Shown piece by piece: positions 1-64,000 of a DNA stretch of 64,000 bases (its first letter is position 1; the number at the start of each line of letters is the position of its first letter). The notes below the pieces were generated by a model. That model saw nothing but the letters and a program-made list of their open reading frames with translations. It searched no databases and was not told the DNA's origin. The DNA is from Verrucomicrobiota bacterium (lineage in GTDB: Bacteria > Verrucomicrobiota > Verrucomicrobiia > Verrucomicrobiales > Verrucomicrobiaceae): positions 62,001-126,000 of the forward strand of contig JAFLEI010000006.1 of NCBI GenBank assembly GCA_017301975.1, written 5' to 3'. The translations under genes and the position numbers were made by a program.

Positions 1-114
1 GAACACGCGGACATCGCTTCCCCGGGCTTCGATCTGCCCGGCCTCGTTCACCCACACATCGGCGGCGAATGTGGCAGAGCAGAGGAGCCCGAAAAGAATG
101 AACCAGGGTTTCAC
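1..114 (-). CDS. Secreted protein, 5' part only
   Basis: The first 38 codons of a minus-strand gene run off the left edge. The likely start is GTG at 114, which overlaps the stop of the upstream gene (TGA at 113-111) as GTGA, so the two are probably translationally coupled. The N-terminus reads MKPWFILFGLLC, then SATFAAD: a short basic start, a hydrophobic core and an AxA-type cleavage site, i.e. a Sec signal peptide. Too little remains to name a family. It is probably exported and co-expressed with the propeller-like protein at 111-1223. Confidence 0.6.
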   Translation of the reverse strand, partial: MKPWFILFGLLCSATFAADVWVNEAGQIEARGSDVRVF

Positions 115-1223
115 GGCAGTGCGGCCACTTCGAGGCTCAGCGTGCCTTCGGTGTCGCGCAGAACGACGGCCTCAGTCTCGCTCAGCTTGTCCACCTGAAC
201 GGCACCGAAGAGCGCGTCCACGATCTCGATGCCTTCAGGGCCCTTGGGCTCCTTCTCATCGCGACGGGCGGCGTTTTCATTGGTCTTCTCGGGCGCTTTG
301 GCGTCGAGGTAATCCATGCTGATGCGCGCGCCCCACATCTTGCTGGGACCAAAGGCGTTCTGCTTGAAGCGCTGGGTGTGCACCACGAGCCACTCCTTGC
401 CGCTTTTGTCGGTGTAATTGAAGAGATCCAGCGGGCGGTTGCCGCTGCCGAGCTCCACCATGCTCACGCCTTTGACCTGGGCACCGCTCTGGATGTCGTC
501 CACCTTGAACTTGGCGACGGGGGTGCAGGCGAACGCACCGACGACAAAGGTGCCCTCCTTCGACTGATAAGGGATAAAGCTTTGAATCGGAGCCTTGGTC
601 TCCCACTTGCGATGAGCGACGTGGTAGGTCTCCGCGCTGAAGACGCTGGCGGTGGCGCCATTTTTCAGCGGCACGGGGATGGTGAAGATGCGGGAGGCGA
701 ATTCTTCATTGCAGGTGCCGGTGGCAAAGACGCGGTCTTTGTCGAAGGCGACGTCGGTGATGTTCGTGACCTTGCTGGCGGTGCCGCCCGGGAGGGTGAT
801 GCGCACCCAGGACAGAGGCGCGAGATTCAGCGGAGCGACTTTGCCATCCGCGCCGACGCTGACAATCAGCACCGCATTGTCCGGGCGGCGCTGCACGCCG
901 AGGTAGATGCGGCCGCTGGCCGGATTCACCGCGAGATCCTTGATCGTGATGTCCTCCTTCTTCGCGCCGAGCCCGGCCGCGATCTGCGTGCCGATGTCGG
1001 CCACCGGCTGGGCGAGGCGTTCGCTCTTGGGGCCGATGTCACCTGTTTGGACAGCCACGACGCTGGCCGTGGCCGGCTCCGCCACCAGCAGCAGGCCTTC
1101 CGGCCCGAAGCTGAGCGAACTCAGCGATTTGATCTGCAAGCCGCCCTTTTGCGGCGATTCGAGGAGTGCGGCGGACGCGCCGAACGTGGTGACAATGAGG
1201 AAGGAGAGACAGAGGGCTTTCAT
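111..1223 (-). CDS. Secreted protein, probable beta-propeller, function unknown
   Basis: A 370-residue protein with a clear signal peptide (MKALCLSFLIVTTFGASAA). The mature part has recurring short strands such as SLSFGPEGLLLVAE, IYLGVQ and DVAFDKDRVFATG, spaced like blades of an NHL/YVTN-type beta-propeller. No catalytic motif was recognised. It is the upstream partner of the truncated gene at the left edge (4-nt overlap), so the two likely form an operon. The periplasmic or extracellular location is inferred from the signal peptide; the fold is inferred from the strand pattern only. Confidence 0.6.
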   Translation of the reverse strand: MKALCLSFLIVTTFGASAALLESPQKGGLQIKSLSSLSFGPEGLLLVAEPATASVVAVQTGDIGPKSERLAQPVADIGTQIAAGLGAKKEDITIKDLAVNPASGRIYLGVQRRPDNAVLIVSVGADGKVAPLNLAPLSWVRITLPGGTASKVTNITDVAFDKDRVFATGTCNEEFASRIFTIPVPLKNGATASVFSAETYHVAHRKWETKAPIQSFIPYQSKEGTFVVGAFACTPVAKFKVDDIQSGAQVKGVSMVELGSGNRPLDLFNYTDKSGKEWLVVHTQRFKQNAFGPSKMWGARISMDYLDAKAPEKTNENAARRDEKEPKGPEGIEIVDALFGAVQVDKLSETEAVVLRDTEGTLSLEVAALP

Positions 1224-1334
1224 GGTCGGAAGGGTTGATGGCAGGCGTATGGTACGGGAACCGAACCTGAAATGTCACGGATAAAGTAGCATTGCCTTCT
1301 GTAGCGGTATTTCATAGGATCGGTCGGATTTCCC

Positions 1335-1787
1335 ATGAAAGCAGCCCTGCTCCTCCGATCTCGCCTCGCCGCAGGGTGGCTTTGCGCGGTGATTCTCCTG
1401 ACGGGATGGCATTCCGCGAAAGCATTCATCACTGATTGCTCCAAACCAATCATGCTTAGCGAGGTGACACTCAAAGACGCCACCCTGGAGGAAGCGGTGG
1501 CTTACGTGAAGCTGGCGGTGAAAAAACTCGGGATCTTTGCTGATGAAAACCTCAATGTGGTCATCCTGGGTGCCAGCGAGGAGCAAAAGAAAAAGAAGAT
1601 CAGCCTCGATGTTGGGGAGATTTCGCTGCGCAGCGCTCTGGATCACATCGCCCATGCGGTGGGTCTGAAGGTGCGGGTGGATGCCCACGCCGTTGTCCTG
1701 ACCTCGGCTGCGTATTCTGAGGAATTGACTACCCGCAGCTACCGGGTGCCGCCCGATTTCATAGCGACAGGGTCGGCTGCCAAATGA
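1335..1787 (+). CDS. Small secreted STN/secretin-N-like protein
   Basis: A 150-residue protein with a signal peptide ending near WHSAKA. The mature part (LSEVTLKDATLEEAVAYVKL, then ISLRSALDHIAHAVGLKVRVD and a VVL strand) follows the pattern of STN/secretin N-terminal domains: a beta strand, a helix placed by 'tleeal', and a second 'slrsaLdhia' helix before 'yr.. ..vvl'. Such short stand-alone proteins are common in Verrucomicrobiota and have no assigned role. It sits 48 bp upstream of the penicillin-binding protein on the same strand and may share its transcript. The fold assignment is inference from pattern, without a profile search. Confidence 0.55.
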   Translation: MKAALLLRSRLAAGWLCAVILLTGWHSAKAFITDCSKPIMLSEVTLKDATLEEAVAYVKLAVKKLGIFADENLNVVILGASEEQKKKKISLDVGEISLRSALDHIAHAVGLKVRVDAHAVVLTSAAYSEELTTRSYRVPPDFIATGSAAK

Positions 1788-1835
1788 AATGTGAAATTGA
1801 AGTTCACACCGAGTTCATCGTCTGAGGCTTGATCT

Positions 1836-4046
1836 TTGGTCAAAACCAGCGACCCGATGCCTGCACGCATGAAAAAGAAGCCCACTGAAGAGCGCAAGCC
1901 GACAAAACCCACTCTGTCGCGCTGGCAGTCGTTCAAGCGTATCAGCCTGCTTCTTCTCATGGGTGGCTCGCTGCTGTGCACCCTCGGGGCGGCCGTGGTC
2001 ATCGGCATTTACAGCCATCTGGCGAAGGCCTATGACCTGACCAAGCTCGGGGACATGCCGGAACGCACCATCGTGATGGACTACAACGGCGAAGTCCTGG
2101 GCCGGATGCATGGGGAGAACCGCATTATCGTCCCGCTGAGTGAGGTCTCGCCGTGGTTTGTCAAAGCGCTGCTGGCACGCGAGGACTCACGTTTTTACCA
2201 GCACCATGGCATTGACTACAAGGGCGTGGCGCGCGCGATGGTGCGCAACCTCAAGGACATGCGCGTGGTGCAGGGCGCGAGCACGCTGACCATGCAGCTG
2301 GCGCGCAACAGCTTCCCGGATCTCGATGACCGCAGCATCCACCGCAAGCTGGTGGAGATGATGCTGGCACGCCGCATCGAAAAGGCCTGCACCAAGGACC
2401 AGATCATCGAGCATTACATCAATCGCATCTTTTACGGCCCCGGCATTTATGGCGTGCAGCGGGCCAGCCAGGTTTACTTTGGCAAGCATGCCAGTCAGCT
2501 CAGCCTGAGCGAAGCCGCGATGATCGCGGGCATCATCCGCAGCCCGGTGCGCTTCTCGCCCTTTCGCAACTATGAAGGCGCGCTGAAGGAACGCGACACC
2601 GTGCTCAAGCGCATGCTGGAAACCAAGGTCATCACTCCCGAAGAGGAGATCGCCGCCAAGTATGCGGACATCGCCCTGCATGCGCAGCCGGTGTTTCAAA
2701 GCCAGGGCGGCTACGCGCTGGACACCGTCCGGCGGGACCTGGATTTGATTTTGGAGCAGCAGGAGATCGAAGACGGCGGGCTGCAGGTCTTCACCACCCT
2801 GAATAAAGACCTGCAGGACGCGGCGGAGGCCGCCGTGGAGAAGCGCCTGACCGCCGTGGAAAAACAGCGCGGGTATGCGCATCCCAAAAAGGCGGATTTT
2901 GACAAAACCTGGGACGGCGCGCTGGAGTTCGCCTCCACCCCCTATCTTCAGGCGGCGCTCATGATGCAGGACAATGCCACGGGAGGCATCCTCGCCCTTG
3001 TGGGCGGGCGTGACTACCGGCACAGCAAGTACAACCGCGCCACCCAAGGGGAGCGGCAGATCGGATCGACGGTGAAACCCTTCGTCTACGCTGCCGGCAT
3101 CGCCTCGGGATTCATGCCCGGCACGCTGATCAATGATGCGCCGATCCAGCCCGGTGAGATTGACGGGGCTGATCCGGGCTGGAGTCCGCAGAACTCGGAT
3201 GGCAAATTCCTCGGCCCCACGACGCTGACAGATGGCATCGTGAAAAGCCGCAACACCATGACCCTGCGGCTGGGCAACTACGCAGGGATTGACCGTGTGA
3301 TCGAACTGCTCACCAACGCGGGATTTGCCAAGCCCGCCGACCGCACGCCGCAGATATTCATCGGCAACATCGGCGGCAATCCACGCCAGCTCACCAGCGC
3401 GATCAGCATCTTCCCCAATCAAGGTCTGCGCCGCCGGCCTTTCCTCATCGACCGCATTGTCGATAAAGCGGGCAACATCATCTACCAGACCCCCGTGCTC
3501 GAATCCGAGGTTATCACCCCGAGCGTGGCGTTCCTGATGCGCAACATCCTCGCCCAGGTGCTGGATCGTGGCACGGCGGCCTCCCTGCGCAATGAATACG
3601 GTTTCAAAGAACCCGGGGGTGGCAAGACCGGCACCACGAATGATTACAAAGATGCGTGGTTCGCCGGTTTCACGGACCGCGTGAGCTGCGGCATCTGGGT
3701 AGGGCTCGACAAACCGCAGACGATTGTCGAAGGCGGCTACGGCGGAACCCTCGCACTGCCGATCTGGGCCGACGTGATGAAAAAAGCCGTCGCGTTGGGC
3801 TACAAAACGGAGGTGCCCAAGGTCACGCTGCCGCTTTCGCGCGTGACTCTGTGCCGCGTGAGCAGCCAGCTGGCCACTGATGGCTGCGGCCAGGCAGGGA
3901 CTGCCTATGAAGACGCCCTGCCTTACGACCTGGTTCCCAAACCCTTCTGCACGGAGCACATGGGTTACCGGGCACCACCTCCGCAGGTGCAGCACCGGCC
4001 ACAGGGACGCGGCCTGCTTGACCGCATCCGTGGGTGGTTTCGGTAA
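1836..4046 (+). CDS. Class A penicillin-binding protein (PBP1-type)
   Basis: Bifunctional peptidoglycan synthase that polymerises glycan from lipid II and cross-links peptides in the periplasm. It has one N-terminal membrane helix (about residues 35-60, ISLLLLMGGSLLCTLGAAVV). A GT51 glycosyltransferase domain follows, with EDSRFYQHHGID (catalytic Glu116) and ASTLTMQLARN. The transpeptidase domain carries GSTVKPF (nucleophile Ser411), SRN and KTGTTNDYKDAWFAG. Length 736 is normal for the PBP1A/1C group. Numbering is from ATG 1836; an ATG at 1857 is also possible. The Pro/Arg-rich C-terminus is typical of the family. It is convergent with metH. Confidence 0.93.
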   Translation: MVKTSDPMPARMKKKPTEERKPTKPTLSRWQSFKRISLLLLMGGSLLCTLGAAVVIGIYSHLAKAYDLTKLGDMPERTIVMDYNGEVLGRMHGENRIIVPLSEVSPWFVKALLAREDSRFYQHHGIDYKGVARAMVRNLKDMRVVQGASTLTMQLARNSFPDLDDRSIHRKLVEMMLARRIEKACTKDQIIEHYINRIFYGPGIYGVQRASQVYFGKHASQLSLSEAAMIAGIIRSPVRFSPFRNYEGALKERDTVLKRMLETKVITPEEEIAAKYADIALHAQPVFQSQGGYALDTVRRDLDLILEQQEIEDGGLQVFTTLNKDLQDAAEAAVEKRLTAVEKQRGYAHPKKADFDKTWDGALEFASTPYLQAALMMQDNATGGILALVGGRDYRHSKYNRATQGERQIGSTVKPFVYAAGIASGFMPGTLINDAPIQPGEIDGADPGWSPQNSDGKFLGPTTLTDGIVKSRNTMTLRLGNYAGIDRVIELLTNAGFAKPADRTPQIFIGNIGGNPRQLTSAISIFPNQGLRRRPFLIDRIVDKAGNIIYQTPVLESEVITPSVAFLMRNILAQVLDRGTAASLRNEYGFKEPGGGKTGTTNDYKDAWFAGFTDRVSCGIWVGLDKPQTIVEGGYGGTLALPIWADVMKKAVALGYKTEVPKVTLPLSRVTLCRVSSQLATDGCGQAGTAYEDALPYDLVPKPFCTEHMGYRAPPPQVQHRPQGRGLLDRIRGWFR

Positions 4047-4050
4047 TGCC

Positions 4051-4195
4051 TCAATAGCCCAGCCAAGGCCCTAACCAGCGCTCTGCTTCTGCAAGCGTCA
4101 TGCCTTTGCGCTGCGCGTAGTCTTCCACCTGGGACGTTGCCCAGGACGCTGATAGCGAAGTAGTGTGACTCAGGATGCGCAAAGGAAAGTCCCAC
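4051..4195 (-). pseudogene. Decayed duplicate of the metH 3' end
   Basis: This stretch, directly downstream of the metH stop, aligns with the last ~45 codons of metH (4207-4345) at roughly 85% identity by eye. Read on the minus strand it gives [14 protein letters not shown], then a 1-nt length change and frameshift, then [10 protein letters not shown] and a stop. The matching part of intact metH is [14 protein letters not shown] ... [10 protein letters not shown]. Many differences are synonymous, so the copy diverged while still under coding selection. It may be a remnant of another metH allele left by recombination. It has no start of its own and is not expected to make protein. Confidence 0.8.
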
Positions 4196-4206
4196 TCCTT
4201 GGCTCA

Positions 4207-7200
4207 TCAATACCCGAGCCAGGGACCAAGCCAGCGCTCAGCCTCTGCAAGCGTCATCCCTTTGCGCTGTGCGTAGTCTTCCACCTGGTCTTTACCCAGG
4301 ACGCTGATACCGAAGTAGTGCGATTCTGGATGTGCTAAGTAGAGACCGCTGACGGCGCTGCCGGGGTGCATGGCCATGCTTTCGGTGAGCTCGACGCCGG
4401 TCTTGGCAGCGGCATCGAGAAGATCAAACAGGATGGGCTTCTCCGTGTGGTCAGGCTGGGCGGGATAGCCGGGTGCTGGACGGATGCCGCGATACTTTTC
4501 CTTGATGATTTCTTCGCGGGAAAGCTCGCCGGGTTTTTCATAACCCCAGGCGTATCGGGCCTGCTGGTGCAGGTATTCAGCGAAGGCTTCGGCAAGGCGG
4601 TCGGCCACGGCTTTGGCGATGATGGCGCTGTAGGGATCGTGCGCGGCTTCGAACTCCTTGGCGAACTCATCCGCACCGTGAATGCCGACGGCGAACCCGC
4701 CGATGTAGTCCGCGCGGCCGCTGTCCTTGGGCGCGATATAATCGCTGAGGGCGTAGTTTGGCGTGTCCTTCTTGATGACCTGCTGACGCAGGGTGTGGAA
4801 GACGGTCTTCACCGTGGTGCGTGACTCGTCGGTATAGACTTCGATGTCATCGCCAATGGCGTTGGCGGGGAAGAAGCCCATGATGCCGCGAGGGGTGAAG
4901 CGGCTCTCGGCGATGACGCGGTCGAGCAGATCATTGGCATCCTTGTAGAGCTTGAGTGCTTCCGCCTCGGCCTTGACCTTCATCTCCGCATCCTCCTGAG
5001 CGGAGGAGAAACGCTGCTCGGCAGCGATCCAGCGGCCACGCAGTTCCCAGGAGTGGAAGAAGGGTGACCAGTCGATGAATTCGCGCAAAGCAGCGACGAG
5101 CTGCGGGCCTTCATAGACCTTCGTGCCGAGGAAGGTCGGCGTGGCGATGTCCTGCGTGGCCCAGTCGAACTTGGCGCCTTTTTCGCGGGACTCGGCGATG
5201 CTGAGAAGCGCGCGGTCCTTTTTCTTGCCGTACTCTTCACGCAGGCGTGCATGGCGGGCTTCATTGCTCGCCACAAAGGCTTCACGCTGATCTTCGCTGA
5301 GCAGAGAGGTCGTCACGGGCACGCTGCGGGAGGCGTCCAGCACATGAACAATGCTGCCGCTGTATTTTGGCGCGATCTTGATGGCTGTGTGCGCCGGACT
5401 GGTGGTGGCACCGCCGATGAGCAGCGGTTGCTTGAAGCCACGCCGCTCCATCTCGCTGGCGACATGCGCCATTTCATCGAGCGAAGGGGTGATGAGGCCG
5501 CTGAGACCGATGACGTCGGCACCGACTTCGAGGGCCTTTTCCAAAATCTTGTCGCAGGGGACCATGACGCCCATGTCAGTGACTTCGAAGCCGTTGCAGG
5601 CAAGCACGATGCCCACGATGTTTTTGCCGATGTCATGCACGTCGCCTTTGACGGTGGCGAGAACGATCTTGCCACCGCCTTGTTTGGCGGCCTCGGCCGG
5701 GATCAAGTCTTCGGCGGTCAGGCCATTGGCAGAGGCGGCGGTACCGCCTGCGGTGGTCTGAGCATGGTTGAGGAATGGAGCGACGACGCGGTCGGAGTTT
5801 GAGGCGTCCTTGCGGAGGCTTTCGAGCTTCTGCTGAAGAGCGGCCTCGCCCTCCACTTCAAACACAGCACCGAGTTCGGCAGCGAGCTTCACTTCGGCGC
5901 GGCGCTCTTCGAGGCTCAGACCGCTGCTGGGAGTGTAGCTGAAGGATTCGACCACGGCGACAGCGCCACCGCTTTCCAGAGCGGTGATGGTCTTGGCGGC
6001 GACTTCGATCAACAGTGCACGCTCACGCGCCCTGCGGGCCTTCTCGATTTCCATGAAGGGCTGCAGATAGGCCACGCTCTGCTTCATCACGCGGGCGCTT
6101 TTCACGACCTGTGGCAGGAACATTTTGCCAGCGCCGAAAAGATCGCCCACGACGCTCATGCCATCCATGAGGGGGCCTTCAATGACGGAGAGCGGCTTGC
6201 CGAGCTGGGCCAGCGCCTCGGCGGTGTCTTCGTTGATGAAATCGGTGATGCCGCGCAGCAGGGCGTGCTCCAGGCGTTTTTCCACAGCACCCTGCCGCCA
6301 GCTCATGTCGATCTCCACCTTCTTGGTGGTGCCGGCCTGGCCTTTGAACTGCTCGGCGTAATCGACGAGAATTTCCGTGGCATCCGGGCGGCGGTTGAGG
6401 ATGACGTCCTCAACCTTTTCGAGCATGTCCTTCGGGATCTCCTCGTAGACTTCGAGCATGCCGGCATTCACGATGCCCATGTCCATGCCCGCCTTGATGG
6501 CATAGTAGAGGAACACGCTGTGCATGGCCTCGCGCACCTTGTTGTTGCCGCGGAAGCTGAAGCTGATGTTGCTGACGCCGCCGCTGACTTTGGCGTAAGG
6601 AAGGTTCTCTTTGATCCAGCGTGTGGCGTTGATGAAGTCGAGCGCGTAGTTGTTGTGCTCCTCCAGACCGGTGGCCACGGTAAGGATGTTGGGGTCGAAA
6701 ATGATGTCCTCCGGCGGGAACTCGACCTCATCGACAAGGATGCGGTAGGCGCGCTCACAGATGCGGATTTTGTCCTCATACGTGGCGGCCTGGCCCTGCT
6801 CGTCAAAGGCCATGACCACGGTGGCGGCGCCATATTGTTTGATCTTGCGGGCGTATTCCTTGAACTTTTCCTCGCCCTCCTTGAGGGAAATGGAGTTCAC
6901 GATGCCTTTGCCTTGCAGGCACTTGAGACCGGCCTCGATGATTTCCCACTTGGAGGAGTCCACCATGATGGGCACCTTGTTCACCTCCGGCTCAGTCTGG
7001 AGCAGGATGAGGAATTTGGTCATCGTGGGCACACCGTCGATGAGACCTTCGTCCATGCAGACGTCGATCACATTGGCACCGCTCTCCACCTGCTGACGCG
7101 CGACGGCCACCGCCTCCTCCAGCTTGCCCTCCTTGATGAGCTTGGCGAATTTCGGAGATCCGGCCACGTTCGTACGCTCGCCGATCATGAGGTAAGGCGG

Positions 7201-8409
7201 GCGCGTGGGCTTGGCCTCGGGGTCATCGGCGGCAGGAGCGCCCGGGGCAAACACAAAGGGCTGCGAGCCGCTGAGGCGCATCGTGTGCGGATCCGCTGGA
7301 ACCTGGCGAGGCGGGAGGTTTTCCACCGCCTTGGCAATGGCGGCGATGTGCTCCGGCGTGTTGCCGCAGCAGCCGCCCATGATGTTCACGAAACCGCTGC
7401 TGCCGAAGTCCTTGGCAAACACCGCCATGTCTGGTGGGAGCAGGTCAAAACCGGTCGGTGCGAGCGGGTTGGGCATGCCGGCATTCGGATAAGCGGAGAC
7501 GAAGCAGTCGGCCTTGGCGGAGAGCTCCTCCAGGAAGGGGCGCATCTTGTCCGGCCCCAAGGAGCAGTTCAGACCAATGGACAGCGGCTTCACATGCCGC
7601 ATGGCGTTGAGATAAGCCTCGGTCACCTGACCGGAGATCATGGTCTCACCGCCCGGTCCGACAGCCGCGCTGATCTGCACAGGCAGCTCCAACTTGTCCT
7701 CGGCAAACACCTCACGGATCGCCACGAGGGCGGTCTTGGCGTTGAGGGAGTCAAAGATCGTCTCGACCATCAATGTGTCCACCCCACCGGCTATAAGCGC
7801 ACGCACCTGGTGCTTGTACGCCTCCTTCACCTGATCGAATGTGACGTAGCGGAAGCTGAGGTCCGACAGGTCTGGGAACTGCGACAGCGAGACGGTGAGC
7901 GGCCCAATGGCCCCTGCCACGTAGCGTTTCCGCCCGGTCTTTTCGCCCACGAGGTCGGCCCATTTACGGCACTGCTTGGCGGACTCGAAATTGATCTCCC
8001 ACGCGAGATCGTTGAGGAATTTGTCCTCCAGCACGGTCTGGAAGAATTCGGGGTCTTTGCGCCGGCCTTCCGGCACTTCTTTGAAAAACTCCGCCTGGGC
8101 GATGCTGGTGCCACTGAAGGTGTTTGTCTCGATGATGTCCGCGCCGGCTTCCAAAAAGCGGCGGTGGATGTCTTCGATGATGTCGGGACGGGTGATGGAA
8201 AGGATGTCGCCGTTGTTGAGCAGATCCTTTTCGTTGGAGAGGAAGCGGGTGCCGCGGGCATCGGCCTCTTTCAGCCCGTAACCGCGAATGGTCGTACCCA
8301 TGGCCCCATCGATAACCAGAATTCTCTGGCGCATGGCGGCTTCGAGTTCAGAGCGGACATTGGGTCGTGCGGGCATGGGGGAAATTAGCGTTTTAGCTGG
8401 GGAGGTCAA
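4207..8409 (-). CDS. metH: Cobalamin-dependent methionine synthase
   Basis: Transfers the methyl group of 5-methyltetrahydrofolate to homocysteine via methylcobalamin, in the cytoplasm. All four modules are visible. The homocysteine-binding domain has [10 protein letters not shown] and zinc Cys pairs in GLNCS and MGGCCGN. The pterin-binding domain has [13 protein letters not shown]. The cobalamin domain has [12 protein letters not shown], with the cobalt-ligand His at about residue 925. The C-terminal AdoMet activation domain has [15 protein letters not shown] and [13 protein letters not shown]. Length 1400 exceeds the E. coli enzyme (1227) by a longer N-terminus and internal linkers. ATG 8376 is an alternative start; neither has a strong ribosome site. 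It is divergent from the XRE-cupin gene. Confidence 0.96.
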
Positions 8410-8411
8410 CA

Positions 8412-8445
8412 GTCATATCAACGCATCATGATTTGAGCATGTGAC
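8412..8445. promoter_or_regulatory. Candidate operator between metH and XRE-cupin gene
   Basis: The 81-bp divergent intergenic region holds an imperfect 34-bp palindrome. It has outer arms GTCAnAT and ATnTGAC and a perfect central ATCATGAT. It lies immediately upstream of the longest metH start and 46 bp before the XRE-cupin start, where an autoregulatory HTH protein would usually bind. The symmetry is seen in the sequence; the operator role is inferred. Confidence 0.35.
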
Positions 8446-8490
8446 TATTATTTCTAATTTACAAGAGAGCCGTCCGTTATACCGACACCG

Positions 8491-9093
8491 ATGCCCCCGA
8501 AACCCAAAGCCGTCCCCTCCATTGAATCCAGCCCTGAGGCCATCAATGAGAATCTAGGCAAGCGGGTGAAAAAACTGCGAGGGGACCGCGGGTGGTCGCT
8601 GGAGGAACTCGCCACAGCGAGCGGTGTGAGTCGTTCCATGTTGAGCGAAATCGAGCGCGAGAAGGCCAATCCGACCCTGACGGTGACCTTTCGGATTGCG
8701 CGGGCGTTTGGGCTGACCTTGCAGGAGCTGATCGAGAGCGCGGAGGCCAGCGCTTCGAAAATCCAGGTCATCCGGGCGGATGACCGCGCTCAGGTCTATC
8801 GCAGCGACAAGCAGTGCGAAATCCGCACGCTCTCTCCCATCAATCTCGAAAAGGATGTGGAGTTCTACGAGCTGACACTGCGCGCCGGCGGCACGCTGCG
8901 CAGCCAGGCGCACTTTGAGGGAACGCGCGAATTCCTGACCGTGGAGGACGGCAGCGTGCGCATCGAATCCGACCAGCACAGCGAGGAACTCGGCAAAGGC
9001 GACTCCGGCACCTACCGCGCCGACGTGCCGCATGCCATCGTCAACACCGGCAAGGGGGACGCGCTGGTGTTCCTCGTGGTGATTTATCGCTAG
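8491..9093 (+). CDS. XRE-family regulator with C-terminal cupin domain
   Basis: A 200-residue cytoplasmic transcription factor. Residues ~25-80 form a lambda-repressor-like helix-turn-helix (KRVKKLRGDRGWSLEELA, GVSRSMLSEIERE, PTLTVTFRIARAFG). Residues ~125-198 form a cupin barrel (FYELTLRAGG, HFEGTREFLTVEDG, GDSGTYRADVPHAIVNTG) that may sense a small ligand. This HTH-cupin layout (SutR/PuuR-like) usually controls amino-acid, polyamine or sulfur genes. It is divergent from metH with a palindrome between them, so methionine control is plausible but unproven. The ligand cannot be predicted. Confidence 0.88.
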   Translation: MPPKPKAVPSIESSPEAINENLGKRVKKLRGDRGWSLEELATASGVSRSMLSEIEREKANPTLTVTFRIARAFGLTLQELIESAEASASKIQVIRADDRAQVYRSDKQCEIRTLSPINLEKDVEFYELTLRAGGTLRSQAHFEGTREFLTVEDGSVRIESDQHSEELGKGDSGTYRADVPHAIVNTGKGDALVFLVVIYR

Positions 9094-9116
9094 AGCCTCA
9101 TTTTCCCAACCCAACC

Positions 9117-11324
9117 ATGAAATTAGTCACCACACTCGTCCTCCTCGGCTTTGTCGGGGTCTCGCATGCACAGATGCCGCCCGCGCTTGTGAATGCCGAA
9201 CGCGCGAAAATCCTCGAAGGCGTCAAATCGGTGCCGAAGGCGGGTGCGCCGGGGCCCGTTGGGATCTGGGGAAACATGGCATTCCCGATTCTCGCTGCGC
9301 CAGACAAGGATGGGGTCGAGATCGCTGTCGCTGCGGCGGCGGGTTATGCGAAAGGGCGCGTGATTCTCTTTGGTCACAACAGCTACCTGGCCGGAGGTGA
9401 AGGCGGAGATCACGCCAAGCTCATGGAGAACTGCGTGCACTGGGCAGCGAACCACAAAGAGAAGCTTCGTTTGGGTCTCAAAGGCGTGAATGCGGTCGCT
9501 TTGTACAAGCAGCACGAGTTCAATGTGGAGACCTTTGACAAGGTCGATAAAAAAAGCCTGAGCGGCTACGATGTCGTCATCGTGAACATGCAGGGCATCA
9601 TCAGCGCCGAGGAAGGCGCGGCGGTGGCGGAGTATGTCAAAGGCGGCGGCGGATTCATCGGCGGGATGACGGGCTGGGCTTTTGGACAAACGAGCGGCGG
9701 GAAGGATCTGGCGGTGTCACACGGGCTGAACCAGGCGCTGATGCCGGCTGGCATCGCGATCACGGACATGAGCGCGTTTGACCAACTGCGGACCTTTGAG
9801 GCGCGTACAGAACTGCCCCAGATGATGAACGCCTCGGAGGCGATCAGCGCGATCAAAAAGCAGCGCGACGGCGGCCCTGCGCTGACAGCGGAGCAGATGA
9901 AGCAGGGCACAAATGCCATCCAGATCGCGATGGCGGCCCAACCGCCGGACCGCAGCAATCTGAAGTCCGCCGTGCTGGCCGCACTGGGCAGCGCAGGCGC
10001 TGATGCCGTGGTGCCGACAGCCCAGGCACCGCTAACGGCCGACAAGCATGCCGCGCAGCGTTTGCGCCTGGGCATGGAGACACGGGTGCTGCGCCTCGCG
10101 GCAGGTGAGGGCGTGGCCGCTCACCCCGCGCATGCAGCCTTCCCCGGCCAAGTGCCTGCGGGAGCGCCACGCGTTTCAGGAGAAATCAAAGTCACCCCCA
10201 GCACCCCCGGCTGGACCAGCACCGGCCTCTACGCGGCTGCGGGCGATACGATCACCGTGATGCTGCCTGAAAAGCTGGCCGACAAAGGGTATGCCGTGCG
10301 CATCGGCTGCCATAGCGACACGCTCTACCATCTGGACAAATGGCTGCGTGCGCCGGACATCACCCGCAGTGTCGGATTGACCACCGCCACCACGAAGACC
10401 GCCAGTGCCTTCGGAGGGCTGATCTACATCGAGGTTCCAGCACGTGCCAAGGACGACGAACCCTTCACGGCGACGATTCAAAACGCCGTGCCCGCACCGT
10501 TGTTCGTCCTTGGTCAGGATGATGATGCCAAGTGGGCCGAGATCAAAACGCGCCCAGCGCCGTGGGCCGAGCTGGCGTGTGACAAGCTGATCCTGAGCTG
10601 CCCGACGGAGGTGGCGCGGGCGATCAACAACCCGACGCAGCTCATGGAGTTCTGGAAGAAGGTGGTCGAGGCGCAGGATGACATCACCAACCAGACTGCG
10701 GAGCGCAAACGGCCCGAGCGAATCGTGGCGGATGTGCAGATCAGCGCGGGCTACATGCACAGCGGTTATCCCATTATGATTCCCACGAGCGCGGCACCGG
10801 AGATGACGACGTTTGGCAAACTGAAGTTCCCTGGCTGGGGATTCTACCATGAGATCGGCCACAATCATCAGCGTGGGGATTTCACCTTTGATGGCACCGG
10901 CGAGGTCACCAACAATGTCATTGGCATGTATTGCTACGAGGCTGTCTTGAAGAAGGACTGGCTCATCGGCCACACCGCCATCTCCGAAGAGGCGCGCAAG
11001 GAGCACATCCAGAAGATCAAGAAGGCCTCGAACAAATGGCAGGTGTGGAAGAGCGAGCCCTTCACGGCGCTGACGACGTACATCCAGCTCATGCAAGAGT
11101 TTGGGTGGGAGAGCTGGCGCAAGTATCTTTACAGCTTTGATGATCCCCAGTTTGGCCCTGCGCCGAAAGGGGATGATGAGAGACGTGACCAGTTTCTGGT
11201 GCGCTACTCCAAGATCGCGAACAAGAACCTGGGGCCGTTTTTTGAGGCGTGGGGGATTCCTGTCAGCTCAGCCGCGAAGGCGGAAGTGAGCAAACTGGAA
11301 CCGTGGATGCCGAAGGGGATGTGA
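9117..11324 (+). CDS. Secreted M60-family (enhancin-like) metallopeptidase
   Basis: A 735-residue exported protein with signal peptide MKLVTTLVLLGFVGVSHA. The zinc-protease motif HEIGHNHQ (His578, Glu579, His582) is followed by a distal Glu596 in GTGE, as in peptidase M60 enzymes, several of which cut mucin-type O-glycoproteins. Residues ~60-240 resemble a class I glutamine-amidotransferase/ThuA-like fold (VILFGHNSYL, YDVVIVNMQG, GGGFIGGMTGW) that often precedes M60 domains. It starts 23 bp after the XRE-cupin gene, so co-transcription is possible. The substrate is unknown; mucin-like or other glycoprotein is inferred from the family. Confidence 0.85.
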   Translation: MKLVTTLVLLGFVGVSHAQMPPALVNAERAKILEGVKSVPKAGAPGPVGIWGNMAFPILAAPDKDGVEIAVAAAAGYAKGRVILFGHNSYLAGGEGGDHAKLMENCVHWAANHKEKLRLGLKGVNAVALYKQHEFNVETFDKVDKKSLSGYDVVIVNMQGIISAEEGAAVAEYVKGGGGFIGGMTGWAFGQTSGGKDLAVSHGLNQALMPAGIAITDMSAFDQLRTFEARTELPQMMNASEAISAIKKQRDGGPALTAEQMKQGTNAIQIAMAAQPPDRSNLKSAVLAALGSAGADAVVPTAQAPLTADKHAAQRLRLGMETRVLRLAAGEGVAAHPAHAAFPGQVPAGAPRVSGEIKVTPSTPGWTSTGLYAAAGDTITVMLPEKLADKGYAVRIGCHSDTLYHLDKWLRAPDITRSVGLTTATTKTASAFGGLIYIEVPARAKDDEPFTATIQNAVPAPLFVLGQDDDAKWAEIKTRPAPWAELACDKLILSCPTEVARAINNPTQLMEFWKKVVEAQDDITNQTAERKRPERIVADVQISAGYMHSGYPIMIPTSAAPEMTTFGKLKFPGWGFYHEIGHNHQRGDFTFDGTGEVTNNVIGMYCYEAVLKKDWLIGHTAISEEARKEHIQKIKKASNKWQVWKSEPFTALTTYIQLMQEFGWESWRKYLYSFDDPQFGPAPKGDDERRDQFLVRYSKIANKNLGPFFEAWGIPVSSAAKAEVSKLEPWMPKGM

Positions 11325-11343
11325 GCCATCGGGCCGTCATCCT

Positions 11344-12777
11344 TCACACGCGGATCAACTCACGGATCGGTGTCCCGTTCGGCACGATGGGTGTGGGGCG
11401 ACCGCTGAAGTCGTTGATCGTTTCTTTGGCGGAGTCGATGCCCAAATGGTGGTAAATCGTGGCGAGGAAATCGTGCGGCGAGTTGGCGTGCTCGACCACG
11501 TCTTCGCCGCGTTTGTCGCTGGCACCAATGATGCCGCCGGTTTGCAGACCGCCGCCGGCCCACAGATTGGTGAAGGCACGCGGCCAGTGGTCGCGGCCCG
11601 GCTGAACGACACCTGCCGCCGCGCTGGCCTCTCCGGCGCCGGAGCTGGCGACGTGGCTGATTTTGGGCGTGCGCCCAAATTCACCGCTGACCACGACGAG
11701 CACGCGTTTGTCGAGACCGCGTGCATAGACATCCTCAATCAACGCTGAAACGGCCTGATCGAAGGCTCCGGCACGGAAACGCAGCGCATCAAAGACGTGG
11801 TGATTGACGGCGTGATCGTCCCAGTTGCCCACACGACCGCATTGCGGTCCATCAAGACAGCTCGTGATGATCTCCACCCCCGATTCAACGAGTCGGCGCG
11901 CCAGCAGCAACTGCTGGCCCCAGCGATGCATGCCGTAGCGTTCGCGGGTGCGTTTGTCTTCCTTGGAGAGATCAAACGCATGCCGCGTCTGCGGATTGGT
12001 GAGCAGCGTCATCGCCTGTGCTTCGAACTGATCCATCGCGCCCATTTCGCCAGCGGCATCGACATTGCGCTCCAGATTGTCGAGACTGTGCAGCAAGGCC
12101 ATGCGGTCATTGAGACGGGCCAGCTTGGATGGATCGGAGAGGCCTACGTTTGGAACGGCGAAATCCGGGCGGCTGGGATCGCTCAGCACGGCCAGCGGCG
12201 AATAGGCGGCATTCACAAACCCCGGCCCTGCGATGGTGAAGCTGTCGTAATTGATGATTGGGTTCACGCCGACGTAGTTCGGCAATGAACTGCTGCGCTT
12301 GTTCTTAGAGCGCATGAAATTCGCCACGGTCATCCAGTCCGGCAGCAGCGGCTTGGGTTTGTCACGCGGGTCGGTGTCGCCACTGAGCATTTGCAGCGAC
12401 CCGGCCGGATGCCCACCACCGGTGTGCGTCATCGAACGCAGCAGGGTGAATTTGTCGGCGATCTTTGCCTGCAATGGAATCAACTCGGTGAGTTGCATTC
12501 CGGGCACTTTGGTTTTGATGGTCTTAAACGGGCCACGATACTCGCTGCCGATTTCCGGCTTCGGATCATAGGTGTCGAGGTGCGAACAACCACCGCGCAG
12601 CCACACCAAAATGACTGCCGTGCGCTCACGCGCAGGCTTCGCGGCATTTTCAGCGCGCAGCTTGAGCAATCCCGGCCAGCCCAGGCTGGCAAACCCCGTG
12701 AGACCAAAGCGCATGAATCCACGCCGATCCAAGGGACCGGAACAAACAGGCGGGGGCGTGGCAGAAGGCATGTGCAA
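11344..12777 (-). CDS. DUF1501 protein, Tat-exported
   Basis: A 477-residue member of the DUF1501 family, a sulfatase/phosphatase-superfamily-like group expanded in Planctomycetes and Verrucomicrobiota. The N-terminus has a twin-arginine signal (DRRGFMRFGLTGFASLG). Family landmarks follow: AVILVWLRGGCSHLDTYDPKP, LRSMTHTGGGHP, GVEIITSCLDG, VVVSGEFGRTPK and GRDHWPRAFTNLWAGGG. These proteins usually pair with a DUF1549/DUF1553 cytochrome-like protein, which is absent here. The next gene on the strand encodes a PQQ-like propeller. Biochemical function is unknown for the family. Confidence 0.9.
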   Translation of the reverse strand: MHMPSATPPPVCSGPLDRRGFMRFGLTGFASLGWPGLLKLRAENAAKPARERTAVILVWLRGGCSHLDTYDPKPEIGSEYRGPFKTIKTKVPGMQLTELIPLQAKIADKFTLLRSMTHTGGGHPAGSLQMLSGDTDPRDKPKPLLPDWMTVANFMRSKNKRSSSLPNYVGVNPIINYDSFTIAGPGFVNAAYSPLAVLSDPSRPDFAVPNVGLSDPSKLARLNDRMALLHSLDNLERNVDAAGEMGAMDQFEAQAMTLLTNPQTRHAFDLSKEDKRTRERYGMHRWGQQLLLARRLVESGVEIITSCLDGPQCGRVGNWDDHAVNHHVFDALRFRAGAFDQAVSALIEDVYARGLDKRVLVVVSGEFGRTPKISHVASSGAGEASAAAGVVQPGRDHWPRAFTNLWAGGGLQTGGIIGASDKRGEDVVEHANSPHDFLATIYHHLGIDSAKETINDFSGRPTPIVPNGTPIRELIRV

Positions 12778-12816
12778 CCATACGGCAGCCAGCCGGGAAT
12801 TCTTCGGGGCAGAGGC

Positions 12817-14142
12817 TCACTTCGCCAGCGATGCGCAGATGATCTCCTCGTCATTCCGCATGAAGACGCACTGGTTTGCGAAGGCGGGGTGTGACCACAC
12901 CACAGCCCTGCGCGGATCGGTTGTGGTGGGTTTCAGGAGGTGGGCTCGGCTGATTTCTTCATAGCCTTTCGGGGTGAGATTGGCGATGATGAGATCGCCC
13001 TGCTCGTTGGCGAGGAAGAAGCGGTTTTCATGTTTAATGAGGAAGGCGTTGGCTCAGCGCACGGGTTTGTCGCCGGTGGTGGCGGCGAAGGTTTCCCAGA
13101 CGCGCTCGCCGGTTTCGAGCTTGAGGCAGCGGAGCTGGCCGTAGCTGCACACGCCGTAGATGTGACCGTTCTCGATGAACGGAGTGCTGATGAGGCTGTG
13201 CAGTGTGTCCGTGTTCTTTTCGCTGAAGCTTTTGCCCTCCCACTGCAGCGATGCTGCAGGCTTGGCGGCGTCCAGCTTGAAGCATTTCGAACTGGTGTAG
13301 AACGAGCTGAACAGAAGCATATCCCCAGCAAGGCGCGGCGTGGCGACGGTGAGCCCGAAGCGTACCTCCCATGGATAAGACCAGAGCACTTTGCCCGTGG
13401 CGGGATCGAGCGAGTTCACCGCCTGCGGATGCCAGAGGATGAGTTGCTTTGAGCCCCCAGCCTCAATCATCGTCGGCGGGCAGTAGCCGGGCTCGCGGGC
13501 ATCCAGCGCACGCCAGATTTCTTTGCCACTGTCTTTGTCGAAGGCGACGGCGACGCTGCCGGGTCCGCCGCAGAGGCAGATGAGGCGCTGGCCATCGAGC
13601 AGCGGATGACCGGAGAAGCCCCACATGGGAGTCTTGGCGGCGTATTCGGATTTGAAATCGTGCGACCAGAGAACCTTGCCGTTCGCGGCATCGAGACAGA
13701 GGAGGTTTCCCTCCGCCCCAAGCGTCCACACTTTGCCTTCGCTCACCACCGGGGTGCAGCGCGGGCCGGTGGAGTAGCTCATGGTGTAGGTGCATTCGTA
13801 GCTGTGCTCCCACACAAGGGCTCCCGATTTCGCATCCAGACAAAACACGCGCTCCGTCCCCGGAATGAGGCCGCGTGCGAAGGCGTTGTCCGGCACGCTG
13901 CTCTTTTCGGCCACCTGGCGGTCCATGAGATAAACCCGGCCTCCTGCGACGGCCGGACCGGTGTATCCACCGCCGATTTTCACCCGCCAAAGCACCTTGG
14001 GACCACCCGCAGGAAAGGTGTCCATGATGCCGGATTCACGCCAGACGCTGTCGCGTTGAGGCCCGAGCCACTGCGGCCAGTCATCGGCACGGAGAGTGGC
14101 TGACAAAAGTAGAAGGATGAAAAAGGCGGCGCGCATGGACAA
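12817..14142 (-). pseudogene. PQQ-like beta-propeller protein with in-frame TGA
   Basis: A secreted PQQ-binding-like WD40/propeller protein (signal peptide MSMRAAFFILLLLSATLRA; DDWPQWLGPQRD; repeats such as GKVLWSHDF, VWEHSYECTY, GKVLWSYPWEV). The open frame stops at TGA 13054-13056, just after TGDKPVR. The same frame then continues without a stop for 78 codons (ANAFLIKHENRFFLANEQG ... VVWSHPAFANQCVFMRNDE ... SLAK) to TGA at 12817. The position of the TGA fits a Trp codon (RWANAF) expected in this family. Either a nonsense mutation removed the last blade or this is a sequence error. The 362-residue product (13054-14142) may still be made. Confidence 0.8.
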
Positions 14143-14203
14143 ACAAACTCACCACCATGAATCATGTTGCAGAGGATTTGGGGCATCGCACGTTTAACGC
14201 ATT

Positions 14204-15130
14204 ATGTTGAACTTGCCCGACTCCCAACGCCTGCACAGCCTCGTCACGGCCACGCACACGCCCTTTCATCCCGATGGCTCCCTCCATCTCAAGGTCGTGG
14301 AAAAACAGATGGAGTTCCTGCTGTCGAAAGGCGTGAACACCGTTTTCATCGGTGGCAGCACCGGCGAAAGTCACTCGCTCACCTACGATGAGCGCCATCT
14401 GCTGGCCAAAGGCTGGATGGCAGTCACGAAGGGCACCGCCATGCGTGTGGTGGTGCATGTGGGGGCCAACTGCGTTGCCGATGCGAAAGCGCTGGCGGAG
14501 CAGGCCGAGGATCTGGGCGCAGCCGCCATCGCAGCTCTGGCGCCAATGTACTTCAAGCCGAAGAACGTCGAGGTGCTGGTGGAGACGATGGCGCAGATCG
14601 CCTCAGCAGCACCTGACACGCCTTTTTATTACTATGACATTCCTTCGATGACAGGCGTGAACCTTTCCGTGCCCGATTTCCTGCAGCAGGCAGGCAAACG
14701 CATCTCGAATCTGGCCGGCGTCAAATTCACCAATCCTGACCTCATGGCCTATCAGTACGCCCTGCGCGCTGACGACGGCGCCTGGGACGTTCCCTTTGGC
14801 TGTGATGAGCACATGCTCGGAGCTTTGGCGATGGGCGCGAAGGGAGCTGTCGGCAGCGGATTCAATTTCGCCGCTCCCATTTACCTGCGCCTGCTGGCCG
14901 CGTTTGCCGAGAACGATTTTGCCGCTGCACAGCGGGAGCAGTTTCGCGGCGTGCAGATCATCAGCAAGCTTGTCAGCTACGGCTACATGGGTGCGGCAAA
15001 GGCTGTGATGCAGATGCTCGGTGTCGATGTGGGCCCGGCGCGACTGCCCAACACCACGCTGAGTCCTGAACAAAAAGACAAGCTGCAGGGCGAACTCGAA
15101 GCCATGGGCTTCTTTGAGTGGGTGAAATAA
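14204..15130 (+). CDS. N-acetylneuraminate lyase, animal NPL-like
   Basis: A 308-residue class I aldolase of the DapA/NanA family, predicted to cleave N-acetylneuraminic acid to N-acetylmannosamine and pyruvate. The Schiff-base Lys174 is in GVKFTNPDL and the catalytic Tyr144 in FYYYDIP, with GGSTGES near the N-terminus. The run of YYYDIPSMTGV, GCDEHMLGALAMGAKGAVGS and a late GPARLP matches remembered vertebrate NPL more closely than E. coli NanA or DapA. A different 2-keto-acid aldolase substrate cannot be excluded. Divergent from the PQQ-like gene; a sialate O-acetylesterase lies 9.5 kb away. Confidence 0.78.
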   Translation: MLNLPDSQRLHSLVTATHTPFHPDGSLHLKVVEKQMEFLLSKGVNTVFIGGSTGESHSLTYDERHLLAKGWMAVTKGTAMRVVVHVGANCVADAKALAEQAEDLGAAAIAALAPMYFKPKNVEVLVETMAQIASAAPDTPFYYYDIPSMTGVNLSVPDFLQQAGKRISNLAGVKFTNPDLMAYQYALRADDGAWDVPFGCDEHMLGALAMGAKGAVGSGFNFAAPIYLRLLAAFAENDFAAAQREQFRGVQIISKLVSYGYMGAAKAVMQMLGVDVGPARLPNTTLSPEQKDKLQGELEAMGFFEWVK

Positions 15131-15150
15131 CGGATCAGCGTTTGATCCGT
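15130..15150. terminator. Bidirectional hairpin between convergent genes
   Basis: ACGGATCA and TGATCCGT form an 8-bp stem with a 5-nt loop across the stops of the convergent lyase gene and the minus-strand propeller gene. There is no U-run on either side, so a terminator role is uncertain. Confidence 0.35.
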
Positions 15151-16061
15151 AGAAGCGGTGTCGGCAGGTGTTCGCTGATAATCCAGAGGGTCAGGCTGTC
15201 GCTGTCATAGCAGACGCCTTCGACCTGCCGCAGGAGTTCGGGCTCGATGCGTACCGGCGCCTCCTTCAGGGCGTCGGCGAGTGATTTTTCCTTGGGCAGC
15301 AACCACTCGTAGAGGCTGCTGTAGGTGGCTGCGATCATCCGTGACCCATCCGGTGCAAAGTCGGCTCCCGTGGTCATGCAGTTGTCATGCGGACGCTTGC
15401 CCACGCGAATCAGCGAGGGAAAGGCCAGATCGGCCACTTTTTCCAGCACCATGCTCACCTTCGGCTGCAAGGTCTGAGGAAAAGCATAGAGCGCGCATCT
15501 GCCGTCATCACTCTTGGTCAGGACGTAAAGGCGGCGGGTCAGGGGATGCACGAGAAGGCTTTCGGCATTCTGCTTGCCATCAGGATAGTTCGCCCGCCAC
15601 AGCTTCGGAGCCGCCGTTTCAGTTTCCCGCACGGGCTGGCCGGGGGCATTGATTTCCGGCTCGGGGATCTGATAGACCTGAATCGACGCGCGGATGAAAA
15701 GGTTGTCGCCGATGTCACCAATGAAGAGCGCGGGGGCGCCCTGTTCATCTTTGCCGGAGGCGATGTCCTCCCAGTCGAAGTTGGCCGCGTCTCGAACACG
15801 CACTTTGGCACGAGTTTTACCACCGCGATCAATGGCAAAGACACAGGGCTCTCCGCCGGAGTCATTCATCGTCCAGAAGACCGACGGGTCCCGGACACCC
15901 ATGGCAAGGCCGGAGCTTTCATTGAGGCGCTTGTCCTCCAGGATGGCGACCTGCTTGCTCGTGCTGGGCACCGGCTTTTCCGGCCACGCGACCACACTCT
16001 GTCCCCGGCAGACCGAAAGCGCCGTGAGAACGAGGGCAAACTGGACCAATGCTGTCTTCAT
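15135..16061 (-). CDS. Secreted propeller-like protein (NESSGLA / GDIGDN type)
   Basis: A 308-residue exported protein (signal peptide MKTALVQFALVLTALSVCRG). It contains LNESSGLAMG, VFWTMNDSGGEP, NFDWEDIASG, FIGDIGDN and AESLLVHPLTRRLYVLTK, a set of motifs found in a widespread family of secreted proteins with probable beta-propeller fold and no settled function. Acidic clusters (DWEDIA, GDIGDN) suggest metal binding. Its ATG lies 3 nt beyond the stop of the amidase gene, so the two form an operon. Confidence 0.65.
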   Translation of the reverse strand: MKTALVQFALVLTALSVCRGQSVVAWPEKPVPSTSKQVAILEDKRLNESSGLAMGVRDPSVFWTMNDSGGEPCVFAIDRGGKTRAKVRVRDAANFDWEDIASGKDEQGAPALFIGDIGDNLFIRASIQVYQIPEPEINAPGQPVRETETAAPKLWRANYPDGKQNAESLLVHPLTRRLYVLTKSDDGRCALYAFPQTLQPKVSMVLEKVADLAFPSLIRVGKRPHDNCMTTGADFAPDGSRMIAATYSSLYEWLLPKEKSLADALKEAPVRIEPELLRQVEGVCYDSDSLTLWIISEHLPTPLLRIKR

Positions 16062-16064
16062 GAG

Positions 16065-16793
16065 CTAACCCAGCGGAGCTGCCGGACCCGCCAGCATGCG
16101 GTTGTAATGAAACTGCACGCGGCCCTGAAACCACCGCCACGTCTGACCTGGGCGGCCATTCTCCAGCAGGAAATGCGGGCAGTCCTTGTGCAGCGGACTG
16201 ACGCCGACACGCGGCCAGTGATAATGCGGGACCACGTGCTCCAGCGGAATGTTATACGCACGCATCAGATAGGCGGCCAGCCGCGCTGTGCGGTCAATGG
16301 TGCGGCCAAGGTCGTTGCCCTGATGCTCGCACATTTCGATGCCGATGCTGTAGTTGTTGCCGACACCGTCAAAGTCAGCGTGCTCGCCCTGCTCACGACA
16401 GGGAAGGTGCTGGATGGCGATGTCATCCTGCACGGTGAAGTGCCAGGTGAGAAAGCCGATGCGGTTGCCGCCCTTGCGCTTGGTGGCGCGCAGTGCGCCA
16501 CGCTTCAGCGCCAGCGCGTGCTGGTAGGCATTGCCGGTGTAGTTCTGCGTGCTGTGAATGGTGATGTAGCGCGGCTGCATCGGCCGGTAGTAACGGCGGC
16601 CCACAGTTCCGGCGGGGATGATGTCGAGTTTGACGTGCGTCTCGGCGAGCAACTGGTCCGGCGTCATGGCCCCGGGTGGCACCGGCGCAAAGCGCGACTC
16701 CCAACGCGCAATCCGCGAGCCGTCGTATGTGGCGCAGGCCGCGACAATGAAGACAAGCGCCAATGGTAGGAGAAGTGCGACGTTTTTGCGCAT
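16065..16793 (-). CDS. N-acetylmuramoyl-L-alanine amidase, lipoprotein
   Basis: A 242-residue zinc amidase_2 enzyme that cuts the bond between MurNAc and L-Ala of peptidoglycan. The N-terminus is a lipoprotein signal (LALVFIVAAC lipobox), so it is membrane-anchored facing the periplasm. Ligand and catalytic motifs are visible: ITIHSTQNYTG (first His), FLTWHFTVQDD, SIGIEMCEHQGND (catalytic Glu region) and VPHYHWPRVGVSPLHKDCPHFLL (His and Cys ligands, where many homologues have Asp instead of Cys). It heads a two-gene minus-strand operon with the propeller-like protein. Its role is likely wall turnover or muropeptide recycling. Confidence 0.88.
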   Translation of the reverse strand: MRKNVALLLPLALVFIVAACATYDGSRIARWESRFAPVPPGAMTPDQLLAETHVKLDIIPAGTVGRRYYRPMQPRYITIHSTQNYTGNAYQHALALKRGALRATKRKGGNRIGFLTWHFTVQDDIAIQHLPCREQGEHADFDGVGNNYSIGIEMCEHQGNDLGRTIDRTARLAAYLMRAYNIPLEHVVPHYHWPRVGVSPLHKDCPHFLLENGRPGQTWRWFQGRVQFHYNRMLAGPAAPLG

Positions 16794-16996
16794 GGGAGTG
16801 TTTAAGGGTCAATGGCCAGAATTCAATGGGCTTGTTCAATCATCTGCATGCACAACGTACCTGCGGCAAAACATGGCCTCATTAATTTTCTTTCACCGAT
16901 CTCATAACGTTGAAAGAACCCGGGGTTTCACTGCGGCGTGATTCCTGTGAATTCGGGATTGTCATCCCCCTTCATGTCATTCAACATCCGCGCTTC

Positions 16997-18382
16997 ATGA
17001 GCACCTCGTCCATCCCCGATCCCACTGCGCCCTGGTACAAGCAACTCACCGGATACCACTGGTTTGTGCTCATCGTCGCCTCCGCCGCATGGTTCTTCGA
17101 CTGCCTGGACCAGCGGCTGTTCTCGCTGGCCCGTGTGCCGGCCTTGGTGGAACTGATGAAACTGCCTCCGACGAATCCGGATTTGCAGGCTTTTGGCAAA
17201 ATTGTCACCGCCTGCTTCCTCATCGGCTGGGGTGTTGGCGGCCTCATCTTTGGCGCTTTGGGAGACAAATACGGCCGAGCCCGGATGCTGACCCTGACCA
17301 TTTTGATCTACTCCGCCTTTACCGGCCTGAGCTATTTCAGCCGCACACAGCTCGACTTCACCATCTTCCGTTTTCTCACCGGCGTGGGCGTAGGCGGCGT
17401 GTTTGGCCTTGCCGTGGCGCTGATCGCCGAAACCGTGCCGAATGGCGCGCGCACCCAATGCCTCGGGCTGCTGCAGATTCTGTCCACCATTGGCAACCTC
17501 GCCGCTGGCTTTGCGAAGATCGGCATCGATAGCTTGGAGGCCAATCACACCATCACCGCCGGATCGGGCTGGCGCTGGATGTTCCTCATCGGTGCGGCCC
17601 CTGCGCTGATGATCATCTTCACCCGCAAATATTTGAGAGAGCCCGCTTCCTGGCAGCATCTCAAGGACACCAATCAACTGCCCAAGGGCAGCATCTTCGC
17701 CCCTTACGCCAGCCTTCTCGCCAGCGCCCGCTGGCGCAAAAATCTCTTGGTGGGTGCGGTGATCGCCAGCACTGGCGTGATCGGCTTGTGGGCCATCGGC
17801 GAATACGCCGTGGATCTGCAGAAGGTCGTGTTCCGGCAGCATTTTGAGAAGGCCGGGGTGCCGGCGGATCAGATCGCCGCTGAGGTGAATGGGGCGATCT
17901 CCGTGGCCTACCTTTGGAACATGCTGGGGGCCGCAGTCGGCATGACCTTGTTCACGAACGTGGCCAAGCTGGGCCGCCGCCTGGCGTTCTTCCTGGGTTT
18001 CAGCGGTGCCTTGATCATCACCTTCCTGGTGTACTGGAAGATGAGCGACCCCGTGGCCGCGCGCTGGATGATGTTCCTCATGGGAACGGCGCAGTTGAGC
18101 GTGTTCGCCGGATTCGCCATCTATCTGCCTGAACTGTTCCCCAGCAAGCTGCGCAGCACGGGCACCAGCTTTTGCTACAATCTGGGCCGTTTTGCCGCCG
18201 CCGGCGGCAGTTTCTTCTCCGCCACGCTCACCTCCGGCATCTACGGCAAGTTTGCCGCGCAAGATCCTGCCCTGCCTCTGCGCTACGCCGCGATGACCAT
18301 GTGCGCCATCTTCCTCATGGGCATCATCGTTCTGCCATTCGCCCCGGAAACCAAGGGCAAGCCGCTGCCGGAAGACGACTGA
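16997..18382 (+). CDS. MFS transporter (sugar-acid/NanT-like group)
   Basis: A 461-residue twelve-helix major facilitator permease of the inner membrane. The start at ATG 16997 (MSTSSIPDPTAPWYKQL) is chosen over ATG 16910 because the extra 29 residues are polar and unlike the family. The MFS signature between helices 2 and 3 is GALGDKYGRARML. FRFLTGVGVGGVFGLAVALIAE and a late YLPELFPSKLRSTGTSFCYNLGRFAA loop fit the SP/metabolite-proton symporter type. The PWYxxL start recalls NanT. Substrate is unknown; sialic acid is possible given the lyase 1.9 kb upstream, but this is inference. The next gene follows after 1 nt. Confidence 0.8.
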   Translation: MSTSSIPDPTAPWYKQLTGYHWFVLIVASAAWFFDCLDQRLFSLARVPALVELMKLPPTNPDLQAFGKIVTACFLIGWGVGGLIFGALGDKYGRARMLTLTILIYSAFTGLSYFSRTQLDFTIFRFLTGVGVGGVFGLAVALIAETVPNGARTQCLGLLQILSTIGNLAAGFAKIGIDSLEANHTITAGSGWRWMFLIGAAPALMIIFTRKYLREPASWQHLKDTNQLPKGSIFAPYASLLASARWRKNLLVGAVIASTGVIGLWAIGEYAVDLQKVVFRQHFEKAGVPADQIAAEVNGAISVAYLWNMLGAAVGMTLFTNVAKLGRRLAFFLGFSGALIITFLVYWKMSDPVAARWMMFLMGTAQLSVFAGFAIYLPELFPSKLRSTGTSFCYNLGRFAAAGGSFFSATLTSGIYGKFAAQDPALPLRYAAMTMCAIFLMGIIVLPFAPETKGKPLPEDD

Positions 18383-18383
18383 A

Positions 18384-18668
18384 ATGACCGCTGCTGAACT
18401 CGAAACCGCCACGCAGGCTGCTGCGGAAGCCATCTCACCTGAAGCACTCGCTCTCTGGCATGCCAAACGGGGGCACTGGGAGGCTGCGCATAACATCGCC
18501 CAGGACATTCACACCCAGATGGGCTCATGGATTCATGCGCTGCTGCATGTGATCGAAGGTGACCAATGGAACGCGGACTACTGGTTTGCGAAAGCCGGCA
18601 AGCCCTCGCACGGAACGAAGGAGATCGATAAACTTTGGGACGAAATCGCTGCTGTTGTGCTATCTTGA
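18384..18668 (+). CDS. Small conserved-looking protein, unknown
   Basis: A 94-residue soluble acidic protein. It has a helical pattern with conserved-looking Trp/His (ALWHAKRGHWEAAHNIAQDI, then WIHALLHVIEGDQWNADYWF). No signal peptide or membrane segment is seen. It starts 1 nt after the MFS stop and ends 11 nt before the GTG of argA, so it lies inside a probable three-gene operon. The WHxxxGHWxxAH pattern resembles helical-repeat proteins, but no family is assigned. Confidence 0.65.
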   Translation: MTAAELETATQAAAEAISPEALALWHAKRGHWEAAHNIAQDIHTQMGSWIHALLHVIEGDQWNADYWFAKAGKPSHGTKEIDKLWDEIAAVVLS

Positions 18669-18679
18669 AAGCCCAAACA

Positions 18680-19993
18680 GTGAACAACGACCCCGCCAAA
18701 CCCCAGCAGCGCTTCGAAGACTTGCGCGGCATCCTGCGCTATGTGCCGCAATTCCGGCAGCGTATTTTTGTGATCGCCTTTGACGGTGCGCTGATGACGC
18801 AGCCAGGCTTTGCCAGCCTGCTTCAGGACGTGGCGGTGCTGCAGTCGCTCAACATCGAGGTCGTGCTCGTCTTTGGCGCTCGCGCTCAGGTGCAGGCGCT
18901 GGCAAAGAAACGCGGCATCACTCTTTACAATGACGACGGCATGGGCCGGACCGACGCCGCAGGCATCGAGATCGCGGTGGACGCGATCATGCGGCAGTGC
19001 AGCGACCTGATGGCGGATTTGACCGCGCTGGAGATGCCGGTGGCCGTTTCCAATGCCCTGGCAGTACATCCGGCTGGCGTGATCGACGGTGTGGACCAGG
19101 AATTCACCGGACGCATCGAACGTGTGGACGAAGAGTCCCTGCGGGCGCTGCTGAAGGCGGACATCATTCCCATTCTGCCCCCGCTGGGCTATGATGGCAA
19201 AGGCACCACTCTGCGATTAAACTCCGATGCGGTGGCCGTCGAGGTCGCCATCGCACTGCGGGCCGCGAAAGTCATCTTCGTTGCCGAATCAGGCATCACC
19301 GCCCCAGATGGCAAGCGTCTGGAACAGCTCTCCGTGGCGGAGGCCCGGGAGATGCACAAGCGCAAGGATTCCAAGCACGACGTCAGCATGCTCTCCAAGT
19401 TGCGCTACGCCGCGCTGGCCTGCCAGGAAGGCGTGCCGCGGGTTCACATCGTCGATGGCACGCAGGATGAAGCGCTGCTGGCGGAACTCTTCTCCAATGA
19501 AGGAGTCGGCACGATGATCCATGCCGATGACTACCAGCAGATTCGCAAGGCCCGCTCTTCCGACGTCCCTGCGCTGCTCTCCATGATGCAGCAGAGCGTG
19601 GACGACGCCGCGCTGGTGCCGCGCACGCGTGATCAAATTCAATCCAAGATCAAAGACTTCTTCGTTCTCGAACTCGATGGCAACCCCATCGGCTCCGTCG
19701 CCGTGCATGCCTATGAGGAGGATGGTCGGAAAATCGCCGAACTGGCCTGCCTCTTTGTGCGGCGCTCGCACAAAAACAAGAACCACGGGCGCAAGCTGGT
19801 GGCTTTCGCCGAAGAGCAGGCGCGGCAGCGGGGCTGCGAGGTCATCGTGGCGCTCAGCACGCAGGCGTTTCGCTTCTTTGAGGAAAAGATGGGCTACACC
19901 GTGACCGACCCTGCCGCACTGCCTCTCAGCCGCCGTGAAAAATACGACAAGAGCGGGCGGAACTCCAAGGTGCTCGTCAAGGCGCTGAAATAG
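18680..19993 (+). CDS. argA: N-acetylglutamate synthase (amino-acid kinase + GNAT)
   Basis: First step of arginine synthesis: acetyl-CoA plus glutamate gives N-acetylglutamate. Residues ~15-290 form the amino-acid-kinase fold (FVIAFDGALM, VLVFGARAQVQAL, IIPILPPLGYDGKG, RLNSDAVAVEVAIAL, VHIVDGTQDEALLAELF). Residues ~295-437 form the GNAT acetyltransferase (ELACLFVRRSHKNKNHGRKLV, FEEKMGYT), the classical ArgA two-domain layout. GTG 18680 (MNNDPAKPQQRF) is preferred because the ATG at 18635 overlaps the previous gene and adds a Cys-rich stretch with no family match. Located 11 nt after the small protein. Confidence 0.9.
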   Translation: MNNDPAKPQQRFEDLRGILRYVPQFRQRIFVIAFDGALMTQPGFASLLQDVAVLQSLNIEVVLVFGARAQVQALAKKRGITLYNDDGMGRTDAAGIEIAVDAIMRQCSDLMADLTALEMPVAVSNALAVHPAGVIDGVDQEFTGRIERVDEESLRALLKADIIPILPPLGYDGKGTTLRLNSDAVAVEVAIALRAAKVIFVAESGITAPDGKRLEQLSVAEAREMHKRKDSKHDVSMLSKLRYAALACQEGVPRVHIVDGTQDEALLAELFSNEGVGTMIHADDYQQIRKARSSDVPALLSMMQQSVDDAALVPRTRDQIQSKIKDFFVLELDGNPIGSVAVHAYEEDGRKIAELACLFVRRSHKNKNHGRKLVAFAEEQARQRGCEVIVALSTQAFRFFEEKMGYTVTDPAALPLSRREKYDKSGRNSKVLVKALK

Positions 19994-20008
19994 CGTGGTG
20001 CCGCGACG

Positions 20009-20587
20009 CTATTTGACGCGTTCGACTTTCGAGTAAGCCAGCGCCTGCTCCGCAATGGCGATCGCCTTGTCCTGCAGTTTTTCACCGATGTAGCGCTGCT
20101 GAAATTCCACCCGGCATTTGCGGCCGTTCTTCGCGAAGGCCACCCAGAACTCCGTCGATTTGATGCGTTCGGCAGCGCTCGTTGCATCGGACCATTCATA
20201 GTGGACGGATCCGCTGCGCGACACCTCATGCAGCCCCTTGGAGCTGAGCGTCACGGAGTAGCCCAGGCCCTGCCAGCCCAGCCAGGTGACCGCCAGGCCG
20301 AGCAAAAGCAGCAGTCCCCCCAGAAAGATGGACGGCGCGATGGGCTTGATCCGCCCAAAGAAACCGCCGTTGCCAAACTCCAGTGCGAAAAATTTCACCC
20401 GTCCATACATGACCTTCACCAGCACCAATGCGGCGATGACAAGCAGCGGCCCTCCCCCGAGCAGAAGGTAGGTGTAAACATCTCCAATCATGAGCATCAC
20501 CCCATTGCCTGCGTCACTGCCTTTGACCAAGTAGGGGGAAAGGTCCAACGAGCCGGTGATGTCGAAAGAAAAAGGCGACGAATTCAT
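20009..20587 (-). CDS. Two-helix membrane protein, unknown
   Basis: A 192-residue protein with two strong membrane segments (about residues 39-59, YLLLGGGPLLVIAALVLVK, and 86-107, IFLGGLLLLLGLAVTWLGW). A C-terminal soluble domain (~80 residues) is rich in strands (GYSVTLSSKGLHEVSRSG, FWVAFAKNGRKCRVEF), resembling a PH-like or bacterial DUF domain behind a membrane anchor. No motif is recognised. It is convergent with argA, 15 bp apart, and downstream of thrC on the same strand. Confidence 0.6.
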   Translation of the reverse strand: MNSSPFSFDITGSLDLSPYLVKGSDAGNGVMLMIGDVYTYLLLGGGPLLVIAALVLVKVMYGRVKFFALEFGNGGFFGRIKPIAPSIFLGGLLLLLGLAVTWLGWQGLGYSVTLSSKGLHEVSRSGSVHYEWSDATSAAERIKSTEFWVAFAKNGRKCRVEFQQRYIGEKLQDKAIAIAEQALAYSKVERVK

Positions 20588-20630
20588 AAGATTTTCTTTT
20601 TGTGATTAAACTCGCCCGCCACCTTGGCGG

Positions 20631-22001
20631 TCAAGCCTTGGTTCCGTGACTTGTTTGTTGCCGGATGAAGGCCTGCACCGTCGCCACATCCGCCGCCATG
20701 GGCCAGGTTTGCAGCGGTTTTGATTTCAGCGCCTCAAGCGTCGGATGCGTGGGCTCGCTGCCAGTGGCCCGCTGCACGACCTCGGGAAACTTCGCCGGGC
20801 TCGCCGTGGCCAGCACCACGCTGACGCGGTCCTGGGCCATGTCCGTGAAGGCGCAGGCGGTGTGCGGATCGAGCACGTACTGCCAGTCCTTCCACATCTG
20901 GGCGATCACTTTGACAATGGTGTCATCGTCCATTCGCGTGGAACGCAGCGAGGTCTTGGGCAGCTCGATTTTAAAGGGGGCGCCCGATTTGATCTGAGCC
21001 ATGACTTCACGCACACGCTCCGCGCTTTGACTGAGGATGTAATAGAGGAAGCGCTCAAAGTTCGACGCGGCCTGGATGTCCATGCTGGGCGCATGACTCG
21101 GGTGCACGTCGCTCTGGCTGTACTCACCGCTGCTGAAGAAGCGGTGGAGGATGTCGTTTTGATTCGTCGCCACGCGGAATCCGCCCGCGGGCATGCCCAT
21201 CCGCTGCGCCATCCATCCGGCCAGCACATTGCCAAAATTCCCGGTCGGCACCACATATTCCGCCGAGGCACGCGCATGCTCCGGCAGCTTGAGGCTGGCC
21301 CAGATGTAGTACACGCATTGCGCCAGCACGCGGGCGATGTTGATCGAGTTCACCGCGGAAAGATTCACCGAGTTCGCGAAGGCGGTGTCGCCAAACGTCT
21401 CCTTCACCACGCGCTGCGCATCGTCAAAAGTGCCGGGCACGGGAATGGCGAAGACATTGTCCGCCCCGGTGCAGGCCATCTGCCGCTCCTGCAGCGGAGC
21501 CACGCGCCCGTTCGGATAGAGAATGAAAATGGTGATGCCATCGCGGCCCAGGCAGCCGTGGATCGCCGCCGAGCCGGTGTCTCCCGAAGTGGCGCCGAGA
21601 ACAGAGAGGCGTTTGCCGGTGTGCTCCACCTGGCGCTTGTACAGCAGGCCCAGCAGTTGCAGCGCAAAGTCCTTGAAGGCCAGCGTCGGCCCGTGGAAGA
21701 GCTCCAGCACGTAGGTCTTGTCCGTGATTTTCTTCAGCGGCGCCACATCCGGGGAATCAAAGCGCCGATAGGCCTCCGCCGTGAGCTGATGCCACTCGGC
21801 ATTGCTGATCTCCGGGGCGAAGAGGGTGAAGAACTCCGCCGCAAGCTGCGGGTAAGTCAGCTTTGACCACGCGGGCAGCTTGTCTGCGATGTCCGGCAGC
21901 TTCTCCGGCAGAAACAGTCCGCCATCCGGTGCCAGCCCGGCTTCAACGGCTTCAGAGAACGTGTGCGGCTGCGTCTGGCCGCGGGTGGAAAGGTAATGCA
22001 T
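20631..22001 (-). CDS. thrC: Threonine synthase
   Basis: PLP-dependent conversion of O-phosphohomoserine to threonine, cytoplasmic. The 456-residue length fits the long ThrC class. The N-terminal ThrC domain begins MHYLSTRGQ and APDGGLFLPE. The PLP-Lys is in GPTLAFKDFALQLLG. The phosphate-binding region is VLGATSGDTGSAAIHG, and PTGNFGNVLAGWMAQRMG is typical of the family. A well-placed ATG at 22001 opens the frame. It is followed on the strand by the membrane protein at 20009-20587 with a 43-bp gap. Confidence 0.95.
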   Translation of the reverse strand: MHYLSTRGQTQPHTFSEAVEAGLAPDGGLFLPEKLPDIADKLPAWSKLTYPQLAAEFFTLFAPEISNAEWHQLTAEAYRRFDSPDVAPLKKITDKTYVLELFHGPTLAFKDFALQLLGLLYKRQVEHTGKRLSVLGATSGDTGSAAIHGCLGRDGITIFILYPNGRVAPLQERQMACTGADNVFAIPVPGTFDDAQRVVKETFGDTAFANSVNLSAVNSINIARVLAQCVYYIWASLKLPEHARASAEYVVPTGNFGNVLAGWMAQRMGMPAGGFRVATNQNDILHRFFSSGEYSQSDVHPSHAPSMDIQAASNFERFLYYILSQSAERVREVMAQIKSGAPFKIELPKTSLRSTRMDDDTIVKVIAQMWKDWQYVLDPHTACAFTDMAQDRVSVVLATASPAKFPEVVQRATGSEPTHPTLEALKSKPLQTWPMAADVATVQAFIRQQTSHGTKA

Positions 22002-22051
22002 GCGAATCTAGGAGGGAGGATGCATTCTCGCTTGGGATTTGGAGAGACTCA

Positions 22052-22705
22052 ATGGCTGTTTCACCACACGAAACTGGCTTTTACTCATTTTCCAGATTCA
22101 AATGTGTGGTAGCGGTGGCCAGCAAGCCAGTTCACAACAACCATCGTTTAAATATGGGAGGATTTTCGTCTGTTTTCGTGCGCATTCCGGACGGCCAAGA
22201 TCCCTGGGGCGCCGCCACAAACATTGCCCGTTTGCTGCACGACTCATCCCCTGGCAACAGGAATTCGTTGTGGGTACAATACACGGATGGTTTTTCATGG
22301 CTGCACGTTGAGGGCTGGGAAAATTTCCAGACCTTGCCGCCTGCTCTCTCAACCGCCGGCCACGAGGTGATCTATCTGATCTGCCATGAAGGATCGGGCA
22401 GTTGCGGCTATCTGCATTTTTTAGACGGCATCTGCCTTCGCGAGATCTCGGTTTCAGACCGGATATTATACAGTAATTCGGGAGTCGAAGAAGTTTGGGA
22501 GCCTTCAGCGCGTGATCATGAGGCGAAAAAATTTGCTGCTGAGGGAGATGGATTCGAATGGCCTCATTGCTTGCGTGCCGAGATAATTCTCAGAGCTTTC
22601 AGCCTGCCTTCTCCATGGTCTGGAGGTGACCTCGAAATTTTGGACATCTGCATCTCTGTCGCCAATCCTGAAGAGAACGACATGAGTCATTCATTGGCGG
22701 AATAA
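22052..22705 (+). CDS. Orphan soluble protein of unusual composition
   Basis: A 217-residue protein; start chosen at ATG 22052, just upstream of thrC and divergent from it, since the longer frame would run antisense into thrC. The sequence is unlike its neighbours: noticeably lower GC, more rare-looking codons, and rich in Trp, Ser and Cys (SLWVQYTDGFSWLHVEGWE, LICHEGSGSCGYLHFLDG). No signal peptide or membrane segment. The style recalls small immunity-type proteins that follow toxins, but no toxin gene is adjacent. Function unknown; horizontal acquisition is inferred from composition. Confidence 0.55.
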   Translation: MAVSPHETGFYSFSRFKCVVAVASKPVHNNHRLNMGGFSSVFVRIPDGQDPWGAATNIARLLHDSSPGNRNSLWVQYTDGFSWLHVEGWENFQTLPPALSTAGHEVIYLICHEGSGSCGYLHFLDGICLREISVSDRILYSNSGVEEVWEPSARDHEAKKFAAEGDGFEWPHCLRAEIILRAFSLPSPWSGGDLEILDICISVANPEENDMSHSLAE

Positions 22706-22739
22706 ACAACGCGGTTTCCTGCGGCAAGGGACATGCCTT

Positions 22740-23690
22740 CTACTTCTTCCGCGCAATGAACACATCCACCTGCTGGCCCACGTAGAGGGGCTGATCCTTG
22801 GGTTTGTCGAATTTGTAGATCACCTGCAGCACGCGGGTGTCCACGCGTTCGGTGCTGGCACCGGTGAGGGAGACTTTGGGGATGACGTAGGGCTCAATCC
22901 GGACAAACTGCGCTTTGAATTTTTTTGAGGAGTCGCTCTTGAGGGAGAAGGTGGCGTCGAGGCCCGAGGCCACTTCCATGGCGTTTTGTTCGTCCACATC
23001 CGCCCGCACATGCAGGGTGGAAATGTCCCCCAGCACCAGCGCGGGCTCCTTGTTGGCCGGGGAGGCGTATTCACCGGCCCGGATGTTGACCTGGAGGATG
23101 GTGCCGGCCTTCGGCGCTTTGACTGTGAGGCGGTCAATGAGGAGTTCGGTCTGCTGAACCTCGGCCTTGGCGGATGAGAGCTGCGCCTCAGCGGCCTGCA
23201 TCTGCGCCTTCGCCACGAGCACGTCATTGGTGCGGTTGCGGAGGTCATCCTGGCTGATGGCACGCTGATCGGTGATGGACGTCATGCGGTCGAGCATGTC
23301 CTGCACCTTCGCAAGCTGGGCGCGGTTGATGGCGATGTTTGCCTGCGCAATGGCGATGGCCGCCTGCTGCTTGAGCAAGGAGGCGCGCAGTTCGCGATCA
23401 TCGAGAATGAGCAGTGGATCGCCCTCCTTGACGACTTGATTGACCGCGACCTTGACCGCCTCCACCAAGCCTGGAACCGGCACGCCGATGGCGACGTTTT
23501 CATCTTTGGCTTCGAGAATGCCGGTGGCGGCGATGTCATCTATCGCATTTTTCTGCGGTGGCAGAACCGGCGGCGGGGGGATGCGGGTCTCCTGACTGCG
23601 GATGGTCTGCAACACAAAGCCCATGGCGAACACTCCAGCGACGGCAAGCAGATAGGTGGAATAGCGGATGGCAGTGGAGACGAGATTCAT
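22740..23690 (-). CDS. HlyD/RND-type membrane fusion protein
   Basis: A 316-residue periplasmic adaptor. The start at ATG 23690 (MNLVSTAIRYSTYLLAVAGVFAMGF) gives one N-terminal membrane anchor; the longer frame adds 25 unlikely residues. A lipoyl/biotinyl-like half (ATGILEAKDENVAIGVPVPG) is followed by a long helical hairpin (about residues 100-190, heptad-like, LLKQQAAIAIAQANIAINRAQL), the second lipoyl half (LTVKAPKAGTILQVNIRAGEY) and a beta-barrel domain. Such proteins bridge an ABC or RND pump to the outer membrane or act with MacB-type exporters. No pump gene is adjacent, so the partner is elsewhere. Confidence 0.82.
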   Translation of the reverse strand: MNLVSTAIRYSTYLLAVAGVFAMGFVLQTIRSQETRIPPPPVLPPQKNAIDDIAATGILEAKDENVAIGVPVPGLVEAVKVAVNQVVKEGDPLLILDDRELRASLLKQQAAIAIAQANIAINRAQLAKVQDMLDRMTSITDQRAISQDDLRNRTNDVLVAKAQMQAAEAQLSSAKAEVQQTELLIDRLTVKAPKAGTILQVNIRAGEYASPANKEPALVLGDISTLHVRADVDEQNAMEVASGLDATFSLKSDSSKKFKAQFVRIEPYVIPKVSLTGASTERVDTRVLQVIYKFDKPKDQPLYVGQQVDVFIARKK

Positions 23691-23822
23691 GAACAGAACA
23701 GAGTAACTGGCGAAAGCATAATGGCGAATACGTTCTCCGCAGCCAAACGGCGAAAGCGGATTCACGAATGACTGGCAAAATTACGCTCGACGAGGGGGCC
23801 GGGAAAGTCTCAAATCGATGCC

Positions 23823-24377
23823 ATGAAAAAGGAGCCGGGCATTGCAGCACAGATCATCCGTCAGGGCGGTGAAGTGGTGGTGATCGTGCTGGTGGCGGCC
23901 GGGCTGCAGGCCATGTGGAACGCCCGCTGGCTGAGCGCACAAGCGTTTTGCCTCGTGGTGCTGCTGGCGGCGTTTGCGAAGACAGTGTTCTTTTTCGTGG
24001 AGAATCTCCGGCACATCCTGATGGCCACGCAGGACGACATGCCCTACCACCGCGTACTCGGCCTCATGGGGGTGAACATGGCGCAGATCACGCTGGCTTT
24101 TGCGCTCGACTACTGGTGCCTGGAAACGGCGGAACCGGCCAGCTTCAGCGAAATCGACCCCGCATGGAACCAGGGCGAGCAGGTGTTTGAGTTTTTCTTT
24201 TTCAGCGTTCTGAACTTCTCGTTTTTCGGTTTTGGCGATGTAACGCCGCAGACCATCCCGGCCAAGCTGGTCACGATGATGGAGGTGCTGCTGGGCTTCT
24301 TCACCGTCATCTTCCTGCTCTCCGATTTTGTCAGCCTCAAGGATTCGCTGCGGATCCGGAAGCCGAAGGACGACTGA
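23823..24377 (+). CDS. Potassium-channel-like membrane protein
   Basis: A 184-residue integral membrane protein with about four hydrophobic segments. The C-terminal third has pore-loop architecture: a pore helix (FFFFSVLNFSFF), then a filter-like GFGD (residues 136-139) and VTP, followed by an inner helix (MMEVLLGFFTVIFLLSDF). This matches the Ion_trans_2/KcsA-type filter TxGYGDxxP with Ser-Phe-Phe in place of the usual Thr-Val-Gly lead-in. No RCK/TrkA domain is attached. It is divergent from the HlyD-like gene. Ion selectivity cannot be settled from sequence. Confidence 0.6.
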   Translation: MKKEPGIAAQIIRQGGEVVVIVLVAAGLQAMWNARWLSAQAFCLVVLLAAFAKTVFFFVENLRHILMATQDDMPYHRVLGLMGVNMAQITLAFALDYWCLETAEPASFSEIDPAWNQGEQVFEFFFFSVLNFSFFGFGDVTPQTIPAKLVTMMEVLLGFFTVIFLLSDFVSLKDSLRIRKPKDD

Positions 24378-24419
24378 TCCGCGTCTTGCACCTGCGGGCG
24401 GGCGCTCTACGCTGGGAGC

Positions 24420-24632
24420 ATGGACCGACCCGCCGCCATTGCCCAGATCCGCGAAGCCTGCAAAAACATCGCGCTGCAATTCATGAAAATTCACCCTGCC
24501 GTGCCCGGACTGGCCGACGAGGAGACGCAGAAGGAGTGCTTCCGCAGCGTGCATGAAATGACCGTGCTGCTGGAGACGATCAAAAAGAAGATCGGCCGGC
24601 TTGAACGTTCCGATGACAGCACGCTGCTCTGA
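24420..24632 (+). CDS. Small helical protein, unknown
   Basis: A 70-residue soluble protein (MDRPAAIAQIREACKNIALQ ... EMTVLLETIKKKIGRLERSD), mainly helical, without recognisable domain. It begins 42 bp after the channel-like gene and ends 46 bp before the esterase start, so it could be part of the same transcript. The existence of the gene rests on its position and a plausible start; conservation is untested. Confidence 0.45.
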   Translation: MDRPAAIAQIREACKNIALQFMKIHPAVPGLADEETQKECFRSVHEMTVLLETIKKKIGRLERSDDSTLL

Positions 24633-24678
24633 CATTTGGCTTACTTGCCCAACCCAGCCCCTGATACGACAATCCACC

Positions 24679-26307
24679 ATGAAACACGTCATTACCTGCC
24701 TCCTGCTGCTGGCCACCTGCCTGCAGGCCGAGGTGAAACTGCCCGCCCTTTTTTCCGACGGCATGGTCCTGCAGCAGGCACAGCTTGTGCGGATCTGGGG
24801 GACGGCGGATGTGGGCGAAGATGTGAAGGTCACCTTTGGCGATCAGTCGCACAGTTCGCTGACGGACCCGTCCGGCAAATGGTCGCTCACGCTGAACCCG
24901 ATGAACGCAAACGCCCAGCCCGCCGACCTCGTGGTGAGTGGCAAAAACACGATCACGCTGAAAAACGTCCTCGTCGGCGAGGTGTGGATCTGCTCAGGGC
25001 AGTCGAACATGCAGTGGACGGTGCAGCAGGCCGGCAAAGCCCAGGAGGAAATCGCCGCCGCGAATCATCCTCAGATTCGCATGTTCAATGTCGAACGCAC
25101 CCCGAGCATGACGCCCCAGGCCGACTGCAAGGGCACGTGGAAAGAGGCCACCAGCGCGAATGTGGGGCAGTTTTCCGCCGTGGGTTACTTCTTTGGGCGT
25201 CACCTGCATCAAGTGCTGAAGGTGCCGGTCGGGCTGATCAACACCTCTTGGGGCGGCACGCGCATCGAAGCCTGGACGAGCCGCGAAGCCCTGGAAGAAC
25301 GCCCCTGCGCCACCGAAATGCTCTCCGACTGGAAGGATGCCGTCGCCAACTGGGATGGCGCGAAGGAGCAGGCCGCCTTTGAGCTCCGCAAAGCCGAATG
25401 GCAGGTGCAGGCACAGAAGATCGACGCTGAAAACGCCCAGTTGTCCGCCGCTCAAAAGAAGCCCAAGCCACCGGCACCGCGCCCTCCGGAAGACCCCACC
25501 AAGACACCGCATCACCCCAGCGTGCTCTTCAACGGCATGGTCGCCCCGCTGATCCCCTATGCCATCAAAGGCGCCATCTGGTATCAGGGCGAGTCCAATC
25601 AACGCCGAGCCTTTCAGTATCAAGAACTGCTCCCCACCATGATCAATGACTGGCGCAAGCAGTGGGCGGAGCCGTTTTCCTTCTACATCGTGCAACTGGC
25701 AAACTTTGGGAACGGCAGGCCCGTGACCACTGAAGCCGGCGTCCCCGACACCTGGGCGGAACTGCAGGAGGCGCAGACGCTGACGGCTCAAACTCTCGAC
25801 AAATGCGGCATCGCCATCATCAACGACATTGGAGAGCAAAATGACATCCATCCCAAGAACAAGCAGGAGGTGGGCCGCCGCCTTGCCTTGTGGGCCCTGG
25901 CCAAAGACTATGGCAAGTCCGGCGCCGAATACTGCGGCCCGCTTTATCTCTCCTCCGTGGTGCAGGGAGGCAAGATTCGCGTTCAGTTCACCCACACGGG
26001 CTCAGGCTTGAAAACACGCGATGGTGGCGAGCTGAAGAGTTTCCAGATCGCGGGAGCCGATCAAAAATGGGTGTGGGCCAAGGCCAAGATCGAAGGCGAC
26101 GAGGTCGTTGTCTGGAGCGAGGCTGTGCCGCAACCCATCGGCGTACGTTATGCCTGGGCGAGCTGGCCGGAGGGCGCGAATCTCATCAATGCCGAGGGGC
26201 TCCCCGCCTCCTGCTTCCGCACCGATGACTTCCTGCCATCCACGCTGGGTGTTGTGTCGCCCTTCAAAGAAACAGCGCCGGCAGTGCCCGCGCCTGTAAA
26301 ACCGTGA
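24679..26307 (+). CDS. Sialate O-acetylesterase family protein
   Basis: A 542-residue secreted SGNH-type esterase predicted to remove O-acetyl groups from sialic acids or other acetylated glycans. The start at ATG 24679 (signal peptide MKHVITCLLLLATCLQA) is preferred to ATG 24601. Motifs: WICSGQSNMQW with nucleophile Ser109; WYQGESN; DIHPKNKQEVGRRLAL with Asp389 and His391 as the other triad residues. An N-terminal beta domain (LPALFSDGMVLQQ) and C-terminal beta module fit the family. Export suggests action on external glycans. It belongs functionally with the N-acetylneuraminate lyase at 14204. Confidence 0.88.
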   Translation: MKHVITCLLLLATCLQAEVKLPALFSDGMVLQQAQLVRIWGTADVGEDVKVTFGDQSHSSLTDPSGKWSLTLNPMNANAQPADLVVSGKNTITLKNVLVGEVWICSGQSNMQWTVQQAGKAQEEIAAANHPQIRMFNVERTPSMTPQADCKGTWKEATSANVGQFSAVGYFFGRHLHQVLKVPVGLINTSWGGTRIEAWTSREALEERPCATEMLSDWKDAVANWDGAKEQAAFELRKAEWQVQAQKIDAENAQLSAAQKKPKPPAPRPPEDPTKTPHHPSVLFNGMVAPLIPYAIKGAIWYQGESNQRRAFQYQELLPTMINDWRKQWAEPFSFYIVQLANFGNGRPVTTEAGVPDTWAELQEAQTLTAQTLDKCGIAIINDIGEQNDIHPKNKQEVGRRLALWALAKDYGKSGAEYCGPLYLSSVVQGGKIRVQFTHTGSGLKTRDGGELKSFQIAGADQKWVWAKAKIEGDEVVVWSEAVPQPIGVRYAWASWPEGANLINAEGLPASCFRTDDFLPSTLGVVSPFKETAPAVPAPVKP

Positions 26308-26322
26308 TCATCCGAGCCTGGC

Positions 26323-27342
26323 GTGCATCTCTTCCTCGCTGATCCCGATACTGCGCCTTTCCTCGCAGACGAACTGCGCCGTGCGGCCCCTGATGCTGCG
26401 CAACGCGAGATCGAAGGCCTTGGCATCACGGCGGACCTGCCGCTGGACGGGCTGCTGCTCGCATTCGCGCGGCAAACTCTTCCGAACGCTGCCGAAGTCC
26501 AAGCAGCGTCGATCAATGCATGGGCGGACCGCATCATCGAGTGCATCGCCGGAGTGTTTCCCGATGACCAGCCATGGCGGCTGCATCTCTGGCCGCAGTA
26601 TGGCGAAGGCAAGGCCGGGCAGCACCGCTGTGAATTAATCCAGGCGAGCCTGATTGAGCGCCTGAAAAAACGGCGCAGACGCCTGTTACGTTCATTGGTT
26701 GAATCTGACGCTCCTTTGGATGCGCAGACCTCCCTCGTGCAGTGCATTCTTACCTCCCCCGAGGCCGGCTGGCTTTCCGCCTCCCCCGCGCCGCAGGGGC
26801 ATTCCCTTCGCAGTTTGATTTCAAGCTTTCCGCGTGGTGAAGTGCCTCTGGCTGACGATAAAAGCGCCCCCTCCCGCGCCTTCACCAAGCTCGTCGAGTC
26901 GGAGCAACGCCTCGGTCGCCGCATCGAGCGCGGCCAGACCTGCGTGGATCTCGGCGCTTCGCCGGGGAGCTGGAGCTACGTGCCCATCCAGCGCGGGGCC
27001 AGCGTCATCGCCATCGACCGCTCCGAACTGCGCGAGGACCTGATGCGCAATCCACGCCTGCATTTTGAAGTCGCTGACGCCTTCAAATACAAGCCGCCCC
27101 AAACCGTGGACTGGCTCGTGTGCGACGTCATCGCCGCCCCCCAGCGCAGCATGGATCTGCTGCTTGAATGGCTGCGCGAAAAGCGCATGCGCAACTTCAT
27201 CGTGACCATCAAATTCAAAGGCCACGAGGACTACCCCCTCCTCGATATCCTCAAACGCGAGGCCCCTCCGCTCTGCGCGGAGTTTCACCTCACACGCCTC
27301 TGCGCGAACAAGAACGAGGTATGCGCGTTCGGCGTGGTTTGA
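26323..27342 (+). CDS. rlmM: RlmM-like rRNA 2'-O-methyltransferase
   Basis: A 339-residue SAM-dependent FtsJ-type methyltransferase, probably acting on 23S rRNA C2498. The C-terminal Rossmann domain has CVDLGASPGSWSYVPIQRGA (motif I), IAIDRSEL, DWLVCDVIAAP and FIVTIKFKG (catalytic Lys-Asp-Lys pattern with a late Glu in NKNEVCAFG). The N-terminal part resembles a divergent THUMP-like domain. GTG 26323 is the start, 15 bp after the esterase stop, so the two are probably co-transcribed. The exact rRNA target is inferred from family similarity. Confidence 0.8.
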   Translation: MHLFLADPDTAPFLADELRRAAPDAAQREIEGLGITADLPLDGLLLAFARQTLPNAAEVQAASINAWADRIIECIAGVFPDDQPWRLHLWPQYGEGKAGQHRCELIQASLIERLKKRRRRLLRSLVESDAPLDAQTSLVQCILTSPEAGWLSASPAPQGHSLRSLISSFPRGEVPLADDKSAPSRAFTKLVESEQRLGRRIERGQTCVDLGASPGSWSYVPIQRGASVIAIDRSELREDLMRNPRLHFEVADAFKYKPPQTVDWLVCDVIAAPQRSMDLLLEWLREKRMRNFIVTIKFKGHEDYPLLDILKREAPPLCAEFHLTRLCANKNEVCAFGVV

Positions 27343-27369
27343 GGATCAGAACGGGGATTCCCGTCTCAC

Positions 27370-29343
27370 CTACAGCAAAGCCTCATGCGCACGGCCATCC
27401 TTGGCCTCGCAGTAGAGGATGAAGGACTGATTCACCACGGAGTAGCCTCCGGGAGTCGGGTAGTCTCCGCTGAAATACCAGTCTCCGTATTCCGCGCCAA
27501 GGGCGTTGTGGAGGTCGGGAATGGTCTGGTAGATGACCTCGACAGTTCCATGCCATGGGGTGTCCTCCGGACTGATCATCTCGGCGATTCGCTGGGAGAT
27601 TTCCAGGTCGGTGAACGGCGCGTAGATGGCCTTCACGGCATTGCGCATCTCCTCCTTGGGCTTTCGCATCTCGGCTTTGCAGGCGCGATAGGTCTCCATC
27701 ACGATGTGAGACATGCCACGCGCGCGCAAAAGTGAAACGGCAGCCTGGAAGGCGATGAATTTGCCGAGTTCCGCCATGTCGATGCCGTAGCAGTCAGGAT
27801 AACGGATCTGCGGAGCGGTAGAGCAAACGATGATGCGTTTCGGATTGGTGCGCGCCAGGATTTTCAACAGGCTTTTCTTCAGCGTGGTGCCACGGACGAT
27901 GGAATCATCAATGACCACCAGATTGTCCTTCGGCGTCACGACGCCGTAAGTGATGTCGTAGCTGCCGGACACGAGGGCATCACGCCCGGTCTCCTGGGCA
28001 ATGAAGGTGCGCATCTTGATGTCCTTGAGGGCGATTTTTTCGCCACGCGGCCAGTTGCGCAGCACGAGATCGTCCAGCTTGGCCTCGTCAAATTCACCGC
28101 GCTTGAGCATGTCCATCAGCGCCTCTTTGACGACGACACGGCGGCTCTTGCGCAGACCGTCGAGGAAGCCGAAATAGGCCGTCTCAGCCGTGTTTGGAAT
28201 GAAGCTGAGCACGGTGTGCTCGAAGTCGTTGTCGATGGCCTTGACGACCTGCGGCACCAACTGTTCACCGAGCGCCTTGCGCTGGTGGTAGATGGCGGAG
28301 TCGTTGCCGCGTGAGAAATAGATGCACTCGAACGAGCAGGGCTTGAACTCGCGCGGCTCAGTGAAGGGCTGAATGGTCATGCCACCATCCGCTTTGATCA
28401 CGGCCACATGCGCGGGCGGGATCTCATGAGTGTCCTCTTCATTGACACCGAAAACGGACATCAAGGCGACACGCTCGGACGCCATGGCGAAGATCTCGTC
28501 GTTCTCGTAGTAATGGCAGGGGCGGATGCCGCTGGGGTCGCGCATGGCAAAGAGATCGCCATTGCCGATGACGCCGACGATGCTGTAACCGCCATCCCAG
28601 CGCTTGGCGGATTCCTTGATCACCGCAGTCACATCCAGCTTTTCGCTGATGTGCTGGGGAATGTCTTCGCCCGGCATTCCGGAGTCACGCAGGTCGTGGT
28701 AAAGCTTGGTGTGCGCCTCATCGAGCTGAAAGCCGATTTCTTCGAGCACACTCTGAGTGTCCGTGCCGAACACGGGGTGCTGCCCGCGCTTCATCATGAC
28801 CTCGTTGAGCTCGCGGGTGTTGGTGAGGTTGAAGTTCCCCATCACCATCAGCGTGCGCGTGGGCCAGGTGGTGCGGCGCATGTAGGGGTGCAGCGCCCCT
28901 TTGCCGAAGTCACCGCTGGTGCCGTAGCGCAGATGGCCGATGTAGATCTCCCCGGCCATTTCAAACTCGCGTTTGATGGCGTCCGGATCGTCCTCAAAAG
29001 AAACAAACTCTTTGCCCTCCTGGTCGCGCTCATCCTTGCGCTGTTTGTTGATGCGGCGGGCGATGCGCTTGTATTCCTTGCGCTCATCCTCAAAGACTTG
29101 GCCGATGCGCTCCACACTCTCAGTGCTGCGCACGCGGAACATGTAGGGGAGGCCCGGGGGCATGCCAAGCTTGCTGCAGCCAATGCCCATGCCGTCCTGG
29201 CCGCGGTTTCGCTGCTTGGTCATAATGGCCTGCAGTGCGTCAAAGCCGTAGAGGGCGTTGCCGTATTTTTGATAGAAGTAGCCCAGCGGCTTTTTCAGCC
29301 GCACCACTGCTATGCCGCACTCGTGACTGATTGGGTCGCTCAT
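27370..29343 (-). CDS. purF: Amidophosphoribosyltransferase, long Bacteroides-type
   Basis: Catalyses the first committed step of purine synthesis from PRPP and glutamine. After a short leader (MSDPISHE) comes the class II glutaminase Cys in CGIAVVRL; cleavage of a leader is known for B. subtilis PurF. RNRGQDGMGIG and GHLRYGTSGDFG belong to the glutaminase half. The C-terminal phosphoribosyltransferase half has the PRPP loop VVIDDSIVRGTTL. Length 657 exceeds canonical PurF (~470-500), with a charged insert around residues 75-110, like the long paralogue remembered from Bacteroidetes. ATG 29343 is chosen over 29418 because it gives this leader. Confidence 0.85.
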   Translation of the reverse strand: MSDPISHECGIAVVRLKKPLGYFYQKYGNALYGFDALQAIMTKQRNRGQDGMGIGCSKLGMPPGLPYMFRVRSTESVERIGQVFEDERKEYKRIARRINKQRKDERDQEGKEFVSFEDDPDAIKREFEMAGEIYIGHLRYGTSGDFGKGALHPYMRRTTWPTRTLMVMGNFNLTNTRELNEVMMKRGQHPVFGTDTQSVLEEIGFQLDEAHTKLYHDLRDSGMPGEDIPQHISEKLDVTAVIKESAKRWDGGYSIVGVIGNGDLFAMRDPSGIRPCHYYENDEIFAMASERVALMSVFGVNEEDTHEIPPAHVAVIKADGGMTIQPFTEPREFKPCSFECIYFSRGNDSAIYHQRKALGEQLVPQVVKAIDNDFEHTVLSFIPNTAETAYFGFLDGLRKSRRVVVKEALMDMLKRGEFDEAKLDDLVLRNWPRGEKIALKDIKMRTFIAQETGRDALVSGSYDITYGVVTPKDNLVVIDDSIVRGTTLKKSLLKILARTNPKRIIVCSTAPQIRYPDCYGIDMAELGKFIAFQAAVSLLRARGMSHIVMETYRACKAEMRKPKEEMRNAVKAIYAPFTDLEISQRIAEMISPEDTPWHGTVEVIYQTIPDLHNALGAEYGDWYFSGDYPTPGGYSVVNQSFILYCEAKDGRAHEALL

Positions 29344-29438
29344 CGTAAAGGAGCGCCCATCATTGGCATACGGCGGAAGGAGTGCAAGACGTGGAAAAAG
29401 TTTCTCGCGGGTGTCCATCGCCCCCTTTCGGGCGTAAG

Positions 29439-29473
29439 GCCCGCCTCCGGCGGCTTAAATCCGCCTTGCGGGC
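29439..29473. repeat. REP-like palindrome in a 317-bp intergenic region
   Basis: GCCCGC and GCGGGC form outer arms around GGCGG and CCGCC, giving a nested hairpin of about 35 bp. It lies between divergent purF and the sugar-dehydrogenase gene. Short GC-rich palindromes of this kind are often dispersed REP elements. The rest of the 317-bp interval shows no gene. Confidence 0.5.
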
Positions 29474-29660
29474 CCGCCCGGACTCCTCCCTCAGGCACGT
29501 CCGGCCGAATCTCAAATGGCGAATCATCAACGAGAATGCCCTGCTGATCGCGCCCCACGAAAACCCATCCCTCTGATTCATCACCCGGATATTTCGAGGA
29601 AAAACAAAATTGCGAGCTCTCAGGATGGCATGATCCATGCAGTCAGAAGCCCCAACCCCG

Positions 29661-30935
29661 ATGAAAATTTTCCTGCCCTCCCGCCCCTTGCTTTCTGCCC
29701 TGATGGTGGCGGCCCTGGGCACTCACAGCCCCATCCACTCCGCCATCCCGGAAACCGGCGCCCCGCAGCCGGTTCCTGCGGTGCCGGAAATCCCCCCTCA
29801 GGAACTGCCCGAAGAGCAGATGCCCGGAATCGTGCTGCGCAAACTTGCTTTTGACCGCGAGTTCGACTCCCCCGTGATGCTGGCCCCGCTGCCAGATGAC
29901 AGCGGGGAGCAGGTGATCGCGATGCAGCGCGGTGAATTCTGCGCCGTGCGACTGGATGGCAGCGGCCAATGGCGCCCCTTCCTCGATTTCCGTGAGAAGA
30001 TGAAAGGCATCGTGCTTTTTGAGGAGGGCGTTCACGGCATCGCCTTTCATCCTCAATTCGCTAAAAACCGCCTGTTCTACCTCAGCTACTCCCAAAACAA
30101 TCCCCGGCGCACGGTGATCAGTGAAATGCGCGCCTCCAAAGACTCCACCCCGGACGCGCTGCCAGAGACGGAGCGCGTGCTTCTGGAGATTCCACAGCCG
30201 CTGGCCGACCACTGGGGCGGCCACATCGCCTTCGGACCAGACGGCTTTCTGTACATCGCGCTTGGGGATGGCGGCCTGCGCAACGACCCCTATCGCCTGG
30301 CGCAAAACCCCTGGGTCTTGCACGGCAAAATACTGCGCATCGATGTGAACGGCCGCGCCGGCAAGCTGCCGTATGCGATCCCGGAGAACAACCCCTTTGC
30401 CAAGGAGCAAACCGTGCGGCCCGAAATTTTCGCCCTTGGTTTTCGCAACCCCTGGGGGCTGTCCTTTGACGCCCGTTCGGGCCAGCTCTGGTGCGCGGAC
30501 GTCGGGCAGGACCTGTGGGAGGAAATCAACCGCGTCGAAGCAGGGGCCAATTACGGGTGGAGTGAACGCGAAGGCCCCGCGAAGACGCCTTTCCATGCTC
30601 ACGGAGATCTGCCGGCCACCGCCCTCACCGACCCTGTGCATGCCTACACCCGCATGCGGGGAGAGGGCATTTGCATCGTCGGCGGCCTCCTCTATCGCGG
30701 CCAGAAATTGCCCCAGCTCGACGGCGCCTTTGTATTCGCCGACTGGGGATACGGCACCGTGTGGGCGCTGGGCATCGACCCCGCCAGCGGCCTGCCTGTG
30801 CGGCGCAGCGTGCTGTACCGCAAGGATTCGGAGCACAAGTTCAACCCCACCCTCGTCACGTCAGACGTTGATGGCGAACCGGTGCTGCTGTCTCAAGATG
30901 GAGCGCTCTATCGCCTGGAAAAGGATGACGAGTAA
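29661..30935 (+). CDS. PQQ-dependent sugar dehydrogenase (GSDH family)
   Basis: A 424-residue secreted soluble glucose/sorbosone dehydrogenase-like six-blade propeller. The start at ATG 29661 (MKIFLPSRPLLSALMVAALG) gives a signal peptide; ATG 29637 is possible. Family motifs: GVHGIAFHPQFAKN, FYLSYSQ, HWGGHIAFGPDGFLYIALGD, PEIFALGFRNPWGLSFD, LWCADVGQDLWEEINRV and NYGWSEREG. Members oxidise aldoses or act as Yli/Asd-type dehydrogenases with PQQ and calcium in the periplasm. The adjacent sulfatase suggests a glycan-degradation context, but the substrate is unknown. Confidence 0.85.
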   Translation: MKIFLPSRPLLSALMVAALGTHSPIHSAIPETGAPQPVPAVPEIPPQELPEEQMPGIVLRKLAFDREFDSPVMLAPLPDDSGEQVIAMQRGEFCAVRLDGSGQWRPFLDFREKMKGIVLFEEGVHGIAFHPQFAKNRLFYLSYSQNNPRRTVISEMRASKDSTPDALPETERVLLEIPQPLADHWGGHIAFGPDGFLYIALGDGGLRNDPYRLAQNPWVLHGKILRIDVNGRAGKLPYAIPENNPFAKEQTVRPEIFALGFRNPWGLSFDARSGQLWCADVGQDLWEEINRVEAGANYGWSEREGPAKTPFHAHGDLPATALTDPVHAYTRMRGEGICIVGGLLYRGQKLPQLDGAFVFADWGYGTVWALGIDPASGLPVRRSVLYRKDSEHKFNPTLVTSDVDGEPVLLSQDGALYRLEKDDE

Positions 30936-30984
30936 CGGAGTTTTCGCCGCAAGACGATAACCATGGCCACGTTCAAGGCGGGCC

Positions 30985-32397
30985 ATGAATCGTCTCCTTG
31001 CCCTGTTCCTGCTGTTGAGCTCCGCTGCGGTCGCTCAACAGAAACCCGATGTCCTGTTCATCGCCGTCGATGATTTGAACGACTGGGTGACCTATCTCGG
31101 CGGCCATCCGCAGACGAAAACGCCGAACATTGACCGCCTGGTGGCGCGTGGCACAGCGTTTACCAACTCGCACTGCGCCGCCCCGGCCTGCAATCCTTCG
31201 CGTGCGGCACTGATGAGCGGTTTGCGCCCGTGGCAGACCGGGATCTACACCAACGGTGATCCGGCCGAAGGCGTGATGAAGGATGTGGTCACGCTGAACC
31301 GCCACTTTCTTGCCAGCGGCTACAACACCTTCGGCGGCGGCAAAATTTACCACGGCTACGGCAGCGAGGGGCGCACTGACTCATGGACGAAATGGGAGGG
31401 GCTTTTTCCTTCCATCCAAGAACACGAGGAAAACATGAACGGCCTCAACCGCGGTCATTTCGACTGGGGTCCGGTGCATGCCAAACCCTCTGACATGGGC
31501 GACTACAAAGCCACCGACTGGGCCATCAACCAGCTCAAGACGGCACCGACGGACAAGCCGCTCTTCCTCGCGCTGGGCTACATCAAGCCACACCTGCCGT
31601 GGTACGTCCCCCAGGAGTATTATGACCGCTTCCCGCTGGCCGAAATCAAGCTGCCGGTGACCAAGGAGCATGATCTCGATGACATCCCCAAAGCCGGCGT
31701 GCGCATGGCCGGGCCTGAGGGCGATCACGCCGCCGTCGTCAAAGCCGACCAGTGGAAGAAAGGCGTACAGGCCTACCTCGCCACCATCTCATTCCTCGAC
31801 GATCAAGTGGGACGCCTGCTTGACGGACTCGATCAAAGCCCCCGAAAAGACAAGACCATCATCGTCTGGTGGACCGATCACGGGTGGAATCTGGGCGAAA
31901 AGGAGCACTGGCGCAAATTTGCCCTGTGGGAGGAAACCACCCGCACTTCCATGGCGATCATCGCCCCCGGTGTGACCAAGCCGGGCACCACCTGCACAGC
32001 TCCGGTCGATTACATGAACATGTATCCCACGGTCTGCGAACTCACAGGCCTGCCCGTACCCGAGCATGTCAAAGGCGCGAGCCTCATGCCCCTGCTCAAA
32101 GACCCCGCCGCCAAATGGGACGGCGTGGCCGTCTGCACCCACGGCAAAGGCAACCACGCCGTGCGCGATGCCAGCTGGCGCTACATTCGCTACGCCGACG
32201 GCACCGAGGAGCTCTACGACCACTCCAAAGATCCGTATGAATGGACCAACCTCGCCGCCGAAGTCGGCATGAGCGACATCAAGGCCAGACTTGGCGCCGC
32301 CATTCCCGCAGCCGATGCTGAAATCAAACCCACGTCGGGCGACGGGAAGAAGAAAGGCGAAGGCAAAGGAAAGAAGAAAAAGAAGGCCGACGACTAG
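30985..32397 (+). CDS. Formylglycine sulfatase (iduronate-2-sulfatase-like)
   Basis: A 470-residue exported sulfatase; signal peptide MNRLLALFLLLSSAAVA. The modification motif is CNPSRAALMSG, whose Cys69 must be converted to formylglycine by an anaerobic or aerobic maturase encoded elsewhere. Metal residues are in VLFIAVDDLNDW and IIVWWTDHGWNLGEKEHWRKF. The layout matches S1-family iduronate/choline-type sulfatases. The final ~30 residues form a Lys/Gly-rich tail (KKKGEGKGKKKKKADD) not part of the fold. It follows the sugar dehydrogenase by 49 bp. Confidence 0.9.
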   Translation: MNRLLALFLLLSSAAVAQQKPDVLFIAVDDLNDWVTYLGGHPQTKTPNIDRLVARGTAFTNSHCAAPACNPSRAALMSGLRPWQTGIYTNGDPAEGVMKDVVTLNRHFLASGYNTFGGGKIYHGYGSEGRTDSWTKWEGLFPSIQEHEENMNGLNRGHFDWGPVHAKPSDMGDYKATDWAINQLKTAPTDKPLFLALGYIKPHLPWYVPQEYYDRFPLAEIKLPVTKEHDLDDIPKAGVRMAGPEGDHAAVVKADQWKKGVQAYLATISFLDDQVGRLLDGLDQSPRKDKTIIVWWTDHGWNLGEKEHWRKFALWEETTRTSMAIIAPGVTKPGTTCTAPVDYMNMYPTVCELTGLPVPEHVKGASLMPLLKDPAAKWDGVAVCTHGKGNHAVRDASWRYIRYADGTEELYDHSKDPYEWTNLAAEVGMSDIKARLGAAIPAADAEIKPTSGDGKKKGEGKGKKKKKADD

Positions 32398-32424
32398 CCT
32401 GAATGGAAGGATCACACGAGCACT

Positions 32425-32586
32425 TCACGTCACCGTCTCCAGCTCCACCCAGTCCCTCCAGCGCGCAAACAAGCCGTCCACCTTCGCGGCATGTTTCGCA
32501 TAATCCGGCACACCATCTTTGGGCCAAATGTCAGCGCATGCCCACAAAAAAGCCGTGAGAGATTCACATCTCCCACGGCTCATCAT
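32425..32586 (-). pseudogene. Short open frame, possible 3' remnant of a lost gene
   Basis: A 53-codon minus-strand frame from ATG ATG at 32586 to TGA at 32425 encodes a Trp-rich segment (LTAFLWACADIWPKDG, DYAKHAAKVDGLFARWRDW) with protein-like composition. The terminator of the PEP-CTERM gene lies inside its first third, so the 5' part of the frame is unlikely to be genuine coding. The rest may be the tail of a gene removed by deletion. Family not recognised. Confidence 0.3.
32546..32580 (-). terminator. Rho-independent terminator of the PEP-CTERM gene
   Basis: On the minus strand, AGCCGTGGGAGAT and ATCTCTCACGGCT form a 13-bp stem (one G-U) with a 4-nt loop, followed directly by a run of six T. 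It lies 30 bp after the stop at 32611. Confidence 0.85.
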
Positions 32587-32610
32587 GACGGGTATGACCT
32601 CAAAGAGGGA

Positions 32611-33438
32611 TCACCTGGCGGAGAACAAGTCCCGGGTCCTGCGGCGTGTGATGATCAGGGTGCCGAGGCCGGCGCTCAGAATGAGAAAGGCGGAGCCTGG
32701 CTCTGGGACCGACGCGCATTCGCAGCCGTCCACCGCCACGAGGAAATAGGGGTCGCTGTTGACGGCCATCGGGCTGCCAGCGCCATTGTGCGTGTCTGCG
32801 GCCAGCGTGAAGCCGGAAACCTGCACATTAGGACCCACCAAGGAATCCAGATCGAGCTTCCAAAGGTCAGTCTGGGCGATCGGATCCAGCGCCGTAAGCA
32901 GGCTCATCGCATGGCTGCCCAGAATGTCCGCAGTCGAGAAATTGCCGAGCAGTAGATTGCCGATCCCGTAGATCGAAATGGTCGGTGCCACTTTGCTCGG
33001 GTCGGCGTCAGCCGAGTATTCATTGAGGCCGAAGTGGCCCAAGGTGGCAGACAGGCCGTTGCTCGACACCAGTTGATCGAAAAAGATGTTCAGTCCGGTG
33101 GACGCAGTCTGGATGCCCGGGGCGGAGCTCGCATCGTAAAGGCCGATGCCAAAGTCCGTCAGGGTGCCGTAGGCGTCCTGATAGCGCACGCCGAATCCTC
33201 CTTGGAACACAAAGTTCACATTGGGATTGGCTCCTGCCGAAGTTCCACCATCCAAGGTGAGGGGAGTGAGGTTTTGCAGCGCCGTGATGCTGTAGTTCTC
33301 ACCAGCCGGTGGATAGGGCTGATTCAGTTCAATGGTGGATGCAGCAAAACCAAGGCTGGTAAAAGCAAGCATCATGGCCGCTGCAGCAGCCGAAATGGGC
33401 TTGCGGTGCAGTTGGGGAGCTGAGGGGGGCGTTTTCAT
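32611..33438 (-). CDS. PEP-CTERM sorted exported protein
   Basis: A 275-residue secreted protein. An N-terminal signal region (AAAMMLAFTSLGFAAS) leads to a strand-rich mature domain (NVNFVFQGGFGVRYQDAYGT, ISIYGIGNLLLGN). At the C-terminus is a classic PEP-CTERM signal: VPEPGS, a hydrophobic helix and a basic tail (RRRTRDLFSAR). Such proteins are processed by exosortase and often associate with extracellular polysaccharide; no exosortase lies in this window. The upstream DNA is AT-rich. The function of the mature domain is unknown. Confidence 0.85.
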   Translation of the reverse strand: MKTPPSAPQLHRKPISAAAAAMMLAFTSLGFAASTIELNQPYPPAGENYSITALQNLTPLTLDGGTSAGANPNVNFVFQGGFGVRYQDAYGTLTDFGIGLYDASSAPGIQTASTGLNIFFDQLVSSNGLSATLGHFGLNEYSADADPSKVAPTISIYGIGNLLLGNFSTADILGSHAMSLLTALDPIAQTDLWKLDLDSLVGPNVQVSGFTLAADTHNGAGSPMAVNSDPYFLVAVDGCECASVPEPGSAFLILSAGLGTLIITRRRTRDLFSAR

Positions 33439-33828
33439 GGTTGCGAATGTTAACGGATTTGATACTCAAATTAGATTCACTGAATCCAAACGAACGATTG
33501 TCATCAAACTATAATTGAAACAATTCTCTGTAAAGCATTTCAGTTATGATTTTTTAATTTAATTATGCCTAAATGATCGCAGTAATGAATCAAATGGATG
33601 CTTTTTTGAAAATCATTTACAATAACTGACTCAATTCTGACATTTGTGGCAAAATCATGACACCTCCAAACGAGGGGGGGCGTGCAGTTAGCATCCCACC
33701 AGCAAAGAAAAGCCAGTCATCAGAGGATCGGCCACCTCGGTTTTGGGAGAGCAAGGGCGCAAGAGACGCCAAAATCGACCGACGGATGGTCGAATCAGCC
33801 CCCGGCCAAAGGAACCTTCCCGCCTCGC
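33439..33828. other. Intergenic region, AT-rich at one end
   Basis: A 390-bp stretch without a supported gene. About 33440-33650 is strongly AT-rich compared with the rest of the window and probably holds the promoter of the minus-strand PEP-CTERM gene. The remainder is GC-rich with a loose inverted repeat CGGTTTTGG/CCAAAATCG around 33738-33780. No RNA gene was recognised. Confidence 0.5.
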
Positions 33829-34713
33829 CTATTCACTCGCCTTGGCGGTGCCCTCGCCAGCAGTTGCAGGGGGCGGAGCGCCGAGCGGGCTCATTGGCAG
33901 GTGCTTTGGCGCTGGCGGTCCCATGAGTTCCGGCGGAGTGGTATAGGCGATCAACTGAGTGACGGTCGCAAAACGAAAGCCACGAGCAGCGAGATCATCC
34001 AGTGTGGCTGGCATCGCCGCGATAGTCGTCTCGTGGATGTCATGGCAGAGAATGATGGACCCCGGGCGTGTCTGACTTTGGATGCGGTCATACACCTTCT
34101 GGGCATTGCGGGGGTGCTGCCAGTCCTGAGGGTCCACATCCCAGAGGATCGCCGGGTAGCCGAAGGACTTTTCGATCCGCGCACGCTGCGTGGCACGCAC
34201 GGCGCCGTAGGGCGGGCGGTACAGCAAAGGGGCGGTGCCGCATGCTTTCACGATGGCGTCATGCGTGCGGCGCAGCTGGCTCTCCACACCCTCCGCACTG
34301 AGCTGCGTCAGCAAAGGATGGGACCAGCTGTGATTGCCCACCTCATGTCCATCTTCCACGATCCGACGCACAACCTCGGGGAAAGCGGCGGCATTTTTGC
34401 CCACCAGAAAAAAAGTGGCATGGATGCCACGCTGCTTGAGCAAATCCAGCAGACGTGGGGTCAGCACGGGATCCGGTCCATCATCAAAGGTGATCGCGAT
34501 CAGCGGCAGCGTCGTCTCGCAACGGGTGTAAACACTCTGGCGATTGACCGGGAGCACGCGCGGCAGCTTGGCGGTGTCTGGCAGGGCCGGTTGGGGAATG
34601 TCATCCGCAGGGAGCGCCCGCCGCACCTCGATCTTCAGTGCAGAACTGGCCACCTGCGCCGTGAGCGGGGCGGAAGTGCAGAGGAGAACGGCGAGCAGTC
34701 GCGGCAGAGACAT
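33829..34713 (-). CDS. Polysaccharide deacetylase (NodB family, CE4)
   Basis: A 294-residue exported deacetylase (signal peptide MSLPRLLAVLLCTSAPLTA). The NodB fold shows all main motifs: motif 1 ITFDDGPD (catalytic and metal Asp), motif 2 HEVGNHSWSHP (metal His pair), motif 3 YRPPYGA, motif 4 DVDPQDWQ and motif 5 IILCHDIHE. It probably removes acetyl groups from N-acetylglucosamine in peptidoglycan, chitin-like or exopolysaccharide material outside the cytoplasm. The Pro/Ala-rich tail is low complexity. It lies 87 bp downstream of the receptor gene. Confidence 0.9.
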   Translation of the reverse strand: MSLPRLLAVLLCTSAPLTAQVASSALKIEVRRALPADDIPQPALPDTAKLPRVLPVNRQSVYTRCETTLPLIAITFDDGPDPVLTPRLLDLLKQRGIHATFFLVGKNAAAFPEVVRRIVEDGHEVGNHSWSHPLLTQLSAEGVESQLRRTHDAIVKACGTAPLLYRPPYGAVRATQRARIEKSFGYPAILWDVDPQDWQHPRNAQKVYDRIQSQTRPGSIILCHDIHETTIAAMPATLDDLAARGFRFATVTQLIAYTTPPELMGPPAPKHLPMSPLGAPPPATAGEGTAKASE

Positions 34714-34800
34714 GGGGGGCGCAAGATCGTACGCTCTGGAAGCTTTGACAACAGGGCAGGGCGGTTTCTTTGTCGCCTCGGCAGGGGAGCAAATCTCCTC

Positions 34801-36906
34801 TTAGAAACGATAGGTCACCGAGAGGCGAAACATCCGTGGTTCGATGGGGTGCACGTGCACCCCGTCCACCGGTGCGGCATCGCTTTTAAGCTGGGAGGCA
34901 TAGTAGTACGCCACATCATAGTCGCTCCGGTTGAGCAGATTGAGGCAGTCCATCGCGATCTCCCAGTTGTTTTTGCGATACCCAAGGCGGGCATTGACCT
35001 GCAACGACTCGCGCGTTTTCACGTCCACCACCGAATCCAGGGGCCGTGGTGCGAAGTATCGGGCGCGCAGCGAGCCGAAGAAACCCTGGGCCCCTCCGAG
35101 CGTGATGCCCCCATTGAAGGTGTAGGGGATGGAGTTGGGGATCTTTTGATTGGGCGGATCGGTGTCGACGAGGTGCGCGCTGGTCAATGTGGCCTCCATA
35201 TCGACCATGACCCAGTCCTTGGGACGCCAGTAGCTGGAGAGCTCGATGCCCTGGCGCATGGAGGCCGCCCCCGGCTGGGTGGTGCCGGCATCCCCCGTGT
35301 AGATCAGCTCCGAATCGCTGTGCAGCATCCAGAACGAGAGCGTGTTCACCAGCTTGGGAATGGACTCGTTGCGAATGCCGATCTCGGCGCCGTAGGTCCG
35401 CACCAGCGGATTGACTCGATCTGCCGGGAGGCCCGTGTTGGGATCGGTGGTGATGTTCACGCCGCGCGCGTCATTGCTGTGGAAGCCCATCCCGGCGTTC
35501 ACATAGAACTCGGTCTTGGCCCACGGACCGAACACCATGCTGAGCTTCGGACTGACGATGCCCTTGGTCAGCGATCCCGCATTCTCCGGGAGGTTGCTCT
35601 TTTCCACGTTGAATTGAAACACATCTCCGCGCAGACCGGGGATGATGCGCAGCCAGCGCACCGGCTTGAGCTCAGCCTCCGCGTACAGGCCGTAGGTGGA
35701 CTGCGTGATGTCATCCTGCCGCACGGTGTTCCAGCGCTGACGCTGAGAGGTGTTGTACAGTCCCAGGCCGGTGATGATGTCCGTGCGCAGCTGCACGCCG
35801 AGAGTGAAACGCTGCTCCTGGCCCATGGCATCAAACCGCCAGTCACGCGCCAGTTCACCGCCGAGAAACCAGCGGTGATCCTTCTGCTCAAACTGGTCAC
35901 CCAGCGTGTCGCCACGCGCAATGCTGTCCATGTAGAAGGTGAAATTGGAAAACAGGTCGAGATCGTAAAAGCCCGCATACGCATTGGCGCGCGTGGTGGT
36001 TCGGCCTTCATTCCGCACCCAGTCGAACGAAAGGCTGTAGCGCTGTGAATTGCCCCCGTCGGTTGGATCCAGGTTCCCATAACGGCCCACCACGCCGCTT
36101 TCCATGGCACGCACCGGCACCTGGTCAGTGGACCTCCATTTGCCGTGATAGCCCATAAAGGTCACGTTGATCTGGTCCTTGGGGTTCTCCCAGTGCCAGC
36201 GCAGAAAGCCGTTCAAGCGGGTGGCATCTGAGGGCAAATCCCAGGGGCCATTGTAGAACTGATGCTCCAGCGCCACCGTGAGCTGCCCGGCACCAGCTTG
36301 GATCGTATCGGCGATCAGCGTGCGCGTGTAATCATATTCGCCCCAGGTGGTGGAGAGAATGCCCTGCGGCAGCGCATTCAGCAGTTTGAAGCGCGCCGCC
36401 CCGGTGGAGCTGAGATCGCCATGTTGGGCATAGTAGGTGCCCTTCCAATACTCCAGTTCACCGACCAGTTCCGGGATGATGAAATTGGTGTCCGCATAGC
36501 CCTGGCCGTGCGCATGGTTGCGCAGGTTCACCGGCATGCCATCCACGTAGATGGCAAAGTCGGTGCCGTGATCGAGGTTCGTCCCCCGCAGATAATACTG
36601 GTTCGCCTTGCCATCACCGCTGTGCTGCGTGGCGATGAAGCCCGGAATGCTCTCCAGCAGCTCACCACGTCGTGAAAAGGGCCGTGCCATCAGCTCCTTG
36701 GCGCTGGTCTGGCCTTTCGAGGCCGAGGTGGCGATGCCGATGAGACTCTCGGCCTTGCCCTCAATCACGATCTCGGGCATTTCGAAGGCCAGCTCCTCAG
36801 CCAGTGAGCCTTCTTCGGGCGCAGCCTTCAGGGCCGATTGGGCATGACTCAGCCAAGGGGCCAAAACAAGGCTGAGACTGATCGTGAATAGGCGCAGGGA
36901 TGGCAT
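34801..36906 (-). CDS. TonB-dependent outer-membrane receptor
   Basis: A 701-residue outer-membrane barrel with an N-terminal plug. The start at ATG 36906 (MPSLRLFTISLSLVLAPWLSHA, signal peptide) is chosen because the longer frame runs antisense to the divergent response regulator. The plug region (SRRGELLESIPGFIATQHSG, NQYYLRGTNLDHGTDFAIYVDGMPVN) is clear and the last residues (RMFRLSVTYRF) end in the aromatic typical of outer-membrane barrels. The ligand is unknown. The 111-bp gap to the divergent regulator may hold a shared control region. Confidence 0.9.
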   Translation of the reverse strand: MPSLRLFTISLSLVLAPWLSHAQSALKAAPEEGSLAEELAFEMPEIVIEGKAESLIGIATSASKGQTSAKELMARPFSRRGELLESIPGFIATQHSGDGKANQYYLRGTNLDHGTDFAIYVDGMPVNLRNHAHGQGYADTNFIIPELVGELEYWKGTYYAQHGDLSSTGAARFKLLNALPQGILSTTWGEYDYTRTLIADTIQAGAGQLTVALEHQFYNGPWDLPSDATRLNGFLRWHWENPKDQINVTFMGYHGKWRSTDQVPVRAMESGVVGRYGNLDPTDGGNSQRYSLSFDWVRNEGRTTTRANAYAGFYDLDLFSNFTFYMDSIARGDTLGDQFEQKDHRWFLGGELARDWRFDAMGQEQRFTLGVQLRTDIITGLGLYNTSQRQRWNTVRQDDITQSTYGLYAEAELKPVRWLRIIPGLRGDVFQFNVEKSNLPENAGSLTKGIVSPKLSMVFGPWAKTEFYVNAGMGFHSNDARGVNITTDPNTGLPADRVNPLVRTYGAEIGIRNESIPKLVNTLSFWMLHSDSELIYTGDAGTTQPGAASMRQGIELSSYWRPKDWVMVDMEATLTSAHLVDTDPPNQKIPNSIPYTFNGGITLGGAQGFFGSLRARYFAPRPLDSVVDVKTRESLQVNARLGYRKNNWEIAMDCLNLLNRSDYDVAYYYASQLKSDAAPVDGVHVHPIEPRMFRLSVTYRF

Positions 36907-37017
36907 GAGTTCTTCGGGAGTCGGTCTCTGTGTGACGACCTGCCGGACAGTTTCCCACGAAATGGCGGTAGTTTTGTCCGTTGCCGCATGTCGCTGGTCC
37001 GTTATGGTGGCAGTCCC

Positions 37018-37659
37018 ATGGCCGCCAAAACAACACGCATTCTTCTTGCCGATGACCACGCCGTGGTCCGCAACGGCTTCCGCATGATCCTCGCTGCGCA
37101 GTGGGACATGGAAGTCGTGGGGGAGGCCGCCAACGGACGGGAGGCGGTGGAAAAAGCCATCGACCTTCAGCCGGACATCGTCGTCCTGGATGTGACAATG
37201 CCGGAGCTCAACGGCATCGAGGCGGCGCGGCAGATCACGAAGGCGGTGCCAAAGGCGCGCATCCTCGCGCTCTCCATGCAGAAGGACTCCGTTTACGTGC
37301 GCGAAATGCTGCGTGCCGGGGCCAATGGCTATTTGTTGAAGGACAGCAACGAAAGCGATCTTCTCTCCGCCGTGCGGGCCGTCGCCAATGGCAAAGGGTT
37401 TCTCAGCCCGGAGGTCAGCGATGCCGTGCTGGACGACTATCGCAAGCATGTCACCAACCCCATCGATCTCCTCTCACCCCGCGAACGTGAGGTGTTGCAG
37501 ATGATTTCTGAGAGCAAGACCAACAAGGAGATTGCCTCCGTGTTGAACCTCAGCGTGTACACGGTGGAGGCTCACCGGGGCCGCATCATGGAAAAGCTCA
37601 ACCTTCATTCCATCGGCGAACTCGTGCGCTTCTCCATTCGCAATGGACTGATTGACTAA
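37018..37659 (+). CDS. NarL/LuxR-type response regulator
   Basis: A 213-residue regulator (from ATG 37018; the ATG at 36988 adds ten residues). The receiver domain has LLADDHAVVRNG, phospho-acceptor Asp58 in VVLDVTMPELNG and LKD as the switch Lys. The C-terminal LuxR helix-turn-helix is LLSPREREVLQMI, TNKEIASVLNLSVYTVEAHRGRIMEKL. The kinase that should pair with it is probably the NarX-like protein at 39893, separated by a transporter gene. It is divergent from a TonB receptor and overlaps the next gene by 8 nt, so the cluster is likely one transcript. Confidence 0.92.
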   Translation: MAAKTTRILLADDHAVVRNGFRMILAAQWDMEVVGEAANGREAVEKAIDLQPDIVVLDVTMPELNGIEAARQITKAVPKARILALSMQKDSVYVREMLRAGANGYLLKDSNESDLLSAVRAVANGKGFLSPEVSDAVLDDYRKHVTNPIDLLSPREREVLQMISESKTNKEIASVLNLSVYTVEAHRGRIMEKLNLHSIGELVRFSIRNGLID

Positions 37660-39874
37660 AGGATTGGCTCTGCCCCTCTGTCTTGGGGTGGCGCTGGCGT
37701 CCAATGCACCTCTCATTTCGGGCATCGTGGCTGGCATCATCGGTGGCATTTTGGTCGGAGTTCTCAGCGGATCACAAACGAGCGTCAGCGGACCTGCCGC
37801 TGGATTGACCGCCATCGTGGCGGCACAGATTGGCAAGCTGGGGTCGTTTGAGACTTTCCTGCTGGCGGTGATGATCGCAGGTGTGATGCAGATTATTCTC
37901 GGTCTGTGTCGTGCGGGTTTCATTGCCGCGTTTTTTCCTTCGAGTGTGATCAAAGGGCTTCTGGCCGCCATCGGTGTCATTTTGGTGCTCAAGCAAATCC
38001 CGCACGTCGTGGGCCACGATCCCGATCCGGAAGGTGACATGTATTTCCTGCAGCCCGACCATGAGAACACCTTCACTGAAATTTGGTCCGCTTTGTTTGA
38101 CATCCAGCCAGGTGCCGCGCTCGTCGGCGTGCTCTCCATCTTGATGATGGTTTTGTGGGATAAAATCAAGCTCTTGAAAAGCAGCGTGGTGCCCGCACCT
38201 CTGGTGGTTGTGCTGTTGGGAGTGGGGATCAGCATGCTGCTGAAGCAGTATGGCAGCGCCGCATGGGTCATTGAAGCCACGCACATGGTGCAGGTTCCGG
38301 TCGCGAAAGACATCAGCGCATTCATGGGCTTCCTGGTGTTTCCGAATTTTTCCGCCCTCGGCAATCCGGCTGTCTATGGCGCTGCCATCACCATCGCCAT
38401 CGTCGCCAGCCTGGAGACGCTGCTTAACCTTGAGGCGGTGGACAAGATCGATCCGCAGCGGCGCAGCAGTCCGCCCAACCGGGAGCTGATCGCGCAGGGG
38501 ATTGGCAATGTCACCTCAGGGCTGATCGGTGGGCTGCCCATGACGAGCGTGATTGTGCGCAGCAGTGTGAATATCATTGCCGGCGGAAAAACCAAGCTGT
38601 CTGCTTTTGTTCATGGCTGTCTGCTGCTGGGCTGCGTTCTGCTGGTGCCCGGCTGGCTGAACCAGATCCCGCTTGCGGCGCTTGGTGCCATTTTGCTCAT
38701 GACCGGGCTCAAGCTCGCCAGTCCCAGCCTCGTCAGACAGATGTGGAACGAAGGCAGGAACCAGTTTCTGCCCTTCATCATCACCGTCGTGGCCATCGTT
38801 CTGACAGATCTGCTGATCGGCATCCTCATTGGTCTCGCGGCCAGCATCAGCTTCATTTTGCACAGCAACATGCGCCGGCCTCTGCGCAAGTTCATGGAGC
38901 AGCACATCACGGGCGACGTCCTGCGCATTGAACTGGCCAATCAGGTGAGTTTCTTCAGCCGGGGAAAGCTGGAGGAAACCCTGCGCAGCGTTCCAAAGGG
39001 CGGTCATGTTCTCCTCGATGCGCGCAGCACGGACTACATTGACGCGGACATCCTGGGCCTGATCCACGATTTCCAGCACAAGACCGCCAAGGCGCGTGGC
39101 ATCAAACTCAGCATGGCGGGGTTCAAAGACAAATATCCCCAGATCAAAGACCACATTCAGTTTCTGGATTACAGCACCCGCGCCGTTCAAAGCAGCCTGA
39201 CACCCGAACGTGTGCTGGAAATTTTCAAGGAAGGCAACGAGCGGTTCCGCGAAGGCCGGCATCTCACTCGCGACATCGGCCGTTTGGTGGATGCCACTTC
39301 AGCCGGCCAGTTCCCCATGGCTGTCGTGCTCAGCTGCATTGACTCGCGCACGCCCGCTGAACTCGTTTTTGACCTGAGCCTGGGAGATATTTTCAGTGTC
39401 CGAATCGCGGGCAATGTGGCGCATGACAAGGTTCTGGGAAGCATCGAGTACAGCTGCGCCGTGGCGGGTGCGAAAATGATTCTGGTCATGGGGCACACCT
39501 CCTGTGGTGCGGTCAATGCCGCCGTGGATCTCATTTGCAGCAATCAAACCGCTGCCGAAGCGACGGGCTGTGTGAATCTCGATTCGCTCGTCATTGAGAT
39601 TCAACAGTCGGTCGATCTCAGCACCTGCAAGCGTGATGGTGCCTGGCTGCCCGGAGAGAAGGATGCCTACGCCAATGAAGTCTCACGCCGCAACGTGCTG
39701 CGCACCATGCGCATGATCATGGAGCGAAGCTCCACCCTGGCTGGTATGATTCAGGAGGGAAAATTGATGCTCGTCGGATCTTTGTATGATATTCAGACCG
39801 GCATGGTTTCCTTCTTTCAGACCCAGGGCTCTTCCCGGTCACCGCTCTCCATACCCATGGTCGAGGCCATTTGA
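37652..39874 (+). CDS. SulP transporter fused to beta-carbonic anhydrase
   Basis: A 740-residue inner-membrane protein. Residues 1-~400 form a SulP permease (ALPLCLGVALASNAPLISG, GSQTSVSGPAAGLTA). A STAS-like segment (~425-500) follows, then a beta-carbonic anhydrase with zinc residues Cys562 and Asp564 (SCIDSRTPAELVFD), His615 and Cys618 (GHTSCGA). SulP-CA fusions are predicted bicarbonate importers. The start is TTG 37652, overlapping the regulator stop; an in-frame TGA sits directly before it. The usual ~15-20 residues before ALPLCLG are missing, suggesting 5' truncation. It probably supplies or equilibrates bicarbonate with the Dab genes downstream. Confidence 0.85.
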   Translation: MTKGLALPLCLGVALASNAPLISGIVAGIIGGILVGVLSGSQTSVSGPAAGLTAIVAAQIGKLGSFETFLLAVMIAGVMQIILGLCRAGFIAAFFPSSVIKGLLAAIGVILVLKQIPHVVGHDPDPEGDMYFLQPDHENTFTEIWSALFDIQPGAALVGVLSILMMVLWDKIKLLKSSVVPAPLVVVLLGVGISMLLKQYGSAAWVIEATHMVQVPVAKDISAFMGFLVFPNFSALGNPAVYGAAITIAIVASLETLLNLEAVDKIDPQRRSSPPNRELIAQGIGNVTSGLIGGLPMTSVIVRSSVNIIAGGKTKLSAFVHGCLLLGCVLLVPGWLNQIPLAALGAILLMTGLKLASPSLVRQMWNEGRNQFLPFIITVVAIVLTDLLIGILIGLAASISFILHSNMRRPLRKFMEQHITGDVLRIELANQVSFFSRGKLEETLRSVPKGGHVLLDARSTDYIDADILGLIHDFQHKTAKARGIKLSMAGFKDKYPQIKDHIQFLDYSTRAVQSSLTPERVLEIFKEGNERFREGRHLTRDIGRLVDATSAGQFPMAVVLSCIDSRTPAELVFDLSLGDIFSVRIAGNVAHDKVLGSIEYSCAVAGAKMILVMGHTSCGAVNAAVDLICSNQTAAEATGCVNLDSLVIEIQQSVDLSTCKRDGAWLPGEKDAYANEVSRRNVLRTMRMIMERSSTLAGMIQEGKLMLVGSLYDIQTGMVSFFQTQGSSRSPLSIPMVEAI

Positions 39875-39892
39875 CTTGCTTTCTCTGTCCTC

Positions 39893-41203
39893 ATGTCGTT
39901 CACCTTTCTTCGGATCACTGAACGCTATGTGCTTCGCGTTCTCGCCCTGGGCTTCCTGCTGGTCATGGTGCTGCTGGGCACGGCCGGGCTGATTGCAGTT
40001 CGCCAGAGCCAGGGCATCCGCCACGGGGTCGAGCAGATGGCGCGGGACCAGTTTCTCATCGCCCGTCTTCGCCAGGATGTGCAGTCAGAGGAAAACACCA
40101 TGACGGGAGTGCTGCATCAGTTCGCCCAGTTCGAACTCAAGCGCGCGGATCTGGCCCGGCTGCTGCAGGAGCTGGATGAAAGCGACCGCCAGATCTCCCG
40201 TCTGGGGCCGGAGGTGAGATCCTTGGCGGATGCTGAACTGTGGGCGGATCTGGACAGGGGCGTCAAAGCTTTCAGCCAGGAATCACATCGGCTGCTGGAA
40301 AGCCAGGAGCCGGTGCAGCGTGACAAACTGGAGACTCTCTTCCTCCATCACGGCCGGGTCGTCGAGCTGGTCAACAAGCTCATCAAAAGCAGCTCTGAGC
40401 ACCTCACCCAGACCGAGCATGCGCTGGAGCAGCAGTCGCAGGATCTCAGCGATGACTCCACCCTCCTGCTCGGTTCCAGCACCATCCTCGCTGCCATCTG
40501 TGCCATGCTCACCATCGCCTTCGCCCGTAAAAGCATCCAGCGCATCCGCTGGCAGTCCGAAGAGCTGAGCCGTGTCTCCTGGCACATGCTGCAAACCCAG
40601 GAGCAGGCCGCACGCCGGTTTTCTCATGAGCTGCACGATGAGCTCGGCCAGTCCCTCGCCGCCGTGCGCGCCAATCTCACCAAAGGTTCCACCCAGGATC
40701 TCCCCTCACTCCGCGCCGACTGCCTCCATCTCGTGGACGAATCCATCGCCAACGTCCGCGAGCTCTCCCAGCTCCTTCGCCCTGTCATTCTTGATGACTT
40801 CGGTCTCGATGCCGGTCTGCGCTGGCTGGCGGAAAAATTCGGCCAGCGCACTCGCATGAAGGTGGACTACGACTCCGACTTCACAGGACGACTTTCAGAC
40901 GAGACGGAAACACACCTCTTCCGCATCGCCCAGGAGGCCTTCACCAACATCGCCCGCCACGCCGAGGCCACGGAAGTGACAATCAGCCTCCGGCATCGGG
41001 ATCAGTCCATCCGTCTCACCATTGAAGACAACGGCAAAGGCCTGCCCACTCAGAACGACGATATCATCTACAGTCCCAGCCTCGGCATGGTCGGCATGCG
41101 CGCCCGTGCCCGCCAGTCCGGCGGCGAGCTCACCGCCAGCAGCAGGCAGCCCCACGGCCTCCGCATCGAAGTCGTCGTCCCCCTCCAAACCCCCACCGCC
41201 TGA
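39893..41203 (+). CDS. NarX-like sensor histidine kinase
   Basis: A 436-residue inner-membrane kinase. The sensor part is two membrane helices (residues ~17-40 and ~190-215, STILAAICAMLTIAFA) flanking a mostly helical periplasmic region of the four-helix/CHASE3 kind. The HisKA_3 dimerisation domain has RRFSHELHDELGQSLAAVRANL with phospho-His245. The ATP-binding domain has ETHLFRIAQEAFTNIARHAEA and LTIEDNGKGLP, LGMVGMRARA. HisKA_3 kinases pair with NarL-type regulators, which fits the regulator at 37018. The SulP-CA gene lies between the two. The signal sensed is unknown; carbon-dioxide or pH status is inference from context. Confidence 0.9.
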   Translation: MSFTFLRITERYVLRVLALGFLLVMVLLGTAGLIAVRQSQGIRHGVEQMARDQFLIARLRQDVQSEENTMTGVLHQFAQFELKRADLARLLQELDESDRQISRLGPEVRSLADAELWADLDRGVKAFSQESHRLLESQEPVQRDKLETLFLHHGRVVELVNKLIKSSSEHLTQTEHALEQQSQDLSDDSTLLLGSSTILAAICAMLTIAFARKSIQRIRWQSEELSRVSWHMLQTQEQAARRFSHELHDELGQSLAAVRANLTKGSTQDLPSLRADCLHLVDESIANVRELSQLLRPVILDDFGLDAGLRWLAEKFGQRTRMKVDYDSDFTGRLSDETETHLFRIAQEAFTNIARHAEATEVTISLRHRDQSIRLTIEDNGKGLPTQNDDIIYSPSLGMVGMRARARQSGGELTASSRQPHGLRIEVVVPLQTPTA

Positions 41204-41221
41204 TCCCCGCACGCTCCCCCC

Positions 41222-41860
41222 GGAGGATAGCCGTCCCGGCTGTCATCGGAAGACAGAGTCTCCGGCCTGTCCTCCCCACCCACGACTCCACCTCACCCAA
41301 CGCCCTCCCCACGGAGGATAGCCGTCCCGGCTGTCCACGGAAGACAGCGCCTCCGGCCTGTCCTTCCCACCCACGACCTCACCTCACCCAGCGCCCTCCC
41401 AGCGGAGGATAGCCGTCCCGGCTGTCATCGGAAGACAGAGCCTCCGGCCTGTCCTCCCCACCCACGACTCCACCTCACCCAACGCCCTCCCCACGGAGGA
41501 TAGCCGTCCCGGCTGTCATCGGAAGACAGAGCCTCCGGCCTGTCCTCCCCACCCAAGACTCCACCTCACCCAACGCCCTCCCTGCGGAGGATAGCCGTCC
41601 CCGGCTGTCATCGGGAGACAGAGCCTCCGGCCTGTCCTTCCCACCGAAGACCCCACCTCACCCATCGCCCTCCCCGCGGAGGATAGCCGTCCCCGGCTGT
41701 CATCGGGAGACAGAGCCTCTGGCCTGTCCTCCCCACCCAAGACCCCACCTCACCCAACGCCCTCCCCGCGGAGGATAGCCGTCCCGGCTGTCCACGGAAG
41801 ACAGCGCCTCCGGCCTGTCCTTCCCACCCAAGACTCCACCTCACCCATCGCCCTCCGCTC
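41222..41860. repeat. Seven tandem 91-92 bp repeats with hairpin units
   Basis: Seven units start near 41222, 41313, 41404, 41495, 41586, 41678 and 41770, with 91-92 bp period. Each contains GGAGGATAGCCG and, ~45 bp on, GGCCTGTCCTCC (near-complement), plus inner arms AGCCG/CGGCT and TGTC/GACA, so each unit can fold into a long hairpin. Differences between units are mostly single bases. The array fills nearly all of the 729 bp between the kinase and dabA. No spacer differs between units, so it is not CRISPR. The minus strand is open over several units but looks like a repeat artefact. Confidence 0.9.
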
Positions 41861-41932
41861 CGCCCACCCTCCACACGGAAAACATCCACCCTCGCCCCCG
41901 CGCTCCGTAGCGGAATACCCCCTCACCAAGGG

Positions 41933-44905
41933 ATGGCGCAGCACCCAAAGAAGCTCTTAATTGCCTTTCGACCTTTGATGAGCACCCGTTCCCATGTCAG
42001 TCCTTGCGGCTGTCACCAATCCACCCTGGAGACTCACCCGGCGGAGGGGTGCCTCCAGCACCTTCGCCGGGTGGTGGGTCATGCGGCCCGCTTCCTGCCG
42101 GTTCAGGGGCCCCTGGGGGTGTTTGTGCACTACAACACGCTCCGTTCATTCCAGCACCGCAGCTTTGAAGAGGCCGTCCTTGAGGGGGCCGCTCTCTACA
42201 AGGCGGAACCCTACCTCTCCGAAGAGGCTTATCAGTCGGACCGGGCCCGGGGCCGCATTCTGGATGAAGACATCGACGCGGTTCTCAGCCGCGAACCCAA
42301 CGCAGAAATTCTGCCCGGCAGGCTCAGTCGGCGGGAACTCAGGCGCGCGATGCTCATCCCCGGTGTGCGCCGGGTGAATGGCATCAACATTTCCTGGCAG
42401 TTGGAGGAGGGCGGCTGGTTGGACTCCTTTCGCAATGACCTCCCTCCTTCCTCCGCCACCGCACTGCGCGGGGATTCTCCGCAGGCGCTCTGGCATGCCT
42501 GTCTGGCGAGCGTGCAGCCCCAGCCTGCTCCACCTCCTGTCATGCCAAAACGTCCGCGCGAATTCGTGCTGGCACTGCACGGCATCGACATGGATGCCCT
42601 CATTCATCCGCCTCTCATCCGCCTCACCGCGGCCTATCTCGATCAGGGCATCGCCTACTGGCCCATGCCGCATCGGGACAAAGGTCTGCTCAGAGCCGCG
42701 CGCACGATCATGCCCCAGGCCTTCGCCATTTTCCCCGACCACCTCAGCGGGGTGCGCGCCGAATTTCTCCGCCAGGAGGCGGCAGGCATGGATGCAGAGG
42801 CCGTGGTCCTGGACGCTCTCGAACAGCTCGGCGTGCCTCTCGCCCAGTGGGAGGACTTCGTCACAGAGGAGCTGCTCGCGCTGCGCGGCTGGGCGGGCAT
42901 GGTTCACATGCTTGAGCAGGATGCCGCTCTCGCGCCGCATGACCGCGTGCGCTGCTCCGTCATGGAGTTTCTCGCCCTGCGCCTCACCTACACCGTGGCG
43001 GCGCTCAAGGACATCGCTGGAGGCACCTCCGCATGGCGCTCCACGCCGGTGCCTGTGCCGCGCTTTGATCCCCTGACCCATGTGGCGCGCGTGTTTGATG
43101 TGGTCCAGCTTCTCGGCATCAGCAGCAGGGAGCTTGCCGCCTTGGAGAACGGAGAGGTGGCTCGTTTGGTCCAGGAAATCCTCTCCAGTCACGAGATCGA
43201 ACGCCGCCGTCTGCTGCATCTGGCTTACGAGCGCAGGCATGAGCGCCTTGTGTTGATCCCGCTGGCCAAACATCGCAACATGCCGTGCGTCGTGCCAAGC
43301 AGCAACAGGCTGGTCGCCCAGGTGCTCTTCTGCATCGATGAGCGCGAAGAGTCCATGCGGCGCGCTCTGGAGGAGGTCGACCCCGCCATCGAAACGGTGG
43401 GTGTCGCGGGATTCTTTGGCGTGGCCATCAACTATGCCGGTATTGATGATGCCGGCGGCGTCTCTCTCTGCCCTGTGGTGATCGATCCGCAGCACACTGT
43501 GCGTGAGGTGCCGGTGGAGGAGCATGCGCACTTGCACAGGCGTCGTCAGGACCTCAGACGCGTATGGGGTGGCGTGGCGCGCAATGGCTTCATCTCCTCT
43601 CGCACCTTGGTTCGTGGCTGGTTCAGCACCGCATGCCTCGGCTTCCTGAGCCTCTTCCCGCTGGCGCTGCGGGTCCTCACTCCTCTGGCCTTTGGGCGGT
43701 TCACCAAATTTCTTAACAAGGCGTTCCTGCCGGAGCCCAGGACCGAGTTTGCCTTCATGCAGGATGACGCCGCCTCGCGGGATGCCACCTCGGGTCTGAT
43801 GCGCAGCTTCACCACCGAAGAGCAGGCGGAGTGTGTTTATCAGGTGCTCGGACCCGCCGGGCTGGACAAGGGTCATGCGCGTCTTGTGGTCATTCTCGGC
43901 CACGGTTCCACCAGCCTGAACAACCCCTACGAGTCGGCCTACTGCTGTCAGGCTTGTGGCGGGCGCACAGGCGCGCCAAACGCACGCCTCTTTGCCCTCG
44001 TCGCCAACCGCCCTGCGGTTCGTGAGGCCTTGCGCGCCAGGGGCGTTGTCATTCCTGAAGACACCTGGTTTATTGCAGGCTGCCACGACACCTGCAACGA
44101 GGACATTCAGTTCTTCGACTTGGACCTCCTGCCTGAGACCCACTGCGGGGATCTCGTTCGCGTCCATCAGGCGCTCGACAAGGCGCGCACGCTCAATGCT
44201 CATGAACGCGCACGACGCTTTGAAGCGGCGGGTCATTCCATCTCCCCGGAATCCAGCTTGAGGCATGTACAGGAGCGCGCGGAGCACATCGGGGAGCCGC
44301 GTCCTGAATACGGCCACTGCACCAACGCCGTGGCCTTTGTCGGCCGTCGTGAGGTCACCAAAGGGCTCTTCATGGACCGCCGGGCCTTTCTCGCATCCTA
44401 CGATGCCACCAAAGATCCCAGCAACGAAGCGCTGGCTCAGGTGGTCCGTGCCGCGCTCCCGGTTTGTTACAGCATCAATCTCGACTACTACTTCTCCGCA
44501 GTTGATAACGACGTGTACGGCAGCGGCACCAAGCTCCCGCACAACATCAACGGCCTGCTCGGCGTGATGAATGGTTATCAGGGCGATCTGCGCACGGGCC
44601 TGCCTGCGCAGGCGGTCGAAATCCACGAACCGGTGCGCATTTTGTTCGTCGTCGAGACCACACCTGCGCGTCTGATGCAAGTCATCAGGGCCGACGATGA
44701 ACTCAACGAAATCGTCTGCAACCAGTGGATTCGTCTCGCCACCATGGACCCGGATGACGGCCACGTGGAGGTGTATCGCGAGGGTGTTTTTGAAAAGCTC
44801 GCGGGCAATGAAGAGCCGCTTCCTGTGGCTTCCAGCTCTCAGGCTTGGTATGAGGGTAAAAGGGAACATCTCGCTCTGGCCCGGATCGAACCAAGGGCTG
44901 CGTAA
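41933..44905 (+). CDS. dabA: DabA (DUF2309) inorganic-carbon uptake protein
   Basis: A 990-residue cytoplasmic-face protein of the DUF2309/DabA (MpsB) family, which with a NuoL-like subunit forms an energy-coupled CO2/bicarbonate accumulation complex. The beta-carbonic-anhydrase-like site is intact: Cys467 and Asp469 in FCIDEREESMRR, His657 in GHGSTSLNNPYESAYCCQ and Cys672 in the same segment, matching the spacing of Cys351, Asp353, His524 and Cys539 reported for Halothiobacillus DabA2. Early QGPLGVFVHYNTL is family-typical. ATG 41978 is an alternative start. Two NuoL/M-like genes follow at 26 and 16 bp. Confidence 0.92.
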   Translation: MAQHPKKLLIAFRPLMSTRSHVSPCGCHQSTLETHPAEGCLQHLRRVVGHAARFLPVQGPLGVFVHYNTLRSFQHRSFEEAVLEGAALYKAEPYLSEEAYQSDRARGRILDEDIDAVLSREPNAEILPGRLSRRELRRAMLIPGVRRVNGINISWQLEEGGWLDSFRNDLPPSSATALRGDSPQALWHACLASVQPQPAPPPVMPKRPREFVLALHGIDMDALIHPPLIRLTAAYLDQGIAYWPMPHRDKGLLRAARTIMPQAFAIFPDHLSGVRAEFLRQEAAGMDAEAVVLDALEQLGVPLAQWEDFVTEELLALRGWAGMVHMLEQDAALAPHDRVRCSVMEFLALRLTYTVAALKDIAGGTSAWRSTPVPVPRFDPLTHVARVFDVVQLLGISSRELAALENGEVARLVQEILSSHEIERRRLLHLAYERRHERLVLIPLAKHRNMPCVVPSSNRLVAQVLFCIDEREESMRRALEEVDPAIETVGVAGFFGVAINYAGIDDAGGVSLCPVVIDPQHTVREVPVEEHAHLHRRRQDLRRVWGGVARNGFISSRTLVRGWFSTACLGFLSLFPLALRVLTPLAFGRFTKFLNKAFLPEPRTEFAFMQDDAASRDATSGLMRSFTTEEQAECVYQVLGPAGLDKGHARLVVILGHGSTSLNNPYESAYCCQACGGRTGAPNARLFALVANRPAVREALRARGVVIPEDTWFIAGCHDTCNEDIQFFDLDLLPETHCGDLVRVHQALDKARTLNAHERARRFEAAGHSISPESSLRHVQERAEHIGEPRPEYGHCTNAVAFVGRREVTKGLFMDRRAFLASYDATKDPSNEALAQVVRAALPVCYSINLDYYFSAVDNDVYGSGTKLPHNINGLLGVMNGYQGDLRTGLPAQAVEIHEPVRILFVVETTPARLMQVIRADDELNEIVCNQWIRLATMDPDDGHVEVYREGVFEKLAGNEEPLPVASSSQAWYEGKREHLALARIEPRAA

Positions 44906-44931
44906 AAGCCTCACAACTTCTCTTTGCATTC

Positions 44932-46242
44932 ATGCCGCTGAAAACCCTGATACCTCTGCTCATTGCCACACCCGGCGCGCTTTTTCTCGCGCTGAGCTTC
45001 CTGTGGCTTCTGGGCGGCGGTGTCACGGAGCGCGTCATGGCGCGGATCACCAAGGTGACTTATCTGTTTCTCCTGCTTCTTGTGATCATGATTGGCTGGC
45101 GCATGAAGGCCGAGGGGCTGCATTCTGTACGCGTGATGCTGGGGGACTGGTTCACCGTGGGGCACTATGGTTATCCGCTGCCTTTGCTCATCGACAGGCT
45201 GTCTCTGCCCCTCGTGGGTATGACCGTGGTGCTGGCTGGCATCGTGGGCTCTTTTTCCATTCGCTATCTCCATCGGGATCCGGGCTTCTACCGCTTCTTT
45301 CTTCTGCTGCATCTCTTCACTTTCGGCGCGCTTCTCATCTTCATCGCGGAATCGCTCGACCTGCTCATTGTCGGCTGGGAAACCGTGGCCATCACCTCCG
45401 TCCTGCTCGTCGGCTTTTTCCAGTATCGCCCGGAGCCGGTGCGCAATGCATTGTGGGTCTTTGCCTCCTACCGTGTGGCGGACTTGTTCTTGCTGCTCGC
45501 CATCTTCCTGGCGCATCACTGGTTCGACACCACGTCCTGGACGGGCATGCTCAGCGGCGAGTGGCCTTCCTGCCAGAGTCAGCTTCACGGCACACAAGGC
45601 ACGATTGTCGCGGCGCTTCTCGTGATCGCTGCCGGCGGCAAATCCTCTCAGGGGCCCTTCTGCGGCTGGCTGCCCCGGGCCATGGAAGGCCCCACCCCCT
45701 CCAGCGCGGTGTTCTACGGAGCCATCTCCATCCATGCCGGGGCCTACCTGCTGCTGCGCATCGAGCCCCTCATTCATCAGTCCTGGGGGAGCAGAAGCCT
45801 TGTCATTATCATCGGTCTGGCCACCGCCTTTCTAGGCACTCTCGTGCATCGTACTTCGGCCGATGCCAAGACCTCGCTGGCCTATGCAGCCCAGACTCAG
45901 ATCGGCCTCATCTTTGCCGAAATCGGCTTTGGCTGGACCACCTTTGCCCTCATCCATCTCGTCAGCCATGCCATGCTGCGCACCCTGCAGTTTCTGCGCA
46001 CCCCCTCCATGCTGCGCGACTACCACCGCGTTCATTCCGCTGCGGGTGGAAAGCTGAGTCCCACCGGCAGCCAATACGAATCCCTGCTCCCCTCCTCGGT
46101 GCAGCTCTGGCTCTATCGCCTGGCGCTTGGCCGTGGGTTTTATGATGCCATCGTCGAACGCTGGATCGTCGCCCCTGTTCAAGCGGTCGCCCGCTGGCTC
46201 GCCATTTTCGAACCCACGGCGCCTGCGAAAAAAAAACTCTGA
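44932..46242 (+). CDS. dabB: NuoL-like membrane subunit of the Dab complex (first)
   Basis: A 436-residue polytopic membrane protein of the proton-conducting antiporter family (NuoL/MrpA-like, the DabB/MpsA group). It shows DRLSLPLVGMTVVLAGIVG, FTFGALLIFIAESLDLLIVG, a helix break GKSSQGPFCGWLPRAMEGPTP with a conserved Lys, and SAVFYGAISIHAGAYLLLR. It presumably couples proton or sodium flow to DabA. The protein is shorter than typical DabB (about 500-560) and ends after a Lys-rich tail. The second membrane protein downstream may supply the missing partner. Confidence 0.85.
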   Translation: MPLKTLIPLLIATPGALFLALSFLWLLGGGVTERVMARITKVTYLFLLLLVIMIGWRMKAEGLHSVRVMLGDWFTVGHYGYPLPLLIDRLSLPLVGMTVVLAGIVGSFSIRYLHRDPGFYRFFLLLHLFTFGALLIFIAESLDLLIVGWETVAITSVLLVGFFQYRPEPVRNALWVFASYRVADLFLLLAIFLAHHWFDTTSWTGMLSGEWPSCQSQLHGTQGTIVAALLVIAAGGKSSQGPFCGWLPRAMEGPTPSSAVFYGAISIHAGAYLLLRIEPLIHQSWGSRSLVIIIGLATAFLGTLVHRTSADAKTSLAYAAQTQIGLIFAEIGFGWTTFALIHLVSHAMLRTLQFLRTPSMLRDYHRVHSAAGGKLSPTGSQYESLLPSSVQLWLYRLALGRGFYDAIVERWIVAPVQAVARWLAIFEPTAPAKKKL

Positions 46243-46258
46243 CCGCTGACCCAGGATC

Positions 46259-47620
46259 ATGCTCCACCTTTCACTGCCATACCTCACCATCGCCCTGGCT
46301 TCATTGCTCGGGGGTGTGCTGGCATCCTGGAAGTCCGCCCGCCCACGCCGCACCGCTGTTGCGGCAGCCCTGCTGGCCTTCATTTCCTTTCTCGCTGCCG
46401 CCCATGAAGCTGATGGCCGGAGCCTGCACGATCCTCTGCTGCCCTGTTTCCTCGCCGATGGCCTGAATGCCGTGCCCATGGCTTTTTATGCCGCCCTGAC
46501 CCTCATCGTCCTCGTGCTTGCCCCCCGGCGCGATGCCGCCGCCCAGGCTCCCGCCGGAATGCTGCTCATCTCTCTCTCCATCCAGGTGGCGTATGCCGCC
46601 GCCGGTTGGGTTCCCATGGTCCTCGGCTGGTGGCTTTCCTGCCTGCCGTTTGCATTAGGCATGTTCGGAGATCAAAGAGAGACCCGCCTCACAAGCGGCA
46701 TTCGCTTGGCCAGTTGCCTGGCCCTGACCGCCGCCGTCCTTTCGGCGACCTTTTTTGCGGAATATGGTACATTATCCGTCCTGTTTGTCACACTGGCGGT
46801 GGTGCTGCGCAAAGGGCTGTTCCCCCTCCATGCCGGTGTGGTGCAGGCCTTTGAATGCGGCCCCTTGCTTCCCAAGGCGCTTCTTTTCAACGGCCACCTC
46901 GGCGTCGTGCTCGTCGCACGCACCCAGGTCGCTTCTCTCTCAGAATCCGCACACCATGCCTTTGAATTCCTCAGCCTGGCAGCCGTTGCCACCGTTGGCA
47001 TCGCCAGTCTGCGTGCCTTCGCCGAAAGCAAGCCCCGTCGTCTGCTTGCGTTCCTGTGCATCAGCCAGGCCAGCTTCATGCTCGCCGGCATCACCACTGC
47101 AAACGCCGAAGGCATCACCGGCGCCCTCACACACTGGCTTGTGGTCGCCGCTGCCTCCACCGGACTCATCTGCATCGTCCGTGCTCTGGAAGTCCGCGTC
47201 AGCAGCACCGAAGACCCCCTGATGCATCTCGGCCTCGCCGCCAAAGCCCCCCGCCTTGCCACCTTCTTCCTCATCTGCGGCCTCGCCCTCGTTGGTCTTC
47301 CAGGCACGCTGGGCTACTGCGCCGAGGAGCTCATCTTCCACGGCATGCTGCAAAACCACCTCATTGCCGGCATCGTGCTGCTCGTTGCCACCGTCTTCAA
47401 TGCCATCAACCTGCTGCGCTTGTACAACACCCTGTTCCTCGGCGTGCTGCCAAAACACGTCATCAACATCCCCGACGCCCTGCCACGCGAGCGCTGGCCG
47501 CTGACCGCCTGCATCCTCTTTCTGGTTTTAGGGGGTCTCATGCCACGCGTTGTCATCGGCTGGCGTTCCGATGCCGCAGACAGCATTGAAAAGGCAGTGC
47601 ATGCGGTGTCAGGTCACTGA
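46259..47620 (+). CDS. Second NuoL/M-like membrane subunit beside dabA
   Basis: A 453-residue polytopic membrane protein, also of the proton-conducting antiporter family but clearly distinct from its neighbour. Landmarks are VVLRKGLFPLHAGVVQAFECGP (the Lys/His of the channel half) and LALVGLPGTLGYCAEELIFHG (family C-terminal helix pair). Twelve or more hydrophobic stretches are visible. It starts 16 bp after the first subunit, so both likely act with DabA. Its 3' end overlaps the convergent ECF sigma gene by 7 nt. Its exact role is unknown. Confidence 0.8.
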   Translation: MLHLSLPYLTIALASLLGGVLASWKSARPRRTAVAAALLAFISFLAAAHEADGRSLHDPLLPCFLADGLNAVPMAFYAALTLIVLVLAPRRDAAAQAPAGMLLISLSIQVAYAAAGWVPMVLGWWLSCLPFALGMFGDQRETRLTSGIRLASCLALTAAVLSATFFAEYGTLSVLFVTLAVVLRKGLFPLHAGVVQAFECGPLLPKALLFNGHLGVVLVARTQVASLSESAHHAFEFLSLAAVATVGIASLRAFAESKPRRLLAFLCISQASFMLAGITTANAEGITGALTHWLVVAAASTGLICIVRALEVRVSSTEDPLMHLGLAAKAPRLATFFLICGLALVGLPGTLGYCAEELIFHGMLQNHLIAGIVLLVATVFNAINLLRLYNTLFLGVLPKHVINIPDALPRERWPLTACILFLVLGGLMPRVVIGWRSDAADSIEKAVHAVSGH

Positions 47621-48228
47621 CCTTCCTCATTCCACCAGCGCAGCAGCATCTGCCGCGCGCGGTAAATGCGCCCCTCGGTACCCCGCACGGAGCAGTTCAG
47701 CACCTTGGCGCACTCCTCGTGGCTGAGGCCTTCCATGGCGCTGAGCATCAGCGCCGTGCGCAGCTTTTCAGGCAGCAGAGCCAGGCCGCGTTCAAGTTTT
47801 TGCATCTCGCTCTGCCATGCCGCGCTCGCATCCGGCGGATTCTGCGGACACGGCAGCGGCTGCTCAAGATCATTGATCGTCGTGGTATTTTCGCGCTGGC
47901 GTGAAGCACGCGATTTGGCGCGGTCGCGGCACAGGTTCAGCGCGATCTGATACAGCCACGTCGAAAGCTTTGCCCGGCCCTCAAATTCAGGCAGTGCCTG
48001 CCAGGCGCGTACAAAGGCATCCTGACACACTTCACGCGCATCTTCCGCACAGCGCAGCCAGCGGCAGCAAAAGCCAAACAGCTTTTCCTCATGCCTCTTC
48101 ACCAGCCACCCAAACGCGGCCATGTCGCCCGCCTGGGCGGCACGCAGGTGCGCCGTCTCCGCTGAGTCATCAGCAGCGGCTTCGGCCTGGGGCAGCAGCA
48201 GGGCGTCAATCGCGGGTGAGGCTGTCAT
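47614..48228 (-). CDS. ECF sigma factor (CnrH-like)
   Basis: A 204-residue sigma-70 family ECF factor. Region 2 is LVKRHEEKLFGFCCRWL and DAREVCQDAFVRAWQALPEFEG, with TWLYQIALNLCRD before the linker. Region 4 is LLPEKLRTALMLSAMEGLSHEECAKVLNCSVRGTEGRIYRARQML. It is the last gene of a three-gene minus-strand operon (one-helix protein, sensor-like protein, sigma) whose order matches cnrY-cnrX-cnrH. Its start overlaps the sensor-like gene by 23 nt. Target promoters are unknown. Confidence 0.9.
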   Translation of the reverse strand: MTASPAIDALLLPQAEAAADDSAETAHLRAAQAGDMAAFGWLVKRHEEKLFGFCCRWLRCAEDAREVCQDAFVRAWQALPEFEGRAKLSTWLYQIALNLCRDRAKSRASRQRENTTTINDLEQPLPCPQNPPDASAAWQSEMQKLERGLALLPEKLRTALMLSAMEGLSHEECAKVLNCSVRGTEGRIYRARQMLLRWWNEEGQ

Positions 48229-48664
48229 GGGTCCATTTCAGGAGTTTGTCGGCCTGCGCCGGACGCAGGTAGCGCTTCATGATGAAAAAGTGATCCAGCG
48301 TGGCTTTCTGCAGCGCGCTTTGGGCTTTGTTCAGCCTTTCCAAGGCCGCGTTCATCGACGCCTCATTCATCTTGGGATCACGGATGGCCTGGGCCAGGGA
48401 CACATCCGCCTGACGAATATCTTCCTTCAGTTTCATCCGGATGTTTTCAAATTCTACCTCAAGCGGCTCCAGCTTTTCATGCTGCTCCGGCGTGATGTCG
48501 AGATGCTCATGCATCCACGCATGAAGATCTGTCTGCGCATGATCATGGGCATGGCTTTCACCATGCCGGTGCAGGGTCCAGTCGGTGACCAGCCATGCCG
48601 TTCCTCCGGCCAGAACTGCGGAGAAAAACACGGAGATCAGCAGCCATTTCAGCCTTGAGGTCAT
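48206..48664 (-). CDS. CnrX/Spy-like periplasmic metal-sensor protein
   Basis: A 152-residue protein: start at ATG 48664 (MTSRLKWLLISVFFSAVLAGG, single N-terminal helix), then a His-rich stretch (HRHGESHAHDHAQTDLHAWMHEH) and a long helical hairpin (ITPEQHEKLEPLEVEFENIRM ... LNKAQSALQKATLDHFFIMKRYL). This is the pattern of heavy-metal resistance (PF13801-like)/CnrX sensors, periplasmic with a membrane anchor. The His cluster could bind nickel, cobalt, copper or zinc. ATGA overlap with the gene upstream points to coupling. Metal specificity cannot be predicted. Confidence 0.8.
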   Translation of the reverse strand: MTSRLKWLLISVFFSAVLAGGTAWLVTDWTLHRHGESHAHDHAQTDLHAWMHEHLDITPEQHEKLEPLEVEFENIRMKLKEDIRQADVSLAQAIRDPKMNEASMNAALERLNKAQSALQKATLDHFFIMKRYLRPAQADKLLKWTHDSLTRD

Positions 48665-48936
48665 TGCGGACCTCCTGTGCGAAACAGCTCCATGGTGGGT
48701 GGTGTGGTATGCGTCGTGTCGCGTGAAGCCAGAGACCAGCCCACCATGCCGGCAGTTGCGATGCCGGAGATGGCGGCCAGGAGCAGCAGCCACTGAACAA
48801 ATGAGCGCCAGCGTCTGGCCCGTCCGTCATCCACCTTCACACGCGCCATGATCAGTTCATCCAGTGCACGCGGAGCCGCCGATGGGGCGGCAGTGGCAGC
48901 ATGCTTGAGCATGCGATCAAGGTCAGAGTCGTTCAT
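48661..48936 (-). CDS. CnrY-like one-helix protein, probable anti-sigma
   Basis: A 91-residue protein with a soluble N-terminal part (MNDSDLDRMLKHAATAAPS), one membrane helix (WLLLLAAISGIATAGMVGW) and a short periplasmic tail. Size, topology and first place in an operon with a CnrX-like sensor and an ECF sigma match CnrY-type anti-sigma factors that hold the sigma at the membrane. Sequence similarity to known CnrY is not obvious, so the call rests on topology and context. The ATGA overlap with the sensor gene is conspicuous. Confidence 0.65.
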   Translation of the reverse strand: MNDSDLDRMLKHAATAAPSAAPRALDELIMARVKVDDGRARRWRSFVQWLLLLAAISGIATAGMVGWSLASRDTTHTTPPTMELFRTGGPQ

Positions 48937-49022
48937 GAGAGGCTATTTATGCATAAAGAATCGCTATTTTTGAATTATTTTCTCATAGGGGCGGTCTAAA
49001 TTGATAACAACCCCCGCAGGTC

Positions 49023-50060
49023 ATGAACATCCAGCTCCAGCTTCCCTTTCAGGGATGGAGACGTGCTGAAGAAAGCTCAAAGCACGGCTCAGGAGGAGCT
49101 AGAACACCAAGGATCGGGCTGGTCCTGTCCAGTGGTGGTGCGCGTGGTCTTGCGCATGCCGGGGTGATTCAGGTGCTAGAAGAAGAAGGCATCCCCATCG
49201 CCGCCATTGCCGGCTGCAGCATGGGAGCTTATGTGGGCTCGCTTTGGGCCTCGGGCCTCACCGGCGCCCAGTTGGAAGAACGTGCGCGGGAGATCAAAGA
49301 CCGGCCCGCACTTAAGGCGCTCATGGATTACATCATCCCGCCTTCGGAAGGCCTGATCCGGGGCGAAAAACTGCGCAAGCATCTGGAACGGGATCTGGGG
49401 GACAAGACCTTTGCCGATCTGAACAAGCCCCTGATTGTCATCGCCACGGACCTTGACCGTCTCACACCCCATGTTTTCGATTCCGGCAGTGTTTCTCACG
49501 CCGTGCATGCCAGCTCCGCCATCCCTGCGGTCTGTGCGCCGGTCCGGCTCAATGGCCGGCGTTACACCGACGGCGGAGCTTCGGAGCCCCTGCCGGTGAC
49601 CATTCTCAAAAAACGGTTCCATCTGGATGCCGTCGTCGCGGTGAACGTCATGCCTTCTCCAGACGAGTTCGAATCCAAAAACGAACAGGGGCTCATGCCC
49701 GACGACAAACCCGCCTTCCAGGTTTTTTCCCGCATGTTCCGCACGTTTTGGCAGAAGGTGAACCTGCTCGCCTATGGGAACGTGCTCGACACTTTCCGCC
49801 GTGCTCTGATGGCGGCGCAGCTGCACCTCATCACCAAAGAGGTGGCTGCTGCGGATGTGGTCATCCATCCGCATTTTGCCATCTCGACGTGGCACGACTT
49901 TGAAAATTTTGGGCAATACCTGCAGGCCGGTCGCGAAGCCACAACCGCCGCGCTGCCTGCCATTCGTGCCCTGCTCCAGACAGACACCAACCTCAACCAG
50001 GAGACAATCAGCCATGAAATTGCTCCGTCACACACCCGATTGGAACGACACGCCGCCTGA
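49023..50060 (+). CDS. Patatin-like phospholipase
   Basis: A 345-residue lipid acyl hydrolase. The catalytic dyad is Ser66 in GCSMG and Asp183 in TDGGASEP; the oxyanion loop is SSGGARGLAHAGV. No signal peptide is evident, so it probably acts from the cytoplasm or by non-classical export. It heads a five-gene operon with a PaaK-like ligase and beta-oxidation enzymes: released fatty acids would be activated and degraded. The next gene overlaps its end by 47 nt. Confidence 0.9.
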   Translation: MNIQLQLPFQGWRRAEESSKHGSGGARTPRIGLVLSSGGARGLAHAGVIQVLEEEGIPIAAIAGCSMGAYVGSLWASGLTGAQLEERAREIKDRPALKALMDYIIPPSEGLIRGEKLRKHLERDLGDKTFADLNKPLIVIATDLDRLTPHVFDSGSVSHAVHASSAIPAVCAPVRLNGRRYTDGGASEPLPVTILKKRFHLDAVVAVNVMPSPDEFESKNEQGLMPDDKPAFQVFSRMFRTFWQKVNLLAYGNVLDTFRRALMAAQLHLITKEVAAADVVIHPHFAISTWHDFENFGQYLQAGREATTAALPAIRALLQTDTNLNQETISHEIAPSHTRLERHAA

Positions 50061-51501
50061 GAAATGGCGCGAGTGGCAGCTCACGCATTTGCGCGACTAC
50101 CTTCTCCGCCGCGTCGTCCCGTTCAGCGCCCATTACCACCGCCTTTTTGAAGAGCACGACATCCACGCGCTCGACATCAAGTCGTTTGATGAGTGGGGCC
50201 ACGTGCCCTTCACGTCGAAGAAGGACCTTGCCAGCCCGCGTGATTTCGTCCTCGTGCCTGACGAACCGGTGCTCCGTCATGAGGCCGGCATGATTTATAC
50301 GGCACTGCTGCATGGCCGTGCCGCCGCGAAAGAGCAGGCCGAAGCGGAATTTCGCCCCATCCTTCTCACCAGCACCACGGGCCGTTCATCAGATCCGGTG
50401 CCCTTTCTCTACACCAAGCATGACCTGCACAATCTCGACGTCAGCGGCACACGGTTAATGCTGGCGGGGCGCTCTCAGCGGGATTTCAAGCACATCAACC
50501 TCTTCCCCTATGCGCCCCATCTGGCCTTCTGGCTGGCTCATCATGCGGGGCTTGGCTTTGGCACCTTCATGCTGAGCACGGGCGGCGGCAAGACCCTTGG
50601 CACAGACGGCAACATCAGTCTCATCGAAAAAATTCAGCCCGACATTCTCATCGGCATGCCGACCTTCATCTACCACGTGCTGCGTGAGGCCTATGAAACC
50701 GGCCGGCATTGGCCCAATTTGAAACGGATTGTTCTGGGCGGTGAGAAAGTCGCGGATGGCCTCCGTGCGCGTTTGCGCGATCTTGCCACATTGCTCGGCA
50801 GTCCCGACACGCATGTCATGGCCACCTACGGCTTTACGGAAGCAAAGATGGCTTTTCCGGAATGCGTCGGACAATCCCACGAAGCCAGCGGCTATCACTT
50901 GAGCCCTGACCTTGGAATCGTGGAGCTGATCAACCCTGAAACGGGAGAGGTCGTTCCCGATGGCCAGCCAGGCGAGATCGTTTTCACGCCGCTCAATGCC
51001 CGCGGCACCGTCGTGCTGCGCTATCGCACGGGAGACATCGCTGAAGGTGGCCTGACTTGGGAAAAATGCCCCAACTGCGGCCGCACCTGCCCGCGCCTGC
51101 TGGGCCCCATCTCACGCGTCAGCGAGGTGCGCGAACTGCATGTGGACAAGCTGAAGGGCACGCTGGTGAACTTCAACCTTCTCGAACATCTGCTGGATGA
51201 CCAGAAGGGCATCGCAGCCTGGCAGATCGAGCTACGCAAGCGGCATGACGATCCGCTCGAAATGGATGAGGTGCATCTGCACCTCACCGCCGAGCCTGGC
51301 GTGCGCGAATCCGAACTCGAACTCGCCGTCTCCCGCCGCTTCCATGAAGCCACGGAAATCACCCCAAATGGACTGCACTTCCATTCACTGTCCGAACTCC
51401 GCGATCAACTCGGCATCGGCCGCCTCTTGAAGGAGGAGAAAATTGTCGATCATCGCCCCAAAATCCAACCCGCCACAACCAAGGTGGCACTCAGCTCCTA
51501 A
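50014..51501 (+). CDS. PaaK-like adenylate-forming acyl-CoA ligase
   Basis: A 495-residue adenylate-forming enzyme; start at ATG 50014 (the longer frame lies within the patatin gene). Nucleotide and domain motifs are TSTTGRSSDPVPF, ATYGFTEAKMAFPE and LRYRTGDIAEGG. A Cys cluster CPNCGRTCPR, frequent in phenylacetate-CoA ligase-family proteins, suggests a structural zinc. It is longer than classic PaaK (~430), with extra N-terminal residues. Given the operon, it more likely activates fatty or aromatic acids liberated by the phospholipase. The thiolase gene follows after 4 nt. Confidence 0.82.
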   Translation: MKLLRHTPDWNDTPPEKWREWQLTHLRDYLLRRVVPFSAHYHRLFEEHDIHALDIKSFDEWGHVPFTSKKDLASPRDFVLVPDEPVLRHEAGMIYTALLHGRAAAKEQAEAEFRPILLTSTTGRSSDPVPFLYTKHDLHNLDVSGTRLMLAGRSQRDFKHINLFPYAPHLAFWLAHHAGLGFGTFMLSTGGGKTLGTDGNISLIEKIQPDILIGMPTFIYHVLREAYETGRHWPNLKRIVLGGEKVADGLRARLRDLATLLGSPDTHVMATYGFTEAKMAFPECVGQSHEASGYHLSPDLGIVELINPETGEVVPDGQPGEIVFTPLNARGTVVLRYRTGDIAEGGLTWEKCPNCGRTCPRLLGPISRVSEVRELHVDKLKGTLVNFNLLEHLLDDQKGIAAWQIELRKRHDDPLEMDEVHLHLTAEPGVRESELELAVSRRFHEATEITPNGLHFHSLSELRDQLGIGRLLKEEKIVDHRPKIQPATTKVALSS

Positions 51502-51505
51502 CGCC

Positions 51506-52777
51506 ATGAAAACTCCCGCACTTGTCATCGTAGGCGCCGTCCGCACGCCCTTCTCCCGCGCCGGAACCGATCTTGCGCATCTTGACGCGGTCGAACTGGG
51601 CCGTCACGCGGTCTCAGCGCTGCTCACCCGCACTGGCATTGACCCGATGCTGGTGGATGAAACCATCCTCGGCTGTGTCGGTCAGCCTCCGGAGGCGATG
51701 AACATCGCTCGCGTCATCGCTCTGCGCGCCGGACTGCCGGAATCGAAGCCAGCGATGACAGTGCATCGTAACTGTGCCTCCGGGTTGGAAGCGCTAACCC
51801 TTGCGCATGCAAAAATGTGCGCGGGGCAGGGCGAGGTCTTCGTGGTCGGTGGGACGGAAAGCATGAGCAACATGCCGTTCTATTTCTCAAGGCCCGCCGT
51901 TGAAAAATTCACCGCGATGAGCCGTGCGCGGGACTTCACCGGACGTGCCAAAGCCGCGCTGCATTTCCGCCCTGCGGACTTTGCTCCCGTCATCGGCCTG
52001 AAACTCGGCCTCACCGATCCGGTTTCGAGCTTGAACATGGGGCAGACCGCCGAGGTGCTGTCGCGTGAGTTTGGCATCACGCGTGACATGCAGGACGCCT
52101 TTGCCATGCGCAGCCACCTATGCGCCACGCAGGCGAATCACCTGCTCAATCAGGAAATCGCGCCCGTGCTCGGTCACAAGGTTGTCGCGGCAGACAACGG
52201 CATCCGCGCCGACTCCAGCCTGGAAAAGCTCGGCAAACTCAAGCCGCTCTTTGATACGGTCACAGGCACGGTGACCGCCGGCAACTCCAGCCAGATCACC
52301 GATGGCGCGGTGGCCCTGCTCGTCGCCACCGAGGAAGCCGCGGCCGCGCACAATTGGAAGCCGCTGGGCCGTCTCGTCAGCTATGCCGCCACCGGGTGTG
52401 ATCCTGCACGCATGGGCCTGGGACCGGTGCGCGCGCTGGATGCTGCACTTCATCGCAGCGGCTGGAAGCTCGATGAAACCGACGTCTTTGAAATCAACGA
52501 GGCCTTCGCCGCCCAGGTGCTTGCTGTCATGAAATGTCTTTCCGACCCCGCCAGCGCCCGCCGCGCCGGACTGGAAGCCCCCATCGGTGAACTGGACCCC
52601 GCGAAGATCAACGCCTGCGGCGGAGCCATCGCGCTTGGCCATCCGGTGGGAGCCACGGGTGCGCGCCTCGTTCAGACAGCGCTCAATCAACTGCAAGCCA
52701 GCGATGGAAAACGCGCCGTGATCAGCCTTTGCGTCGGAGGCGGGCAGGGGATGGCGGCCTGCCTCGAAGCATTATGA
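51506..52777 (+). CDS. Acetyl-CoA C-acyltransferase (thiolase)
   Basis: A 423-residue degradative thiolase, catalysing the last step of beta-oxidation. Active-site residues: Cys90 (TVHRNCASG), His in NEAFAAQ, GGAIALGHPVGATGAR (His) and the second Cys in SLCVGGGQG. ATG 51506 is chosen (MKTPALVIVGAVRTPF). The length fits FadI-type long enzymes. Its TGA overlaps an ATG of the next gene (ATGA at 52774-52777), though the next gene probably starts further on. Confidence 0.93.
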   Translation: MKTPALVIVGAVRTPFSRAGTDLAHLDAVELGRHAVSALLTRTGIDPMLVDETILGCVGQPPEAMNIARVIALRAGLPESKPAMTVHRNCASGLEALTLAHAKMCAGQGEVFVVGGTESMSNMPFYFSRPAVEKFTAMSRARDFTGRAKAALHFRPADFAPVIGLKLGLTDPVSSLNMGQTAEVLSREFGITRDMQDAFAMRSHLCATQANHLLNQEIAPVLGHKVVAADNGIRADSSLEKLGKLKPLFDTVTGTVTAGNSSQITDGAVALLVATEEAAAAHNWKPLGRLVSYAATGCDPARMGLGPVRALDAALHRSGWKLDETDVFEINEAFAAQVLAVMKCLSDPASARRAGLEAPIGELDPAKINACGGAIALGHPVGATGARLVQTALNQLQASDGKRAVISLCVGGGQGMAACLEAL

Positions 52778-52812
52778 ATTTAAAGCACAACATTCTCATC
52801 CAACTCAAAGCC

Positions 52813-54849
52813 ATGAAAACTCTCCTTACCAACTGCCCCGCCATCATCCACGATCCACCCCACGTGCTGGAGGACATCATCCACGGCCATCCGATGCCGC
52901 CGAAACATTTCCGGCTCGACATCGACCACGATGGCATCGCGTGGGTCACTTTCGATTCACCCAAATCATCCGTGAATGTCTGGAATGAGGAGAGTCTGCG
53001 TGAGTTTAACCACGTCCTCGAAACCCTTGAGCATGACACCCGCGTCAAAGCCCTGGTGCTGCGGAGTGCCAAGGAGCGCATCTTCATCGCCGGTGCTGAC
53101 ATCAAGGCCATCCGCAACATGCAGCATGTCCGGGTGAACGATCTCATCTGGCTCGGCCAGGCCGTGTTTGACCGGCTGGCCAGACTGCGCGTGACCAAGA
53201 TTGCCGCGATTCATGGTGCCTGCATGGGCGGCGGATTTGAAGTCACCCTGGCCTGTGACTGGCGCATCGCCAGCGACCATGAAAGCACCAAGATCGGCCT
53301 GCCGGAGACCCAGCTTGGCATTCTGCCAGCGTGGGGTGGATCCACGCGGCTGCCACGAATGGTCGGGTTGCGCAAGGCGCTCGATCTCATCACCACGGGC
53401 AAGTTGCTCAATGCCGCCGCCGCGAAACGTGCGGGACTCATCAGCCACGTGGTGCCGGCGGAGCGTCTGGATGCGCTTGCACGCCGTCTCGTGCGTGAAA
53501 AACGTCCAGTGGTGCCATTCCGATTTGAGAACCTCTTTTCGGCGGTGATCGGACGCATGGCGAAACGCAAGGTGCTTGAAAAGACGCGCGGGCTCTATCC
53601 TTCGATCACGAAGGCCGTTGATGTCGTCACGCATGCAGTTCATGGCGAGATTGAGCACGGCCTGCTCCTTGAGCGCAATGCGGTGGCCGAACTGATCAAA
53701 AGCCGCGATTCGGCACGGTTGATCGACCTTTTCTTCAAGCGCGAAGAAGCCAACAAACGCCCCGCCATGAACGGGACGGCACTGCCCATCCATGACGCCA
53801 CTGTCATCGGAGCGGGTGTGATGGGGGCTGGAATTGCGCATATACTCGCTTCGCGTGGCATCCGGGTGCTAATGACGGACGTCACCAACGACAGCCTCGC
53901 GCGTGGACTGGAACGAATTCATGGCCTCGTTTCAGACGCCACGCGTCGAAGGCTGGTTTCCAAGGTTCAGGGGCGGGACACGCTGGACCACATCAGCACG
54001 ACGCATGCGCCGGTGCCGATGAACCGGCACCATTTGGTGATCGAGGCGGCAACGGAGAGCATGGAATTGAAGAAGAAGATCTTCGCGGATCTGGCCTCCC
54101 GTGTCTCGGCTGACACCATTCTTGCCACAAACACGAGCGCGTTGTCTGTGTCGGATCTCGCAAAAACGGTGCCACATCCGGAGCGGGTTATAGGCCTGCA
54201 CTTTTTCAATCCGGTGCATCGCATGCCGCTGGTGGAGATCATCACGCTGCCGGAAACTTCTCCGGATGTGCTGGCCACGGCGGTCAGCTTTGTGCAGAAA
54301 CTCGGCAAGACGCCGGTGGTCGTCAAAGACAGTCCGGGATTTCTGGTGAATCGCATTTTGGTGCCTTATCTGATGGAGGCGGTGCGGCTGCATGAGAGCG
54401 GCATTCCGGTGAAGGACATCGACGATGCGATGCTTGAGTTCGGGATGCCAATGGGGCCGATGCGTCTTCTGGATGAGATTGGTCTCGACGTGGCCGCGCA
54501 TGTGGCCAAGACGCTTGCCGGTGCGTTCCCTGACCGCTTTCCGCACACCGATGCGCTCGACAAGATGGTCAGTGAAGGGCACCTCGGGAAGAAAACCGGC
54601 CAGGGCTTTTACAAGTATGAAGACGGGCGTGAGATTGTGCCTCCGACCCACACCGACCTGCCGAGGCACGAAAGCATCCAGACGAATCTGGCGCTGCTCA
54701 TCAGCCAGGAGGCTATGCGGTGCCTTAAGGAGGGCATCGCCCGCAATGCGGATGACATCGATCTGGCCATGGTGCTCGGCACCGGCTACCCGCCCTTCCG
54801 GGGCGGTCCCATCACTTTCGCCCGGGATACGGGCATCATTGATTATTAA
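52813..54849 (+). CDS. fadJ: FadJ/FadB-type multifunctional beta-oxidation protein
   Basis: A 678-residue enzyme joining enoyl-CoA hydratase (RIFIAGADIKAI, HGACMGGGFEVTLACDW) and 3-hydroxyacyl-CoA dehydrogenase (VIGAGVMGAGIAHILASRG, LHFFNPVHRMPLVEI, DSPGFLVNRIL). It would hydrate enoyl-CoA and oxidise the product with NAD, beside the thiolase. ATG 52813 (MKTLLTNCPAI) is preferred because neighbouring genes also start MKT; ATG 52774 would overlap the thiolase stop. The final GTGYPPFRGGP motif is family-typical. Confidence 0.92.
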   Translation: MKTLLTNCPAIIHDPPHVLEDIIHGHPMPPKHFRLDIDHDGIAWVTFDSPKSSVNVWNEESLREFNHVLETLEHDTRVKALVLRSAKERIFIAGADIKAIRNMQHVRVNDLIWLGQAVFDRLARLRVTKIAAIHGACMGGGFEVTLACDWRIASDHESTKIGLPETQLGILPAWGGSTRLPRMVGLRKALDLITTGKLLNAAAAKRAGLISHVVPAERLDALARRLVREKRPVVPFRFENLFSAVIGRMAKRKVLEKTRGLYPSITKAVDVVTHAVHGEIEHGLLLERNAVAELIKSRDSARLIDLFFKREEANKRPAMNGTALPIHDATVIGAGVMGAGIAHILASRGIRVLMTDVTNDSLARGLERIHGLVSDATRRRLVSKVQGRDTLDHISTTHAPVPMNRHHLVIEAATESMELKKKIFADLASRVSADTILATNTSALSVSDLAKTVPHPERVIGLHFFNPVHRMPLVEIITLPETSPDVLATAVSFVQKLGKTPVVVKDSPGFLVNRILVPYLMEAVRLHESGIPVKDIDDAMLEFGMPMGPMRLLDEIGLDVAAHVAKTLAGAFPDRFPHTDALDKMVSEGHLGKKTGQGFYKYEDGREIVPPTHTDLPRHESIQTNLALLISQEAMRCLKEGIARNADDIDLAMVLGTGYPPFRGGPITFARDTGIIDY

Positions 54850-54872
54850 ATCCTCCAATGGAGATCAAGGCC

Positions 54873-56729
54873 ATGAAAACCACACTTGAAGAATCCAATC
54901 CCGAAGCCAAATCCCTGATCGACACCTCCCGTATGAACGCGGGGCAGCGTGCCGCGCTGGAAATGGCGGAGGCTGCGCGCGATGAGCGCCGCAACACCGG
55001 AATCGCCGCCGGCATTTTTTTTGGCGAACCGGATTTCAACCAACTGCTGCCGTTTCCGAAACAGAGCGTCGAAGATCATGACCAGGGGGATGCGTTTCTG
55101 CACAGGCTTGAGAGCGTGCTCGACAAACATGCCGATCCCGATGAGATCGACGCCACGGGAGAGATCCCGGAAGAGCTGCTGAATGAGCTGGCAAGGATCG
55201 GGGCCTTCGGCATCAAGATCCCTGTGAGATACGGAGGGCTTGGCCTGTCGCAGACGAATTATTCGCGGGCGGCCATGCTGCTGGGCAGTCGCTGTGGGAA
55301 TCTTGCGGCTCTGCTTTCGGCGCATCAGTCCATCGGTGCGCCGCAGCCGCTGATCCTGTTTGGGACCGAAGAACAGAAGGCGAAGTACCTGCCGCGCTGC
55401 GCCAGAGGAGAGATCAGCGCCTTTGCCCTGACTGAAAATGAAGTGGGGTCTGACCCGGCGCGGATGAAGACAGAGGCCAAGCTGGATGAGGACGGAGAGA
55501 ACTACATCTTGAACGGGGAAAAGCTGTGGTGCACCAACGGCACCAAGGCGGGGATGATCGTGGTGATGGCCAAAACTCCCACGGCGGCCAAGCCGAATGC
55601 GACGACGGCGTTCATCGTTGAAACCAACTGGCCCGGCGTGGAGATCCTGCACCGCTGCCGTTTCATGGGTCTCAAAGCGCTCTATAACGGAGTGATCCAT
55701 TTTGACCATGTGAGGGTGCCGGCGGCCAATGTGCTGGGGGGCGTGGGGCGAGGCCTGAAGGTGGCGCTCACGACCTTGAACACGGGGCGCATCACCCTGC
55801 CAGCCGCTTGCACGGGGCTGGCGCAGCGCTGCCTGGACATCAGCCGACGCTGGGCGCGGTCGCGTGAGCAGTGGGGCCAGCCGATCGGCCGGCATGCCGC
55901 CATCGCCGACAAGCTGAGCCGCATGGCCGCAGACACGTTCGCCATGGAAAGCATCGTGCGTTATGTGTCTGCCATGGTGGACCGTGACAAGCATGCGGAC
56001 GTCCGTCTTGAAGCCGCCATTGGCAAGCTGTGGGGCAGCGAAAAGTCCTGGCGCATCATGGATGACACCATGCAAATGCGCGGTGGTCGTGGGTTTGAAA
56101 CCGCGTCTTCGCTGAAAGCACGGGGTGAGGTTCCTGAGCCCGTCGAACGCCTGTTTCGTGATTCGCGCATCAACACGATCTTCGAAGGCAGCAGCGAGAT
56201 CATGCGCCTCTTCATCGCTCGTGAGGCCTTGGAGCCCCATTTGAATCTGGGCGCCGAGGCGGTGAATCCCACCCTGCCGTGGAAGGTGCGGGCCAGGTCG
56301 GCGCTGCGCGCCGCGCGCTTCTATGCCACGTGGTATCCGATGAAGTGGCTGCCCTTTGGCGCGGGGGACGCGAAGGATCTTCTGCATCCTTCCCTGCAAT
56401 TCGAACTCGATGCCCTGGCACGGCTGAGCCGGGTGCTGGCGCGCAGGCTCTTCCTTGCCATGGCCTTGAACGGACCCAAACTGGAGAAACGCCAGGTGCT
56501 GCTTGGGCACTTTGTGGATGTCGGCGCCGAACTGTTCGTGTGGGGCTGCGCCCTGGCCCATGCGCAACACAAAGTGAACGACTCCTCCATGCCGGAGGTG
56601 GAAATCGACAAGCTGGTGAGGCTGGTGCGCTTCTTCGGCAAGATGACGCGGGAGCGCATTGCCAGCAGCTTCCGCCACCTCAAGGAAGACCTGGATGCGG
56701 AAAGCTGGCGGGTCGCGCAGGAGGTGTGA
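54873..56729 (+). CDS. Acyl-CoA dehydrogenase
   Basis: A 618-residue FAD-dependent enzyme that starts each beta-oxidation round. ATG 54873 is preferred to 54858 since GGAG lies 9 nt upstream. Motifs: GEISAFALTENEVGSDPA (FAD contact), WCTNGTKAGMIVVMAK, RGEVPEPVERLFRD (active-site region) and MQMRGGRGFE. Compared with short ACADs (~380) it carries a ~200-residue C-terminal extension, like the long FadE/VLCAD-type enzymes. It closes the lipid-degradation operon, 23 bp after fadJ. Confidence 0.92.
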   Translation: MKTTLEESNPEAKSLIDTSRMNAGQRAALEMAEAARDERRNTGIAAGIFFGEPDFNQLLPFPKQSVEDHDQGDAFLHRLESVLDKHADPDEIDATGEIPEELLNELARIGAFGIKIPVRYGGLGLSQTNYSRAAMLLGSRCGNLAALLSAHQSIGAPQPLILFGTEEQKAKYLPRCARGEISAFALTENEVGSDPARMKTEAKLDEDGENYILNGEKLWCTNGTKAGMIVVMAKTPTAAKPNATTAFIVETNWPGVEILHRCRFMGLKALYNGVIHFDHVRVPAANVLGGVGRGLKVALTTLNTGRITLPAACTGLAQRCLDISRRWARSREQWGQPIGRHAAIADKLSRMAADTFAMESIVRYVSAMVDRDKHADVRLEAAIGKLWGSEKSWRIMDDTMQMRGGRGFETASSLKARGEVPEPVERLFRDSRINTIFEGSSEIMRLFIAREALEPHLNLGAEAVNPTLPWKVRARSALRAARFYATWYPMKWLPFGAGDAKDLLHPSLQFELDALARLSRVLARRLFLAMALNGPKLEKRQVLLGHFVDVGAELFVWGCALAHAQHKVNDSSMPEVEIDKLVRLVRFFGKMTRERIASSFRHLKEDLDAESWRVAQEV

Positions 56730-56825
56730 ACGCTCACTTTTAGCTGGCCGGAAGCGTGCTGGATGGCGATAAGAACGTGAACGTTTCGCGTGCTTATCGT
56801 CATGTCCTCTCCATCCTCCCATCCC

Positions 56826-57233
56826 ATGATCAAAGAATTCAAAGCCTTTGTCCTCAAAGGCAACGTTGTCGATCTTTCCACTGGCGTCATCATTGGCGCG
56901 GCCTTCGGGACCATTGTCACCGCTTTCACCAAAGGCATCCTTGAGCCGATCCTCAAGGCGATTGGAGGCAATCCGAATGTGTCTCTGGGCATCAAGATTG
57001 GCGAACTTGTCAATCAGAAGGGAGAACGGGTTCCCAACATGCTCGACATCGGCATGGTCATCAATGCGATCATCGGCTTCCTGATCACCGCGGCGGTCAT
57101 TTTCTTTGTGATCGTGAAGCCGGTGAACGCGCTGATGGCACGAATGAAAAGAGAAGAAGCCGTGGCGCCTCCGGCGGGGCCGTCGGCGGACATTGTGTTG
57201 CTGACGGAGATTCGCGATTTGCTGAAGAAGTGA
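56826..57233 (+). CDS. mscL: Large-conductance mechanosensitive channel
   Basis: A 135-residue osmotic safety valve of the inner membrane. Start at ATG 56826 (MIKEFKAFVLKGNVVDLS) fits the family exactly. Helix TM1 is GVIIGAAFGTIVTAFTKGILEP, the periplasmic loop KIGELVNQKGERVPN, TM2 IGFLITAAVIFFVIVKPVNAL, and the C-terminal helix bundle IVLLTEIRDLLKK. It is separated from the lipid operon by 96 bp and is probably independently expressed. Confidence 0.95.
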   Translation: MIKEFKAFVLKGNVVDLSTGVIIGAAFGTIVTAFTKGILEPILKAIGGNPNVSLGIKIGELVNQKGERVPNMLDIGMVINAIIGFLITAAVIFFVIVKPVNALMARMKREEAVAPPAGPSADIVLLTEIRDLLKK

Positions 57234-57649
57234 GCCTGCGTTCCGGCACTGGCATGGTTCTCAGCGTGCAGCCTGTCTTAGGAAAGAGACGGGGCCACGG
57301 TTTCCCCTTCGGCGACCCGTGAGGAGAATGCGTTGGTTTCGGAGCCGGGCTCAGGGTGAGTGGGTCACCGTGAAAGCCTGCGGCAGCGATGTGCGGCGGG
57401 GCGGGTTGCAGACGCTGCTGGGACCGGGCGTGGTGTGGAGGAATGCTGGGTTTGCTGGCCCGGCATTGGATGGCGAAACCCAAGGAAGCACTCGCTAAAG
57501 CCCGGCATCCCTGGGCTGCAAGACGCAACCGCTTTGGGGTTGAAGAGCAGCCTCCCCCGATATGGTTGAAGAAGGGGGTACAGCGATGCGGTATGGGATG
57601 GTACCCTGCCTTAGCGGGGTACTGTTTTTGACCGGCATCTTCCGATTGA
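57234..57649. other. Gene-free stretch with hairpins
   Basis: No gene is supported. The minus-strand open frame here is the tail of a decayed membrane-protein gene. GTACCC and GGGTAC (57601-57622) form a stem followed by TGTTTTT, a possible plus-strand terminator. The stretch 57480-57560 (AGCCCGGCATCCCTGGGCTG, AACCGCTTTGGGGTTG) has short GC palindromes of the dispersed type. Confidence 0.45.
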
Positions 57650-58086
57650 GGTCCAATCAATCGGGCGGGATTTCGAGCTTTAATGCCTTGTCCAGCCAGG
57701 GGGGCGAGTACTGCGAGGCAGAAGAAAGCAACGTTTAGCCAGAGCAGCAGCAGGTCAGCCGGGCGGACGAGGATGATGAGGAGGCAGAGATAATGACCGG
57801 TGCCGCCCAGATAGAACCATCGGATGTAGAGGCGTGCTTTGAAGATGTCCAATCTGGACGGGTTGAACCCCAGCGGGGAGCGGCGGCATGTGCGTGGAAG
57901 GGGAATTTGGCAGAGTTTTCCACCCGCACAAAGCATCAACAAGAAGGGGATGCTGAAGAAGATGATCCAAGGGACGTTGGACCACGTCACCTATGTGAGA
58001 AGGTTGTTGAACGACGGTATCCAGCGCAGGTCAAAGATGAGTCCGAGGGCCGTCCAAAAGAGAATCCATTTCCTTGAGGCTGTCAT
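57650..58086 (-). pseudogene. Small membrane protein gene with in-frame TAG
   Basis: From ATG 58086 the minus strand reads MTASRKWILFWTALGLIFDL, then FNNLLT, a TAG at 57991-57993, and continues in the same frame VTWSNVPWIIFFSIPFLLML, later FYLGGTGHYLCLLIILVRPA and LAVLAPLAGQGIKA. This is one continuous three-helix membrane protein interrupted by a stop where Tyr (TAC/TAT) would fit. The frame has no natural stop and runs into the repeat-containing stretch, so its 3' end is also altered. Function unknown; likely inactive, or a sequence error. Confidence 0.55.
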
Positions 58087-58188
58087 AGTCAGGAGGGACG
58101 GGATGCTGCTTGGTTTATTTGCGGCGCACCCAATGGACCATCCAGAGGGGTAAGGATGATAAGAGTGGTTAGGCGAAGCGGGGCGGAT

Positions 58189-58207
58189 CTTGTTCCGCAG
58201 GAACAAG
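58189..58207. repeat. Hairpin directly after dnaB
   Basis: CTTGTTCC and GGAACAAG form a perfect 8-bp stem with a 3-nt loop, 7 bp beyond the dnaB stop. No U-run follows, so it is either a weak terminator or a dispersed palindrome. Confidence 0.5.
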
Positions 58208-58213
58208 GCTACT

Positions 58214-59731
58214 TTAGGAGCCGCCGCCGCCCTCTTCTTCGGCGCGTTCGACGAAGCGCATGGCGTGGTCGATGAAGCGGAGGAGGACGTCGTCGGTGGG
58301 GCCGTTTCGGTTTTTGGCGAGGATGAGCATGGCCTCGCCTTTTTTCTTTTCTTCGGCTTCTTCGTCTTCGACTTCCATCTTGGCGCCGGCGTAGTCGGAA
58401 CGGGTGAGGAGGCCGACCATGTCGGCGTCCTGCTCAATGGAACCGGACTCACGCAAGTCGGAGAGGACGGGGCGCTGGCCTTTGCGAGATTCAACGGCGC
58501 GGTTGAGCTGGGCGAGGACGATGATGGGGACGTTGAGCTCCTTGGCGAGGCCTTTGATACCGGCGGAAATTTCGGCGATTTCGATCTGACGGTTGTCCTT
58601 GGCGCGACGGCTCTGGGAGGTGACGAGCTGGAGATAATCGATCATGATCATCTGGATGCCGTACTGCTTTTTGAGGCGGCGTGATTTGGCGCGCATCTCC
58701 ATGATGTCGAGACCGGGCGTTTCATCGATGAAGATCTGGGCCTTCTGCAAATCACGGGTGGCCTTGGCGAGGGCGTCCTGCTGGGCGCGGGAGAGGAGGC
58801 CGCGTGAGAGGTCCTGCATGCTGAGGCGTGCGCGGGAGACGAGGAGACGACGGACGAGCATGGTGGCGCTCATTTCCAGACTGAAGACGACGCAGGGCGT
58901 GTTGCAGTCCACGGCGATGTGCTCGACGATGTTCATCGCGAGGGAGGTTTTACCCATGGAGGGACGGGCGGCGATGACGAACATTTCACCACCTTGCAGG
59001 CCGGAGCTCATGGCATCGAGCTTGCTGTAACCGGTAGAGAGGCCGCGGAGCTGGCCGGGATGCTCGAGCATGTACTGGATGCTGTCGATGGCATCCATGA
59101 CGTGGGTGGAAAGGGTCTTGATGCCCTCCTTGGCGCCGACGGATTCACGCACGGCGAGAACGCGTTGCTCCGCGTGGTCGATGAGCGTGTCGATGTTCTC
59201 ATCCATCTGTTCTTTGCCGTGCTCGTAAGCGTGATGGATGTTCAGCGAACTGGCGTGGATCAGCTCACGCAGGATGTGCTTATCGAGGACGATCTTCTTG
59301 TAGTACGGGAAGTGCGAGGGGATCGGAACGAAGGCGAAGAGTTCCGAGATGGCGGCTGCGCCACCGACTTTGTCGAGGAGGTTTTGCTCACGCAGGGCGT
59401 GGGTGAGGGTGACGGGATCGATGGGGAGGTTTTTGTCGTAAAACTCCAGCAGCTTTTCGTAAATGGTGCGATTGGCGTCGTGATAAAAGGCCAGGGCAGG
59501 GAGATTGACGCGGCAGTCGCTGAGGCGTTCGAGGGGGTCCTGAAGCAGGCAGGAGAGGACGCCTTTTTCGGCTTCGTCGCTGAAGGGGAGGGCGCGATTG
59601 AAGGAGGCAAGAAGCTCTTCTGCAGTGGGGATCTCGTTGCGCTTTTTGAAATTCTCCCGCTTTTTTGCAGGTTCGGCGCCACCGTTTTGAGGTGTTTCTG
59701 ACGTCGCGTTGGGAGTGGAATTTTCGGCCAT
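58214..59731 (-). CDS. dnaB: Replicative DNA helicase DnaB
   Basis: A 505-residue hexameric 5'-3' helicase of the replication fork. The N-terminal domain is PFSDEAEKGVLSCLLQDP ... RTIYEKLLEFYDKN. The RecA-like domain carries Walker A in ARPSMGKTSLAMNIVEH, VVFSLEMSATMLVRRLL, Walker B MIMIDYLQLV, and arginine-finger/H4 region LNRAVESRKGQRPVLSDLRESGSIEQDAD. A low-complexity charged N-terminus (~45 residues) and Glu/Gly-rich C-terminus are extra. No intein or insertion is visible. Divergent from the Sel1-repeat gene. Confidence 0.96.
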   Translation of the reverse strand: MAENSTPNATSETPQNGGAEPAKKRENFKKRNEIPTAEELLASFNRALPFSDEAEKGVLSCLLQDPLERLSDCRVNLPALAFYHDANRTIYEKLLEFYDKNLPIDPVTLTHALREQNLLDKVGGAAAISELFAFVPIPSHFPYYKKIVLDKHILRELIHASSLNIHHAYEHGKEQMDENIDTLIDHAEQRVLAVRESVGAKEGIKTLSTHVMDAIDSIQYMLEHPGQLRGLSTGYSKLDAMSSGLQGGEMFVIAARPSMGKTSLAMNIVEHIAVDCNTPCVVFSLEMSATMLVRRLLVSRARLSMQDLSRGLLSRAQQDALAKATRDLQKAQIFIDETPGLDIMEMRAKSRRLKKQYGIQMIMIDYLQLVTSQSRRAKDNRQIEIAEISAGIKGLAKELNVPIIVLAQLNRAVESRKGQRPVLSDLRESGSIEQDADMVGLLTRSDYAGAKMEVEDEEAEEKKKGEAMLILAKNRNGPTDDVLLRFIDHAMRFVERAEEEGGGGS

Positions 59732-59995
59732 GGAGGATGTTCAGGATGGAGGGCTGCGGATTTGCGTCAATGGCGTGCTCAATCATGAGGAGACCGGATT
59801 TTGCCTGTTTTTGGAGGGTTTCGGATGTTTTCGAAAAATCGCGTCAACGGCACCCTCTCAGAATTTTGTGTGTGAGATTTTGTGCACCCCAATAATATAC
59901 TTTTATCAAAAGCTTGATGTGTCTGTGGTTCCTGGTGAAAAATGAACATATCCGGATCGACCGGATCAAACGCCCCTTCAAAATCACAACCACCT

Positions 59996-61714
59996 ATGTT
60001 ACTTACAGCACTCAAACTTAAACTTGCGGCTCTTGTCGCGGTCGCTGGCATCGACACTGCCGAAATGCCAGGAGCATCCAAAGAGTTCACCGACATCCTC
60101 ACGGCCCTCAAGGCTGATCAGGACAAGGTTCAGGCATCCCCAGGAACCGGGAATCCTGACGTGAACAAGTCCTTCAATGACGCCGTCGCGAAAGTGCGCG
60201 AACTGGCGCAGAAGGATGACAAAGACGCCATTTATGCGCTGGCCCATTGGGGAGTGCTCAGCGGTGCGAACATCAACGAAGTCGCCGCGCTGTTCCGCAA
60301 GGCCGCCGACAAAGGACAGATCCTCGCCAAATCCGAACTCGCCCAGGTGCTGATGCAGGCTGGCGCGCAGAATCCGGAAGCCGTGAAGGAAGCCATCAAG
60401 CTGATCAAGGAAGCTGAAGCGGCTGACAACAAGGTCTCCCGCCGCATGCTGGCCCAGCTGCATCTGCAGGGAGTCACCGAAGGCCAGAACGGCCAGGTGG
60501 TGGTCGAGAAGAGTCCGACGAAAGCGAAGGAGCTTCTTGAAAAAGGTGAAAAGGCTGGTGACGGCGAAGCCACGCTGGGTCTTGCCCAGATCTACTCCGC
60601 CGGAGTGGAAGGCATCCCGCAGGACCAGAAGAAGGCGCTCGATTATCTGATCGAAGCCGGCAAGCAGGGCAGCGCCGTTGCTCTGAGCACCTATGGTGCC
60701 CGCCTCCTGAACGGTGATCCTGACACGAAGGAAAGCCCTAAGCTGGTGCAGAAGGATGTGCCTGCCGCACTGAAGATGTTCAATGAAGCCGCCGGAAAAG
60801 GTCTTGCCGCAGCGAACCGCATTCTGGGCCAGATTTATGAAAACGGAGTCGGCCCAGATGGCGCAGACGTGAAGCAGGACGTGACCAAGGCTTTTGAATA
60901 CTACACCAAGGCCGCCAACGGCAATGACCCCCAGGCGCTTTTCCGCCTGGGCAATGCGTTCGAAACCGGCATCATCAAAGACCCCAAGGGCAAGCGTGAC
61001 GACAAGGACAACATCCTGATCCAGCCAAACCCCAAGAGCGCCCTTGACCTCTACCGTCTCGCTGCCCAGAACAATCTGGCCGAAGCCTTCTACAACGTCG
61101 GCGTGTATTATGAGACCGGCACGGTGGTGGACAAAGATCCTGCCAAGGCATTCACCTTCCTGATGAAGGCCTCCACGGCCGGCATCGCCCAGGCCATGAA
61201 CCGCCTTGCAGGTCTGTATGCCAACGGCACCGGAGTGACCCAGGACGTTGTGGCTGCCGCCGGCTGGTATCAGCGCGCTGCAGACATGGGCTTTGCCCCT
61301 GCGCAGATTGCTCTTGGCATCCTTTATGAGCAGGGTGCAGGCGTGCGCCAGAGCCGCATGGTGGCCGCCGGTCTCTATGCAGATGCAGCCCAGCAGGGCG
61401 TGGCTCTTGCGATGCTCCGCCTCGCCAACCTGTATGCCGTGGGCGTGGTTCCCGGCACTCTAGAGCTGCCACGTGCCTGGGCCTATGCCATGCAGGCTGA
61501 CGAAGTCGCCAAAAAGAGCGGCAACAAGGCTGACATGGACGTGACCACCAATGTGCTCAAGCAGCTTGAAGGCAAGATGAAGCCTGAAGAAGTCGCTGAA
61601 GCGAAAAAGATCTTTGAGAAGCTTCCGAAGGCCCAGGCACCTGCTGCTCCAGCCGCACCCACAGTGCAGGATGCAGCCCCCACCAAGAGCGGTGCTCCGA
61701 AGAAATCGAAATAG
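59996..61714 (+). CDS. Sel1-repeat (TPR-like) protein
   Basis: A 572-residue protein (from ATG 59996, MLLTALKLKLAALVAVAG; ATG 59942 adds 18 polar residues). Most of it is Sel1-like repeats of ~36 residues (AMNRLAGLYANGTGVTQDV, AQIALGILYEQGAGVRQSR, ALFRLGNAFETGI, AEAFYNVGVYYETGTVVDKD). Sel1 proteins scaffold protein complexes. The N-terminus may act as a signal or anchor. The C-terminus is Ala/Pro/Lys-rich. A strong terminator follows at 61746, so it is monocistronic. Partner proteins unknown. Confidence 0.85.
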   Translation: MLLTALKLKLAALVAVAGIDTAEMPGASKEFTDILTALKADQDKVQASPGTGNPDVNKSFNDAVAKVRELAQKDDKDAIYALAHWGVLSGANINEVAALFRKAADKGQILAKSELAQVLMQAGAQNPEAVKEAIKLIKEAEAADNKVSRRMLAQLHLQGVTEGQNGQVVVEKSPTKAKELLEKGEKAGDGEATLGLAQIYSAGVEGIPQDQKKALDYLIEAGKQGSAVALSTYGARLLNGDPDTKESPKLVQKDVPAALKMFNEAAGKGLAAANRILGQIYENGVGPDGADVKQDVTKAFEYYTKAANGNDPQALFRLGNAFETGIIKDPKGKRDDKDNILIQPNPKSALDLYRLAAQNNLAEAFYNVGVYYETGTVVDKDPAKAFTFLMKASTAGIAQAMNRLAGLYANGTGVTQDVVAAAGWYQRAADMGFAPAQIALGILYEQGAGVRQSRMVAAGLYADAAQQGVALAMLRLANLYAVGVVPGTLELPRAWAYAMQADEVAKKSGNKADMDVTTNVLKQLEGKMKPEEVAEAKKIFEKLPKAQAPAAPAAPTVQDAAPTKSGAPKKSK

Positions 61715-61745
61715 CACTTGTCAAAACAAAGCTCTTTGCTAGTCT

Positions 61746-61778
61746 CCGGCTCCCCAAATCAGGGGAGCCGGTTTTTTT
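61746..61778 (+). terminator. Rho-independent terminator after the Sel1 gene
   Basis: CCGGCTCCCC and GGGGAGCCGG form a perfect 10-bp stem with AAATCA as loop, followed by seven T. It lies 32 bp after the stop and just upstream of tRNA-Ala. Confidence 0.95.
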
Positions 61779-61784
61779 AAATCC

Positions 61785-61860
61785 GGGGCATTAGCTCAGT
61801 TGGTAGAGCGCCTGCATGGCATGCAGGAGGTCAGCGGTTCGAACCCGCTATGCTCCACCA
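61785..61860 (+). tRNA. tRNA-Ala (GGC)
   Basis: A 76-nt cloverleaf with encoded CCA. The acceptor stem GGGGCAT pairs with ATGCTCC (one G-U). The D-arm is TAGCTCAGTTGGTAGAGC. The anticodon stem CCTGC/GCAGG encloses loop ATGGCAT, giving anticodon GGC (alanine). The T-arm is AGCGGTTCGAACCCGCT. The 5' end lies directly after the Sel1 terminator. Confidence 0.97.
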
Positions 61861-62159
61861 AACCCCGTGCATTTTATTGCTGTTGAATGTGGGTTTGGTC
61901 GGGAAATCTCAAGATTGAGGCCCCAGCCGATGCAAACAGAGGATTGACGATCATCCCAAGCGCCTCGTATTTCCAGTGGTGCTGACCCTGCAGGTCCGGC
62001 CTGGCAAAACCCAACTGAACCGCTTCTTCACCCCGAAATGAAACACGCCACGAAAGTGAAGGAACTCAGATTGCAGTTAGACACCCGGATTTTTCCGCTC
62101 AATATCCTTGCCGTTTCATCGGGGTTTGTTAACAAATCGACCCACAGCAGGCATTTTAT
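61861..62159. other. Leader region of dnaN
   Basis: A 299-bp stretch with no gene. It holds a short palindrome TTTGTTAACAAA close to dnaN (about 62126-62137) and no convincing DnaA boxes. It probably contains the dnaN promoter; no RNA gene was seen. Confidence 0.5.
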
Positions 62160-63257
62160 ATGAAGTTTACCATCAGCAAAGAATCCTTCCTGGACGCCAT
62201 CAACCAGGTTCAGCATGTGGTCAGTTCGCGTACCACACTCGCCATTCTCTCCAATGTGCTGCTCAAGGCGAAGGATGGAAGGCTTGAACTTACCACCACC
62301 GACCTGGATGTCGGCGTGACTTGTTCTGTTCCAGCCGAGGTCGATGAGCCCGGTGCCACGACGCTCCCTGCGCGTCGTCTGGCGACCATTGTGCGAGAGC
62401 TCCCGTCCGAGGAGATCGAAGTGAAGGTGGACGAGAAAAACGTGGCCTCCATTCGCAGCGGTCCCAGCTATTTCAAAGTGCTGGGCCTGACGAGCGAGGA
62501 ATTTCCCGCGCTGCCGCGATTCGATGATGCGCGTGAATTCCGGATCGAGCAGCAGGTGCTGCGTGACTGCCTGCGCAAGACCAGCTACGCGATTTCGACG
62601 GACGAGACGCGGTATGTGCTCAATGGCATTCTCTTTGCCTTCAAGGACAACGCGCTGACGATGGTGGCCACGGACGGCCGGCGTCTGGCGATGGTGGAGC
62701 AGGAACTGGAGTTTCCGCAAAGCCAGGAGATCGACATCATTGTGCCGACCAAGGCTGTGAACGAGCTTTCCCGTTTGCTGGGAGATTCCGGCGAGGTGGC
62801 GATCCGTGTGACGGGTTCCCAAGTTGGTTTTGATCTGGGCGAGAGCCTGCTGGTGAGCAAACTGATCGACGGGAACTACCCGAACTACCGACAGGTGATT
62901 CCTGGTGAGTCGAAGGAGCGCATTCCGCTGGAGCGGGAGGCGTTTCTGCGGGCGATCTCGCGTGTGTCCCTGCTGGTCACGGAGAAATCGAACTCGATCA
63001 AATTCATCTTCACGCCAGGGAGCGTGGAAATCGTCGCCACGTCTCCGGATGTGGGGGAAGCGCGTGAAACGGTGGCGATCAACTACAAGGGGGCCTCGAT
63101 CACGATCGCGTTCAATCCTGAGTTTGCGATGGCGCCGCTGCGCAACCTGAGCGCCGATGAAGTGCATCTGCATCTCATTGATGAAATCAGCCCGGGGGTG
63201 CTGCGGAGCGGCACGAATTTCCTGTATGTGCTGATGCCTATGCGAGTGAACGCCTGA
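62160..63257 (+). CDS. dnaN: DNA polymerase III beta sliding clamp
   Basis: A 365-residue ring-forming processivity clamp. The three repeated clamp folds are visible: MKFTISKESFLDAINQVQHVVSSRTTLAILSN, then EFRIEQQVLRDCLRKTSYAI with RYVLNGILFAFKDNALTMVATDGRRLA, and PLEREAFLRAISRVSLLV with the typical LMPMR C-terminus (YVLMPMRVNA). ATG 62160 matches the family start. dnaA is not in the window. A lipoprotein gene follows after 23 bp. Confidence 0.97.
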   Translation: MKFTISKESFLDAINQVQHVVSSRTTLAILSNVLLKAKDGRLELTTTDLDVGVTCSVPAEVDEPGATTLPARRLATIVRELPSEEIEVKVDEKNVASIRSGPSYFKVLGLTSEEFPALPRFDDAREFRIEQQVLRDCLRKTSYAISTDETRYVLNGILFAFKDNALTMVATDGRRLAMVEQELEFPQSQEIDIIVPTKAVNELSRLLGDSGEVAIRVTGSQVGFDLGESLLVSKLIDGNYPNYRQVIPGESKERIPLEREAFLRAISRVSLLVTEKSNSIKFIFTPGSVEIVATSPDVGEARETVAINYKGASITIAFNPEFAMAPLRNLSADEVHLHLIDEISPGVLRSGTNFLYVLMPMRVNA

Positions 63258-63280
63258 TCCTGTTTTTCCAACCCCACGCC

Positions 63281-63784
63281 ATGAAACGTCTTCTGCAAGC
63301 CTTTCTGCTGATCGCGACAGCCGCCAGCTTCACCGCATGCTATGGCCCTTATGGCCCGAATCCGCCGCCGCCCCGTGGTGGGCGCGGAGGGCGTGGGCGC
63401 TCCTTGGATGTGCCGCCGCGTTATGGAGTGCCGCAGGAGCAGACGCAGTATTTTGACGGAGTGGATCTGGGGAATTCCAATGCAGCGGCGGTTCAGACCC
63501 CTGATCCCAACGCGCCTGTGACGGGAGACAATGTCACCCCGCCACCGACGACAGACAACGGCACGGCTCCGCCGCCTGTGTCAGTGACCCCTCCTGGGAG
63601 CGCACAGCCACCTGCCGCCCCGCCTGCACCTGTCGAGATCCCCTACGCCACCCGCATCACCGGCAAGCCGGGCTTTGTGAAAAGCCCCTTTGATCCGAAT
63701 GGGCAGGCCATTGATGTGCGTGACTTCCAGTCCGGCCAGAAGGCGCGCTGCCCGTATACGGGCAAGATCTTCCGTGTGCCCTGA
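63281..63784 (+). CDS. Proline-rich lipoprotein, unknown
   Basis: A 167-residue exported lipoprotein (signal MKRLLQAFLLIATAASFTAC with lipobox FTAC). A Gly/Arg-rich and Pro/Thr-rich low-complexity middle (residues ~25-120) resembles a flexible linker. A compact C-terminal part reads GFVKSPFDPNGQAIDVRDF and KARCPYTGKIFRVP, the likely functional or anchoring module and probably conserved. It lies 23 bp after dnaN on the same strand. No catalytic motif. Confidence 0.7.
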   Translation: MKRLLQAFLLIATAASFTACYGPYGPNPPPPRGGRGGRGRSLDVPPRYGVPQEQTQYFDGVDLGNSNAAAVQTPDPNAPVTGDNVTPPPTTDNGTAPPPVSVTPPGSAQPPAAPPAPVEIPYATRITGKPGFVKSPFDPNGQAIDVRDFQSGQKARCPYTGKIFRVP

Positions 63785-63803
63785 TCTGCCGGGCTGGCTG
63801 CTT

Positions 63804-63826
63804 CCCGATCCTGATGCAGGATCGGG
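63804..63826 (+). terminator. Hairpin terminator after the lipoprotein gene
   Basis: CCCGATCCTG and CAGGATCGGG form a perfect 10-bp stem with ATG as loop, 20 bp after the stop. The following T-rich stretch (GTTTCGGTTTG) is interrupted, so the terminator may be weak. Confidence 0.6.
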
Positions 63827-63916
63827 TGCAGTTTCGGTTTGTCAGGTGTTTCTGAACCGTCTCTGGATGCCGGAATCACGGCATTTTCGGAATTTGTACC
63901 GTTTTCCAACCCTTTC

Positions 63917-64000
63917 GTGTCCGTCGAACGTTCCATTGCCATCTTCAGTCCCGGTCTGTTAGGCGGATCGCTGGCCAAAACGATCCAGCAGCGCATGCCT
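63917..64000 (+). CDS. tyrA: Prephenate dehydrogenase-like protein, 5' part
   Basis: The first 28 codons of a gene cut by the right edge, starting at GTG 63917. The sequence is SVERSIAIFSPGLLGGSLAK, the beta-alpha-beta NAD-binding fingerprint (GxxGGSLA) of TyrA-type prephenate/arogenate dehydrogenases in tyrosine synthesis. The family call rests only on this fingerprint. Confidence 0.7.
   Translation, partial: MSVERSIAIFSPGLLGGSLAKTIQQRMP

Follow-up and report, generated by a model that had tools for sequence, protein, structure and literature searches.

A tandem array of seven inverted hairpin pairs between a histidine-kinase gene and dabA in a Verrucomicrobiota bacterium: a probable REPIN cluster beside a conserved dyad

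In the present study, we analysed a window (the whole stretch of 64,000 nucleotides) from the draft genome of a Verrucomicrobiota bacterium, in which a tandem array lies between a histidine-kinase gene and dabA. Genes that share one orientation in the window encode a LuxR-type response regulator (36988-37659), a fusion of SulP with carbonic anhydrase, the histidine kinase itself, the product of dabA and two proteins of the proton-antiporter type. The array begins 18 nt after the end of the kinase stop codon (41203) and consists of seven units of 91-92 bp each. The preliminary description had placed seven repeats of about 91 bp directly upstream of dabA, filling nearly the whole gap between the two genes, and both statements hold, as the features in Table 1 and the output of Tandem Repeats Finder indicate (41214-41856, period 91, 7.0 copies, 92% matches, score 1065). 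The spacings between successive unit starts are 91, 91, 91, 91, 92 and 92 bp.

Table 1. Coordinates of the features of the kinase-dabA region (positions are those of the window)
Feature	Position	Strand	Remarks
Histidine kinase gene (HisKA_3, HATPase_c)	39893..41203	+	upstream of the array
Unit 1	41222..41312	+	REPIN core 41222-41275 and C-rich tail
Unit 2	41313..41403	+	REPIN core 41313-41366
Unit 3	41404..41494	+	REPIN core 41404-41457; one edit from unit 1
Example REP, unit 3	41404..41426	+	GGAG and hairpin GATAGCCG-TCC-CGGCTGTC with one T.G stem pair
Example inverted REP, unit 3	41434..41457	-	GGAG and GGA-loop hairpin on the minus strand
Unit 4	41495..41585	+	REPIN core 41495-41548
Unit 5	41586..41677	+	92 bp, extra C in first hairpin; REPIN core 41586-41640
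Unit 6	41678..41769	+	92 bp, same extra C as unit 5; REPIN core 41678-41732
Unit 7	41770..41860	+	REPIN core 41770-41823; repeat end near 41856
Conserved dyad, AATACCCC-N8-GGGATGG	41914..41936	+	23 bp, outside the array; candidate control element of dabA
dabA (PF10070)	41978..44905	+	start picked from relatives

Each unit is composed of an inverted hairpin pair of 54-55 bp (GGAG followed by stem-TCC-stem, and then its mirror image) and a C-rich tail of 37 bp. In a typical unit, the tetranucleotide GGAG at the 5' end is followed by the first hairpin, GATAGCCG-TCC-CGGCTGTC, and by the second hairpin, GACAG-n-GCC-TCC-GGC-CTGTC, and the pair is closed by CTCC or CTTC. Thus a conserved tetranucleotide precedes an 8-bp stem with a TCC loop, which is the build of a REP, and each unit holds two such REPs in inverted order, as a REPIN does; the tag of the inverted REP is GAAG instead of GGAG in three of the seven units (units 2, 5 and 7). 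All seven units are distinct, with pairwise edit distances from 1 to 11. A 23-base hairpin pattern searched with up to three mismatches gave five matches in the window, all of them within the array (mean of 100 shuffles, 0.00), and units 5 and 6 were missed because each carries one extra C.

The folding analysis confirmed the hairpin-forming potential that had been proposed for the units. As RNA, the array reached -251.2 kcal/mol against a mean of -202.7 for 20 shuffles (z -6.7). A form with two hairpins was the minimum in six of the seven units on the plus strand and in four of the seven on the minus strand with RNA parameters, and unit 3 adopted it on both strands with DNA parameters. Hence, of the long internal dyad described earlier, the dyad symmetry of each unit stands, but in the RNA and DNA folds it is actually made of two short hairpins in inverted order. 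Furthermore, the hairpin family is under base-pairing constraint, as judged from sequence comparison. When the loop was fixed as TCC and the closing pair left free, while the search pattern set the remaining stem positions wholly or in part, the closing pair was complementary in 90 of 90 distinct contexts (G-C in 62, C-G in 20, T-A in 6 and A-T in 2) and the T.G pair of the stem was retained in 81 of them; many of the contexts are copies related by descent, and the counts cannot be read as independent events. When none of the five central bases was fixed, 94 contexts were obtained, with the loop TCC in 90 and TCT in 4, and a complementary closing pair was present in 18 of 18 distinct cores.

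The same hairpin is dispersed over many loci, which is a further property of REPINs. Comparison of the array DNA with its own genome gave nine matching places, the array itself among them, and the hairpin pattern (up to three mismatches) gave 36 matches, of which five fall in the array and 31 are spread over 15 further contigs, while its reversed control had 0, so that the genome search suggested in the preliminary description did reveal further copies. REPINs are mainly extragenic elements; by a crude ORF test, 17 of these 31 hairpins lie between genes and 14 inside predicted ORFs, several of which are short and doubtful, and a preference for extragenic sites does not follow from these counts. 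Outside this genome, the array DNA had matches in eight of 36 relatives (seven of the same genus and one of another genus), and a scan of named genomes with an exact 23-mer found 43 stretches, all in MAGs of Verrucomicrobia, Akkermansiaceae, Prosthecobacter or Haloferula; no match to the array DNA was found in plasmid records. Scattering of the unit at unrelated loci without effect on transcription had earlier been named as the observation that would speak for an ordinary dispersed repeat. The scattering itself, the first half of that statement, was found in this genome, in relatives and in named genomes. Among the 43 named loci, related tandem hairpin arrays with a TCC/GGA loop (at least 2.5 copies) were observed in one MAG, Loclat bin-20621 (L114:1208-1538, L109:2061-2374 and L146:210-658), with periods of 72-109 bp and up to 3.6 copies.

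The tails, with 22-24 C and 2-4 G in 37 nt, are near-identical among the units. A tail pattern with up to three mismatches matched nine places in this genome, namely the seven units and two sites beside REPINs on contig C12; a similar tail was present on one copy in the relative G023, and few copies outside the array carry it. The tail moves with the element. We also considered that it could be an independent dispersed repeat, and this was rejected for this genome because all nine matches adjoin REPINs.

A link to a transposase was also found. The Y1_Tnp family (PF01797) was matched 20 times in this genome and 124 times over a set of eight genomes, and the flanks of 41 of the 124 loci, hand-picked and mostly of the partial-match class, were inspected. 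Family hairpins stood on both sides of the gene in four of the 41 loci (contig C76 of this genome, and G002, G012 and G013), a proportion that does not come from a random sample, since the four positives had already been seen near family matches before the choice. The four flanked proteins formed one clade, with a support of 100/100, in the tree built from the 35 loci whose frame could be read, and none of 500 shuffles was as low. All four contain the PNHVH and YIGxNP motifs, that is, the HUH motif and catalytic tyrosine expected of a RAYT, and score 28.0-34.0 bits with Pfam Y1_Tnp (cut-off 23). In NCBIfam they match REP_Tyr_transpos (NF047646) alone, at 58.0-65.6 bits, and as this is below the cut-off of 80, we term them RAYT-like. 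A RAYT-like gene flanked by the same REPs, as in these 4 of 41 hand-picked loci, is also a feature of REPIN systems. No match was obtained at E 0.1 when the transposases were compared with PDB sequences by phmmer. The gene on C76, the cognate gene of this genome, lies near a contig end and has an apparent frameshift (by-eye comparison with L186 of G002), and as a working enzyme it is putative. No strict family hairpin was present at L009-L016, the eight Y1_Tnp loci of this genome that were inspected first. At L203, two copies of a related GTAG hairpin were detected at the tolerance applied, both on the same side. The preliminary description had suggested that the units might bind a protein, and this is likely in the sense of a putative transposase and in no other sense. 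Many of the 41 loci bear GGAG- or GTAG-tagged hairpins of several families. As a separate observation, the loci L190-L222 come from genus genomes with many Y1_Tnp genes, often with a GGAG- or GTAG-tagged hairpin family of their own, and L218 has four tandem REPs at a spacing of 66 bp.

Among known systems, ordered REPIN clusters have been described in P. fluorescens SBW25 as tandem repeats that include flanking sequence; the largest cluster there holds four REPINs and one REP, and the same genome has tandem arrays of 12 REPs (PMC3116915). The present array is alike in having two inverted REPs per unit, flanking sequence included in the tandem copies and a family that stands beside a particular RAYT, but it differs from what is described there in its Verrucomicrobiota host, its seven REPINs, its short 8-bp stems and its TCC loop (PMC3116915). 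It also shares with the REP/BIME and TnpAREP system of E. coli a tetranucleotide tag, a hairpin with an imperfect stem and inverted pairs in tandem. However, the tag is mostly GGAG here and GTAG in E. coli, and the imperfection is a single T.G pair in the first hairpin instead of a two-base bulge (PMC8266576). The GTAG REPs of prokaryotes include those of Opitutus terrae, so REPs had already been reported in the phylum, and they are likewise tagged palindromes near RAYT genes (REPtrons); in contrast, the present family has all four Watson-Crick closing pairs, and the string 'ggag' occurs 0 times in the main text of that paper (PMC3733652). Among the titles and abstract openings listed for REPINs and RAYTs, for REPs and BIMEs in relation to Rho and mRNA stability, and for repeats of Verrucomicrobia, no report of this hairpin family was found, and one may still exist. 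The elements of the array are of an already known kind (REPIN).

Taken together, we are confident that the array represents seven REPINs in an ordered tandem cluster. The insertion of one REPIN with its tail into the kinase-dabA gap would have passed through a hairpin of single-stranded DNA on which the transposase, an HUH/Y1 enzyme, acts; unequal recombination or replication slippage would then have amplified the inserted copy in place. The single edit between units 1 and 3 and the common inserted C of units 5 and 6 fit amplification in place.

The same gap was then compared in relatives. dabA or a relative of it is present in 42 of 48 genus genomes, the closest other dabA being 83% identical (the genomes searched were all of other species). 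Among 30 dabA loci, one of them the present locus, a near-complete kinase adjoins dabA in G012, G013, G002 and G045, and kinase remnants lie beside it in G021 and G023; read by eye, the array is absent from all six of these gaps, and none of the 29 other dabA loci contained a strict family hairpin. In the four relatives with a near-complete kinase, similarity to the left flank ends at 41187-41221 (41221 being the end of the stretch compared) and resumes at 41894-41895. Since these four have the kinase-dabA order without the array, the array is peculiar to this genome within the set compared. The gap of G023 (L079), where the kinase looks degraded, holds a different inverted repeat, CCCAGGGTC...GACCCTGGG.

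A dyad that is conserved among the relatives follows the array and stands 41 nt ahead of the likely dabA start codon. With small variations allowed, it is present in 28 of the 30 dabA loci, and the two remaining loci (L091 and L107) start inside dabA at a contig end. The exact form occurs once each in 23 of 47 genus genomes and not in the other 24 (control pattern, 0), and all 23 copies are directly upstream of dabA; some of the 24 genomes carry a variant, for example G001 and G012. The arms co-vary in some of the 28 loci (CCCTT/AAGGG, CCCG/CGGG and CCCC/GGGG). When two substitutions were allowed in a less strict scan, matches also appeared within genes (for example in L091, L095, L096 and L107), and we attribute these to chance. 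These observations make the dyad, rather than the array, the likelier control element of dabA, where it may be a binding site or an RNA element. A search of 41100-42100 gave no sigma-70-like promoter, and the role of the dyad, be it promoter, operator or RNA element, is therefore inferred. The longest dabA ORF opens at ATG 41933, at the end of the dyad. In many relatives the dabA match starts near residue 16 or an ATG stands at the aligned place, and in G023 the match runs from residue 2; ATG 41978, not 41933, is most likely the start. A shorter similar dyad (ACCC...GGGGATG or alike) was also observed on the other strand upstream of the gene divergent from dabA (L090, L092, L098, L099 and L102-L105). 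From its sequence, the divergent gene of L090 resembles a SulP transporter, which suggests one regulator for dabA and the SulP-like gene in that locus.

The dispersal of the unit, its place beside a RAYT-like clade, the four relatives without the array and the conserved dyad downstream do not support a role dedicated to dab. The array is probably incidental to dabA and of little effect on it; the likely control site of dabA sits downstream. The likeliest side effect of the array is predicted at the 3' end of the kinase mRNA; protection of this mRNA, or polarity before dabA, is possible.

A regulatory function of the array in cis was nevertheless weighed. The hairpins could guard the kinase mRNA from 3' decay while the C-rich tails load Rho, so that the kinase and dabA are expressed separately. 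REPs of E. coli were reportedly found by Newbury in 1987 to stabilise mRNA; Rho termination occurs at BIMEs, and Rho sites are C-rich. The strong RNA folding (z -6.7), the C-rich and G-poor composition of all seven tails, the position of the array between two genes, 18 nt past the kinase stop, and the conserved dyad ahead of dabA agree with such an insulator. However, six relatives have a kinase or its remnant beside dabA without any array, the tail composition accompanies the element elsewhere too, and with no sigma-70-like promoter found in 41100-42100, separate transcription of dabA is likewise only proposed; we consider this explanation, the foremost functional alternative, unlikely. A broader version of it assumes that the hairpins belong to a Verrucomicrobiota superfamily of REPs and that the RAYT clade of this superfamily recognises the tag, the loop and the shape instead of the stem sequence, in line with the kept TCC/GGA loop and a closing pair in all four Watson-Crick forms; the copy at dabA would have been amplified and recruited as an insulator that loads Rho and so separates the kinase from the carbon pump. 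Such a scenario is speculative and, in our opinion, quite improbable. Hairpins upstream of dabA might also recall an array of intrinsic terminators or attenuators controlling this gene, but 0 terminator-like sites were found in 41100-42100 (0.3 in shuffles) and no Rfam family matched around the array at gathering score, which makes it extremely unlikely. Over the whole window, the only Rfam match at gathering score was a tRNA at 61785-61857; with E up to 1, two sub-threshold matches on the minus strand, HOTTIP_1 and RAGATH-24, appeared in 41200-42000 and are taken as chance.

Palindromic units at regular spacing are also reminiscent of a CRISPR-like or other spacer-bearing array. The 37-nt 'spacers' are near-identical and part of the repeat, and this candidate, with practically no chance of being right, was rejected. 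Finally, the draft assembly comprises 95 contigs, and several copies of the family are close to the end of a contig (for example on C10, C49 and C76), as might be expected if repeated short reads had been assembled wrongly. The seven units differ from each other, however, by the edit distances given above, and the array is internal to a contig of 216,702 bases, so that an assembly artefact is very unlikely; as the genome is a draft, the true number of copies may not be exactly seven.

Overall, the REPIN cluster described here indicates that an array can be conspicuous and stand ahead of a gene for carbon uptake without necessarily having a regulatory role. In addition, it links a Verrucomicrobiota hairpin family to a transposase clade, and it led to a better candidate for the control of dabA, the 23-bp dyad with its single exact copy upstream of this gene in 23 of 47 genus genomes.
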